Assembly (NCBI RefSeq): GCF_039655775.1 | Contig: NZ_JBBYXJ010000002.1 | Coordinates: 868,001 to 932,000, forward strand | Length of the DNA stretch: 64,000 nucleotides | Source of the DNA: Iodidimonas sp. SYSU 1G8 | GTDB taxonomy: Bacteria; Pseudomonadota; Alphaproteobacteria; SMXS01 | Reading direction: 5' to 3' | Shown: piece by piece, positions 1 to 64,000 of the stretch | Layout: every line of letters starts with the position of its first letter | How positions within the stretch are numbered: the first letter of the stretch is position 1 | Position numbers and translations under genes: made by a program | The notes under the pieces: model-generated | Seen by the model: the letters and a program-made list of their open reading frames with translations, nothing else | Databases searched by the model: none | What the model was told of the DNA's origin: nothing

Positions 1-44
1 ACGCCCGGACATCGAAAGTCATCGGCGTAAAGGGGCAACGATAA
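1..44 (+). CDS. C-terminal end of a probable PepSY-domain protein (partial)
   Basis: Reading from base 3, an open frame runs off the left edge and ends at TAA 42-44 with the residues ARTSKVIGVKGQR. This resembles the usual end of PepSY proteins (D-A-R-T-G-x-V-x-x-V). The stop overlaps the ATG of the response regulator as TAATG, so the two look translationally coupled. PepSY genes often sit directly before regulator/kinase pairs of this class, which supports the call. Only 13 residues are visible, so the family is inferred, not shown. Confidence 0.4.
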   Translation, partial: ARTSKVIGVKGQR

Positions 45-715
45 TGCGCGCGCTCGTGGTCGAGGACGATCCGGATCTGATCCGCCAGCTTTCCGCGACG
101 CTGCGGGATGAAGGCTATGCCGTCGATGAAGCGACGGATGGCGAGGAAGCGACATATCTGGGCGATGTGGAGCCTTATGACATCGTCGTTCTCGATCTCG
201 GGCTGCCGGTCATCGACGGCGTATCGGTCCTCAAGTCGTGGCGGGCCAAGGGCCGCACCATGCCAGTGCTGATCCTGACCGCGCGCGGGCAGTGGAGCGA
301 GAAGGTGGCGGGTTTCGATGCCGGCGCCGACGACTATCTGACCAAGCCGTTCCAGATGGAGGAGCTGCTGGCGCGCATCCGGGCGCTGATCCGCCGGGCT
401 GCCGGCCACGCCTCGCCGGTCATGCGATGCGGCCCGGTCGAGGTCGACACCAACAGCGCGACGGTCCTCGTGAATGGCGAGTCCATCAAGCTGACCGGCC
501 ATGAATACAAGCTGCTGTCCTATCTGATCCACCACATGAACAAGATCGTCTCCCGCACCGAGCTGACGGAACATATCTACGATCAGGACTTCGACCGTGA
601 TTCCAACACGATCGAGGTCTTCGTCGGCCGGCTGCGCAAGAAGCTGGGCGTGGACGTGATCAAGACCGTGCGGGGTTTGGGCTACCGCATGGAGCCGGAT
701 GGTGAGGCGGCCTAG
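44..715 (+). CDS. OmpR/PhoB-family response regulator (PhoP-like)
   Basis: This cytoplasmic response regulator has 223 residues, the normal length for the OmpR class. The receiver domain (about 1-115) has the acidic pair E7-D8-D9, the phosphoacceptor D51 in VVLDLGLP and the conserved K101 in DDYLTKPF. The C-terminal half (about 125-220) is a winged-helix Trans_reg_C domain ending in the typical IKTVRGLGYRM. A purine-rich AAAGGGGC precedes the ATG. The gene overlaps the following sensor kinase by 17 bases, so the pair forms one operon. Receiver and kinase type are closest to PhoP/PhoQ and FeuP/FeuQ; the signal sensed is unknown. A PhoP-style direct repeat lies at 2080-2096, in front of the lipoprotein gene, and is a candidate target. 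Confidence 0.93.
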   Translation: MRALVVEDDPDLIRQLSATLRDEGYAVDEATDGEEATYLGDVEPYDIVVLDLGLPVIDGVSVLKSWRAKGRTMPVLILTARGQWSEKVAGFDAGADDYLTKPFQMEELLARIRALIRRAAGHASPVMRCGPVEVDTNSATVLVNGESIKLTGHEYKLLSYLIHHMNKIVSRTELTEHIYDQDFDRDSNTIEVFVGRLRKKLGVDVIKTVRGLGYRMEPDGEAA

Positions 716-2051
716 TTCCCTTACCCTTCGCCTCATCGTCGGCGCCGGTCTCTGGACAGTCTTCGCCCTCATCGTCGTCGGCGTGGTGCTGGTCTTCCTG
801 TTTCGCCAGACCGTCGAGCGCAGCTTCGACGCGCGCCTCGACGTGCTCCTGGAAAGTCTGATCGTCTCGGCGGAATTTGACCGCAATCAGGGTGTCTATC
901 TCAGCGGCCCGATGGCCGAGCCGCGCTTCGAGCAGCCCTATTCCGGCTGGTACTGGCAGATCACGCCGCGCCAGGGCCAGGTGCTGATTTCGCGATCGCT
1001 CTGGGACCGGGAACTGCGCCAGAACCTGGCGATTCCGGTGCCGCAGCCGCATCATTACTACACCATGGGACCGGACGATCAGGAAGTCCGGGTGGTCGAG
1101 CGCGACATCATCTTCCCCGATGCCGAGTCCAGCGTGCGCTTTGCCGTCGCGGCCGTGACCACCGAGAACAAGCTGGAAGTCACGCGCTTCGTGCGGGCGA
1201 TCGTCATCGCGCTGGGGCTGATGGGGCTGGGCCTGATCGGCGCGGTGATCGTGCAGGTCCGCTACGGCCTGCGGCCGCTGCGCACGCTGCAGCACGAACT
1301 GGGCCGCGTGCGCTCGGGCGAGGTCGACCGGCTGGAGGGCCGCTATCCGGCGGAAATCTCGCCCGTCGTCGGCGAACTCAACAAGCTGGTCGAGCATAAT
1401 TCGGAAGTGCTGGCGCGCGCGCGCACGCATGTGGGCAATCTGGCTCACGCGCTGAAGACGCCGCTCTCGGTGCTGATGAACGACAGCGCGTCGGAGGCGA
1501 CGCCGCTGGCCATTTCCATCCGCCGCCAGCTCGAGGTCATGCGCCGGCTGGTCGATCATTATCTGGTCCGCGCCCGCACGGCGGCGGCGGGCCAGGTGAT
1601 CGGCACCCGCACGCCGGTGCAGCCGGCGGTGCACAGCCTGAAATCGACGCTGGAGAAGATCCATGCGGGGCGCGGGCTCGCCATCTCCGTCACCGGCGGC
1701 GAGCGCCTCAACTTCCGGGGCGAACGGCAGGATTTCGACGAGATGCTGGGCAATCTCATGGACAATGCCTGCAAGTGGGCGGCGCATCAGGTGCGCGTGT
1801 CGATCGACAAGCAGGATTTCGAGCTGGTCTTTCTGGTCGAGGACGACGGTCCGGGTATCAGCGACGAGCAGATCGAAACCGTGTTCAGCCGGGGACAGCG
1901 TCTCGACGAGGCGATACCGGGCAGCGGCCTCGGCCTCAGCATCGTCCGCGACATTTCGGGCCTGTACGGCGGTGCCGTCACCCTGGGCCGCTCGGACCTC
2001 GGCGGGTTGAAGGCAACTCTCGTCCTGCCGGCCGCTGCCGACGCGTCCTGA
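699..2051 (+). CDS. Membrane sensor histidine kinase (PhoQ/FeuQ-like)
   Basis: Cognate kinase of the preceding regulator, 450 residues. A first membrane segment spans about 11-36, a periplasmic sensor region about 37-164, and a second membrane segment about 165-187, followed by a HAMP-like linker. The H-box has phosphoacceptor H250 in NLAHALKTPLSVL, the variant typical of alphaproteobacterial FeuQ/ChvG and PhoQ-type kinases. The catalytic ATPase domain shows the N-box NLMDNACKWA, G1 DDGPGI and G2 GSGLGLSIV. The start ATG at 699 lies inside the regulator gene (17-base overlap), implying translational coupling. The input signal cannot be read from the sequence. Confidence 0.93.
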   Translation: MVRRPSSLTLRLIVGAGLWTVFALIVVGVVLVFLFRQTVERSFDARLDVLLESLIVSAEFDRNQGVYLSGPMAEPRFEQPYSGWYWQITPRQGQVLISRSLWDRELRQNLAIPVPQPHHYYTMGPDDQEVRVVERDIIFPDAESSVRFAVAAVTTENKLEVTRFVRAIVIALGLMGLGLIGAVIVQVRYGLRPLRTLQHELGRVRSGEVDRLEGRYPAEISPVVGELNKLVEHNSEVLARARTHVGNLAHALKTPLSVLMNDSASEATPLAISIRRQLEVMRRLVDHYLVRARTAAAGQVIGTRTPVQPAVHSLKSTLEKIHAGRGLAISVTGGERLNFRGERQDFDEMLGNLMDNACKWAAHQVRVSIDKQDFELVFLVEDDGPGISDEQIETVFSRGQRLDEAIPGSGLGLSIVRDISGLYGGAVTLGRSDLGGLKATLVLPAAADAS

Positions 2052-2079
2052 CCGACCGGAACAATCATCTCGGCGTTTC

Positions 2080-2114
2080 CGTTCAGGGACTGTTCAGCTT
2101 ATCGGCGCCATAGT
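2080..2114 (+). promoter_or_regulatory. Candidate PhoP-type direct-repeat box and promoter
   Basis: Two hexamers, CGTTCA (2080-2085) and TGTTCA (2091-2096), are separated by five bases, followed after twelve bases by CATAGT (2109-2114), a possible -10. In Enterobacteria, PhoP boxes are hexamer direct repeats with 5-bp spacing lying about 12 bp from the -10. This copy sits between the kinase gene and the lipoprotein gene. The geometry is seen in the sequence; binding by the neighbouring regulator is inference. Confidence 0.5.
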
Positions 2115-2163
2115 TGCGAACGACGCGGCTCAAGCGACCGAGCGGTCTATCGAGAGGTTCAAA

Positions 2164-2637
2164 GTGAAGAAAATCATCGCTGTTGTGATGTGTGCGGGCC
2201 TTCTGGCGGCGTGCGAAAGCGACGGTTACGGATCGGATAACGAGGCGGTCGGCACCATCGTCGGCGCCGGTCTGGGCGCGGCGCTCGGCTCGACGGCCCA
2301 TGGCAGCGCGAAGGGTCCGACCATGATCTTGGGCGCGCTCGTGGGCGGCGCCATCGGCAATCGCGTCGGTGCGCGTCTCGATGAACGGGACAGGATGCGG
2401 CATGAGCGCGCCTCTTATCAGGCGCTGGAATATGGCCGCTCCTACGAGACGTCGGGCTGGTACGACCCGGACCGCGGCACCCGCGGCGCGATCACGCCGC
2501 GCCCGTCCTACCGGAACGACCGTGGCCTGCAGTGCCGCGAGTACCAGCAGGAAATCTGGATCGGCGGCCGCCGCGAGGAAGGCTATGGCACCGCGTGCCG
2601 GCAGCCGGACGGCAGCTGGCAGATCATGGGCAGTTAG
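2164..2637 (+). CDS. Glycine-zipper outer-membrane lipoprotein (17 kDa surface antigen-like)
   Basis: Small lipoprotein of 157 residues starting at GTG 2164. A type II signal peptide occupies residues 1-16 with lipobox L-A-A-C and lipidated C17. Residues about 26-62 form a glycine-zipper segment (repeated G-x3-G: GAGLGAAL, GALVGGAIGNRVG) as in Rickettsia 17 kDa antigen and SlyB-type proteins. The C-terminal part contains two cysteines in a surface-antigen-like domain (CREYQQEIWIGG and GTACRQPDGSW). It likely sits in the outer membrane and helps envelope integrity. It follows the two-component genes, behind a PhoP-like box, and is closed by a strong terminator, so it is probably a monocistronic target of that system. 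Confidence 0.85.
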   Translation: MKKIIAVVMCAGLLAACESDGYGSDNEAVGTIVGAGLGAALGSTAHGSAKGPTMILGALVGGAIGNRVGARLDERDRMRHERASYQALEYGRSYETSGWYDPDRGTRGAITPRPSYRNDRGLQCREYQQEIWIGGRREEGYGTACRQPDGSWQIMGS

Positions 2638-2698
2638 CCCCGTCATTATCCCGCCGGACATTCGTGTCCTCGTCAGACTTCAGGTCCGGCGGAAAGAG

Positions 2699-2741
2699 TG
2701 GAGCGCAGCCGAATCCCCCCTCGGCTGCGCTCCATCTTTTT
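2699..2741. terminator. Bidirectional rho-independent terminator
   Basis: A 14-bp perfect stem (2699-2712 with 2721-2734, starting TGGAGCGCAGCCGA) with an 8-base loop is followed by TCTTTTT. The opposite strand also has a T-rich tail. It lies between the convergent lipoprotein gene and the minus-strand operon ending at 2747. Confidence 0.9.
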
Positions 2742-2746
2742 CGCGA

Positions 2747-2947
2747 TCAGTAATCGGCTTCCGGCGCTGGGCGTTTGAACTTGATGGTGACCAGCCAGCT
2801 GTCGGCGCCGTATTCCGCCGACACGTTTTCGGCGGCGCCGGAGACCAGCAGCGCCCCTTTCGGCAGGGCCTCGGCGGCGATCTCCACCGCGGTCGCGGCA
2901 TCCCCGGCGCTCACTAGGGATTCGAACGTTCCCCGCAGCCGCGACAT
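2747..2947 (-). CDS. Small hypothetical protein (66 aa) coupled to DUF423 gene
   Basis: A 66-residue soluble protein with no recognised family. Its ATG at 2947 shares one base with the TGA of the upstream DUF423 gene (TGATG), so it is almost certainly translated by coupling as the last gene of a three-gene minus-strand operon. It begins MSRLRGTFESLVSAGDA, has an alanine-rich alpha-helical middle (EIAAEALPKG) and ends with an alternating, beta-like SWLVTIKFKRP. It has no signal peptide or cysteine. The bidirectional terminator at 2699-2741 lies directly downstream. Gene status rests on the overlap, the codon character and the terminator; function is unknown. Confidence 0.65.
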   Translation of the reverse strand: MSRLRGTFESLVSAGDAATAVEIAAEALPKGALLVSGAAENVSAEYGADSWLVTIKFKRPAPEADY

Positions 2948-3318
2948 CAGCGGTGTCCCCGGCCGAGAAACACGGCGATCCCGAGCAACGCCCAGCCCAG
3001 CATCAGCAGCGTCCCGCCAACCGGCGCCAGAAAGCCGAATCCATGGGGGCCGCCAAAGGCGCTGGCGTAAAGCGAGCCGCAAAACAGCATGCTCCCGAGC
3101 AGGAACGCCATCCCCGCGCCCTGGGCGACGATCGTACGGGCATGGCCGATGCTGAGCCCGGTGAGCACGAGAGCGATGGCGTGGAAGAAATGATACTGGC
3201 TCGCCGTCTCGAACAACTGGCGCGCGTGATCGTCCATGGGCACGGCATGCGAGCCCGCGGCGCCGAGCGCCACGGCGGTGAGCGCGAGGACGGCGCCGGT
3301 CGGTGTCCATAATCTCAT
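2947..3318 (-). CDS. DUF423 family integral membrane protein (YgdD-like)
   Basis: A membrane protein of 123 residues with four hydrophobic segments, matching DUF423/YgdD in length and pattern. Conserved features include the N-terminal LGAAGSHA, the QYHFFHAIAL motif at about 41-50 and the FGSLYASAFG-like LFCGSLYASAF stretch. The family sits in the inner membrane; no biochemical role is established. The start overlaps the stop of the upstream monooxygenase gene by four bases (ATGA), and its own stop overlaps the next small gene, so three genes form one translationally coupled minus-strand operon. Confidence 0.88.
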   Translation of the reverse strand: MRLWTPTGAVLALTAVALGAAGSHAVPMDDHARQLFETASQYHFFHAIALVLTGLSIGHARTIVAQGAGMAFLLGSMLFCGSLYASAFGGPHGFGFLAPVGGTLLMLGWALLGIAVFLGRGHR

Positions 3319-4331
3319 GACGGCCTCGGCAGGTTGAAAATCTCGGACAGCAATTCGTAGGACCGCAGCCGCGCCTCGAAGTCGTAGCAGATGCTCAGGA
3401 TCACGAGTTCATTCACGTCGTAGCTGTCCGCGAACGCCTCGAGCTGCTGCTTGACCTGTTCCGGCGCGCCAATGATCGAATGGCTCTTGCGGCGGCCGAT
3501 CATGGCCCGGTCCAGGTCGGTGTAGGGATAGGCCAGCGCGTCCTCCGGCGAGGGATAGGCCGCGAGTTCGCCCTTCTCGAAGCGCAGGCGCCACAGGTCG
3601 CGGCTCGAGGCGATGCGCAGTGCTTCCTCTTCGGTATCCGCGCAGAGCACGAACACGCCGACGCTGACCTTGGGGACCCCGTAGAACCGTGACGGACGAA
3701 AATACCGCCGGTACTGATCGACGATCTCGCGGCCGCCATCGGGGGTGATGAAATGGGCGAACGAAAAGGCCAGGCCGAACTGGGCGGCGAGCGCCGCGCT
3801 CTGATCGCTCGACCCGAGCATCCAGACCTGCGGCACCGTCTTGGGGCGCGGCGTGGCCCGGACCGAGGACAGCGCCTGGGTCGCGGGCGGCGTGTCGGTC
3901 AGGAACGCCAGCGTGTCGGCGACGCGGGTGCCGAAATATTCCACGCCCACCTGCGAGCCATAGGCCAGCGCCGCCGATGTCATCTGGTCTCCGCCGGGGG
4001 CGCGGCCGATGCCCAGATCGATCCGGCCGGGCGTCATGGTCTCGATGACGCGAAAGTTTTCCGCCACCTTGAGCGGGCTGTAATGGCTGAGCATGACGCC
4101 GCCCGAGCCGACTCTCATGGTCGAGGTCTCGGCGGCGATGCGGGTGATCAGAATCTCGGGTGACGACCCGGCAAAGCCGTTCGTGCTGTGGTGTTCGGCC
4201 AGCCAGAAGCGGGTGTAGCCCCATCGTTCGGCTGCCTTCGCCAGGTCGATGGTCTCGCGGATGGCGTCGGCGGCGGTGCCGCCTTCACGGATCGGCGACT
4301 GATCGACCACGCTGAGCTTGAGCTGCGACAT
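3315..4331 (-). CDS. LLM-class flavin-dependent oxidoreductase (bacterial luciferase-like, MsnO8 type)
   Basis: A 338-residue TIM-barrel luciferase-like monooxygenase expected to use reduced FMN supplied by a separate reductase. Family hallmarks are the N-terminal LSVVDQSPI, WLAEHHS at about 45-51, the flavin-binding GRIDLGIGRAPGGDQ, and a C-terminal SYELLSEIFNLPRPS. Substrate is unknown. I chose ATG 4331 (MSQLKLSVVD); a TTG at 4340 would add three residues. It is first in a coupled operon with DUF423 and a 66-residue protein. A 27-bp interrupted palindrome (4350-4376) just upstream of the start is a likely operator or leader hairpin. Confidence 0.9.
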   Translation of the reverse strand: MSQLKLSVVDQSPIREGGTAADAIRETIDLAKAAERWGYTRFWLAEHHSTNGFAGSSPEILITRIAAETSTMRVGSGGVMLSHYSPLKVAENFRVIETMTPGRIDLGIGRAPGGDQMTSAALAYGSQVGVEYFGTRVADTLAFLTDTPPATQALSSVRATPRPKTVPQVWMLGSSDQSAALAAQFGLAFSFAHFITPDGGREIVDQYRRYFRPSRFYGVPKVSVGVFVLCADTEEEALRIASSRDLWRLRFEKGELAAYPSPEDALAYPYTDLDRAMIGRRKSHSIIGAPEQVKQQLEAFADSYDVNELVILSICYDFEARLRSYELLSEIFNLPRPS

Positions 4332-4349
4332 GATCCCCAAGGTCTGGTT

Positions 4350-4376
4350 GAAGCTGTCCTAGCACTAGGTAGCTTC
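4350..4376. promoter_or_regulatory. Interrupted palindrome upstream of the luciferase-like gene
   Basis: GAAGCT (4350-4355) pairs with AGCTTC (4371-4376), and inside it CCTAG (4358-4362) pairs with CTAGG (4365-4369) around CA. It ends 19 bases before the ATG at 4331, so it is either a repressor operator or a leader hairpin. No known motif is assigned. Confidence 0.5.
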
Positions 4377-4461
4377 CACACCGAACGCAAGGGGAAGGCG
4401 CAGGCGGCGGCGAGATGCGAGAGGAGCGCGCCGACCGTGGGCGCCTGCGCACGGCCAAAAC

Positions 4462-4495
4462 AAAAACCGCCCGGCTCCATGGAAGCCGGGCGGTT
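4462..4495 (-). terminator. Rho-independent terminator of the 36-aa microprotein gene
   Basis: A 12-bp stem (4465-4476 pairing with 4484-4495, AACCGCCCGGCT type) with a seven-base loop, read on the minus strand, ends in GGTTTTTG. It lies 35 bases past the stop of the small minus-strand reading frame. Confidence 0.85.
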
Positions 4496-4530
4496 CTCGC
4501 AACGTCCCTTGGGGAGAGGGAAGCGGTTTA

Positions 4531-4641
4531 TCAGGCAAGGAAGGGGCTGGTGAACGTGGCGAACATGACGACGGCGAACACCACATAGGTCGCGACAGTC
4601 AGGACGGTCTCGGCTCTCAAGCCATTTTCGGTCGGGTACAT
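4531..4641 (-). CDS. Single-span membrane microprotein, 36 aa
   Basis: This is a reading frame of 37 codons from ATG 4641-4639 to TGA at 4531. The protein starts MYPTENGLRAETVLTVA, continues as an uninterrupted hydrophobic stretch (about 13-29, VLTVATYVVFAVVMFAT) and ends FTSPFLA, so it is predicted to cross the inner membrane once. An AGGA ribosome-binding site lies upstream. A plausible sigma-70 promoter (TTTCAA, 17 bp, TATATT on the minus strand) sits about 50 bases upstream, and a strong terminator lies downstream. This complete transcription unit argues for a real gene. I do not recognise a family; small single-span subunits of respiratory or transport complexes look like this. Confidence 0.65.
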   Translation of the reverse strand: MYPTENGLRAETVLTVATYVVFAVVMFATFTSPFLA

Positions 4642-4691
4642 CGTTCTGTTTCCTCATCGGCGGGCGGGATGCCCTCGGTGCCGTTGAGAGG

Positions 4692-4720
4692 AATATATTG
4701 CAGGTGCGTTGGTGTTGAAA
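4692..4720 (-). promoter_or_regulatory. Candidate sigma-70 promoter of the microprotein gene
   Basis: On the minus strand TTTCAA (4720-4715) and TATATT (4697-4692) are separated by 17 bases. Initiation near 4685 would give a leader of about 45 bases before the ATG at 4641. Confidence 0.5.
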
Positions 4721-4729
4721 TCATCCGAA

Positions 4730-4750
4730 AATGCATAATAGTCGTGCATT
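4730..4750. promoter_or_regulatory. Dyad AATGCA-N9-TGCATT, candidate operator
   Basis: A perfect 6-bp inverted repeat with a nine-base spacer lies just upstream of the -35 of the candidate microprotein promoter and within reach of the divergent LysR gene. LysR-type proteins often bind interrupted dyads in such positions. The regulator is not identified. Confidence 0.4.
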
Positions 4751-4984
4751 ATCGATCTCGATATGCGTCAACGCGTTGAGGCCCAATGCGGCTCAGGCTG
4801 GGTATAAATCCCAATTTGCTGTGCAAAAATAACGCGTAGAGCGCAATTTTCCCGGCATCGTGGAAATGCAAAAACGCCGTGTTTCTGCGGCTTTACGTTG
4901 CGATGCGGCATGCTTTCGGTGTGCGATATATTGCGAATGCGAGAGTGCTTCTATGATCGACACTTGCAGGGTAGCCGTGCATTA

Positions 4985-5980
4985 ATGCGGTCTATGATCG
5001 ACTGGGATGACATCCGCTACTTTCTCGCCGTCGCCCGTCGGGGCTCCATCACCTCCGCGGCGCGCGATCTGGGGGTGAATCATTCGACGGTTTCACGGCG
5101 TATCGCCGCCTTCGAGGACAATCTCGGAGTCCGCCTGTTCGACCGGGTCGCGACCGGCTACACGCTGACCGTGGCCGGGCAGGAAATGGTGCCGTCGGCG
5201 CAGCGCATGGAAGAAGAGGCGCTGGGGCTGGATCGGCGGCTTTACGGCCGGGATACCGAACTGAGCGGCCAGTTGCGCGTGACCACGGCAGGGGTTTTCG
5301 TCAACCCGTTCTTCATGGAGCAGGTGGGGCGCTTCCTGGCGGAATATCCCGGGATCGACATCCAGCTGACCGTGTCCACCGATCTGGCCAACCTGCATGC
5401 GCGCGAGGTCGATGTCGCGATTCGCGCCACCGACAATCCGCCTGACACGCTGGTCGGCCGCCGCATCGGCCGCCTGACCGCCATGCTCTACGGACGCAGC
5501 ACGTTCATCGCGCCGGGTGAGCCGGGCGCCGCGCCGGCGGCCGCCGCGCCGGACGTGGTCGCGTTCGAGGAAGGGCCGCGGGACTTCGTCGAGGCAAGCT
5601 GGTTCCGCGACACCTATCCGAACGCGCGCACGCGCGTCAGGCTCAATAGCGTCGACGCGGCCTATCAGGCCATCAAGTCGGGTGTCGGCATCGGCATGCT
5701 GCCCTGTCACATGGGCGACACCAATCCCGATCTGCGCCGTCTGCCGCCCTATCACCAGTCGCCGGTCTTCGATGTCTGGCTGCTGACCCATGCCGATCTG
5801 CGCCGCACCGCCAAGGTCCGCGCCTTCATCAACTTCATGGCCAATGCGATCATGCCGCACAAGGACCTGATCGAAGGACGCCGTCCGCCGCAGTTCTCCT
5901 CCGGCGACCGGCTGGCCATCGACAATGGCTACGCCGCGGCGACCAGCGCCAGCAATCTGGTGGACGATCTGCCGATCTAG
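4985..5980 (+). CDS. LysR-family transcriptional regulator
   Basis: DNA-binding regulator of 331 residues from ATG 4985; ATG 4994 (MIDWDDIRYFLAVARRGS) is an equally good start. The N-terminal winged helix-turn-helix (about 5-65) has the usual SITSAARDLGVNHSTVSRRIAAFE recognition pattern, and the remainder is a periplasmic-binding-like effector domain (about 90-290). Many LysR proteins control the divergent gene; here that would be the 36-residue membrane protein, with dyads in the shared intergenic region. The C-terminal 30 residues are an unusual family-external tail. The gene converges tail-to-tail with the thioesterase, their stop codons overlapping in CTAG. Confidence 0.9.
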   Translation: MRSMIDWDDIRYFLAVARRGSITSAARDLGVNHSTVSRRIAAFEDNLGVRLFDRVATGYTLTVAGQEMVPSAQRMEEEALGLDRRLYGRDTELSGQLRVTTAGVFVNPFFMEQVGRFLAEYPGIDIQLTVSTDLANLHAREVDVAIRATDNPPDTLVGRRIGRLTAMLYGRSTFIAPGEPGAAPAAAAPDVVAFEEGPRDFVEASWFRDTYPNARTRVRLNSVDAAYQAIKSGVGIGMLPCHMGDTNPDLRRLPPYHQSPVFDVWLLTHADLRRTAKVRAFINFMANAIMPHKDLIEGRRPPQFSSGDRLAIDNGYAAATSASNLVDDLPI

Positions 5981-6402
5981 GCCTTGCGCCTGCCGAGCTT
6001 GGATGTGGACGACGCCGTGACCAGCAGGTCGCCGGCTTCGTTGAAGATGCGGCCCTCCAGAAAGATGATGGACCGCCCCTGGCGCACGATCTGGCCCTCG
6101 CCGATCACCGGCCCGATGGGGGCGGGGCCGATGAAGGTCGTCTTCATCTCCAGCGTCTGCACGATCTGGTCGTCCTCCAACCGCTGGACCAGCGCGCGCG
6201 ACATGACGTTGTCGAGCATGGCGGCGAGAATGCCGCCCTGGATCAGTCCGCTGCCGTTCTCGAAGGCCTGGGTGCCGGTATAGCGGATGCGCATCCAGCC
6301 TTCCTGCGCGTTGCCTTCGAGAAATTCGGCGCCCAGCGTGTCGTTGATGCCGGCGCGGCGGCGGCTGGCCGGATAGCCTTCGTCAGGCGGGGTGTCGCTC
6401 AT
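5977..6402 (-). CDS. PaaI-like hotdog-fold acyl-CoA thioesterase
   Basis: A 141-residue single hotdog domain, the usual size for PaaI/4HBT thioesterases. The active-site helix motif is present as FENGSGLIQGGILAAMLDNVMSRA (about 47-70), with IQGG in place of the common HGG, so the catalytic histidine is missing. The later strand TTFIGPAPIGPVIGEG matches the family. It would hydrolyse acyl- or aryl-CoA thioesters in the cytoplasm, but the substitution leaves specificity open. A strong GGGAGG ribosome site precedes ATG 6402. It is transcribed away from the Rieske oxygenase, with tandem dyads in the shared region, so the two may be co-regulated. Confidence 0.85.
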   Translation of the reverse strand: MSDTPPDEGYPASRRRAGINDTLGAEFLEGNAQEGWMRIRYTGTQAFENGSGLIQGGILAAMLDNVMSRALVQRLEDDQIVQTLEMKTTFIGPAPIGPVIGEGQIVRQGRSIIFLEGRIFNEAGDLLVTASSTSKLGRRKA

Positions 6403-6475
6403 GGTGTTTCCTCCCGTTAGGTATCCGCTTCTAGAGAGGGTGCATCCCCCGCGTCAACGCGCCGTCGGAAACGGA

Positions 6476-6515
6476 CCTATCAGAAATGATAGGCTGGACT
6501 ATTAGAATCGATAGT
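6476..6515. promoter_or_regulatory. Tandem near-identical dyad operators between thioesterase and Rieske oxygenase
   Basis: Two 16-base sites, CTATCAGAAATGATAG (6477-6492) and CTATTAGAATCGATAG (6499-6514), match at 13 positions and are 22 bp apart, about two helical turns. Each lies within an 18-bp dyad (CCTATC-N6-GATAGG and ACTAT-N8-ATAGT). The placement, 75 to 115 bases before the oxygenase start, suggests binding of a dimeric regulator, probably two dimers on one DNA face. The regulator is unknown. Confidence 0.65.
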
Positions 6516-6589
6516 TCGCGGGATTGCTGGTTTTCTGGTACGTTCGACGCATCTTACGGAACACCGTACGTCGTCAAGGGGAAGATATC

Positions 6590-7948
6590 ATGGCAACCAA
6601 ATTGAGAGATGTGAACGACTGGCGCAGCCAGCCGTCGCCCAAATGGGCCGAGCCCGAGCTGAAGGGCCACAAGATTCCAGGCTATCGCTACCATTCCGAA
6701 GAATTCTGGAAGCAGGAATGGGAGAACATGTGGACGAAGGTGTGGCTGCTGCTTGGCCGCGCGTCCGACATTCCCGAGGTCGGCGATTACCAGATGGAAG
6801 AGGTTGGTCCTGAATCCTTCCTCATGGTGCGCCAGGAAGACAATTCGATCCGCGCTTTCTACAATGTCTGCCAGCATCGCGGCGCCCGCCTGATCTTCAA
6901 CGATCTGGGCACGGTCGACGCCTTCACCTGCCCGTATCATGGCTGGCGCTGGGAAATCGACGGCACCCTGACCTTCGCGCTGGATCCCGAGGATTTCCCC
7001 GAGGGCGACCCCTGCGGCAAGCTGACCCTGGAAGAAGTGAAGTGCGAAGAGTTCGCCGGCTTCATCTGGATCAACATGAATCCCGAAGCCGAAACCCTGA
7101 AGGAATATCTCGGCCCGATCTGGGACGACTGGAATTCCTACGGTTTCGACACCTGGAAGCGTTATCAGGCGATGCGTGTGCGTGCGCCGATCAACTGGAA
7201 GGTCGTGCTCGACAATTTCAACGAGTCGTACCATCTGCCGGCGGTGCATCCGGAATCGGATACGACCATCGAGGAAAACTACAAGTGGACCCAGTTCGAC
7301 CTGTCGGATGAAGGCCACAACCGCATGATCATGAAGGCGGGCGTGCCGTCGCGTTCGCTGCAGGGCAAGAACGTGCCGCTGCTGCGCGAGCCGCTGATCT
7401 CGACCCTGAAGATGTGGGGCCTCGATCCTGCCGATTTCGAGGGCCGTGAATACGAGACCCGCGAAGCGATCCAGAAGGCCAAGCGCGAGGAAGGCAAGAA
7501 GCGCGGTTACACGCATTACGACAATCTGCGCGACGACCAGCTGACCGACGCCTATCACTACACGATCTTCCCGAACTTCGCCGTGACGGCCTGGGCGGAT
7601 GGCTTCCACTTCCTGCGCGCCATTCCGCACCCGACCGACCCGACCAAGTGCGTGTTCGACAACTGGTGGTATGCCAGCCAGCCGGAAGGCGAGACCGCGC
7701 CGGTCTTCACCGCTGCTGGTCCGATTGATCGTGACGCCGAGGTCGATCTCGACGTGTTCGATTATGGCGAGAAGAGCCTGGGCTTCGCCATCGATCAGGA
7801 CATGGGCGTGACCGCCGGCCAGCAGCTCGGCTTCCGCAGCCGCGGTTTCAACGGGGTCTACCTGTCCGGTCAGGAGCGCCGCATCCGCCGCTATCACGAA
7901 GTGATCGACGAATATATCGAGGGCAAGCGTCCCCTGAAGGGCAACTAA
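6590..7948 (+). CDS. Rieske-type aromatic ring-hydroxylating oxygenase, alpha subunit
   Basis: Oxygenase component of 452 residues; start ATG 6590 follows AAGGGGAAG. The Rieske [2Fe-2S] site is C94-x-H96 and C114-x2-H117 with 17 residues between the halves. The catalytic domain carries the mononuclear-iron region NWKVVLDNFNESYHLPAVH with D208, H215 and H220 as expected bridging and ligand residues. It would hydroxylate an aromatic, steroid or quaternary amine substrate using electrons from a separate reductase. No reductase, ferredoxin or beta subunit gene is adjacent, so it is either a stand-alone alpha-type enzyme or shares a distant electron donor. Substrate cannot be told. Confidence 0.93.
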   Translation: MATKLRDVNDWRSQPSPKWAEPELKGHKIPGYRYHSEEFWKQEWENMWTKVWLLLGRASDIPEVGDYQMEEVGPESFLMVRQEDNSIRAFYNVCQHRGARLIFNDLGTVDAFTCPYHGWRWEIDGTLTFALDPEDFPEGDPCGKLTLEEVKCEEFAGFIWINMNPEAETLKEYLGPIWDDWNSYGFDTWKRYQAMRVRAPINWKVVLDNFNESYHLPAVHPESDTTIEENYKWTQFDLSDEGHNRMIMKAGVPSRSLQGKNVPLLREPLISTLKMWGLDPADFEGREYETREAIQKAKREEGKKRGYTHYDNLRDDQLTDAYHYTIFPNFAVTAWADGFHFLRAIPHPTDPTKCVFDNWWYASQPEGETAPVFTAAGPIDRDAEVDLDVFDYGEKSLGFAIDQDMGVTAGQQLGFRSRGFNGVYLSGQERRIRRYHEVIDEYIEGKRPLKGN

Positions 7949-7970
7949 AGCCTTCCGGGGCCGAGGATCA

Positions 7971-8004
7971 AAGAGGGCGGCACGAGCGATCGTGCCGCCC
8001 TTTC
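7971..8004. terminator. Bidirectional rho-independent terminator
   Basis: An 11-bp perfect stem (7975-7985 with 7990-8000, GGGCGGCACGA) and GCGA tetraloop are flanked by AAAGA on the left and TTTCCC on the right, between the convergent oxygenase and nucleoside transporter genes. Confidence 0.88.
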
Positions 8005-8024
8005 CCGTTTCGGGGACTGCGGGA

Positions 8025-9263
8025 TCAGGCGATCAGCCCGGCGATGGCCGCCGTCATGCAGGTGGCCATCGTTCCCGCGACGATGGATTTCAGGCCCAGG
8101 CTCAGGATGTCGCCCCGCCGGTCCGGCGCCATGGCGCTCATGCCGCCGATCATGATGCCGAGGCTGCCGAAATTGGCGAAGCCGCACAAAGCATAGGTCA
8201 TGATCAGACGCGACTGCGGCGACAGCGCGCCTTCCGGCAGCGCGGTCATTTCCGCATAGGCGAGAAGCTCGTTGAGGATGACCTTGGTTCCGAGCAGCCC
8301 GCCGGCCGTCTGGGCTTCGCTCCAGGGAACGCCCATCAGCCAGGCCAGCGGCGCCATGCCCCAGCCCGCGATCCGCTGCAGGGTGAGGGGCGCGCCGCCC
8401 ACATCGGGCAGCAGGCCGATGATGCCGTTGATCAGCGTGACCAGCGCCACCAGCACGATCAGCATGGCGATGATGTGCAGCAGCAGGGTGATGCCATTGG
8501 TCGTGCCGCGCGTGATGGCATCCATGTTGCTTTCCGCCTCGGACCGCGGCACGGCCAGCGTCTGGTCCTGCGGCCTCGCGGACGGCGGCACCATCAGCGC
8601 GGCGATCATGATGGCCGCCGGGGCGCTGACGACCGAGGCGGTCACCAGATGGCCCGCCGCGTTGGGCACCATCGGTCCGAGCATGGCCGCGTAAAGCACG
8701 AGCATGGTCCCGGCGATCCCGGCCATGCCGCCGACCATCACCAGGAACAGGTCGCCCCGGTCCATGCGCGACAGATAGGGACGGATCAGCATGGGCGCCT
8801 CGATCATGCCGACGAAGACATTGGCGGCGGTGCTGAGGCCGACGGGACCGCTGACGCCCAGGGTACGGTTGAGCGCCCAGGCAAAGCCGCCGACGATGAC
8901 CGGAAGCACCCGCCAGTAGTAGAGGAGGGCGCTGAGCGCGCTGACCACGAGGACGAGGGGTAGGGCATTGAACGCGAGAATGAAGGTCGAACCGCTGCCC
9001 GTCGCCGCGAACGGCGATACGCCGCCGCCCAGATAGCCGAACACGAAGCTGGTCCCCGCCGTGGTCGCATCCTGCATGGCATTCACCACGCGGTTCACGC
9101 CAGAGAAGGCGTCGCGGGAGCCCGGGAGACGCAGGAACAGCAGCGCCAGCATCACCTGCAGCGCCAGCGCGCCGAGAACCATCTTGGCGCGAAAGGCGCG
9201 GCGATCCTCGCTCATCGCCCATGCGAGCGCGGTCAGCACCACGATACCCAACACTGCCTGCAC
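8025..9263 (-). CDS. Concentrative nucleoside transporter (CNT/NupC family)
   Basis: Inner-membrane nucleoside symporter of 412 residues with many hydrophobic segments. CNT signatures include the GTSFVFGYLG region (about 68-77), SALLYYWRVLP, the gate motif AANVFVGMIEAPMLIRPYL, the GTKVILNELLAY motif and the C-terminal ALCGFANFGSLGI. It imports nucleosides driven by a proton or sodium gradient. I prefer GTG 9263 as start: AAGGGGGAA lies about seven bases upstream and homologues begin with this QAVLGIVVL region; an ATG at 9290 would add nine residues. It is monocistronic, closed by the terminator shared with the oxygenase gene. Confidence 0.9.
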   Translation of the reverse strand: MQAVLGIVVLTALAWAMSEDRRAFRAKMVLGALALQVMLALLFLRLPGSRDAFSGVNRVVNAMQDATTAGTSFVFGYLGGGVSPFAATGSGSTFILAFNALPLVLVVSALSALLYYWRVLPVIVGGFAWALNRTLGVSGPVGLSTAANVFVGMIEAPMLIRPYLSRMDRGDLFLVMVGGMAGIAGTMLVLYAAMLGPMVPNAAGHLVTASVVSAPAAIMIAALMVPPSARPQDQTLAVPRSEAESNMDAITRGTTNGITLLLHIIAMLIVLVALVTLINGIIGLLPDVGGAPLTLQRIAGWGMAPLAWLMGVPWSEAQTAGGLLGTKVILNELLAYAEMTALPEGALSPQSRLIMTYALCGFANFGSLGIMIGGMSAMAPDRRGDILSLGLKSIVAGTMATCMTAAIAGLIA

Positions 9264-9402
9264 GCCCGTTCCCCCTTGATGTCGGCCCATCCTCATTGGG
9301 GATGGGAGACGCGGGGCAGGCAAGGTTTTCTTTCCCCGCGACTTACTTTGTCACGTCCATGGGGTATAAAACCTGCACGCAAGAATGTAGGGAAAACGAG
9401 TG

Positions 9403-10173
9403 ATGAGCACGACACAAGACCTGCCGCAACGCCTGGCGCCCCTGACCGGCGCCACCAATTTCCGCGATCTGGGCGGCTATGAAGCCGCCGACGGGCGGAC
9501 GGTGAAATGGCGGCATCTGTACCGGTCCAATTCGCTGGCGGCGCTGACAGACGAGGATCTGGAGCATGTGGGCGGCCTCAACATCAGGCTGATCTGCGAC
9601 CTGCGCCGGGACGAGGAGTGCACCGAGGCGCCGACCCGGCTTCCCAAAGTCAACGCACCCGAAATCCTGCAGCTCGCCATCGGGCCGGAGCGCAAGGATT
9701 CCAAGCTCTATGAGTATCTGGCGAGCGGCGACGCCACGGAATCGCAGATGCGCGCCGTGATGCAGGACATCTACCGTGAGTTCGCCATCAAGTTCGCGCC
9801 GCAATATGCCGAGTTCATGCGCCGGGTGGCCCGTGCCGACCAGTTGCCGCTGCTGTTCCACTGCGCCGCCGGCAAGGACCGTACCGGCTTCGCCGCCGCC
9901 CTGATCCTGGAGACGCTCGGCGTCTCGCGCGAGACCATCCTCGAGGATTACGCGCTGACCAATCAATACCTGAAGCGCAACGTCGCCGAGCGCTTCCCGC
10001 ACCTGAAGTCGCCCGAGCTGTTCCACACCATGATGGCCGCCAATCCCGACTATCTGCTCGCGTCCTATGCCGCGGTGGATGACGCCTATGGTAGCTTCGA
10101 CGGCTATCTGACGGATGGGCTGGGCGTTTCGGCTAAGACGCGCGAAGAGCTGCGCGGCCTGCTGCTCGAATAG
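9403..10173 (+). CDS. PTP-like tyrosine/dual-specificity phosphatase (Y_phosphatase3 type)
   Basis: Cytoplasmic phosphatase of 256 residues. The P-loop HCAAGKDRTG places the nucleophile C154 and the phosphate-binding R160, in the GKDRT form common to bacterial lipid/protein phosphatases related to MptpB. The N-terminal NFRDLGGY motif (about 19-26) is also typical. The substrate may be phosphotyrosine, phosphoserine or a phosphoinositide; sequence alone does not decide. ATG 9403 follows AGGGAAAACGAG; a GTG one codon earlier is less likely. It is followed by a clear terminator and looks monocistronic. Confidence 0.9.
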   Translation: MSTTQDLPQRLAPLTGATNFRDLGGYEAADGRTVKWRHLYRSNSLAALTDEDLEHVGGLNIRLICDLRRDEECTEAPTRLPKVNAPEILQLAIGPERKDSKLYEYLASGDATESQMRAVMQDIYREFAIKFAPQYAEFMRRVARADQLPLLFHCAAGKDRTGFAAALILETLGVSRETILEDYALTNQYLKRNVAERFPHLKSPELFHTMMAANPDYLLASYAAVDDAYGSFDGYLTDGLGVSAKTREELRGLLLE

Positions 10174-10200
10174 GCAGCTGCCGCCCGCTGGCGGTGCGAA

Positions 10201-10227
10201 GCCGTCCGGGCAACCGGGCGGCTTTTT
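10201..10227 (+). terminator. Rho-independent terminator after the phosphatase gene
   Basis: A nine-pair stem (10201-10209 with 10214-10222, one G-U pair) closed by a GCAA loop is followed by TTTTT. Confidence 0.9.
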
Positions 10228-10374
10228 CATGTGTGACTTGTTGTTGTAATGGAAACAGTCGGTTTCAACCTTTTCTATTTTTAACTTATCACCAAAACGT
10301 CACTGTCATGGTGTCGCGGCGGTAGCACACTGGTCCGGGACGCGCTGTTCACATCCAACGAGGGAGTTCCGCCC

Positions 10375-11031
10375 ATGTCCGTCACCGCAACCATCACGCC
10401 CGGCGCCACCCTGCTCGATCCGCAGGACCACACGCTGATCATGATCGACCATCAGTCGCAGATGGCGTTCGCCACCCATTCCATCGACGCCGTCTCGCTG
10501 CGCAACAACGCGGCGCTCGTCGCCAAGGCGGCGGCCGGTTTCGGCGTCTCGACCATCCTGACCACCGTGGCCGAGAAATCGTTCTCCGGCCCCATGTTCG
10601 ATGAGATCGCCGCCGCCTTTCCGGGCCTCGGCGCGCTGGATCGAACCAGCATGAACGCCTGGGAAGACGCGGCCGTCGTCAACCGGATCAACGAGATCGG
10701 CAAGGGCCGCATCGTGCTCGCCGGCCTGTGGACCTCCGTATGCATCGTCGGTCCCGCGCTCAGCGCGCTGGACCAGGGCTTCGAGGTCTATGTGATCGCC
10801 GACGCGTGCGGCGATGTCTCCGCCGAGGCGCACGAGCGCGCCATGGACCGGATGGTGCAGGCGGGCGTGCGTCCGATGACGTCCCTGCAATATCTGCTCG
10901 AGCTGCAGCGCGACTGGGGCCGGGGCGAGACCTACGACATGACCACGGGGATCGCCAAGCAGCATGGCGGGGCATACGGCCTTGGCATCATCTATGCCAA
11001 ATCCATGTTCGGGGCCCAGGAACACGCCTGA
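10375..11031 (+). CDS. Isochorismatase-family cysteine hydrolase (YcaC-like)
   Basis: A 218-residue cytoplasmic hydrolase. The fold family is shown by LIMIDHQSQM (acidic D25), the TSMNAWED segment characteristic of the YcaC branch, and the nucleophile region LWTSVCIVGPAL with C123. The catalytic lysine could not be placed with confidence. YcaC proteins form octamers and lack a proven physiological substrate. An AGGGAG site precedes ATG 10375. The gene is followed after 64 bases by a Tat-exported amidohydrolase and then an MFS exporter, probably one transcription unit. Confidence 0.88.
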   Translation: MSVTATITPGATLLDPQDHTLIMIDHQSQMAFATHSIDAVSLRNNAALVAKAAAGFGVSTILTTVAEKSFSGPMFDEIAAAFPGLGALDRTSMNAWEDAAVVNRINEIGKGRIVLAGLWTSVCIVGPALSALDQGFEVYVIADACGDVSAEAHERAMDRMVQAGVRPMTSLQYLLELQRDWGRGETYDMTTGIAKQHGGAYGLGIIYAKSMFGAQEHA

Positions 11032-11095
11032 GTCGCCTTGGGCCACGGATTGCGCCGCGCCGCGATCCGTGGCCTGATTTTCCGGGAGAACGCTC

Positions 11096-13051
11096 ATGTC
11101 GATACGTCTTACCCGGCGGCAGACTTTGGCGGGCGCATCCGCCCTCGGCCTCGCCGCCGCCCTCGGCCCCAGCTTCAGCCAAACAGGAAACGCCCTCATG
11201 CCCGATCGCGACCTGATCCTGGTCAATGGCAAGTTCACCACGCTCGACCGCGCCAATCCCCGCGCCGATGCCGTCGCCGTCCGGGCGGGCCGGTTCCTGG
11301 CGGTGGGCGATGAAAAGTCGGTGCGCGCCGCCGCCGCGCCCGATGCGCGGATCATCGATCTGGGCGGCCGGCGCGCTATTCCCGGCCTGATCGACAGCCA
11401 CATGCACATCATCCGCGGCGGTCTGAACTACAACATGGAACTGCGCTGGGACGGTGTGCCGTCGCTGGCCGATGCCATGGCCATGCTCAAACGCCAGGTG
11501 CTGGTGACGCCGCCGCCGCAATGGGTGCGGGTCGTCGGCGGCTTCACGGCGCACCAGTTCGCGGAAAAGCGGCTGCCGACGCTGGACGAGATCAACGCCG
11601 CCGCGCCAGATACGCCGGTCTTCATCCTGCACCTTTACGACAGGGCGCTGCTCAACCGCGCGGCGCTGCGGGTCGTTGGCTACACCCGGGACACGCCCAA
11701 TCCGCCGGGCGGCGAGATCGTGCGCGATGCCTCGGGCGAGCCGAGCGGCCTGTTGCTGGCCCAGCCGAACGCCACCATCCTCTATTCCACCCTGGCGAAA
11801 GGCCCCAAGCTGCCGCCGGAATACCAGCTCAATTCCACCCGACATTTCATGCGCGAGTTGAACCGGCTGGGCGTGACCGGCGTGATCGACGCGGGCGGCG
11901 GCTTCCAGAACTATCCGGAAGATTACGCGATCATTGAAAAGCTGCATGGCGACGGCCAGCTCACCGTCCGCATCGCCTACAATCTGTTCACCCAGAAGCC
12001 GAAGGAAGAGTTGCGCGACTTCGCGTCCTGGGCGGGACAGGTGGCGCCGGGCGATGGCGACGACACCTACCGTCACAACGGGGCGGGCGAGATGCTGGTC
12101 TATAGTGCCGCGGATTTCGAGGATTTCCGCGTGGAGCGGCCGGACATGCCGCCGAACATGGAAGGCGACCTGGAGCCGGTGATTCGCCTGCTGGCCGAGA
12201 AGCGCTGGCCGTGGCGGCTCCACGCCACCTACAACGAGACCATCAGCCGGGCGCTGGATGTGTTCGAGAAGGTGAACCGGGACATCCCGTTCGATGGCCT
12301 GCATTGGTTCTTCGACCACGCCGAGACCATCGACCAGCGCAATATCGACCGGATCGCCGCGCTGGGCGGGGGCATCGCCGTGCAGCACCGGATGGCGTAT
12401 CAGGGCGAATATTTCGTCGAGCGCTATGGCGCCAAGGCCGCCGAGGCGACGCCGCCGATCCAGCGCATGCTGGCCTCGGGCGTGCCGGTCGGCGCGGGCA
12501 CCGACGCGACGCGGGTCGCCAGCTACAATCCCTGGGTGTCGCTGTCCTGGCTGGTGACGGGCCGGACCGTGGGCGGGCTGACGCTTTACCCGGCCGCCAA
12601 CCGGGTGGACCGCGAGACGGCGCTACGGCTGTGGACCGAAGCGAATACCTGGTTCTCCAGCGAGCCGGGCAAGAAGGGCCGGATCGAGGCTGGCCAGCTC
12701 GCCGATCTCGCCGTGCTGTCCGATGATTTTTTCAGCGTCGCCGAACCGGAGATCGCCCATCTTTCCTCGGTCCTGACGCTGCTCGGCGGCCAGGCGGTGC
12801 ACGGCGAAGGGGACTTCGCGTCGCTGGCGCCGCCACTGCCGCCGCCCGCGCCCGACTGGTCGCCTGTCGCCACCTTCGGCGGCTATTACCGCCGCCCGGA
12901 GAACACCGCCCATCTGGCGGCGGCCTGCGGCTGTGGCACGGGCTGTGCCGTGCATGGCCACGATCACGCCGCGGCGCTGGGCGTCCGCGCGCCGGCGGCG
13001 GACGAGCGCAGCTTCTGGGGCGCGCTCGGTTGCGCCTGCTGGGCGGTCTGA
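11096..13051 (+). CDS. Tat-exported YtcJ-like amidohydrolase with cysteine-rich tail
   Basis: Metal-dependent hydrolase of 651 residues. A twin-arginine signal (TRRQTLAGASALG, R7-R8) marks export through Tat. The amidohydrolase-3 domain follows from about residue 40, with the metal motif DSHMHI (H102, H104), a later RLHATYNET, FFDHAET, and the C-terminal GTDATRVASYNPW. These match YtcJ/NfdA-type enzymes that cleave amide or formamide bonds. The last 50 residues are unusual: about five cysteines and four histidines (ACGCGTGCAVHGHDH, then GCACWAV), suggesting an extra metal site. The stop is one base from the MFS start, so they are co-expressed. Substrate unknown. Confidence 0.88.
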   Translation: MSIRLTRRQTLAGASALGLAAALGPSFSQTGNALMPDRDLILVNGKFTTLDRANPRADAVAVRAGRFLAVGDEKSVRAAAAPDARIIDLGGRRAIPGLIDSHMHIIRGGLNYNMELRWDGVPSLADAMAMLKRQVLVTPPPQWVRVVGGFTAHQFAEKRLPTLDEINAAAPDTPVFILHLYDRALLNRAALRVVGYTRDTPNPPGGEIVRDASGEPSGLLLAQPNATILYSTLAKGPKLPPEYQLNSTRHFMRELNRLGVTGVIDAGGGFQNYPEDYAIIEKLHGDGQLTVRIAYNLFTQKPKEELRDFASWAGQVAPGDGDDTYRHNGAGEMLVYSAADFEDFRVERPDMPPNMEGDLEPVIRLLAEKRWPWRLHATYNETISRALDVFEKVNRDIPFDGLHWFFDHAETIDQRNIDRIAALGGGIAVQHRMAYQGEYFVERYGAKAAEATPPIQRMLASGVPVGAGTDATRVASYNPWVSLSWLVTGRTVGGLTLYPAANRVDRETALRLWTEANTWFSSEPGKKGRIEAGQLADLAVLSDDFFSVAEPEIAHLSSVLTLLGGQAVHGEGDFASLAPPLPPPAPDWSPVATFGGYYRRPENTAHLAAACGCGTGCAVHGHDHAAALGVRAPAADERSFWGALGCACWAV

Positions 13052-13052
13052 G

Positions 13053-14630
13053 ATGACCACCGCAGGCGAGACCGGACCCCTTCGCCTGCCGCTGTTCCGG
13101 GCGCTGTGGATCGCCACCATCGTCTCCAATGTGGGGACGTGGATGCACGATGTGGGCGCCGGCTGGCTGATGACGTCGCTGTCGTCGGACCCGCTGATGG
13201 TGGCGCTGGTCCAGGCGGCGACGACCCTGCCCATGTTCCTGTTCGCGCTGCCGGGCGGGGCGCTGGCCGATATCGTCGACCGACGCCGTCTGCTGCTGGC
13301 GGCACAGGCCTGGAGCCTGCTGTCGGCGGCGGCGCTGGCGGTGCTGACACTCCTCGGGCTGACCGACCCGCTTGTTCTGCTGGCGCTCACCTTCTCGCTG
13401 GCCACGGCGGCGGCGCTCAATGCCCCCGCGTTCCAGGCCATCGTGCCCGAGCTGGTGCCGCGCGAGACTCTTCCCCAGGCGGTGGCGCTGAACAGTCTGG
13501 GCGTGAATATCTCCCGGGCCATCGGGCCGGCTTTGGGCGGGCTGATCATCGCGGCGGCGGGACCCGCGGCGGTCTTCGTGCTGAATGCGGTCTCGGTGCT
13601 CGGCGTCATGCTGGTGCTGTACCGCTGGCGCCGCACGCCAGCGGCGTCCCACCTGCCGCCGGAACATTTCCTGGGTGCGCTGCGGGCCGGCGCGCGCTAT
13701 GTGCGCCAATCGCCCGAGCTGCGTGTCGTGCTGGTGCGCAGCATCGCGTTCTTCCTGTTCGCCAGCGCCATCTGGGCGCTGCTGCCCGTGATTGCCCGGC
13801 GCGACATGGGGCTCGGCCCGGCGGAATATGGCGGCCTGCTGGCTTTCATGGGTGGCGGCGCCGTGACCGGCGCCATGCTGCTGCCGCGCCTGCGCCGGTA
13901 TGTGTCCGCCAATGTCCTGACCATCGCGGCCAGCGCCGCCTTCGCGCTCGTCGCGATCGCTCTGTCGCGGGCGACGGACTACTGGATGGCTTGCGCGGTG
14001 ATGGCCGTGGCGGGCATGGCGTGGATCGCCATGCTGTCCTCGCTCAACGTGGCGGCGCAGATGTCGGCGCCGGCCTGGGTCAAGGCTCGCGCGCTCGCCG
14101 TCTACATGGTGGTGTTCCAGGGCGCGATGACGGCTGGCAGCACGCTCTGGGGCGCGCTGGCGGCGCAGACGGACGTGCGCACGGCGCTGACGGTCGCCGC
14201 CGCCGGTCAGGTGCTGGCGCTCGCCGTCGCCTTCCGCTACCGGCTGGGCGGCGATGCGCGGCTTGACCTGTCACCCTCCATGCACTGGCCGGCCCCCGAG
14301 GTCAGCGGCGACGTGCGGCCGGACAGGGGGCCTGTGATGGTCACCGTCGAATACCGGATCGATCCGCTGCGGGTCCCAGAGTTCACGCGCGCCATGGGCG
14401 AGATGCGCCGCATCCGCCGCCGCGACGGCGCCATGAGCTGGAGCCTTTACGAGGACGCCGCTCGACCGGGCCTGATGATCGAGACCTTCGTTCTCGAAAG
14501 CTGGCTCGAGCATTTGCGCCAGCATGAGCGGGTGACCCATACGGATCACGCTTTGCAGGACGAGGTGCAGAAATATCATCTCGGACCGGACAAGCCGGTG
14601 GTGCGGCACCTGATCGCGCCGGAGACATGA
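13053..14630 (+). CDS. MFS_3-family exporter with C-terminal ABM-like domain
   Basis: Inner-membrane transporter of 525 residues. The first 420 residues hold about 12 membrane segments, beginning FRALWIATIVSNVGTWMHDVGAGWLM, with the MFS loop DIVDRRRLL. This is the PF05977 (MFS_3, EntS-like) branch. The last 95 residues are soluble and resemble the antibiotic-biosynthesis-monooxygenase ferredoxin-like fold (VTVEYRIDPLRVPEFTRAMGEMRR ... HTDHALQDEVQKYH), a fusion seen in this family. Start ATG 13053 lies directly after the amidohydrolase TGA. It may export a product of the upstream hydrolases, which is inference. Confidence 0.88.
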   Translation: MTTAGETGPLRLPLFRALWIATIVSNVGTWMHDVGAGWLMTSLSSDPLMVALVQAATTLPMFLFALPGGALADIVDRRRLLLAAQAWSLLSAAALAVLTLLGLTDPLVLLALTFSLATAAALNAPAFQAIVPELVPRETLPQAVALNSLGVNISRAIGPALGGLIIAAAGPAAVFVLNAVSVLGVMLVLYRWRRTPAASHLPPEHFLGALRAGARYVRQSPELRVVLVRSIAFFLFASAIWALLPVIARRDMGLGPAEYGGLLAFMGGGAVTGAMLLPRLRRYVSANVLTIAASAAFALVAIALSRATDYWMACAVMAVAGMAWIAMLSSLNVAAQMSAPAWVKARALAVYMVVFQGAMTAGSTLWGALAAQTDVRTALTVAAAGQVLALAVAFRYRLGGDARLDLSPSMHWPAPEVSGDVRPDRGPVMVTVEYRIDPLRVPEFTRAMGEMRRIRRRDGAMSWSLYEDAARPGLMIETFVLESWLEHLRQHERVTHTDHALQDEVQKYHLGPDKPVVRHLIAPET

Positions 14631-14667
14631 AAAAAGCCCTCGCGGCGGCGTTCCGCGAGGGCTTCTT
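14631..14667. terminator. Bidirectional rho-independent terminator
   Basis: A 10-bp stem (GCCCTCGCGG, 14636-14645, with 14653-14662) is flanked by AAAAA on the left and TTCTTCC on the right. It separates the convergent MFS and pirin genes. Confidence 0.88.
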
Positions 14668-14679
14668 CCGTTCAGGCGG

Positions 14680-15378
14680 TCAGGCGCTGTCGACCAGCAC
14701 CACTTCCGCGTCCTCGATGGCGGTGACGCGGAGCACGTCCACCTCATGGATCGCCGCGCCGTCCCGAGCGCCGACCCTGACGCCGTTGACCTCGACCGCG
14801 CCGGTTGAGGGCACCAGATAGCCGTAACGGGCGCCGCCCAGAGCGTATTCGGCCGTCTCGCCCGCCTTCAGGGTCGCGCCGAGGACGCGGGCGTCGGTGC
14901 GGATCGGCAGGGCGTCGGTGTCGTCCTCGAAGCCGCTGGCCAGAGCCACGAAGCGGCCCGACCGGTCACCCTTGGGGAAGGGTTTGGCGCCCCAGGACGG
15001 CGCTTCGCCCCGGCTGGTCGGGATGATCCAGATCTGGAAGATCTGGGTCTCGTCGCTTTCCCGGTTGTATTCCGAGTGGGCGATTCCCGTGCCCGCCGAC
15101 ATGACCTGGACGTCGCCCGCTTCGGTCCGGCCCTCGTTGCCGAGGTTGTCCTTGTGGGTAATGGCGCCCTTGCGGACATAGGTGACGATTTCCATGTCGG
15201 CGTGAGGGTGCGGCGGAAAGCCGCTGTCGGCCGCGATGGTGTCGTCGTTCCAGACACGCAGATTGCCCCAGTGGATGCGGGCGTCGTCATGATAGCTGGC
15301 GAACGAGAAGTGATGCTTGGCGTTCAGCCAGCCATGGTTGGCGCCGCCGAGGGTCTTGAATGGACGAAGTTCGATCAT
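14680..15378 (-). CDS. Pirin family protein (YhhW-like bicupin)
   Basis: A 232-residue bicupin, the normal YhhW length. The metal site is complete: H57 and H59 in FPPHPHADMEI, H101 and E103 in GTGIAHSEYN. Some members have quercetin 2,3-dioxygenase activity, others act as redox sensors. The N-terminal AKHHFSFASYHD and LRVWNDDTI motifs match YhhW. It is transcribed divergently from a LysR regulator over about 100 bases, a common arrangement in which the LysR protein controls pirin. Confidence 0.93.
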   Translation of the reverse strand: MIELRPFKTLGGANHGWLNAKHHFSFASYHDDARIHWGNLRVWNDDTIAADSGFPPHPHADMEIVTYVRKGAITHKDNLGNEGRTEAGDVQVMSAGTGIAHSEYNRESDETQIFQIWIIPTSRGEAPSWGAKPFPKGDRSGRFVALASGFEDDTDALPIRTDARVLGATLKAGETAEYALGGARYGYLVPSTGAVEVNGVRVGARDGAAIHEVDVLRVTAIEDAEVVLVDSA

Positions 15379-15483
15379 GGTCTGTCTCCTTCTGGCCGCA
15401 TCGCGGCTTGCATGAGACCAAGATAGGTGTTTTTGTCGTTGCTTAAACAGGCATGATCGAAACTCATTGTTTCAGGAAACAGC

Positions 15484-16440
15484 ATGACCAGATTGCCGGA
15501 CTTCGAAGCCTGGGCCATCTTCGCCAAGGTGGCCGACATGGGATCGTTCTCGGCCGCCGCCAGCGATCTGGGATTGTCCAAGGCGACGGTTTCGAAGGCG
15601 GTGACCCGGCTCGAGCTCAGGCTGGGCGCGCCGCTGCTGCACCGGACGTCGCGCAAGCTGGCGCTGACCGATGGCGGCCGGGCCGCGCTGGAGCGGGCGT
15701 CGCGAATCCTCGCGGAGGGCGAGGCCGTTGAGCAGGAGATCACCGAGACCGCCGCCGTGCCGCGCGGCACGGTGAAGCTGGCGGCGCCCATGTCGTTCGG
15801 GATCGAGCATCTGGGCGATCTGTTGCCGGAATTCCTGGCGCTTTATCCGGAAGTGACCGTCGACCTGCATCTCAGCGACTACGCCATCGATCTGGTCGGG
15901 CAGGGGGTCGACGTGGCGCTGCGCATCGGCGCGCTGGCCGATTCGTCGCTGCGGGCGCGGCGCCTGTGCGCGGTGCGCCGGCCGCTGGTGGGCTCGCCCG
16001 CCTATTTCGAGCGCCATGGCTGGCCCGCCCATCCACGCGAGCTCGAATCGCACCGGGCGATCCTCTATTCGCATATCGCCTCGCCCAGCCTCTGGCAGTT
16101 CCAGCATCCGCTGCACGGCGACGTGACCGTGAAGGTCTCCGGCCAGTTGCTGACCAACAATGGCGACGTGGTCGTCCCGGCGCTGCTGGCCGGCACCGGG
16201 GTGGCGCTGCAGCCCGAGTTCCTGATCTGGCGCGAGTTGCGCGACGGCCGGCTGGTCGAGGCCTTGCCCGGCTGGCAGACCACCTCCATCGCGCTGCACG
16301 TGGTCACGCCGCCAGGAACATTGCGGCCGGCGCGAGTCACCGCGTTGATCGATTTCCTCTCGGCCCGATTCGCCCACGCGCCCTGGGCCCATGGCGGCGA
16401 CGCGGGGACGGAGGCGGCGAGCGGCCGCGTGTCGGGATGA
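15484..16440 (+). CDS. LysR-family regulator, divergent from pirin
   Basis: LysR regulator of 318 residues of the CrgA/DmlR-like type. The helix-turn-helix (about 6-63) reads [32 protein letters not shown], and the effector domain runs from about 90 to 295. The start ATG 15484 lies 105 bases from the divergent pirin start, and a purine-rich AGGAAACAGC precedes it. Pirin/LysR pairs are frequent in Proteobacteria, and control of pirin by this regulator is the simplest reading. The C-terminal 20 residues are low-complexity. Confidence 0.92.
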
Positions 16441-16448
16441 TGAAGGAA

Positions 16449-16523
16449 TGGTGCCGGATGTCGGACTTGAACCGACGACCTACCGCTTACAAGGCGGTTG
16501 CTCTACCGCTGAGCTAATCCGGC
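16449..16523 (-). tRNA. tRNA-Thr (anticodon UGU)
   Basis: On the minus strand, GCCGGAT pairs with ATCCGGC in the acceptor stem. The anticodon stem ACCGC/GCGGT carries loop CTTGTAA (anticodon TGT), the T-arm has GTTCAAGTC, and CCA is encoded. It lies 40 bases downstream of rlmB on the same strand, so co-transcription is possible. Confidence 0.97.
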
Positions 16524-16563
16524 CGCGAACGCCGCCTTCGGATACGTCAAATTCGGCCGGTTG

Positions 16564-17295
16564 TCACGCGTCGCGCATCAGTTCGTAGAGGGCGACGGCG
16601 GCGGCGTTGGAGACGTTCAGGCTCTCGACTCGCGGCGAGATCGGCAGCCGGGCCAGGGTGCCGCACAGCTCGCGCGTCAGGTGCCGCAGGCCCTTGCCCT
16701 CGGCGCCCAGCACCAGCGCGGCGCGGCCGTCATGGGGCACGTCGCGCATCAGCGCGGGGCCTTCGGCGTCGAGACCGATGCTCAGGAAGTCGTGCTCGTG
16801 CAGTTTCTCCAGGAGGCCGGCCAGATTCTGGATCCGGATATAGGGCAGCACCTCGAACGCCCCGGCGGCGGCCTTGACCAGCACCGCGGTCTCCGGCGGC
16901 GAATGACGCCAGGTCGTGATCACCGCGCTGGCGCCGAAGGCGGCGGCCGAACGGAGAATCGCCCCCACATTGTGCGGATCGGTGACCTGGTCCAACACCA
17001 GGACCACGCGCGTCGCGTCGTCACGAAGCAGGGAATCGAGCCGGAGGTCTTCCAGCGGGTCGACGAGCAGGGCGACGCCCTGATGCACCGCATCGGCCGG
17101 CACCAGTCTGTCGATGGCGCGGCGCTCGACGATTTCGGCCTCGATCGTGGTCTCGCCGAGGGTCTGCGCGGCATTGCGCGTGGCCAGCAACCGCCGGATC
17201 CTGCGGCGCGGGTTGGCCAGGGCGGCCCGCACCGGGTGCATGCCGTAGAGCCAGTAGGCCTCCTCGTTCTGTCCGGGGCGCTTGTCGCTGTTCAT
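16564..17295 (-). CDS. rlmB: 23S rRNA (guanosine-2251)-2'-O-methyltransferase RlmB
   Basis: SpoU/TrmH-family methyltransferase of 243 residues that methylates 23S rRNA G2251 (E. coli number) in the peptidyl-transferase P-loop. An N-terminal substrate-binding domain (WLYGMHPVRAAL, about 15-85) precedes the knotted catalytic domain. The three SpoU motifs are all present: LDQVTDPHNVGAILRSA with the key N and R, LVLGAEGKGLR, and RVESLNVSNAAAVALYE. It is divergent from the tRNA-tuf operon and upstream of tRNA-Thr; the closeness of a ribosome-modifying gene to translation genes is typical in alphaproteobacteria. Confidence 0.95.
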   Translation of the reverse strand: MNSDKRPGQNEEAYWLYGMHPVRAALANPRRRIRRLLATRNAAQTLGETTIEAEIVERRAIDRLVPADAVHQGVALLVDPLEDLRLDSLLRDDATRVVLVLDQVTDPHNVGAILRSAAAFGASAVITTWRHSPPETAVLVKAAAGAFEVLPYIRIQNLAGLLEKLHEHDFLSIGLDAEGPALMRDVPHDGRAALVLGAEGKGLRHLTRELCGTLARLPISPRVESLNVSNAAAVALYELMRDA

Positions 17296-17347
17296 GGGGT
17301 GCTCTGTGAACCTTTCGTCAGGAAAAGCGGTTTAACCCCATTTGCTG

Positions 17348-17376
17348 TTGACAGGATAGGGCAAATTCCCATAGTT
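17348..17376 (+). promoter_or_regulatory. Sigma-70 promoter of the tRNA-Tyr/Gly-tuf operon
   Basis: A consensus -35 TTGACA (17348-17353) is followed after 17 bases by ATAGTT (17371-17376; CATAGT with 16). The GC-rich stretch CCCCGCACCG comes next, in discriminator position, as in stringently controlled stable-RNA promoters. tRNA-Tyr begins at 17409. Confidence 0.7.
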
Positions 17377-17408
17377 CCCCGCACCGTCTTTCGGGGCTGA
17401 CCCGTTAT

Positions 17409-17494
17409 GGAGGGATGGCCGAGCGGTCAATGGCAGCAGACTGTAAATCTGCCGGAGTAATCCTACGTAGGTTCAAATCCTACTCCCTCCACCA
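17409..17494 (+). tRNA. tRNA-Tyr (anticodon GUA)
   Basis: A class II tRNA with a long variable arm. Acceptor stem GGAGGGA/TCCCTCC, anticodon stem GCAGA/TCTGC with loop CTGTAAA (anticodon GTA), T-loop GTTCAAATC and an encoded CCA are all present. It is the first gene of the tRNA-tuf unit, as tyrU is in the enterobacterial tRNA-tufB operon. Confidence 0.97.
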
Positions 17495-17544
17495 AAGCCC
17501 CCGAAAGACCGGCACGAATCGAGGCGTCGCCATCCGGCGGCTGT

Positions 17545-17618
<74 letters not shown>

Positions 17619-17674
17619 TTGCAGGTAGGTCAGGTCAATCGCGCCCAGCCGGCGCATGAACAGAGGTCGAGCCC

Positions 17675-18865
<1,191 letters not shown>

Positions 18866-18941
18866 GATTTTTACGGGAAGCTCACGGTTGACAATCGAGC
18901 CTGCTTCACAATAGAACGTGCGGCTCGAAACAAATCATGCG

Positions 18942-18977
18942 GCACCGGGGGCGGCAAAAGCCGTCCCCGGGTGCTTT
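18942..18977 (+). terminator. Terminator-like hairpin after tuf copy 1
   Basis: GCACCGGGGGCGGC pairs imperfectly (one bulge) with GCCGTCCCCGGGTGC around AAAA and is followed by TTTAT. It separates the tRNA-tuf unit from tRNA-Trp/secE and may be only partly effective. Confidence 0.7.
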
Positions 18978-19024
18978 ATGGGCAGCGCAGGCGGCAAGCG
19001 ATTCAAGACACATAGGATGCTCCT

Positions 19025-19100
19025 AGGAGTGTAGCTCAATTGGTAGAGCACCGGTCTCCAAAACCGGGGGCTGGGGGTTCGAGCCCCTCCACTCCTGCCA
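19025..19100 (+). tRNA. tRNA-Trp (anticodon CCA)
   Basis: Acceptor stem AGGAGTG/CACTCCT, D-loop with AATTGGTAG, anticodon stem CCGGT/ACCGG with loop CTCCAAA (anticodon CCA), T-loop GTTCGAGCC, CCA encoded. Location between tuf and secE is conserved in many Proteobacteria. Confidence 0.97.
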
Positions 19101-19152
19101 CCCTATGATCTGATCGCCGGACGACGACGCAGAAACGGTACGCTGAGGCACA

Positions 19153-19350
19153 ATGGCGCGGACGACACCAGTTCAGTTCATGCGGCAGGTCCGCCAGGAA
19201 GTCTCGAAGGTGGTCACGCCTTCGCGCAAGGAGACTCTGGTGACCACGCTGATGGTGTTCATCATGGTCGCGCTCGCGTCCGTGTTCTTCCTGCTGGTGG
19301 ACATGGGCTTTGCTCAGCTCGTCAAGCTTCTCCTCCCCGGCCGCGGCTGA
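19153..19350 (+). CDS. secE: Preprotein translocase subunit SecE
   Basis: Small 65-residue SecE with an amphipathic N-terminal helix (FMRQVRQEVSKVVTPSRKE) and a single membrane span (about 31-50, LMVFIMVALASVFFLLVDMG). This is the short one-span form usual outside the enterobacteria. It clamps SecY in the Sec channel. It lies between tRNA-Trp and nusG, its universal neighbour. Confidence 0.97.
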   Translation: MARTTPVQFMRQVRQEVSKVVTPSRKETLVTTLMVFIMVALASVFFLLVDMGFAQLVKLLLPGRG

Positions 19351-19366
19351 TTGAAACGGGACCGAT

Positions 19367-19897
19367 ATGACTTCCAGGTGGTACATCATCCAGACCTATT
19401 CGAACTTCGAGAAGAAGGTCGCCGAGTCCATCAAGGAGCAGGCCGCCCTGCAGGGCATGGCTGACCTGTTCGAAGAGGTGCTCGTGCCCATGGAAGAAGT
19501 GGTCGAGGTTCGTCGTGGCCAGAAGGTCAATGCCGAGCGCAAGTTCTTCCCCGGCTACGTGCTGGCGAAGATGGAGATGACCGACGAAACCTACCATCTG
19601 GTGAAGAACATCCAGAAAGTGTCGGGTTTCCTGGGTTCGGGCAACAAGCCCATGCCGATCACGGACGCCGAGGCGAGCCGCATCCTGAACCAGGTTCAGG
19701 AAGGCATCGACCGGCCGAAGCCGTCGATCAGCTTCGAGATCGGCGAGCAGGTGCGCGTGACCGACGGTCCGTTCACCTCGTTCAACGGCCTGGTGGAAGA
19801 CGTCGACGAGGAGCGCGCCCGCCTGAAGGTGTCGGTGTCGATCTTCGGCCGCGCGACCCCGGTCGAACTGGAATACGGCCAGGTCGAAAAGACCTGA
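19367..19897 (+). CDS. nusG: Transcription termination/antitermination factor NusG
   Basis: A 176-residue NusG, 16 bases after secE. The NGN domain begins RWYIIQTYSNFEKKVAESI and contains FFPGYVLAKMEM and KVSGFLG. The KOW domain (about 124-176) shows GEQVRVTDGPFTSFNGLVEDVDEERARLKV. It binds RNA polymerase, reduces pausing and links to Rho or ribosomal S10. Confidence 0.98.
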   Translation: MTSRWYIIQTYSNFEKKVAESIKEQAALQGMADLFEEVLVPMEEVVEVRRGQKVNAERKFFPGYVLAKMEMTDETYHLVKNIQKVSGFLGSGNKPMPITDAEASRILNQVQEGIDRPKPSISFEIGEQVRVTDGPFTSFNGLVEDVDEERARLKVSVSIFGRATPVELEYGQVEKT

Positions 19898-19907
19898 CGT
19901 CGATGTG

Positions 19908-19988
19908 CGGACGCCTTGCGCGTCCGTGGTGCGGGAGGTTTGCCATGACCGGACCGCGCATCCCTGGACCGCCCTGATATGGCGGTCC
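19908..19988 (+). promoter_or_regulatory. Two hairpins in the rplK leader
   Basis: CGGACGC (19908-19914) pairs with GCGTCCG (19920-19926), and GGACCGCC (19966-19973) pairs with GGCGGTCC (19981-19988). They fill the 117-base gap between nusG and rplK, where L1 feedback control of the L11 operon acts in other bacteria. No T-run follows, so they are not simple terminators. Whether L1 binds here is not shown. Confidence 0.45.
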
Positions 19989-20014
19989 GCTCGTAACGAA
20001 AGGACGGGAGTTCC

Positions 20015-20443
20015 ATGGCGAAGAAGATTACCGGCTATATCAATCTGCAGGTCAAGGCCGGCAGCGCGACTCCGTCGCCGCCGATCGGCCCGGCGCTGGG
20101 TCAGCGCGGCGTGAACATCATGGAGTTCTGCAAGGCCTTCAACGCGGCCACGCAGGAGATCGAAAAGGGGACCCCGATCCCCGTCGTGATCACGGTGTAC
20201 GCCGACCGCAGCTTCACCTACATCACCAAGACGCCGCCCGCGTCCCACTTCCTGAAGCAGGCAGCCAAGATCAACTCGGGCTCCAAGACCCCGGGCAAGT
20301 CGACCGCCGGCTTCGTGACGCGCGACGACATCCGCACCATCGCGGAATCGAAGATGAAGAATCTGAACGCGAACGACGTGGACGCCGCGATGAAGATGAT
20401 CGAAGGCTCTGCCCGTTCCATGGGCATCGAGGTCAGGGAGTAG
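20015..20443 (+). CDS. rplK: 50S ribosomal protein L11
   Basis: 142 residues, standard length. The N-terminal proline-rich [30 protein letters not shown] and the C-terminal RNA-binding domain (about 75-142, ending ARSMGIEV) are clear. L11 forms the GTPase-associated centre on 23S rRNA with L10. Four bases separate it from rplA. Confidence 0.99.
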
Positions 20444-20447
20444 TCCG

Positions 20448-21143
20448 ATGGCAAAGTTGACCAAGCGTCAGAAGGACGCCCGCAAGGCCGTCGACAGCAA
20501 CAAGAGCTACTCGATCGACGAGGCCGTCGCGCTGCTGAAGCAGCACGCCAAGTCCAAGTTCGACGAGACCATCGAGGTCGCCATGAACCTGGGCGTCGAT
20601 CCGCGCCATGCCGACCAGATGGTCCGCGGCGTCGTGCTGCTGCCGAACGGCACCGGCAAGACCCTGCGCGTCGCCGTGTTCGCCAAGGACAAGAAGGCCG
20701 ATGAAGCCCGTGCCGCCGGCGCGGACGTCGTGGGCGCCGAGGACCTGGCCGAACAGGTTCAGGCCGGCAACATGAATTTCGATCGCGTCATCGCGACCCC
20801 CGACATGATGGCCCTCGTCGGCCGTCTCGGCAAGGTGCTGGGCCCGCGCGGCCTGATGCCGAACCCGAAGCTGGGCACCGTGACCCCGGACGTCGCCGCC
20901 GCCGTCAAGGCAGCCAAGGGCGGTCAGGTCGAGTTCCGCGCCGAGAAGGCCGGTATCGTGCACAGCGGCGTCGGCAAGGCGAGCTTCTCGGACGAGGCCC
21001 TGGCCCAGAACATCCGCGCGTTCGCGGATGCGGTGGTCAAGGCGAAGCCGACGGGCGCCAAGGGCACCTATGTAAAGAAGGTCTCCCTCACCTCGACCAT
21101 GGGTCCGGGGCTGAAGGTTGACGTGGCCAGCCTGACCGCCTAA
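20448..21143 (+). CDS. rplA: 50S ribosomal protein L1
   Basis: 231 residues with the signature [23 protein letters not shown] and the lid [23 protein letters not shown]1 forms the mobile stalk near the E site and represses its own operon in other bacteria by binding the rplK leader. It follows rplK by four bases. Confidence 0.99.
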
Positions 21144-21149
21144 GCGCGG

Positions 21150-21471
21150 GCCGGAAGGCCGAACGAGATGTTCCGGACGCTTCGGCGTCCGGAAACAGGA
21201 CGGCGATCGTGCCGTCCGCCTGTCCAAGACCGTAGGCGCCATGAGAATGGCTTAATCGGATGCACCGGCCTGCACAGACGGGGAATCGAGACTTGAAGCT
21301 TTCGGTCCGGCCACGCCGGACCTCTCCTGGCAAGGAGGCCTCGCGGCGAGCGGCAGGTTCACGGCCCTGGGACAGGGGAACCGGGTCCAGACATCGGATG
21401 TCGATATCTGGACCTTAATGTGGGTTTGCGGAGCGGCACAAGCCAATCCGCGCTTACACTGGAGAGTGAAA
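21150..21471 (+). promoter_or_regulatory. rplJ leader with structured RNA (L10 leader candidate)
   Basis: The 328-base rplA-rplJ gap has no gene but is strongly structured. One hairpin is TTCCGGACGC (21171-21180), TTCG loop, GCGTCCGGAA (21185-21194). A second is GGACGG (21198-21203) with CCGTCC (21212-21217). The segment TGTCCAAGACCGTAGGCGCC (21221-21240) resembles the conserved kink-turn part of L10 leaders. A long hairpin next to the start pairs 21384-21391 with 21407-21414. L10-L12 autoregulation is the expected role; the family match is by memory of motif only. Confidence 0.65.
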
Positions 21472-21987
21472 GTGGACCGAGCCCAAAAGGCGGAACTGGT
21501 CACCGAACTCAAGGGTGTCTTCGAGCAGACGGGTCTCGTGGTGGTGTCTCACTACTCGGGTCTCACTGTTGCCGAAATGACAGCCTTGCGTGTGCAAATG
21601 CGCGATGTCGGTGCTCATTTCCGTGTCACGAAGAACAGGCTGACCAAGCTTGCTCTCGAGGGCACCAAGTGTGAGTCCATCGCTCATCTGTTCACCGGGC
21701 CGACGGCAATTGCCTATTCGGACGACCCCGTGGCCGCGGCCAAGGTATCGGTGGAATTCGCCAAGAAGAACGAGAAGCTGATCGTTCTTGGCGGCGTGAT
21801 GGGCGAGACGGAACTGAATGCGGACGGCGTCAAGGCCCTCGCATCGCTGCCGTCGCTGGACGAACTTCGCGGCAAGCTTGTCGGCATGATTCAGACGCCG
21901 GCAACCCGTGTGGCGGGCGTGCTTCAGGCACCCGCCGGACAGCTTGCGCGCGTCTTTGCTGCCTATGGGAAAAGCGAGGCCGCCTGA
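21472..21987 (+). CDS. rplJ: 50S ribosomal protein L10
   Basis: L10 of 171 residues. GTG 21472 is chosen because GGAG ends seven bases upstream and the protein then begins [18 protein letters not shown] as in homologues; the longer upstream frame lacks support. [17 protein letters not shown] and [12 protein letters not shown] mark the 23S-binding domain; the C-terminal helix ([14 protein letters not shown]) binds L7/L12 dimers. The long structured leader suggests translational autoregulation. Confidence 0.97.
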
Positions 21988-22027
21988 TCGGTGCTTACCG
22001 ATATGGCCTTAATCTAGGAGATATAAA

Positions 22028-22402
22028 ATGGCTGACTTGCAGAAACTGGTAGACGACCTTTCGAACCTGACCGTCATCGAAGCCGCCGAACTGTCCAAGC
22101 TTCTCGAAGAGAAGTGGGGCGTTTCGGCCGCCGCTCCGGTTGCCGTTGCCGCCGCTGGCGGTGCCGCTCCGGCCGAAGCGGTTGAAGAAAAGGACACCTT
22201 CGACGTGATCCTGACCGCCGCTGGCGAGAAGAAGATCAACGTGATCAAGGAAGTCCGTGCGATCACGGGCCTTGGTCTGAAGGAAGCCAAGGACCTGGTC
22301 GAAGGCGCGCCCAAGCCCGTTAAGGAAGGCGTGAACAAGGCCGAAGCCGCTGACATCAAGAAGAAGCTTGAAGAAGCTGGCGCCACGGTCGACGTGAAGT
22401 AA
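22028..22402 (+). CDS. rplL: 50S ribosomal protein L7/L12
   Basis: 124 residues: an N-terminal dimerisation helix ([26 protein letters not shown]), an alanine-rich hinge and the C-terminal factor-binding domain ([24 protein letters not shown]). It recruits translation GTPases. An AGGAG site precedes it, and a strong hairpin terminator lies between it and rpoB, giving the expected excess of L7/L12 over RNA polymerase. Confidence 0.99.
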
Positions 22403-22416
22403 TTCACGTGTGAATT

Positions 22417-22456
22417 GGACAGGCTCTCCACCTGGAGAGCCTGTCCGTTTTGGTTA
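22417..22456 (+). terminator. Terminator/attenuator between rplL and rpoB
   Basis: A 13-bp perfect stem (GGACAGGCTCTCC, 22417-22429, with 22434-22446) and four-base loop is followed by GTTTTGGTTATTTT. rpoB starts 66 bases later on the same strand without an obvious new promoter, so this is likely a partial attenuator as in the E. coli rplL-rpoB gap. Confidence 0.88.
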
Positions 22457-22522
22457 TTTTAGCGATCAATCGCCTGTTATTTTCACGGGCAGCGACACAG
22501 AGCGGTCAGAGAAGGATCAAGG

Positions 22523-26617
<4,095 letters not shown>

Positions 26618-26618
26618 A

Positions 26619-31541
<4,923 letters not shown>

Positions 31542-32234
31542 AGCCGGCGAGCGTCCCGCATCGGGCGCCCAGCTTCTTCCTCGAATCGGCAATGGTACCC
31601 TGGGCGCACGCCTCCCTGGTGAACCGGCCGGGCTGACGCGATTCGGGCGATGTTCCGCGATCCCGCGGGGAGCGCGCCAAGGCGCCGGCTCGTGGGAGCC
31701 GCAGGTGGGCGCCAGAGCGTGTCCGGGGATAATTCGCGGCCCGGCGTGTAGAAAGGCGCCTATTCCGGTGATCACACGTGAAGAGGGATCGCCTGTTGTG
31801 ACAAGAGAACTGATCCTGTTGAGCTACTGCCAATAGAGTACCGCGGCCATCCAAGATGCCATTGTACGCAACACTTCCGGATGCCGGGGAAACACCTCTT
31901 CCGCGGCCGCGCGCGAAAGACACGGCGCGGCGCAACACTGCATGAAGCTGGTATTTCTGGCGATAAGGCCCGCATGCCAAAGGTGTCCATAAAGTGTTAT
32001 CTAACGCTTGACGGGGCGGCGGGGCGCTCGTATGTTCCGCGCCTCTCGAGGGTGCAGGCTGTAGGCTAATTCCTAGACGCTGCGCTGTGACAGTCCCGGT
32101 AGTGGATGTCAGCCTCCCCCATCACCCCGAGAACTGAACAGCGGCAACCGTCATGGACGAGGTGCTGTTGGTTTTGTGCTAGTTGAACGCGGCCTCGGTC
32201 GTACGCAGTTGAGTCTCGACGCTAAAGGGTAGTC
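31542..32234. other. Gene-free 693-base stretch between rpoBC and str operons
   Basis: No supported gene lies here; the short frames present have no ribosome site or recognisable product. The right part carries the rpsL promoter (32008-32036) and a leader of about 190 bases. An imperfect leader stem AACAGC (32137-32142) with GCTGTT (32164-32169) has a large loop. The left 460 bases show no terminator hairpin, tRNA or repeat that I can identify. Confidence 0.7.
32008..32036 (+). promoter_or_regulatory. Sigma-70 promoter of the str operon
   Basis: TTGACG (32008-32013), a 17-base GC-rich spacer and TATGTT (32031-32036). Transcription from about 32043 would give a leader near 190 bases before rpsL. 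Confidence 0.65.
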
Positions 32235-32606
32235 ATGCCGACGATTAACCAGTTGATCCGTAAGCCGCGCCAGCGGCCCATCAAGCGGAATAAGGTTCCG
32301 GCGCTTGAAGCATGTCCGCAGAAGCGCGGCGTGTGCACGCGTGTCTACACGACGACGCCGAAGAAGCCGAACTCGGCGCTTCGTAAGGTTGCCCGCGTCC
32401 GTCTGACCAACGGCTTCGAAGTCACCAGCTACATCCCGGGCGAAGGCCACAACCTGCAGGAGCACTCCGTTGTGCTGATCCGCGGTGGCCGCGTGAAGGA
32501 TCTTCCCGGTGTCCGCTATCACATCCTGCGCGGTGTGCTCGACACGCAGGGCGTCAAGGATCGTCGCCAGCGTCGTTCGAAGTACGGCGCGAAGCGGCCG
32601 AAGTAA
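32235..32606 (+). CDS. rpsL: 30S ribosomal protein S12
   Basis: 123 residues with the decoding-centre motif [17 protein letters not shown] and [14 protein letters not shown]43 and K88 are lysine as in streptomycin-sensitive wild types. First gene of the str operon, 12 bases before rpsG. Confidence 0.99.
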
Positions 32607-32618
32607 GGAGAGCAGTCA

Positions 32619-33089
32619 ATGTCGCGTCGTCGCGCTGCAGAAAAACGTGAAGTTCTCCCCGACGCCAAGTATGGCGACGTGGTGGTGTCCAAGTTCATCA
32701 ACAACCTGATGTTCCACGGCAAGAAGTCCGCCGCCGAAGACATTGTCTATGGCGCCTTCACCCGTATCGAGAAGCAGGGCAAGAACGAGCCGATCCGCGT
32801 CTTCCATGATGCGCTCGACAATGTTCGCCCGCAGATCGAGGTTCGCTCCCGCCGCGTCGGTGGTGCGACCTATCAGGTTCCGGTCGAGGTTCGTAGCGAG
32901 CGTGCTCAGGCCCTGGCGATTCGCTGGCTGATCGACGCCGCGCGCAAGCGGTCGGAGAACACGATGGAAGAGCGCCTGTTCAAGGAGCTCCTGGAAGCCA
33001 GCGACAATCGCGGCTCGTCCGTCAAGAAGCGTGAAGACACGCACCGCATGGCGGAAGCCAATCGCGCGTTCTCGCATTACCGCTGGTAG
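32619..33089 (+). CDS. rpsG: 30S ribosomal protein S7
   Basis: 156 residues, standard length, with [29 protein letters not shown] and the C-terminal [21 protein letters not shown]7 nucleates the 30S head. An AAGGAGAG site precedes it; fusA follows after 21 bases. Confidence 0.99.
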
Positions 33090-33110
33090 GCCAAGGAAGG
33101 CTGTTTCAAG

Positions 33111-35186
33111 ATGTCTCGTACTACGCAGCTCGATCGCTATCGCAACATCGGCATCATGGCGCACATTGATGCCGGCAAGACGACCACGACCGAGCGAATC
33201 CTTTACTACACCGGCCGCAGCCACAAGATCGGCGAAGTCCATGATGGCGCCGCCACCATGGATTGGATGGAGCAGGAGCAGGAACGGGGCATCACGATCA
33301 CCTCGGCCGCGACGACCTGCTTCTGGCGCGACCACCGTGTGAACATCATCGACACCCCCGGCCACGTGGACTTCACCATCGAAGTCGAGCGCAGCCTGCG
33401 CGTGCTCGATGGCGCGGTCGCGGTGTTCGACAGCGTCGCCGGCGTGGAGCCGCAGTCCGAGACCGTGTGGCGCCAGGCCGACAAGTACGGCGTGCCGCGG
33501 ATGTGCTTCATCAACAAGATGGATCGCACCGGCGCGAATTTCGAGCGGACGCTCGGCATGATTCGCGACCGTCTGGGCGCGACGGCGCTGGTCATTCAGC
33601 TGCCGGTCGGTTCGGAAAGCGACTACAAGGGCCTGATCGATCTGGTGAAGAACAAGGCCGTGATCTGGCGGGATGAGTCGCTGGGCGCCGAGTTCGACTA
33701 TGTCGACATTCCGGATGATCTCGCCGATGCCGCCGAGGCGGCGCGTCTCGAAATGATCGAGCTGGCCGTCGAACAGGATGAAGCTGCTCTCGAGGCCTAT
33801 CTCGATGGCAACGAGCCGGACGAAGAAACGCTGAAGCGCTGCATCCGCAAAGGCACCATCGCCGGCGCGTTTGTTCCGGTGTTGAACGGCACCGCGTTCA
33901 AGAACAAGGGTGTCCAGCCGCTTCTCGATGCCGTGGTCGATTTCCTGCCGTCTCCGCTGGACGTGCCGGCCTATGAAGGCCTGCTGCCCGACAGCGACGA
34001 GACCGTCCAGCGCCATGCCGACGATAGCGAGCCCTTCTCGGGTCTGGCGTTCAAGATCATGAACGATCCCTTCGTGGGCTCGCTGACCTTCGTTCGCGTG
34101 TATTCGGGCGTCGTTGAAAGCGGCACCCAGACCCTGAACTCGGTGAAGGGCAAGCGCGAGCGCGTCGGCCGCATGCTGCAGATGCACGCGAACCACCGCG
34201 AAGACGTCAAGGAAGCCCGCGCGGGCGACATCGTTGCCTTCTGCGGCCTGAAGGAAACCACCACGGGCGACACGCTGTGCGATCCCGTGAAGCCGGTGAT
34301 CCTGGAGCGCATGGAATTCCCGGAACCCGTCATCGAGGTGGCGGTGGAGCCGAAGACCAAGGCCGACCAGGAAAAGATGGGCGTCGCCCTGCACCGTCTG
34401 GCGCAGGAAGATCCGTCCTTCCGCGTGTCCGTCGATCACGAAAGCGGCCAGACCATCATCAAGGGGATGGGCGAGCTGCATCTCGAAATCATCGTCGATC
34501 GCATGCGCCGCGAGTTCAAGGTCGAGGCCAATGTGGGCGCGCCGCAGGTTGCGTATCGCGAAACCATCACCAAGCGCGCTGAAGTCGATTACACGCACAA
34601 GAAGCAGACCGGCGGTTCGGGTCAGTTCGCTCGCGTGAAGATCGTCCTCGAGCCGGGTGAGCAGGGTTCGGGCGGCGTGTTCGAGTCCACCATCGTCGGT
34701 GGCTCGGTCCCTCGCGAATATATCCCGGGTGTCGAAAAGGGTGTTCACAGCGTCGCCGAGACCGGCGTGCTGGCGGGCTTCCCGGTCATCGACTACAAGG
34801 TCCAGCTGATCGACGGCGCCTACCATGACGTCGACTCCAGCGTCCTGGCGTTCGAAATCGCGTCGCGGGCCGCGTTCCGTGAAGCGGCCCAGAAGGCCGG
34901 CATCCAGCTTCTCGAACCGATCATGGCCGTCGAGGTCGTGACCCCGGAAGATTACGTCGGCGACGTGATGGGTGACCTGAACAGCCGTCGTGGTCTCGTC
35001 GAGGGCACGGACATGCGCGGCAACGCCAACGCCATCAAGGCGTCGGTGCCGCTCGCCAACATGTTCGGTTACGTCAACACGCTGCGGTCCATGACCCAGG
35101 GCCGCGCCCAGTACACCATGCAGTTCTCGCACTACGCGCCCGTTCCGAAGGCCGTCAGTGACGAGGTTGTCGCGAAACGCGCGTAA
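33111..35186 (+). CDS. fusA: Elongation factor G
   Basis: Translocase GTPase of 691 residues. G1 is AHIDAGKT (17-24), with [35 protein letters not shown] and NKMDR. Domain IV has the SRRG loop ([11 protein letters not shown]). It is the bacterial EF-G1 type by length. tuf copy 2 follows after 26 bases. Confidence 0.99.
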
Positions 35187-35212
35187 GCAGATAGAGCGGA
35201 AGGAAGACTCCC

Positions 35213-36403
<1,191 letters not shown>

Positions 36404-36416
36404 GAAAACAAGCACG

Positions 36417-36453
36417 GGCCGGTCTGGCCTTCGTCGGACCGGCCTAATTATTT
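36417..36453 (+). terminator. Possible weak terminator between tuf copy 2 and rpsJ
   Basis: GGCCGGTC (36417-36424) pairs with GACCGGCC (36437-36444) around a 12-base loop, followed by TAATTATTT. It could act as an attenuator between the str and S10 operons. Confidence 0.5.
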
Positions 36454-36465
36454 GGTGAGAGTGGC

Positions 36466-36780
36466 ATGGACAATCAAAATATCCGCATTCGCCTGAAGGC
36501 GTTTGACCACCGCATCCTCGACCAGTCGACTGGCGAGATCGTGGGGACGGCCAAGCGGACCGGCGCGCGCGTGCGCGGCCCGATCCCGCTGCCGACCAAG
36601 ATCGAAAAGTTCACCGTGCTGCGCTCGCCCCACATCGATAAGAAGTCGCGCGAACAGTTCGAAATCCGCACCCACAAGCGGCTGCTGGATATCATCGACC
36701 CGACCCCGGAAACCGTGGACGCGCTGATGAAGCTCGACCTGGCCGCCGGTGTCGATGTCGAAATCAAGCTGCAGGCTTAA
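36466..36780 (+). CDS. rpsJ: 30S ribosomal protein S10
   Basis: 104 residues with [36 protein letters not shown] and the C-terminal [14 protein letters not shown]10 also partners NusB/NusG in transcription control. First gene of the S10 operon; 15 bases before rplC. Confidence 0.99.
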
Positions 36781-36795
36781 GGCAGGAAGAATCCA

Positions 36796-37542
36796 ATGCG
36801 TTCGGGATTGATAGCACAAAAGGTCGGCATGACCCGCGTGTTCGCCGAGGACGGGGCCCATGTGCCCGTGACCGTTCTGAAGGTGGACAATTGCCAGGTC
36901 ATCGCCCAGAAGACCGAAGAGCGCGACGGCTACACGGCCGTCCAGCTTGGCGCCGGCAAGGCGAAGCCGAATCGGGTCAGCAAGCCGCAGCGCGGCCACT
37001 TCGCGAAGTCGAACGTGGAGCCGAAGAAGCGGATCGTCGAGTTTCGCGTCGCCGAAGACGCGCTGATCGACGTCGGTGCGGAACTGACCACCGATCACTT
37101 CGTGGTCGGCCAGCTCGTCGACGTGGTGGGTACCACGATCGGTAAGGGCTTCGCCGGTGTCATGAAGCGCCACAACTTTGGCGGTCTGCGTGCATCGCAC
37201 GGCGTGTCCGTGTCGCATCGTTCGCATGGTTCGACCGGTCAGCGTCAGGATCCGGGCAAGGTCTTCAAGGGTAAGAAGATGGCCGGCCACATGGGTGCAG
37301 TGCGTGTCACCACGCAGAACCTGAAGGTCGTCGCCACCGATGCCGAACGCGGTCTGCTGCTGGTGCATGGCGCCGTTCCCGGTCCGGCCAGCGGCTGGGT
37401 CCTGGTGCGCGACGCCGTCAAGCGCAAGCGCCCGGACAACGTTCCGTATCCGGCCGGCTTGCGCCAGTCGAACGCCCCGGCCGCCGAACAGGCTGCCCCG
37501 GCTGAAGAAACCAGCGGCGATGCCGCCGAGAACCAGGAGTGA
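36796..37542 (+). CDS. rplC: 50S ribosomal protein L3
   Basis: A 248-residue L3, longer than the E. coli protein because of a C-terminal alanine/glutamate-rich tail ([20 protein letters not shown]), as in other alphaproteobacteria. Begins [15 protein letters not shown]; the glutamine-methylation loop region is [23 protein letters not shown]. It ends in TGATG, overlapping the potential ATG of rplD. Confidence 0.98.
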
Positions 37543-37547
37543 TGTCG

Positions 37548-38168
37548 GTGAAGGTAGACGTCATTACCCTTGAAGCGGGCAACGCCGGATCGGTCGATCT
37601 GAGCGACGCCATCTTCAGCCTGCCGGCCCGTCAGGACCTGCTGCAGCGCACCGTGCGCTGGCAGCTGGCCAAGCGTCAGGCCGGCACGCACAAGACCAAG
37701 GGCCGTTCCGAGATCGCGCTGACCGGCAAGAAGTTCGTGAAGCAGAAGGGTTCCGGCGGCGCCCGTCATGGTGACCGCAAGGCGCCGCAGTTCCGCGGCG
37801 GCGGCAAGGCCTTCGGTCCGGTCGTGCGCAGTCACGAACATGATCTGCCCAAGAAGGTTCGCAAGCTCGCGCTGAAGACCGCGCTGTCGGTGAAGCAGGC
37901 CGAAGGCAATCTGGTGGTTCTGGATCAGGCCTCGCTGGCCGACCCCAAGACCAAGGGCCTGGTCGGCATCCTGGCGAAGCTGGGCTGGTCGAACGCGCTG
38001 ATCATCGACGGCGACGCGGTCGAGCAGAACTTCGCCCGCGCCGCGGCCAACATTCCGCACATCGACGTGCTGCCCAGCCAGGGCGCGAACGTCTATGACA
38101 TCCTGCGCCACAACACCCTGGTCCTGACCAAGGCTGGCCTGGAGCGGCTCGAGGAGCGTCTGAAATGA
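37548..38168 (+). CDS. rplD: 50S ribosomal protein L4
   Basis: L4 of 206 residues starting at GTG 37548 ([10 protein letters not shown]). An AGGAG (37535-37539) is eight bases before this GTG but only two before the alternative ATG 37542, so GTG is preferred. Signature regions are [22 protein letters not shown] and [20 protein letters not shown], the loop that lines the exit tunnel. Overlaps rplW by four bases. Confidence 0.97.
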
Positions 38169-38470
38169 GCAAGATCAAGGCGAAGAACAAGCACTTCGAT
38201 CTGCTGCTGAGGCCTGTCGTCACGGAAAAGTCGACCCTCGGTGTGGAGAACAACCAGGTTACCTTCCGGGTGACGCTGGATGCCACCAAGCCAGAGATCA
38301 AGGAAGCGGTCGAGAGTGTGTTCGGCGTGAAAGTCAACGCGGTCAACACCCTGCGTCAGCAGGGCAAGGTCAAGCGGTTCCGCGGCGTTGTCGGCAAGCG
38401 TCCCGAGTACAAGAAGGCCATCGTGACCCTCGCCGAAGGCGAGACGATCGATATCACGACGGGAGTCTAA
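38165..38470 (+). CDS. rplW: 50S ribosomal protein L23
   Basis: 101 residues with [24 protein letters not shown] and the C-terminal [25 protein letters not shown]23 sits at the exit-tunnel mouth and docks trigger factor and SRP. ATGA overlap with rplD; three bases before rplB. Confidence 0.99.
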
Positions 38471-38473
38471 CCG

Positions 38474-39307
38474 ATGGCGCTCAAGTCATATAATCCGACG
38501 ACCCCGGGCCAGCGCGGCCTGGTCCTCGTCGACCGTTCCGGCCTCTGGAAAGGCAAGCCCGTCAAGGCGCTGACCGAAGGTCTGAGCAAGAAAGGTGGCC
38601 GCAACAATCATGGCCGCGTCACGGCGTTCGGCCAGGGCGGCGGTCACAAGCGGTCCTATCGTCTGGTCGATTTCAAGCGCCGCAAGTTCGACGTGGCGGC
38701 GACGGTCGAGCGGCTGGAATACGATCCGAACCGTTCGGCGTTCATTGCTCTCGTGAAGTACGAGGACGGCGATCTGGCCTACATCATCGCGCCGCAGCGC
38801 CTGAATGTCGGCGACCAGGTCGTGTCGGGCAAGAAGGTCGACGTGAAGCCGGGCAACGCCATGCCGCTGGGCTCCATGCCGGTCGGCACGATCGTGCACA
38901 ATGTGGAGCTGAAGCCGGGCAAGGGCGGTCAGATCGCACGCGCCGCGGGCACCTATGTGCAGTATGTCGGTCGCGACGGCGATTATTCGATCCTTCGTCT
39001 GGCGTCGGGCGAACAGCGCATCGTTCACTCGAGCTGCATGGCGACGGTGGGCGCGGTGTCCAACCCGGACAACCAGAACACCAATCTCGGCAAGGCCGGC
39101 CGCAATCGCTGGCTCGGCAAGCGCCCGTCGGTTCGTGGTGTCGCCATGAACCCGGTCGACCATCCGCACGGCGGTGGTGAAGGCCGTACCTCGGGTGGCC
39201 GTCATCCGGTCACGCCTTGGGGCAAGCCGACCAAGGGTAAGAAGACGCGGTCCAACAAGTCCACGGACCGGTTCATCGTTCGCTCGCGCCACGCGCGGAA
39301 GAAGTAG
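38474..39307 (+). CDS. rplB: 50S ribosomal protein L2
   Basis: 277 residues. Contains [43 protein letters not shown] and the peptidyl-transferase-associated [22 protein letters not shown]. The standard bacterial form. Followed after ten bases by rpsS. Confidence 0.99.
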
Positions 39308-39317
39308 GAGACAGAGC

Positions 39318-39596
39318 GTGCCACGTTCAGTTTGGAAAGGCCCGTTTGTCGACGGCTACCTGCTCAAGAAGGCGGCGACCGTTCGTGACAGCGGCCGCGG
39401 CGAGGCGATCAAGACCTGGTCGCGTCGGTCCACCATCGTCCCGCAGTTCGTCGGTCTGAACTTCGCCGTTCACAACGGTCACAAGTTCGTCCCGGTGCAC
39501 ATCGCGGAAGAAATGGTCGGTCACAAGCTCGGCGAGTTCGCGCCGACCCGTACCTACTACGGCCACGCCGCCGACAAGAAGGCGAAGAGGGGCTGA
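39318..39596 (+). CDS. rpsS: 30S ribosomal protein S19
   Basis: 92 residues starting at GTG 39318 behind AGGAGACAG, so the protein begins [18 protein letters not shown]. Conserved [22 protein letters not shown] and [21 protein letters not shown] are present. S19 forms part of the 30S head with S13. Confidence 0.98.
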
Positions 39597-39597
39597 G

Positions 39598-39978
39598 ATG
39601 AGCAAGAAAGCCAAAGAGCGCGCTCTGGGCGAAAACGAAGCGAAGGCGATCGCCACCTCGCTTCGGACCAGCCCGCGCAAGCTGAACCTGGTGGCGGGCA
39701 TGATCCGTGGCCTGAAGGCGGAACAGGCGCTGCACGCGCTGACGTTCTCCAAGCGCCGCATCGCCGTCGAAGTGAAGAAGGTGCTCGAGAGCGCCATCGC
39801 GAATGCCGAGAACAACCATCAGCTCGACGTGGACCAGCTGGTCGTCGCCGAAGCGCATGTGGGCAAGGCTCTGATCATGAAGCGTTTCCACGCCCGCGCC
39901 CGCGGCCGTGGCGCCCGGATCGAAAAGCCGTTCAGCCGGCTGACGATCGTCGTCCGCGAAGTCGAGGAGGCCGCGTAA
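39598..39978 (+). CDS. rplV: 50S ribosomal protein L22
   Basis: 126 residues; [26 protein letters not shown] and the tunnel-lining loop [26 protein letters not shown]. One base after rpsS; its last base is shared with the rpsC start (TAATG). Confidence 0.99.
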
Positions 39979-40676
39979 TGGGTCAAAAAGTAAATCCGAT
40001 CGGTCTGCGCCTCGGCGTCAACCGGACCTGGGATTCGCGCTGGTACGCGAACCGGGACTTCGCGAAGCTGCTGCACGAAGACATCAAGATCCGCGATTAC
40101 CTGCAGACCAAGCTGTCGGCCGCCGGTATCTCGAAGATCGTCATCGAGCGCCCCGCGAAGAAGGCTCGTGTGACCATTCACTCGGCGCGTCCGGGTGTGA
40201 TCATCGGCAAGAAGGGCGCCGACATCGACAAGCTCCGCAAGGAGATCTCGACGATGACGGGTTCGGAAGTGCACCTCAACATCGTTGAAGTGCGCAAGCC
40301 GGAAATCGACGCCAAGCTGATCGCCGAGAACATCGCGCAGCAGCTCGAGCGCCGGGTGGCTTTCCGCCGCGCCATGAAGCGCGCGGTGCAGTCGGCCATG
40401 CGTCTCGGCGCCAAGGGCATCCGTATCAATTGCGGCGGTCGCCTTGGCGGCGCCGAGATCGCGCGGATGGAATGGTACCGTGAAGGCCGCGTTCCGCTGC
40501 ATACCCTGCGCGCTGACATCGATTACGGCGAAGCCCGCGCGAACACCGCCTATGGCGTGTGCGGCGTGAAGGTGTGGGTGTTCAAGGGAGAGATCCTGGC
40601 CCACGACCCGATGGCGTCGGAAAAGCGGTCTCTGGAGGCGCAGCAAGGCGGCTCCGGCAACCGGTCGATGAACTAA
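39978..40676 (+). CDS. rpsC: 30S ribosomal protein S3
   Basis: 232 residues with [22 protein letters not shown], a KH domain ([19 protein letters not shown]) and the C-terminal [36 protein letters not shown]3 lines the mRNA entry channel. Start overlaps rplV by one base. Confidence 0.99.
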
Positions 40677-40700
40677 GCGCTGAACTGAGAGTACAAGACC

Positions 40701-41117
40701 ATGCTTCAGCCGAAGAAAACCAAATTCCGGAAGGCCTTCAAGGGCCGCATCCATGGCAAGGCCAAGGGTGGCACCGAACTCAATTTCGGCGCCTTCGGCC
40801 TGAAGGCGACGGAACCGGGCCGTATCACCGCGCGTCAGATCGAGGCGGCCCGCCGCGCGATCAGCCGCCACATGAAGCGTGCCGGCCGCGTCTGGATCCG
40901 GGTGTTCCCGGACGTGCCGGTCTCGAAGAAGCCGACCGAAGTCCGCATGGGTAAGGGCAAGGGTTCGCCGGAATACTGGGTGGCGCGCGTGAAGCCGGGC
41001 CGCATCATGTTCGAGATCGAGGGCGTGTCTGAAACCATCGCTCGCGAAGCATTCGACCGCGCCGCCGCCAAGCTGTCCATCGCGACGCGCCTGGTGTCGC
41101 GTCCGGGCGAGCACTAG
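40701..41117 (+). CDS. rplP: 50S ribosomal protein L16
   Basis: 138 residues with [46 protein letters not shown] and [19 protein letters not shown]16 contacts the A-site tRNA. 13 bases before rpmC. Confidence 0.99.
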
Positions 41118-41130
41118 GAGATTTGAAGCC

Positions 41131-41334
41131 ATGAAGGCGTCGGAAACCAGGGGCATGACCCTCGATCAGCTCACGGACAAGCTCGCCGAGCTGAAGCGTG
41201 AGCAGTTCAACCTTCGTGTTCAGCAGGCCACCGGCCAGCTGGAGAAGCCGTCCCGTCGCCGTCAGGTTCGGCGCGACATCGCGCGGATCCAGACCATCAT
41301 CGGCGAGAAACAGGCCCCCGGGGCCAGCGCTTAA
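41131..41334 (+). CDS. rpmC: 50S ribosomal protein L29
   Basis: 67 residues; two-helix protein with [25 protein letters not shown] and [18 protein letters not shown]. Located at the exit tunnel beside L23. Confidence 0.98.
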
Positions 41335-41351
41335 GGCGGAGTACGCGAGAT

Positions 41352-41588
41352 ATGCCGAAAAGAATTCTGCAGGGCGTGGTCGTCAGCAGCGCCAACGAAA
41401 AGACCGTGGTGGTCCGCGTCGAACGTCGCGTGAAGCATCCGGTTCTGGGCAAGGTCGTGCGCCTGTCCAAGCGCTACCATGCCCATGACGAAGAGAACGC
41501 CCGCCAGGTCGGTGACGTGGTGCGGATCGAGGAATGCCCGCCGATTTCGCGCTTGAAGCGCTGGCGGGTGATCGCCGAACAGGCTTGA
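41352..41588 (+). CDS. rpsQ: 30S ribosomal protein S17
   Basis: 78 residues, OB fold: [29 protein letters not shown] and [30 protein letters not shown]. 22 bases before rplN. Confidence 0.98.
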
Positions 41589-41610
41589 TGAACGCACCGG
41601 GAGATACGCC

Positions 41611-41979
41611 ATGATTCAAATGCAGTCGAATCTGGATGTTGCCGATAACTCGGGTGCGCGCCGTGTGCAGTGCATCAAGGTACTCGGTGGCTCCAAGCGG
41701 AAGACCGCTTCGGTTGGCGACGTGATCGTCGTCAGCGTGAAGGAGGCCATTCCGAGGGGGCGTGTGAAGAAGGGTGACGTGCACCGTGCCGTCATCGTTC
41801 GCACCGCCAAGGAAATTTTCCGGCCGGATGGCTCAAGCATCCGCTTCGACCACAACGCGGCCGTGTTGATCAACAAGCAGGGCGAGCCGATCGGGACCCG
41901 CATCTTTGGCCCGGTCACCCGCGAGCTGCGTGCGAAGGCGATGATGAAGATCATCTCGCTGGCGCCGGAGGTGCTGTAA
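41611..41979 (+). CDS. rplN: 50S ribosomal protein L14
   Basis: 122 residues; [27 protein letters not shown] and the C-terminal [28 protein letters not shown]. Part of the inter-subunit bridge B8. Its last base is the first base of rplX (TAATG). Confidence 0.99.
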
Positions 41980-42296
41980 TGGCCGCGAAGATTAAGAAGG
42001 GCGACCAGGTCATCGTGACCAAGGGCCGCGACAAAGGCAAGAAGGGCGAGGTGCTTCGCGTTATCCCGACGGATAATCGCGCCGTCGTCCAGGGCGTGAA
42101 TGTGGTGAAGAAGCACAAGCGTCCGAACCAGTTCGATGCGGGCGGTATCAAGTCCGAAGAAGCGCCGCTGGCCCTGGCGAACCTGGCCATCGTCGATCCC
42201 AAGACCGGAGAGCCCACCCGCGTCGGCTTCAAGATTCTGGAAGACGGCCGCAAGGTCCGTTTCGCCAAGAAGTCAGGAGATGTGATCGATGGCTGA
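41979..42296 (+). CDS. rplX: 50S ribosomal protein L24
   Basis: 105 residues with KOW motif [23 protein letters not shown] and [15 protein letters not shown]24 initiates 50S assembly. Overlaps rplE by eight bases. Confidence 0.99.
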
Positions 42297-42846
42297 GTCT
42301 GCTGAAAAGGCTCGTTTGCAGGACCATTACGAAGAAAAGGTCCGGCCGCAGCTTATGGAAACCTTCGGGTTGACCAACCGCTATTCGGTGCCGAAGCTCG
42401 ACAAGATCGTCATCAACATGGGCGTGGGTGAAGGCACCCGCGACGCCAAGAAGATCACGATCGCCGCTGAGGAACTGACCAAGATCGCCGGCCAGAAGCC
42501 GGTGGTGACCAAGGCCAAGAAGTCCATCGCCGGTTTCAAGCTGCGCGAGGGCATGCCGGTCGGTTGCAAGGTGACCCTGCGCGGGAAGCGGATGTACGAA
42601 TTCCTCGACCGCCTGATCACCATTGCGCTGCCGCGCGTCCGGGACTTCCGCGGCGTGTCGCCGAAGAGCTTCGACGGCAACGGCAACTATGCCCTTGGCC
42701 TCAAGGAACAGATCGTGTTCCCCGAGATCAACTATGACCAGATCGACGAGATCCGGGGCATGGACATCATCATTTGCACGACGGCGAAAGACGACGAGCA
42801 GGCCAAGGCCCTGCTTACCGGTTTTCAGCTGCCGTTCCGGAACTAA
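42289..42846 (+). CDS. rplE: 50S ribosomal protein L5
   Basis: 185 residues; [56 protein letters not shown] and [17 protein letters not shown]. Binds 5S rRNA. 40 bases before rpsN. Confidence 0.99.
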
Positions 42847-42886
42847 GGCGTGTTTGCGCTGGAGCAGGTCTCAGGAGGACTTGATC

Positions 42887-43192
42887 GTGGCTAAGAAGAG
42901 TTCGATTGCTAAGAACAAGAAGCGTGAGCGGCTGGCCGTCCAGTTCGCCGGCAAGCGGCGCCAGCTGAAGGCTGCCGCCAAGGATGAGACGCTGTCGCCG
43001 GAAGAGCGGTTTCGTGCTCGTCTGAAGCTGGCGGAGCTGCCGCGGAACGGTGCGGCGATCCGCATCCGGAATCGCTGCGAGCTGACGGGTCGTCCGCGCG
43101 CCGTGTACCGGAAGTTCAAACTGTCACGAATTGCATTGCGCGATCTTGGGTCGATGGGGCAAATCCCCGGCCTGGTAAAGTCGAGCTGGTAA
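42887..43192 (+). CDS. rpsN: 30S ribosomal protein S14
   Basis: 101 residues from GTG 42887, eight bases after AGGAGG. Begins [15 protein letters not shown] and ends [18 protein letters not shown]. The long form without zinc knuckle: only one cysteine in [11 protein letters not shown]. Confidence 0.97.
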
Positions 43193-43205
43193 CGGAGCAA
43201 CGCCC

Positions 43206-43604
43206 ATGGCGATATCAGATCCAATCGGCGATATGCTGACCCGTATCCGCAACGCCCAGCTGCGTCGCAAGTCCACGGTTCGCGTACCTGCCTCGAAGCT
43301 CCGCGAGCGTGTGCTCGAGGTGCTGAAGTCCGAAGGCTACATCCGTGCTTACGAGCGCGTGGAGCTGGACAGCAACAAGGCTGAAATCGAAGTGTCCCTG
43401 AAGTACCACGAGGGCGAGCCGGTGATCCGGACCATCGCCCGCGTGTCGACGCCGGGTCGCCGCGTGTATTCCTCCGTTGGGGATTTGCCGCGCGTGGCCA
43501 ACGGTCTGGGCATCTCGATCATTTCGACGCCCAAGGGCGTCATGTCCGACAACCAGGCCCGCGCGGCCAATGTCGGCGGCGAAGTGATCTGCACGGTCGT
43601 CTAG
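43206..43604 (+). CDS. rpsH: 30S ribosomal protein S8
   Basis: 132 residues: [23 protein letters not shown] and the C-terminal [31 protein letters not shown]. In E. coli S8 represses the spc operon by binding the rplE mRNA start. Confidence 0.99.
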
Positions 43605-43627
43605 GCCGAAGCGTAAGGAACGAAACG

Positions 43628-44161
43628 ATGTCACGTATCGGAAAAAAGCCTGTCAGCATCCCCAGCGGCGTCAGCGTCGATCTGAGCGGATCCTCGCTGT
43701 CGGTCAAGGGGCCGAAGGGTCATCTCGCGATGACGCTGGTCGACGACGTGGTGGCGACGCAGGAAGACGGCAGCATCGTCGTTAAGCCGCGCGGCAACAC
43801 CAAGCGCGCCCGGTCCATGTGGGGCCTGCAGCGGACTCTGGTCAGCAATCTGGTGACCGGTGTGTCGCAGGGCTTCACCGTGAAGCTGCAGATCACCGGC
43901 GTCGGTTATCGCGCCGCCGTCCAGGGCAAGACCCTCACTCTGCAGCTTGGCTTCAGCCATGACGTAGTGTATCCGATCCCCGACGGGATCGAGATCAAGA
44001 CGGCGACGCCGACGGAGATCGAGATTTCCGGCATCGACAAGCAGAAGGTCGGTCAGATCGCGGCGGAAATCCGTGAATGGCGCAAGCCGGAGCCCTACAA
44101 GGGCAAGGGCGTTCGCTATGCTGGCGAATTCATCTTCCGCAAGGAAGGCAAGAAGAAGTAA
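43628..44161 (+). CDS. rplF: 50S ribosomal protein L6
   Basis: 177 residues: [43 protein letters not shown] and the C-terminal [28 protein letters not shown]. Near the sarcin-ricin loop. Confidence 0.99.
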
Positions 44162-44195
44162 TTGCCGGATACGGCACTACGGTGGGTTTGAAGCC

Positions 44196-44561
44196 ATGAA
44201 CAAGAGAAAAGAGCTGTTTCTTCGCCGTCAACGGCGGGTGCGCAACGCGCTGCAGAAGAACTCGACCGGGCGCGTGCGCTTGGCCGTGCACCGCAGCGGC
44301 AAGCACATCTACGCGCAGGTGATCGACGACAGGGCCGGCCGTACGCTGGTCGCGGCTTCGACCCTGGACAAGGAATTTCGCGGTGACGGCGGCAAGTCCG
44401 GCGCCAACGTGGACGCGGCCCGGGAAGTGGGTGTGTTGATCGCCAAGCGCGCGGTCGATGCGGGTATCAAGGACGTGATGTTCGATCGCAGTGGCTTCCT
44501 CTACCACGGCCGGATCAAGGCCCTGGCGGACGCCGCGCGCGAAGGCGGCCTGAACTTCTAA
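44196..44561 (+). CDS. rplR: 50S ribosomal protein L18
   Basis: 121 residues from ATG 44196 ([18 protein letters not shown]). Includes [19 protein letters not shown] and the C-terminal [24 protein letters not shown]. 5S rRNA-binding. The upstream in-frame extension overlaps rplF and has no support. Confidence 0.98.
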
Positions 44562-44592
44562 GCCGAATAACGGAATCGAATAGGAATACGAT

Positions 44593-45171
44593 ATGGCACG
44601 GGAACGGTCAGAACGGTCGGAGCGCTCGGAGCGGTCGTCGGAACGGCAGCAGGAGAGCGAATTCATCGATCGCCTGGTGCACATCAATCGCGTCGCCAAG
44701 GTGGTGAAGGGCGGCCGTCGTTTCGGTTTCGCCGCTCTCGTCATCGTCGGCGACCAGAAGGGCCGCGCCGGCTTCGGTCACGGCAAGGCGCGCGAAGTGC
44801 CGGAAGCGATCCGCAAGGCCACCGAATCGGCCAAGCGCAACATGGTTCGCGTGCCGCTGCGCGAGGGTCGTACGCTGCATCATGACATCGACGGCCGCCA
44901 CGGCGCCGGTAAGGTCATCCTGCGGACGGCTCCGGCCGGTACCGGCATCATCGCCGGCGGTCCGATGCGCGCCGTTTTCGAGGCACTGGGCATTCACGAC
45001 GTGGTCACCAAGTCGACCGGTACGTCGAACCCCTACAACATGGTGCGCGCCACGTTCGACGCGCTGAAGAAGCAGATGTCGCCGCGTATGGCCGCCTCCA
45101 AGCGGGGCAAGAAGGTGAGCGATATCCTCGTTCGCCGGCCGGAGCAGGCGGGCGAAGTTGTCGAGGGCTAA
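44593..45171 (+). CDS. rpsE: 30S ribosomal protein S5 with RSE-repeat N-terminus
   Basis: 192 residues. The core is normal: [32 protein letters not shown] and the C-terminal [20 protein letters not shown]. The first 20 residues are an unusual charged extension, three Arg-Ser-Glu repeats followed by RSSERQQE. S5 acts in decoding fidelity and mRNA unwinding. Confidence 0.98.
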
Positions 45172-45197
45172 AAGCCCTTAGCGGAAGGTCAAGAATC

Positions 45198-45389
45198 ATG
45201 TCCGAGAAGATGCTGAAGGTTACCCAGATCGGCAGCCCGATCCGCCGCCAGGCGGATCAGCGCGCGACGCTGATCGGGCTCGGCCTGAACAAGATGCACC
45301 GCACCCGCGTGCTCGAAGACACGCCGTCCGTGCGCGGCATGGTGAACAAGATTCACCACCTGGTGCAGGTGGAAGAGGTGGACGTTTAA
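45198..45389 (+). CDS. rpmD: 50S ribosomal protein L30
   Basis: 63 residues: [30 protein letters not shown], ending [18 protein letters not shown]. Small protein between rpsE and rplO, in the usual spc-operon place. Confidence 0.98.
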
Positions 45390-45417
45390 TCGTCCGCCCT
45401 GAAGGAAGGATACCAAG

Positions 45418-45900
45418 ATGCGGCTGAATCAGATTAGTGACAATCCGGGCGCGACCAAGACGAGCAAGCGCATTGGCCGTGGTATCGGCTCGGGCAAGGG
45501 CAAGACCGGCGGTCGCGGCGTGAAGGGTCAGACCTCACGCTCGGGCGTGGCGATCCACGGTTACGAAGGCGGCCAGATGCCGCTGCATCGCCGTCTGCCG
45601 AAGCGCGGTTTCAAGAGCATCAACCGCAAGCAGTACGCATCCGTCAACATCGGCCGCCTCCAGGCCGCGATCGACGCGGGCAAGCTGAAGGCCGGAGTCA
45701 TCGACGGCGCCGCGCTGGTTGCCGCCGGTGTCGTGACCCATCTGCGCGATGGCTTCCGTCTGCTGGCCAAGGGCGAGCTGACGGCCGCGATCGAGATCAC
45801 CGTCAACGGTGCGTCCAAGACGGCCATCGAGGCGGTTGAAAAGGCGGGCGGTAAGGTCCACTTCGTTGCCGGAGCGACGCCGACGGACGGCGCCGAGTAA
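45418..45900 (+). CDS. rplO: 50S ribosomal protein L15
   Basis: 160 residues; [38 protein letters not shown] and [22 protein letters not shown]. 30 bases before secY. Confidence 0.99.
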
Positions 45901-45930
45901 AAGCGCTCACGCGCGGAATCGGGAAGACTC

Positions 45931-47261
<1,331 letters not shown>

Positions 47262-47265
<4 letters not shown>

Positions 47266-47927
47266 ACATCATTCTTCTAGGCCCGCCGGGTGCCGGCAAG
47301 GGCACTCAGGCCAAGCGGATCGAAGAGCGCCACGGCATGGTTCAGCTCTCGACCGGCGACATGCTTCGCGCCGCCGTCAAGGCTGGCACCGAGGTGGGCA
47401 AGATCGCCGACGGCATCATGAAGAGCGGCGCGCTGGTGCCGAACGACGTGGTCGTCTCGATCATCGCCGATCGCATCGATCAGCCGGACGCGCAGAGGGG
47501 ATTCATCCTCGACGGCTTCCCGCGCAACGTGGCGCAGGCCGAGGCGCTCGACGCCATGCTGGACAAGAAGGGCCTCAAGCTCGACCACGTCATTCAGATG
47601 GAAGTGGACGACGAGGCCCTGGTGGAACGTATCACCGGCCGCTATACCTGCGGCAATTGCGGTGCGGGCTATCACGACACGTTCAAGCCGACCAAGGTCG
47701 AGGGCCAGTGCGATGTCTGCGGTTCGCATGACATGGTGCGCCGGGCCGACGACAATGAGACCACCGTTCGGTCGCGTCTCGACACCTACTACAAGGAAAC
47801 GGCGCCGCTGCTTCCCTACTACAAGGAGCGCGGCAACCTGGTGCAGCTCGACGGCATGGCGCCGATGGACCAGGTCACCGAAGAGATCGAAAACGTCCTG
47901 GCCGCGGAACAGCGCCTGGGCGGTTGA
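47262..47927 (+). CDS. adk: Adenylate kinase with zinc-type LID
   Basis: 221 residues, starting at TTG 47262 overlapping the secY stop; GGGAGGAAGGG is the ribosome site. P-loop [10 protein letters not shown] (7-16), then [10 protein letters not shown] and DGFPRN. The LID domain carries four cysteines, C130-x2-C133 and C150-x2-C153, the zinc-binding form rather than the enterobacterial zinc-free one. It interconverts ATP, ADP and AMP. The -35 of a downstream promoter overlaps its stop codon. Confidence 0.97.
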
Positions 47928-47951
47928 CTGACAGCTACAGCTTTCTATAAT
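47924..47951 (+). promoter_or_regulatory. Sigma-70 promoter for the alpha operon
   Basis: TTGACT (47924-47929; it includes the adk TGA) and a perfect -10 TATAAT (47946-47951) are separated by 16 bases. The following rpsM starts at 48013, about 55 bases after the expected start site. This allows rpsM-rpsK-rpoA-rplQ to be transcribed separately from the spc genes. Confidence 0.75.
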
Positions 47952-48012
47952 CCCGCGTTCCGCGAATCAGGGCGGTTCAGCGCGGAAACGGACGCCTAAG
48001 GAGACACACGTC

Positions 48013-48381
48013 GTGGCACGTATTGCTGGTGTAAACATACCGACCAATAAGCGGGTCGAGATCGCGCTGACCTATATCCATGGGATCGGGCACACGCGCG
48101 CGAAGGAAATTTGCGCCAGGCTCGACATTCCCGGCGAGCGTCGCGTGAACGAGCTGACCGATTCGGAGGTCATCCAGATCCGCGAGACCATCGACAGCGA
48201 TTTCGTCGTCGAAGGCGATCTGCGCCGCGAAGTGGCGATGAACATCAAGCGGCTGATGGACCTGGGTTGCTATCGCGGCCTGCGCCACCGTCGTGGTCTG
48301 CCGGTGCGTGGTCAGCGGACCAGCACCAACGCGCGGACGCGCAAGGGCAAGGCGAAGCCCATCGCCGGCAAGAAGAAGTAA
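48013..48381 (+). CDS. rpsM: 30S ribosomal protein S13
   Basis: 122 residues from ATG-equivalent GTG at 48013: [25 protein letters not shown] and [22 protein letters not shown]. The C-terminal tail contacts P-site tRNA. First gene of the alpha operon, behind its own promoter. Confidence 0.98.
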
Positions 48382-48393
48382 GGAAGAAGCGCA

Positions 48394-48783
48394 ATGGCAA
48401 CCGATACCGGCCGCGTCAAGCGTCGCGAACGCAAGAACATCACCTCGGGCGTCGCGCATGTCAGCGCCACGTTCAACAACACGACGGTGACCATCGCCGA
48501 TCACCAGGGCAACACCATTTCCTGGTCGTCGGCCGGTGCGCAGGGCTTCAAGGGCTCGCGCAAGTCGACGCCATATGCCGCTCAGCTCGCTGCTGAGGAT
48601 GCTGGCCGCAAGGCGCAGGAACACGGCATGAAGACGCTGGAAGTCGAAGTCAGCGGTCCGGGTTCGGGTCGCGAATCGGCTCTGCGTGCGCTGCAGTCCG
48701 TGGGCTTCACGATCACGTCGATCAAGGACGTGACGCCGATCCCGCACAATGGTTGCCGTCCGCCCAAGCGTCGCCGCGTCTAA
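48394..48783 (+). CDS. rpsK: 30S ribosomal protein S11
   Basis: 129 residues: [34 protein letters not shown] and the C-terminal [21 protein letters not shown]. 12 bases after rpsM. Confidence 0.99.
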
Positions 48784-48815
48784 GCCTTAAGGCACGCGGA
48801 ACATCAAGGAGGAAG

Positions 48816-48832
48816 GCGCCCCGTTGGGGCGC
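48816..48832 (+). promoter_or_regulatory. Leader hairpin before rpoA
   Basis: GCGCCCC (48816-48822) pairs with GGGGCGC (48826-48832) around GTT, right after an AAGGAGGAAGG sequence. No T-run follows, so it is not a terminator. It could hide or select ribosome sites for rpoA or bind S4-like repressor. Confidence 0.4.
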
Positions 48833-48856
48833 TTGACCTTAACAAGGGGTCTTACG

Positions 48857-49876
48857 GTGGTAGTACAGAAGAACTGGCAGGAACTGATTCGGCCGAACAA
48901 GCTCGAGGTCAAGCCGGGCGTCAACGCGAAGACCAAGGCGACCATCGTCGCCGAGCCGCTCGAGCGTGGATTTGGCCTGACCCTGGGCAACGCGCTGCGG
49001 CGCGTGCTGCTGTCGTCGCTGCAGGGCTCCGCCGTCACTGCCATCCAGATCGATGGCGTGCTGCATGAGTTTTCGTCGATTCCGGGCGTCCGGGAGGATG
49101 TCACGGACATCGTCCTGAACATCAAGTCGCTCGCCCTGAAGATGCATGTCGAAGGTCCCAAGCGCCTGTCGCTGAAGGCCAAGGGTCCGGGCCAGGTGAC
49201 CGCCGCCGACATCAGCGAGCACGCCTCGATCGAGATTCTCAATCCCGATCTGGTGATCTGCACGCTCGACGATGGCGCGGAGATCAACATGGAAATGACC
49301 GTCAACAACGGCAAGGGCTACGTGCCGGCGGACCGCAACCGTCCGGATGACGCGCCGATCGGCCTGATTCCGATCGATGCGTTGTACAGCCCGGTCGTGA
49401 CCGTCGCCTACAAGGTCGAGAACACCCGCGAGGGCCAGGTTCTCGATTACGACAAGCTGACCATGGATGTGGTGACCGACGGGTCGATCAGCCCCGAGGA
49501 TTCCGTCGCCTATGCGGCCCGCATCCTGCAGGACCAACTGCAGCTGTTCGTGAACTTCGAAGAGCCCCGTGAAGTCGTCCGCCGCGAGGAAGAGAAGGAA
49601 CCGGAGTTCAACCGGAACCTGCTCCGCAAGGTCGACGAGCTGGAGCTGTCGGTGCGTTCGGCGAACTGCCTGAAGAACGACAATATCGTCTACATCGGCG
49701 ATCTCATCCAGAAGACCGAGGCGGAGATGCTGCGCACGCCGAACTTCGGCCGCAAGTCGCTGAACGAGATCAAGGAAGTGCTGTCCTCGATGGGCCTCAA
49801 GCTCGGCATGGAAGTGCCGAACTGGCCGCCGGAAAACATCGAAGAGCTGGCGAAGAAACTGGAAAGTGAATACTGA
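48857..49876 (+). CDS. rpoA: DNA-directed RNA polymerase subunit alpha
   Basis: 339 residues from GTG 48857, seven bases after AAGGGG; a TTG at 48824 would add eleven residues but lacks homologue support. N-terminal dimerisation domain ([22 protein letters not shown]) and C-terminal DNA-contacting domain ([37 protein letters not shown]). It assembles the polymerase and binds UP elements. Confidence 0.98.
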
Positions 49877-49909
49877 TCGGCCCTAGGCCGTTCATTCGGG
49901 AGATGCGCG

Positions 49910-50338
49910 ATGCGCCATGGTATGTCGGGACGGAAACTCAACCGCGATTCTTCGCATCGCAAGGCTATGTTGCAGAACATGGCCACGGCGCTGATCAAGC
50001 ATGAGCAGATCAAGACCACGCTGCCCAAGGCGAAGGAACTGAAGCCTTACGTCGAAAAGCTGATCACGCTGGGCAAGACCGGCAGCCTGCACGCGCGCCG
50101 TCAGGCCCTGTCGAAGATCCCGGAGAAGAAGATCGTCGACAAGCTGTTCTCGGCCATCGCCGAGCGGTATGCCGACCGTCCGGGTGGGTACACCCGCGTC
50201 CTGAAGGCCGGTTTCCGCTATGGCGACGCCGCGCCGATGGCGATCATCGAGCTGGTCGATCGCGATCCGTCCGCCAAGGGCACCGACGCTGGCCCGACCG
50301 CCGACGAGCGCGAGGACGACGAGGACATGGCTGCATAA
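49910..50338 (+). CDS. rplQ: 50S ribosomal protein L17
   Basis: 142 residues. Core [42 protein letters not shown], and a short acidic C-terminal extension ([12 protein letters not shown]) absent in E. coli. Last ribosomal gene; a strong terminator follows. Confidence 0.98.
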
Positions 50339-50361
50339 GCAGCCTGTTCCGGAGTTTGTCG

Positions 50362-50387
50362 AAGGGCAGCCCTCGTGGCTGCCCTTT
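50362..50387 (+). terminator. Rho-independent terminator of the alpha operon
   Basis: AAGGGCAGCC (50362-50371) pairs with GGCTGCCCTT (50377-50386) around CTCGT and runs into TTTGCGTTT. It closes the supercluster. Confidence 0.85.
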
Positions 50388-50445
50388 GCGTTTGTGCGTT
50401 TGACGCCTAAATAGAACGCGAGGCAATCGAAGGGGAAATCGGCGA

Positions 50446-51930
50446 ATGAGCAAGCGGTTCACGGGATGGCGCATGGCGCTGGCGGCAGGCGGGATTGCGG
50501 TGGTGGCGGGCGCGGTGGCCATCGGTCACGCCCAGAACGATCAGCCCGCCCGGCTCGCGGCACAGCCGCCCACTGTGCTCGAGCCCGCGCCGGCTGCCCC
50601 GAAAGTTGTACCCCAGACGCCTGCGGTCGTTCAGTACTCCTATGCCCCGCTGATCAGGAAGGTGGCGCCCGCGGTCGTCAATATCTACACGACTCGGACC
50701 GTGAAGAACGCCGGTCCGCTGATCTTCAACGATCCCTTCTTTCAGCAGTTCTTCGGCGACCGCTTCGGCCAGCCGCAGGAACAGAGACAGCAATCGCTGG
50801 GGTCGGGCGTGATCGTGCGTTCCAACGGCGTGGTGGTCACCAATCATCACGTGGTGAAGGGCGCCGACGAGATCGTCGTCGTGCTCAATGACCGTCGTGA
50901 GTTCAAGGCGAAGGTCATCATGGCCGACGAACGCTCGGATCTGGCCGTGCTTCAGGTCGATCCGGGCAAGGCCGACCTGCCGGCGCTGGCGTTCCGTAAT
51001 TCGGATACCATCGAGGTCGGCGACGTCACCTTCGCCATCGGCAACCCCTTCGGTGTGGGTCAGACCGTAACGCACGGTATTGTCTCGGCCGTTGCCCGCA
51101 CTCAGATGGGCGTCAGCGACTATGAATTCTTCATCCAGACGGACGCGGCGATCAACCCCGGTAATTCGGGCGGTGCGCTGGTCGGCCTGGACGGCAAGCT
51201 GTTCGGCATCAACACCATGATCCTGTCGCGCTCCGGCGGCTCGCAGGGCATCGGCTTCGCCATTCCCGCCAACATGGTCGCGCGGGTGGTCGATGCCGCG
51301 CTGACCGACGGCAAGGTCGTGCGCCCCTGGTTCGGCGCGACCGGCCAGGAAATCACCGGCGACCTAGTCGAATCCCTGGGGCTGGATCGCCCCGGCGGCG
51401 TACTGGTCAACGGCATCTATCAGGGCGGCCCCGCGGAAAAAGGCGGGCTGAAGATCGGCGACGTGGTGCTTGAGCTCGATGGCCGCCCCGTGCTCGATCC
51501 GGCCAGCATGGTTTCGCTGCTGGCCAGCCGGCCCGTCGGCGGCAAGGCGGACATCCTCGTCCAGCGTGACGGGCGCGAGCTCAAGCTGACGGTTCCGCTG
51601 GTCGCCGCGCCCGAGGTTCCCAAGCGCGACGAAACCGTTCTGCCGCGCGGACACCTGTTCGCCGGCGCCAAGGTCGCCAACATGTCGCCCGCCCTGGCAG
51701 AGGAACTGCACCTGAGCCCGCTCGATAAGGGCGTGATCGTCACCGGTCTCGAACGGGGAAGCTCCGCCCACCGGGCCGGTCTGCGTCCGGGCGACTACAT
51801 CCTGGCGATCAACAACAAGGATGTGCGCTCGGTGGCCGATCTGAACGCCACCTGGACCGGTTTCACAGGGCCCATGACCGTCAAGGTCAAGCGCGGCGGC
51901 GAGGTGATCACCGCGACCTTCCGCCAGTAG
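50446..51930 (+). CDS. Do/HtrA-family periplasmic serine protease (DegP/DegQ-like)
   Basis: 494 residues. A hydrophobic N-terminal signal (about 10-28) targets the periplasm. The trypsin-like domain shows the triad H135 (TNHHVV), D165 (ERSDLAVLQ) and S241 (NPGNSGGALVG). Two PDZ domains follow (about 300-390 and 405-490, with GVLVNGIYQGGPAEKGGLKIGDV and GLRPGDYILAINNKDV). It degrades or refolds misfolded envelope proteins. It follows the alpha-operon terminator and lies 24 bases before rarA, so it may lead that operon. Confidence 0.94.
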   Translation: MSKRFTGWRMALAAGGIAVVAGAVAIGHAQNDQPARLAAQPPTVLEPAPAAPKVVPQTPAVVQYSYAPLIRKVAPAVVNIYTTRTVKNAGPLIFNDPFFQQFFGDRFGQPQEQRQQSLGSGVIVRSNGVVVTNHHVVKGADEIVVVLNDRREFKAKVIMADERSDLAVLQVDPGKADLPALAFRNSDTIEVGDVTFAIGNPFGVGQTVTHGIVSAVARTQMGVSDYEFFIQTDAAINPGNSGGALVGLDGKLFGINTMILSRSGGSQGIGFAIPANMVARVVDAALTDGKVVRPWFGATGQEITGDLVESLGLDRPGGVLVNGIYQGGPAEKGGLKIGDVVLELDGRPVLDPASMVSLLASRPVGGKADILVQRDGRELKLTVPLVAAPEVPKRDETVLPRGHLFAGAKVANMSPALAEELHLSPLDKGVIVTGLERGSSAHRAGLRPGDYILAINNKDVRSVADLNATWTGFTGPMTVKVKRGGEVITATFRQ

Positions 51931-51954
51931 GGCAGGGAGCCTAAAGTACCCGGC

Positions 51955-53283
51955 ATGACGGACCTTTTTCACAATGCCGGGCTCGAGGCGGGCGCGCCCC
52001 GTCCGCTGGCCGAGCGGCTTCGGCCGGCGCGGATCGAGGATGTGGTCGGGCAGGATCACCTGCTCGGGCCCACGAGCCCGATCGGACGCATGCTCGGCGC
52101 GGGCCGCATGGCCTCGCTAATCCTGTGGGGACCGCCCGGCACGGGCAAGACGACCATCGCGCGCCTGCTGGCCGATCACGTGGACCTGCATTTCGAGCAG
52201 GTCTCGGCGGTGTTCTCCGGCGTCGCCGATCTGCGCAAGGTTTTCGAGACGGCCAAGGCGCGGCGGCGCGACGGCAAGGGCACGCTGTTGTTCGTCGACG
52301 AGATACACCGCTTCAACCGGTCACAGCAGGATGCCTTCCTGCCCTATGTGGAAGACGGCACCGTCATCCTGGTGGGCGCGACCACGGAAAATCCGTCGTT
52401 CGAGCTGAACGCGGCGCTGCTATCTCGCGCGCAGGTGATGGTGCTCAACCGGCTGGACGATGCGGCCATGGAAATAATGCTGAACCGGGCCGAGGCGGAA
52501 CTGGGCCGTCCGTTGCCGCTCGATGCGGATGCCCGGACCGCGCTCAAGGCCATGGCCGATGGTGACGGGCGGTTCCTCTACAACATGGTCGAGGAGATCG
52601 AGGCGCTGGCGCCCGAGACCGCGCCGCTCGACACGGCGGCGTTGGCGAACCTGGTGCAGCGCCGCGCCCCGGTCTACGACAAGGCGCAGGAAGGCCACTA
52701 CAATCTGATCAGCGCGCTGCATAAAAGCCTGCGCGGCTCGGACGTGGACGCGGCGCTCTATTATCTGGCCCGCATGCTGACGGCGGGCGAGGATCCGCTG
52801 TACATCACCCGCCGGCTCGTGCGTTTCGCGGCCGAGGATATCGGCATGGCCGATCCGCAGGCGCTGGTCCAGGCGCTGGCGGCCAAGGACATGTACGATT
52901 TTCTCGGCTCTCCCGAGGGCGAGCTGGGCATCATGCAGGCGGTCGTCTATCTGGGCACCGCGCCCAAATCGAACGCGGTCTATACGGCGGCGAAGATGGC
53001 CAATGCGGCGGCGCGCGAGACCGGCTCGCTGATGCCGCCCAAGCACATCCTCAACGCGCCGACCAAGATGATGAAGACGCTCGGCTACGGCAAAGGCTAT
53101 GAGTACGATCACGATGCGGAAGGCGGTTTCTCCGGCCAGGATTACTTCCCCGAGGACATGCCCCGGCGCCAGTTCTACCGGCCGGTTGAACGGGGCTTCG
53201 AGCGCGACATCCAGAAGCGCCTGGAATACTGGGCCAAGCTGCGCGCCGAGCGACGGGCACGCGAGACCGGCGAGCCATCATGA
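51955..53283 (+). CDS. rarA: Replication-associated recombination protein RarA
   Basis: 442-residue AAA+ ATPase (MgsA/RarA). Walker A GPPGTGKT (59-66), Walker [12 protein letters not shown], sensor-1 [12 protein letters not shown], then the tetramerisation domain ([40 protein letters not shown]). It acts at stalled forks with SSB and RecA. The stop overlaps the next gene by four bases (ATGA), starting a chain of overlapping genes. Confidence 0.95.
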
Positions 53284-54161
53284 CCGCTTTCGATCTGTTC
53301 GTCGGCATCGACTGGTCCGGCGAACGCGGCACCAGACTGCGGCGCCTGCAGGTCGCGGTTTGCGCGCCCGGCGATGGCGCGCCGGTACTGGTGGCCAATC
53401 CGCGCGGCGGGCCCTGGTCCCGCCCCGATGTCATCCACTGGCTGCTGGCGCGGTCCTCGGCCGCCCGGGTGCTGTGCGGCCTGGATTTCTCCTTCAGCTT
53501 CCCGTGGCAGGATCACCGGGCCTATTTCCCCGGTTTCGCCGACGACCCGGCCGACTACGCCGCCTTCTGGGATCTGGTCGAGGCCATGTGTTTCGACGAC
53601 GAATGCCTGTTCGGCGGCGCTCTGGCCGATGTCGAACCGTTCGCCGATCATTTTCGCCGGGGCATCATGACCGGAGAGGCCTATCGCCGCCGGCTGCGGG
53701 AAACGGAAAGACAGGCGCAGGCCGGCGGACGCGGGACGCCCGAATCCGTGTTCAACATGGTCGGGGCGCGTCAGGTGGGGAAAGCCGCCCTGTCGGGCAT
53801 GCGGGCGCTGCGCTGGCTGAACTCCCATGACGGCGTCGCCATCTGGCCGTTCGAGCCGGCTGACGACGCGCGGCTGGTGGCGGTCGAGGCATTCCCGACC
53901 GCCTTCGTGCGCCTGGCCGGGGAAGGACCCGGCAAGGTGCGCGACCTTTCCCGGCTTGACCGGGTGCTCGCGCATTATGGGTCTCGGGGCGTCGGGGAAG
54001 CGTGGGGCGGCGAGGGCGCGGGCCTCACCGACGACATGACGGATGCGCTGGTCGCGGCCGCCGCGTTGCGGGCCCTGGCGGCCGATCCCGCGATGTGGAA
54101 TCCGCCGGGCTTATCGGATAGTGTGCGCCGCAGCGAAGGCTGGACGTTCGGGATCCTGTGA
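53280..54161 (+). CDS. DUF429-like predicted RNase H-fold nuclease
   Basis: 293 residues with the spaced acidic pattern of DUF429/RNase H-like proteins: VGIDWSGERG (D11), CGLDFSFSFPW, AVEAFPTAF and TDDMTDALVAAAALRAL. No signal or membrane segment. It may be a Holliday-junction-resolvase-related nuclease, but activity is unproven. Overlaps rarA by four bases; its TGA shares one base with the crcB ATG. Association with rarA hints at DNA repair, an inference. Confidence 0.75.
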   Translation: MTAFDLFVGIDWSGERGTRLRRLQVAVCAPGDGAPVLVANPRGGPWSRPDVIHWLLARSSAARVLCGLDFSFSFPWQDHRAYFPGFADDPADYAAFWDLVEAMCFDDECLFGGALADVEPFADHFRRGIMTGEAYRRRLRETERQAQAGGRGTPESVFNMVGARQVGKAALSGMRALRWLNSHDGVAIWPFEPADDARLVAVEAFPTAFVRLAGEGPGKVRDLSRLDRVLAHYGSRGVGEAWGGEGAGLTDDMTDALVAAAALRALAADPAMWNPPGLSDSVRRSEGWTFGIL

Positions 54162-54547
54162 TGAGCAGCTATTATACCTATATGGCGGTGGCGGCCGGCG
54201 GCGCGGCGGGCAGCCTCGCGCGGTTCATGCTGGCCGGCCAGGTCATGCGCTGGACCGGACCCGGTTTCCCCTGGGGCACGCTGACGGTCAATGTGCTGGG
54301 CGGCCTGATCATGGGCATTCTGATCGAACTGTTCGCCGTGAAATTCTCTCCGTCGCCGGCGCTCCAGGCGGGGCTGACCGTCGGCCTGCTCGGCGGCTTC
54401 ACCACCTTTTCATCCTTCTCGCTGGAGACCGTGCTGATGATTCAGCGGAACGAGGTGTTTCCCGCGCTCGCCTATGTCGCCGGCTCGGTCGTCCTGTGCG
54501 TCGCCGCCGTGTTCTTCGGCATGTTCCTTGTGAGGTCCATCCTGTGA
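54161..54547 (+). CDS. crcB: Fluoride channel CrcB/Fluc
   Basis: 128-residue membrane protein with four segments, the dual-topology fluoride exporter. Motifs GGAAGSLARFML, PWGTLTVNVLGG and GGFTTFSSFSLE contain the expected asparagine and phenylalanine/threonine pore residues. ATG 54161 overlaps the upstream stop (TGATG). No fluoride riboswitch is visible; the gene is embedded in an operon. A following rluC overlaps it by four bases (GTGA). Confidence 0.94.
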   Translation: MSSYYTYMAVAAGGAAGSLARFMLAGQVMRWTGPGFPWGTLTVNVLGGLIMGILIELFAVKFSPSPALQAGLTVGLLGGFTTFSSFSLETVLMIQRNEVFPALAYVAGSVVLCVAAVFFGMFLVRSIL

Positions 54548-55512
54548 GCATTGTCGAAACCCGCACCGTCAAACCGGCCGATGCCGACCAGCGCCTCGAC
54601 CGGTGGTTCAAGCAGCATTTTCCCGCGCTGTCCTTCGGTCATCTGCAGAAGCTGCTCCGGACCGGCCAGATCCGCGTCGACGGCAAACGCGCCAAGGCCG
54701 ACTATCGGCTCTCGGCCGGCGACCAGATCCGTATCCCGCCCATGGGCGACATGGCGCTGCCCATGAAAAAGGCCGCGCCGCCGCCGATCCGCGACGCCGA
54801 TGCCCGTCTTCTGCAGGATGCCGTGCTGTTCCGGGACGAGCACGTGATCGTCATCAACAAGCCGCCGGGGCTCGCGGTGCAGGGTGGCACCAGCATCGGC
54901 AAGCATCTCGACGGCATGCTGGACGCGCTGCGTTTCGGCGCGTCCGAGCGGCCGCGCCTCGTGCACCGGCTCGACAAGGATACCAGCGGCGTGCTGGTGC
55001 TCGCGCGCTCCCGGCTCGCGGCCGCGGCGCTGGCCAAGTCTTTCAAGGACCGGACCACCAAGAAAACCTACTGGGCGCTGGTCATCGGCGTGCCGTCGCC
55101 GAACGAGGGCGAGATCACCTCGTTCATGGAAAAGGACGGCGAGGAGGACGAGCGCGTCCGCCCCGGCGACAAGGGGCAGAAGGCGATCACCGAATACAAG
55201 GTCATCGAGGCGGCGGGCAACGCCATGTCGTGGCTGGCGCTGCGGCCGGTGACGGGCCGGACGCATCAGCTGCGCGTGCATTGCGCCCAGCTCGGCACCC
55301 CCATCGTCAGCGACGGCAAGTATGGCGGCGAGGATGCCTTCCGCGACGGCGTATCGGCCAAGCTGCATCTGCATGCGCGTCACATCGCCATTCCGCATCC
55401 CGTGCGCGGCATGATCGACGTGACGGCGCCGCTGCCGCCGCATATGCGCGAGACCTGGTCGCTGTTCGAGTTCGACCCGAACATGAAGCAGGACGTGTTC
55501 GACGATGACTGA
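54544..55512 (+). CDS. rluC: 23S rRNA pseudouridine synthase, RluC/RluD family
   Basis: 322 residues from GTG 54544. An S4 RNA-binding domain (about 14-75) precedes the catalytic domain with D144 in RLVHRLDKDTSGVLVLAR. Motif III region is LRPVTGRTHQLRVHCA. Most like RluC, which modifies positions 955, 2504 and 2580 in E. coli 23S rRNA; RluD cannot be fully excluded. It overlaps crcB by four and the HAD gene by eight bases. Confidence 0.88.
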   Translation: MSIVETRTVKPADADQRLDRWFKQHFPALSFGHLQKLLRTGQIRVDGKRAKADYRLSAGDQIRIPPMGDMALPMKKAAPPPIRDADARLLQDAVLFRDEHVIVINKPPGLAVQGGTSIGKHLDGMLDALRFGASERPRLVHRLDKDTSGVLVLARSRLAAAALAKSFKDRTTKKTYWALVIGVPSPNEGEITSFMEKDGEEDERVRPGDKGQKAITEYKVIEAAGNAMSWLALRPVTGRTHQLRVHCAQLGTPIVSDGKYGGEDAFRDGVSAKLHLHARHIAIPHPVRGMIDVTAPLPPHMRETWSLFEFDPNMKQDVFDDD

Positions 55513-56182
55513 TCTGCGTCTGGTCGTGTTCGATTGCGACGGTACGCTCGTCGACAGCCAGCACGTCATCTTCGCCGCCTTGAGTCATGCGTTCGACGGT
55601 CACGGCATGACCGTGCCCGATCTCGACGCCGTCCGCCGCGTGGTCGGGCTGGGCCTGGTCGAGGCGGTGGAGACGCTCGTGCCGCATCTGGACCGTGCCG
55701 CCCATGTCACCCTGGCCGAATCCTACAAGAACGCGTTCGGTCTGCTGCGCCATGATCCGCTCCATGCCGAACCGCTGTTTCCCGGCGTGCGCGAGGCGCT
55801 GGCCACGCTGGCCGATGCGGGCTACCTGCTCGGCGTCGCCACCGGCAAATCCCGCAAGGGCTTGGCCGCGACGCTGAAAATGCATGATCTGACGGACATG
55901 TTCGTCACGCTGCAAACCGCCGATGATGCGCCGGGCAAGCCCCATCCGGGGATGCTGGAGAACGCCATGCGGGCCACCGGCGCGCGGCCCGCCGACACGG
56001 TCATGGTGGGCGATACGGTGTTCGACATCCGCATGGCCGGCAATGCCGGCACCCATGCGCTGGGCGTGTCCTGGGGCTATCATCCGCCGCACGAGTTGAC
56101 CGCCGCCGGCGCCCGCCACGTGCTGGCGGGATATGACGGCCTGTCGCCCTGGCTGGAGACGCTCTGGGAGCCCGCGGCGTGA
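55505..56182 (+). CDS. HAD-IA hydrolase (phosphoglycolate phosphatase-like)
   Basis: 225 residues. HAD motif I FDCDGTLVDS has nucleophile D10 and acid D12; motif II GVATGKSRKG; motif III GKPHPGM; motif IV MVGDTVFDIRMAG. A phosphatase of the Gph-like group in the cytoplasm. It overlaps rluC by eight and the ATP12 gene by four bases, a neighbour pair common in alphaproteobacteria. Confidence 0.9.
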   Translation: MTDLRLVVFDCDGTLVDSQHVIFAALSHAFDGHGMTVPDLDAVRRVVGLGLVEAVETLVPHLDRAAHVTLAESYKNAFGLLRHDPLHAEPLFPGVREALATLADAGYLLGVATGKSRKGLAATLKMHDLTDMFVTLQTADDAPGKPHPGMLENAMRATGARPADTVMVGDTVFDIRMAGNAGTHALGVSWGYHPPHELTAAGARHVLAGYDGLSPWLETLWEPAA

Positions 56183-56880
56183 AGCGCTTCTACAAGCATG
56201 TCGCCGTGGAGCCCGCGCCAGGCGGTTTCGCCGTGCATCTGGACGGAAAGCCGATCCGCACGCCGGCCAAGGCGCCGCTGGTGCTGCCGTCCCTTGCCCT
56301 GGCCAGACAGGTCGCGGCGGAATGGGACGCGCAGGAGACCGAGATCCGGCCTCACCTGATGCCCATGACGGGGCTCTCCAACGCGGCGCTGGATCTGATG
56401 CGCCTGCGCCGGGGCGATATCGTCGCCAACACGGCGGCCTATGCGGCGACGGATCTGCTGTGCTACCGGGCCGAGGCGCCGCAGGGCCTGAGAGCCCGGC
56501 AGGACCAGAGCTGGCACCCGCTGATCGACTGGGCGCAAGGCGCGCTCGGCCTGCGCTTCGTGGTTACCCAAGGCATCATCCCGGTGGATCAGGAGCCCGG
56601 CCTCGTCGAGACGGTCCGGCTGCTGCTCGATGCCTATGATGATTTCACCATGGTCGCGGCCCACAAGCTGACCCACGGCACCGGGTCGGTTGTGTTGGCG
56701 CTGGCCGTGGTCGAGGGCCGGTTGACGGCGGCGGAGGCTTTCGACATCAGCGCGATCGACGAGTTCTGGCAGGAAGAGTTCTGGGGGATCGACGAGGAGG
56801 CGGCCGAACATCGGGCGCTGCGCCGTCAGGATATTGTCGACGCGGCGGAATTCATGGCCCTGGCCCGCGCCGAGCCGTGA
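56179..56880 (+). CDS. ATP12-family F1-ATPase assembly chaperone
   Basis: 233 residues from GTG 56179, overlapping the HAD stop. Starts KRFYKHVAVEPAPGGFAVHLDGKPIRTP and has the family motifs EWDAQETEIRPHLMPMTGLSNAALD and DLLCYRAEAP. ATP12 helps assemble the F1 alpha subunit and is found in alphaproteobacteria and mitochondria, which supports the taxonomic call. Last gene of the rarA-to-ATP12 chain. Confidence 0.92.
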   Translation: MKRFYKHVAVEPAPGGFAVHLDGKPIRTPAKAPLVLPSLALARQVAAEWDAQETEIRPHLMPMTGLSNAALDLMRLRRGDIVANTAAYAATDLLCYRAEAPQGLRARQDQSWHPLIDWAQGALGLRFVVTQGIIPVDQEPGLVETVRLLLDAYDDFTMVAAHKLTHGTGSVVLALAVVEGRLTAAEAFDISAIDEFWQEEFWGIDEEAAEHRALRRQDIVDAAEFMALARAEP

Positions 56881-56934
56881 ATTTTCGCGCGGCCCGGCCC
56901 CAGTAAAGGGCCTGTCACGCAGCTGCGAGATTCT

Positions 56935-56951
56935 GTTACAAAGGCCGTAAC
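56935..56951. promoter_or_regulatory. Dyad GTTAC-N7-GTAAC upstream of pccB
   Basis: A perfect 5-bp inverted repeat with a seven-base spacer lies 85 bases before pccB, and TGCTATAT (56954-56961) just after it resembles a -10. It could be an operator for the carboxylase operon. Confidence 0.35.
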
Positions 56952-57035
56952 CTTGCTATATGGTCGCACCCGAATTGCCGGTCGCCGGACCGGTCTCTCC
57001 ATTAATGAACAAACAATCGTTGGGGGTATCCCACC

Positions 57036-58568
<1,533 letters not shown>

Positions 58569-58586
58569 GGCCAGGGGAGGAAGCCC

Positions 58587-60575
<1,989 letters not shown>

Positions 60576-60583
60576 GCCGTGTC

Positions 60584-60862
60584 CTGAGCAGAACCGTCAA
60601 ATCGACCATCCGGGGCCGCGTCCAGGGCGTCGGCTTCCGGATGTGGGTCCAGCGCGAGGCCGCACGGCGCGGCATTCGCGGCTGGGTGCGCAACAAGCCC
60701 GACGGCAGCGTCGAGGCCGTGTTCAGCGGCAGCAACGACGACGTCATCGACATGATGATGGCCTGCTATCTCGGGCCGCCCGGCGCAAAGGTCATCGAGG
60801 TGGTGTCCGATCCCTGCAAGGACGTTCCCGGCGATGGCTTCGAGGTTATCGAGACGGCCTGA
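60584..60862 (+). CDS. acyP: Acylphosphatase (start unusual)
   Basis: A 92-residue acylphosphatase: STIRGRVQGVGFRMWVQREA with the catalytic arginine and GWVRNKPDGSVEAVFSG with the catalytic asparagine, ending KDVPGDGFEVIETA. It cleaves acyl phosphates. No ATG, GTG or TTG exists in frame between the pccA stop and the domain; CTG 60584, seven bases after AATAGG, fits length best. The alternative ATG 60377 lies deep inside pccA and adds 69 residues of frame-shifted pccA. The function call is secure; the start is not. Confidence 0.8.
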   Translation: MSRTVKSTIRGRVQGVGFRMWVQREAARRGIRGWVRNKPDGSVEAVFSGSNDDVIDMMMACYLGPPGAKVIEVVSDPCKDVPGDGFEVIETA

Positions 60863-60871
60863 GGCCTGTCC

Positions 60872-62365
60872 TCAGACCTCTTTCCAGAAGCGTCTGGCCA
60901 GCAGGGTCCGGTTGGGCCAGAGCCACAAGCCGACGATCAGTCCCACGCTGAACACCAGGTAGGCGCAGCGCAGCGCCACGTCCAAGGCGCCCTGAACATG
61001 AGCGCCGTGCAGCAGTTCGTAGATCGCCGGCACCGCCATGAGCGCGATGCCGAGGACCGCGTCCCGCGCGGTGAGCTCGTTCGGCTCGCTTTTCGACACC
61101 GCGCGCCAGAATAGCAGCAGCCCGACGATGTTGACCACCGGCGCGCCCCAGGCGACGCCGACAAGTCCGAACGCCAGGATCAGGAACGGCGCCGCCGCCA
61201 GCATCAGCACCATGGTGGTGACGGAGATCATGGAAATGGTCGCCGTGCGCTTCAGGAACAGCAGCTGGCGCGCCTGGAACTGTCCCAGCAGGGCGATATA
61301 GGACGCGAGCAGATAGGGCGCGAGCAGCGGCAGCGTATCGGCGTAGCGGTCGGGCAGGATCAGCTCCACCACCGGCGGCAGGAACAGGATCGCCGCCAGA
61401 TAGCAGGGTGTGATCGCCGCCAGCAGCATCTGCCGGATCAGGCGCAGCCGGCGCAGCAGACTCTCGCCGCCGCCCGCCATGCGGGTGCGCATGCGCATGT
61501 AGACCGGGTTGAACCACATCTCGAACGAGGTGATCAGCAGGCCGAGCGGCGCGATGATCGAGGCGGCGAGAAACAGCAGCCCGACCTGGGCCATGGGCAG
61601 GAAGTTCGCCACGATCAGCCGCAAGGCCAGCGTCCGGCCCCAGTCCGCCAACTCGCGCGGGATCAGCGGCACGCCATAGGCCAGCAACTGCCCGATCTCG
61701 CCGCGCGGCAGTCTGCCAACCCGCTGCGGCAACAGCCCGGCGATGCTGACGCCGCGAAACACGGCGCCGATGATGGCCGAGAGCACGTTGGCGAGCACGG
61801 CGCCCAGGATGCCCATCTCCAGCCAGAACACCAGAACGCCGGACAGGGCCGCGAGCGCGATGACCTGCACGATCCGATAGACCGCGAACTTGCGCGGATG
61901 ATCGAGCGTGCGCACGACCGCGTCGAACAGCTTGCTCGACCGGTAGACATAGGCGAGCACCAGCACCAGCGGCAGGAACGGCCACAACGGTACCTTGCCG
62001 CTGACCAGCGCATCCCAGCCCAAGAGCAGGACGACACCGACGACGGCGAATGTCGCCAGCGCCAGCAGACGGGCGGTGAACACCACGCGGCTGAGATACG
62101 CCCGCGCGCCACCTTCCGCCGTGTCCTGGTCGAAGTACCGGCGCACGATGGCATGGGACACACCCAGATCGGCCAGCACGTCGGCCAGCCCGACAAGGCT
62201 CATGAAAACGGCGAACACGCCCAGTTCGGTGGGCGACAGCTTGAACGCATAGAGCAGGGTGATGATGCCGCCGATGGCGCGAGCGAAGGCGTTCGTGCCG
62301 CCATAGGTCAGAACGGACCGTACGGCTTGATGACGCAGCAACGCCGTGAACGGATTACCCGGCAT
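60872..62365 (-). CDS. Wzx-type polysaccharide flippase
   Basis: 497-residue multi-span membrane protein of the MOP superfamily. GGTNAFARAIGGIITLLYAFKL at the start, YFDQDTAEGG, and SFEMWFNPVYMRM are visible; about 12 to 14 segments. It would move lipid-linked sugars across the inner membrane for surface polysaccharide. ATG 62365 is chosen; a longer frame runs antisense through the glycosyltransferase gene. It overlaps the glycosyltransferase end by 11 bases. Confidence 0.85.
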   Translation of the reverse strand: MPGNPFTALLRHQAVRSVLTYGGTNAFARAIGGIITLLYAFKLSPTELGVFAVFMSLVGLADVLADLGVSHAIVRRYFDQDTAEGGARAYLSRVVFTARLLALATFAVVGVVLLLGWDALVSGKVPLWPFLPLVLVLAYVYRSSKLFDAVVRTLDHPRKFAVYRIVQVIALAALSGVLVFWLEMGILGAVLANVLSAIIGAVFRGVSIAGLLPQRVGRLPRGEIGQLLAYGVPLIPRELADWGRTLALRLIVANFLPMAQVGLLFLAASIIAPLGLLITSFEMWFNPVYMRMRTRMAGGGESLLRRLRLIRQMLLAAITPCYLAAILFLPPVVELILPDRYADTLPLLAPYLLASYIALLGQFQARQLLFLKRTATISMISVTTMVLMLAAAPFLILAFGLVGVAWGAPVVNIVGLLLFWRAVSKSEPNELTARDAVLGIALMAVPAIYELLHGAHVQGALDVALRCAYLVFSVGLIVGLWLWPNRTLLARRFWKEV

Positions 62366-63170
62366 GGCCGCGCCGTTCGAGGAGGCGCGCACGCCGCCGT
62401 TGCCGAACCGTTTCGCGCACGAGGCGCGCCAGCACCCATAGCCAGTCGGCCGGATTGCCGCCCCTGCGCCGGATCGCCCGGACCTGGACCCTGATGGACG
62501 AGCGTACATAGCCGCTGGCGGCGGCGAACTTCTGGCCCCCATGGTACCGCTTGGCCAGGCGCACGGCGCTGGTGACGCCCAGGGACCGGCCGGCCAGCAT
62601 GAGCCGTACCCAGAGATCGTAATCAAAATTGTCGGTGCGTGCCGCGTCATAGAAGCTGACGGCGGCCAGCGCCTCACGGCGGATCACCGAACCGGAATGA
62701 CAGATCGGGTTGCCGCGGCCAAGCCGCGCCGTGACGTCCCGGGGCGGTGTCATACCGCTGTCCGCCGGCCATTGGGCATCGCCCTGGCCGTAGATGTAGA
62801 CCCGGCCGCAGCCTATGGCCGCATGCCGAGGATGCGCGGCCATCAGGGCCACCATGTCTTCGATCCATCGGGGATGGGCGATGTCGTCTGCGTCCATGAT
62901 GGCGAGCAGCGGCGCGTGCGACTGCTTGATCCCGTGGTTGAGGGCGCGGCCACGGCCGCGGATGGGATTGCGCAGAGACACGATCCGGGGATCGGCCGCC
63001 GCGGCCCGCTCGGCGATGGTGGCGCTCTCGTCTGTGGAGCCATCATCGACCAGCAGGATCCGGATGCGCGCCTCGGTCTGGCCGGTGAGCGCGTCGATCG
63101 TCCGGGGCAATGTGCCCGCCGCGTTGAAGAAGGTGCAGATGATGTCGGCGAGGACCGGCGCGGCGCTCAT
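62355..63170 (-). CDS. Family 2 glycosyltransferase
   Basis: 271 residues of GT-A fold. ADIICTFFNAAGTLPRTIDALTGQT, the nucleotide-binding VDDGSTDES and the metal motif IMDADDIAHPRWIEDM (D-x-D). It transfers a sugar from a nucleotide-sugar donor, probably to a lipid-linked glycan, given the adjacent flippase. No membrane segments. It lies downstream of lipB on the same strand, 164 bases away. Confidence 0.9.
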   Translation of the reverse strand: MSAAPVLADIICTFFNAAGTLPRTIDALTGQTEARIRILLVDDGSTDESATIAERAAAADPRIVSLRNPIRGRGRALNHGIKQSHAPLLAIMDADDIAHPRWIEDMVALMAAHPRHAAIGCGRVYIYGQGDAQWPADSGMTPPRDVTARLGRGNPICHSGSVIRREALAAVSFYDAARTDNFDYDLWVRLMLAGRSLGVTSAVRLAKRYHGGQKFAAASGYVRSSIRVQVRAIRRRGGNPADWLWVLARLVRETVRQRRRARLLERRGHAG

Positions 63171-63334
63171 GCGGTCGCCACCATGACTGCGCGCCTCGCG
63201 GCAGGACGCCGACGCAGGTCGCGGATGGCGCAGGATGACTGCATGGAAGGTGGAGTCCGGTTGGCCCTGGATCGGTTCCGCAATCTAGCCGTTGCCCCGC
63301 CGGAAGGAAAGGCCGCCGCGCATCGGCGACCCCG

Positions 63335-63979
63335 TCAGGCGATGGCGCGCGTCTCGTCGAAGACACGGGGGAAAGTGGTGCGCAGCGCCCGGTCGAGATC
63401 ATCCATCGTGGCGCTCAGCCCCAGATCGGCCAGCGACGTCACGCCGTGCTGGGAAATGCCGCACGGGACGATGCCGGTGAAGTGCTCGAGCGCCGGATTC
63501 ACGTTGATGGCGATGCCGTGATAGCTCACCCAGCGCCGGACGCGAACGCCGATCGCGCCGATCTTGTCCTCGCGGCCGCCGCCGCGCGCGACCCAGATGC
63601 CGACCCGGCCCTCGCGGCGTTCGCCGGAGACCCCGAGCAGGGCAAGGCTGTCGATGATCCATTGTTCGAGGGAGGCGATGTAGCGCCGCAGGTCACGGCC
63701 ACGCCGGTTCAGGTCCAGCATCACATAGGCCACGCGCTGGCCGGGTCCGTGATAGGTGTATTGGCCGCCGCGCCCGGTCTCGTAGACGGGAAAGCGCCCC
63801 GGCATCAGCAAATCGTGGGGATCTGCGCTGGTGCCGGCCGTGTAGAGCGGCGGATGCTCCAGCAGCCAGACCATCTCGGGTGCTGTCCCGTCGCCGATCC
63901 CGGCGACGCGCTGTTCCATGAAGGACAGCGCGTCCGGATAGGCGACGGGCGCAGGCGATATCTTCCAGTCGGGTTCCAT
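63335..63979 (-). CDS. lipB: Octanoyl-[ACP]-protein N-octanoyltransferase LipB
   Basis: 214 residues. H78 in [14 protein letters not shown]139 in [13 protein letters not shown] and C173 in [15 protein letters not shown] are the catalytic residues. It transfers octanoate from acyl carrier protein to lipoyl domains, the first step of lipoic acid assembly. ATG 63979 lies close to the window edge; lipA is not visible here. It reads away from the edge towards the glycosyltransferase. Confidence 0.95.
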
Positions 63980-64000
63980 GCCCGTAAGGATAGAACGCGA

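Follow-up and report, generated by a model that had tools for sequence, protein, structure and literature searches.

A 36-codon frame on the minus strand of the window (the whole 64-kb stretch of DNA analysed here), at 4641–4531, is very probably a real gene for a membrane microprotein, because relatives keep its size, shape, and place behind the same promoter layout. The LysR-type regulator encoded divergently beside it is highly likely to control it, as judged from gene order and putative operator sites, and a real gene and LysR control, taken jointly, can also be proposed with good confidence. The microprotein is probably the main target of this regulator. The genome comparisons support the view that the microprotein is a lineage-specific protein family, found in one taxonomic family only among what was searched.

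Overall organization of the locus and the microprotein frame

The microprotein unit occupies part of an intergenic region of 653 nt between the genes for LysR and a luciferase-like monooxygenase (Table 1). Translation of the 36 codons gives MYPTENGLRAETVLTVATYVVFAVVMFATFTSPFLA, followed by a stop codon. The N-terminal end is short, polar, and partly acidic, a long tail is absent, and the last half of the protein has no charged residue. The best 18 residues have a mean Kyte-Doolittle (KD) value of 2.29, and AlphaFold2 predicted a single helix covering residues 5–35 with a mean pLDDT of 82, which agrees with the earlier note in its description of a 36-residue frame with one membrane span. With fewer than about 50 residues and one predicted hydrophobic helix, the product falls among the small single-span membrane proteins. 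KdpF, AcrZ, MgrB, and CydX are small single-span bacterial membrane regulators, and the microprotein shares with them a size of 30–50 amino acids, one span, and expression signals of its own. Unlike them, it matches no family in Pfam or NCBIfam and is not located beside a known partner operon.

When the intergenic region (4341–4993) was shuffled with its dinucleotides preserved, 2 of 2000 shuffles yielded, on one strand, an ATG frame of 30–60 amino acids with a KD of at least 2.0 and a Shine-Dalgarno sequence. Two frames of this kind occur in the real window, both strands together: the microprotein and a hydrophobic frame at 54437. The latter was rejected as a second microprotein, as its ATG lies inside, and in phase with, a 129-codon frame (54158–54547, plus strand) for a membrane protein, which by eye we take to be CrcB/FluC-like. 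This internal ATG mimics a free-standing 36-residue membrane microprotein.

Table 1. Features of the locus. Positions are those of the window unless a locus is named.
Feature	Position	Strand	Remarks
Luciferase-like monooxygenase gene (MsnO8 family)	3315..4340	minus	Syntenic neighbour, outside the microprotein unit
Predicted intrinsic terminator hairpin	4460..4500	minus	Arms, folding energy, shuffles
CDS of the 36-residue single-span membrane microprotein	4531..4641, stop included	minus	Translation, hydropathy, structure model, same-place frames, profile score
Shine-Dalgarno-like GAGGA	4651..4655	minus	Sequence
−10-like TATATT	4692..4697	minus	34 nt from operator; −10-like hexamers at that distance in relatives, weakest in L009
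Weak −35-like TTTCAA	4715..4720	minus	17-nt gap to −10; missed by consensus scan
Proposed LysR operator TGCA-N9-TGCA, microprotein promoter	4732..4748		Dyad, conserved place
−10-like TATATC, possible distal promoter or relic	4925..4930	minus	34 nt from LysR-proximal operator
Second operator TGCA-N9-TGCA, proposed autoregulatory	4965..4981		29 to 13 nt before LysR ATG
LysR-type regulator (HTH_1 + LysR_substrate)	4994..5980	plus	Divergent; start is the ATG conserved in relatives
Companion 44-residue frame in relatives	L005:702-836, L006:706-840, L007:705-839, L008:705-839, L009:717-851	opposite to LysR	LysR-oriented coordinates

Same-place frames in relatives

The regulator gene contains the domains PF00126 (75.2 bits) and PF03466 (101 bits), both above their cut-offs, and its divergence from the microprotein, as first described, was confirmed. 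LysR orthologs with 68–87% identity are present in eight of the nine other family genomes, all named family records being metagenome-assembled genomes; the best LysR match in the ninth, G009, is only 31% identical. Three records bear titles (Candidatus Kuenenia stuttgartiensis or Rhizobium sp. Q54; L024, L025, L028) that misfit the relatives of the sequence, and their contigs carry the locus of the family. Beyond the family, the next LysR of the scan shares 42% identity along most of its length, and two rhizobial records reach 49% and 55% over the best segment only; the scan outside the family relied on a pair of short peptide patterns and may overlook relatives. The distant LysR genes that were checked lie opposite genes for a GST, SDRs, a DUF1330 protein, and cytochrome c'.

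At all eight family loci with a LysR ortholog, six from the same genus (L004–L009) and two from other genera (L010 and L011), the opposite strand carries an ATG frame of 33–36 residues with one span and a Shine-Dalgarno sequence. The frame has 35 residues in L004–L008, 34 in L009, and 33 in both L010 and L011. The start codons of LysR and the microprotein lie 353 nt apart in the window and 348–356 nt apart in the six loci of the same genus; the distances in the two other genera are 114 and 147 nt. The Shine-Dalgarno sequence and the ATG are kept at all nine loci (the window and the eight relatives), and a hairpin follows the stop codon within 95 nt at each of them. Because upstream in-frame ATGs in L004, L006, and L007 would lengthen the frame to 72–80 codons, the start in these three loci was picked by its Shine-Dalgarno sequence.

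No ATG frame of 25–60 residues with a KD above 1.7 was found at the corresponding place in two sets of control loci. The first comprises 69 LysR loci of named genomes, which are more distant and lack independence because many are close rhizobial relatives of each other; the second comprises 11 other LysR loci within the family genomes. Among the control loci, L030 and L082 offered less than 700 nt of upstream DNA and L017 was slightly short.

Sequence divergence and selection

A tblastn search with the 36 residues had been proposed as a check, and it gave no match at E ≤ 1 in any of the nine other family genomes. Taken alone, this search would have misled, because the sequence drifts fast and it is place, size, and shape that stay. 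The window microprotein is 20–27% identical to seven of its relatives and 11% identical to that of L011. Its own genome contains a single match to it. Besides this match, a search with the 36 residues against 60 genomes gave a single one, in G013 (E 0.196), which was rejected because a 265-codon frame runs across it on the opposite strand.

A profile built from the six same-genus members, with the window excluded, scored the window frame at 9.2 bits, a value reached by 4 of the 2998 scored shuffles of its residues (3000 were made). The same profile gave 6.2 bits for L011 and 0.8 bits for L010, close to the shuffle mean of 0.7, so that the kinship of the L010 frame is drawn from its position alone. 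Against 289 genomes of the class, the microprotein profile matched 30 at E ≤ 0.1, four of them from this family; the matches in the other 26 were rejected, with a best E of 0.0016 or weaker and with 25 of the 27 matches listed lying inside frames of more than 100 residues, as judged from the table. A search of PHROGs gave a best E of 0.32 for the window protein and 0.0098 for the L011 protein, and nothing lower. The PDB search with the profile returned chance matches to EF-Tu alone (E 0.31 or weaker), which were discarded.

The earlier note had named a frame not conserved in relatives, with stop codons or no synonymous bias, as grounds for refutation. A synonymous bias is present in five sister species (L004–L008), which were used because the divergence of the window's own frame is too great for this test. 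In the sister species, pN/pS is 0.16 in the frame and 0.34–5.18 in the five other frames, an estimate drawn from pairs that overlap and from 25 variable columns, with one antisense frame also low (0.34). The variable columns are distributed 4/3/18 over codon positions 1/2/3, placing 18 of the 25 at the third position. The microprotein frame in these five species is under purifying selection.

These data bear on two alternatives in which the frame itself has no role. One is a regulatory RNA in which the frame is incidental. A short, strongly terminated transcript is indeed predicted, and the DNA just upstream is 76–80% identical among the six same-genus relatives; set against this are the low pN/pS with its third-position bias, the Shine-Dalgarno sequence and ATG kept at every locus, and the absence of an Rfam match here, and we consider this reading very unlikely. 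A dual-function RNA is a further possibility. The other is a chance frame within a regulatory region. It would account for the lack of tblastn matches in the nine other family genomes, and other hydrophobic small frames that are not conserved do occur nearby in some relatives (e.g., L006 and L007). However, the rarity of such frames in the shuffles, their presence at 9/9 loci versus 0/80 controls, the selection in the sister species, and the profile score make a chance origin extremely improbable. The original reading of this frame as a gene is supported by the same-place frames at all eight loci, by selection in the sister species, by the spacing between the −10-like hexamer and a shared operator, by the hairpins after the stop codon, and by the empty control loci.

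Expression signals

The earlier note had credited the frame with a ribosome site, a promoter with 17-bp spacing, an upstream operator-like dyad, and a strong terminator. In the direction of transcription, the dyad TGCACGACTATTATGCA (4748–4732) is followed after 34 nt by TATATT, a predicted leader of approximately 44 nt, GAGGA, the frame, and the terminator hairpin. The ribosome site (4655–4651) and the dyad (TGCA-N9-TGCA) were found as described. In the promoter, the −10-like hexamer and the 17-nt gap are present; the −35-like hexamer agrees with the consensus at just three of six positions, and a sigma-70 consensus scan of 3000–6500 listed no minus-strand promoter. A poor −35 hexamer together with the lack of a sigma-70 match would fit an activator-dependent promoter.

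The terminator has perfect 12-nt arms (4465–4476 and 4484–4495) and a T-rich stretch on the minus strand (4464–4455), the minus-strand letters after the arms being TTTGTTTTGG. Its predicted fold of −34.1 kcal/mol (z −6.5) was equalled by none of 200 shuffles, which bears out the claim of a strong terminator. A simple terminator scan of the window did not list this hairpin (4460–4500).

Neighbouring genes and a companion frame

A strong terminator behind a short frame, with the monooxygenase gene on the same strand 190 nt further on, could also describe a leader peptide with an attenuator for that gene. In the six same-genus loci and in L011, the side of the microprotein away from LysR carries the monooxygenase gene, which is further off in the genome of L010. 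This reading fails because the next gene is on the opposite strand in L010 and L011 (by eye in L011). In addition, a second small frame intervenes in L005–L009, the amino-acid sequence is under selection and forms a predicted membrane helix, and no run of regulatory codons was apparent by eye. We regard a leader peptide as highly improbable. The opposite-strand gene between monooxygenase and microprotein in L010 (L027) and L011 appears by eye to be glyoxalase-like, and it was not seen at the corresponding place in the window.

The intervening frame encodes 44 residues with one span, has its own Shine-Dalgarno sequence, and follows the microprotein in five of the six same-genus relatives, giving two membrane microproteins at these loci and one in the present genome. 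It carries the motif H.P.T near the N-terminus. Its pN/pS is 0.48 (L005–L008), and its variable columns (18/9/23) show a weaker third-position bias. A GTGC/GCAC dyad was noticed by eye upstream of it. A profile of the companion found no convincing copy in the window's own genome, where the best match (E 0.088) lies inside a 348-residue frame, and none in G002 at E ≤ 1.

Putative operators and proposed control by LysR

At a divergent promoter, regulators of the LysR type typically occupy a recognition site near −65 and activation sites near −35 and −10 (PMC11602165), and autorepression is common among them (PMC8407307). The centre of the predicted dyad is near −55 from the predicted transcription start, compared with −65. 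The dyad lies upstream of the −35 hexamer of the target and is conserved in place, as expected for a LysR gene with a divergent target. The divergent layout, the dyad before a poor −35, and a second site at the start of the regulator are all common to such systems; the locus differs from them in that the target is a membrane microprotein of 33–36 residues and in that the operator is doubled in the genus. A LysR gene divergent from a small membrane protein was not found in the open-access literature.

The window contains two TGCA-N9-TGCA dyads, both in this intergenic region, a number that is weak evidence alone because 23 of 100 shuffles also hold two or more. At 34 nt from the operator, six of the nine loci have TATATT, and the others have TACATT (L004), TACCTT (L010), and CATATA (L009). 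Among the outgroups, the hexamers at this distance are TATCTT (L032), TAATAT (L034), and ATAGTT (L031), and no matching dyad is present in L033 and L084. L010 and L011 have a single operator common to both genes. The same-genus loci have a doubled operator, with a spacing of 233 bp in the window and 234 bp in G002 and G004 (the strict pattern matched twice in G000, G002, and G004). In the window (4692–4981), an operator with a −10-like hexamer occurs twice, 233 bp apart, both copies facing the microprotein. By eye, the DNA between the doubled operators is poorly conserved despite the kept spacing. The doubled operator and −10 hexamer could be explained by promoter duplication or by looping between the two copies.

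In the ten family genomes, the operator pattern matched 15 times, 11 of them at this locus, where the matches are no independent proof because the patterns were written from these sites; the reversed control gave none. Of the four matches elsewhere, three share an orthologous position ahead of the gene for a small secreted protein, and the fourth is in G008. When the −10 hexamer was included, the window's own 3.9-Mb genome contained three sites: the promoter of the microprotein, the site next to LysR, and one before the gene for this secreted protein, which is DUF1344-like, again with none in the reversed control. Across the family, the strict combined pattern gave seven matches in four of the ten genomes and one control match (G002). 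One of these seven, in G008 (L157), is at an unrelated place without an evident target frame. Control of the microprotein by the divergent LysR, raised as a possibility by the earlier note, gains support from synteny at 8/8 loci, from the constant spacing between the operator and the −10-like hexamer, and from the 0/80 control loci.

A probable second target

The DUF1344-like gene is probably a second target of the same LysR, as its upstream sequence suggests. Its secreted product is encoded at L150:1501-1764 (G000:C2:1353599-1353862, plus strand). The DUF1344 score of the protein in the window's own genome is 19.3 bits, under the cut-off of 23.1, and the G005 ortholog has no DUF1344 match at E ≤ 0.01. 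The protein of a sister species shows a weak likeness to CusF, and in L111 the gene adjoins one of the CorA family. Five close orthologs (G000, G001, G002, G003, and G005; 76–100% identical to the query) were compared, the distant homologs L151–L153 (42–44% identical) being left out, and in all five the dyad is present, intact or with one letter changed in a half-site, at 33 nt from a hexamer TATAAA, TATAAC, or TATAAG.

Proposed mechanism and function

The microprotein frame would form a single-gene transcription unit for an inner-membrane protein. Ligand-bound LysR would act from 4732–4748, approximately 55 bp before the predicted start of transcription, and may recruit RNA polymerase to a promoter whose −10 is good and whose −35 is poor. 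From 4965–4981, just before its own start codon, it may lower its own expression. The short mRNA would terminate at 4500–4460, and its putative translation product would insert into the membrane as one helix. AcrZ, KdpF, and MgrB pack against a membrane partner and tune or stabilise it. By analogy, the helix may likewise pack against a membrane partner, tuning or stabilising it, and would not be an enzyme. We tentatively rate modulation of a membrane partner as the likeliest action, above that of a membrane-active peptide, and at somewhat less than even confidence.

A membrane-active product would be a toxin-like stress peptide (TimP- or type-I-like), through which the LysR signal would lower the membrane potential or damage the inner membrane. 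The size, the single hydrophobic span, the uncharged last half, and the fast drift with conserved length and hydrophobicity agree with such a peptide. TimP of enterobacteria is a small toxin of the inner membrane that had been overlooked (PMC7667032), a short membrane protein as here; it is held down by an sRNA, whereas the present gene is paired with LysR and has no recognised sRNA. Rfam at gathering scores detected four tRNAs and nothing else in the 64-kb window, so no known antitoxin RNA was recognised there, a search in which undescribed antitoxin RNAs would be missed. The frame also has a single match in its own genome, and the LysR pairing and the purifying selection in the sister species fit a regulated function better. 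A toxin-like peptide is rather unlikely on this evidence, and we prefer the reading in which the helix modulates a membrane partner.

A more far-reaching scheme, which we consider quite doubtful, would combine these elements into one regulon. The family's LysR would chiefly govern the fast-drifting membrane microproteins, together with the DUF1344/CusF-like secreted protein beside a CorA-type transporter, as an envelope or cation-stress response; the helix would directly tune the transporter, and the doubled operator may loop.

The locus illustrates a gene family that was missed by protein similarity search and yet found by synteny and operator spacing. It offers a compact and testable pair of one regulator and one 36-residue output. 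If the main job of this LysR is the membrane microprotein, microproteins would be tied to a class of bacterial regulators that is among the most common.
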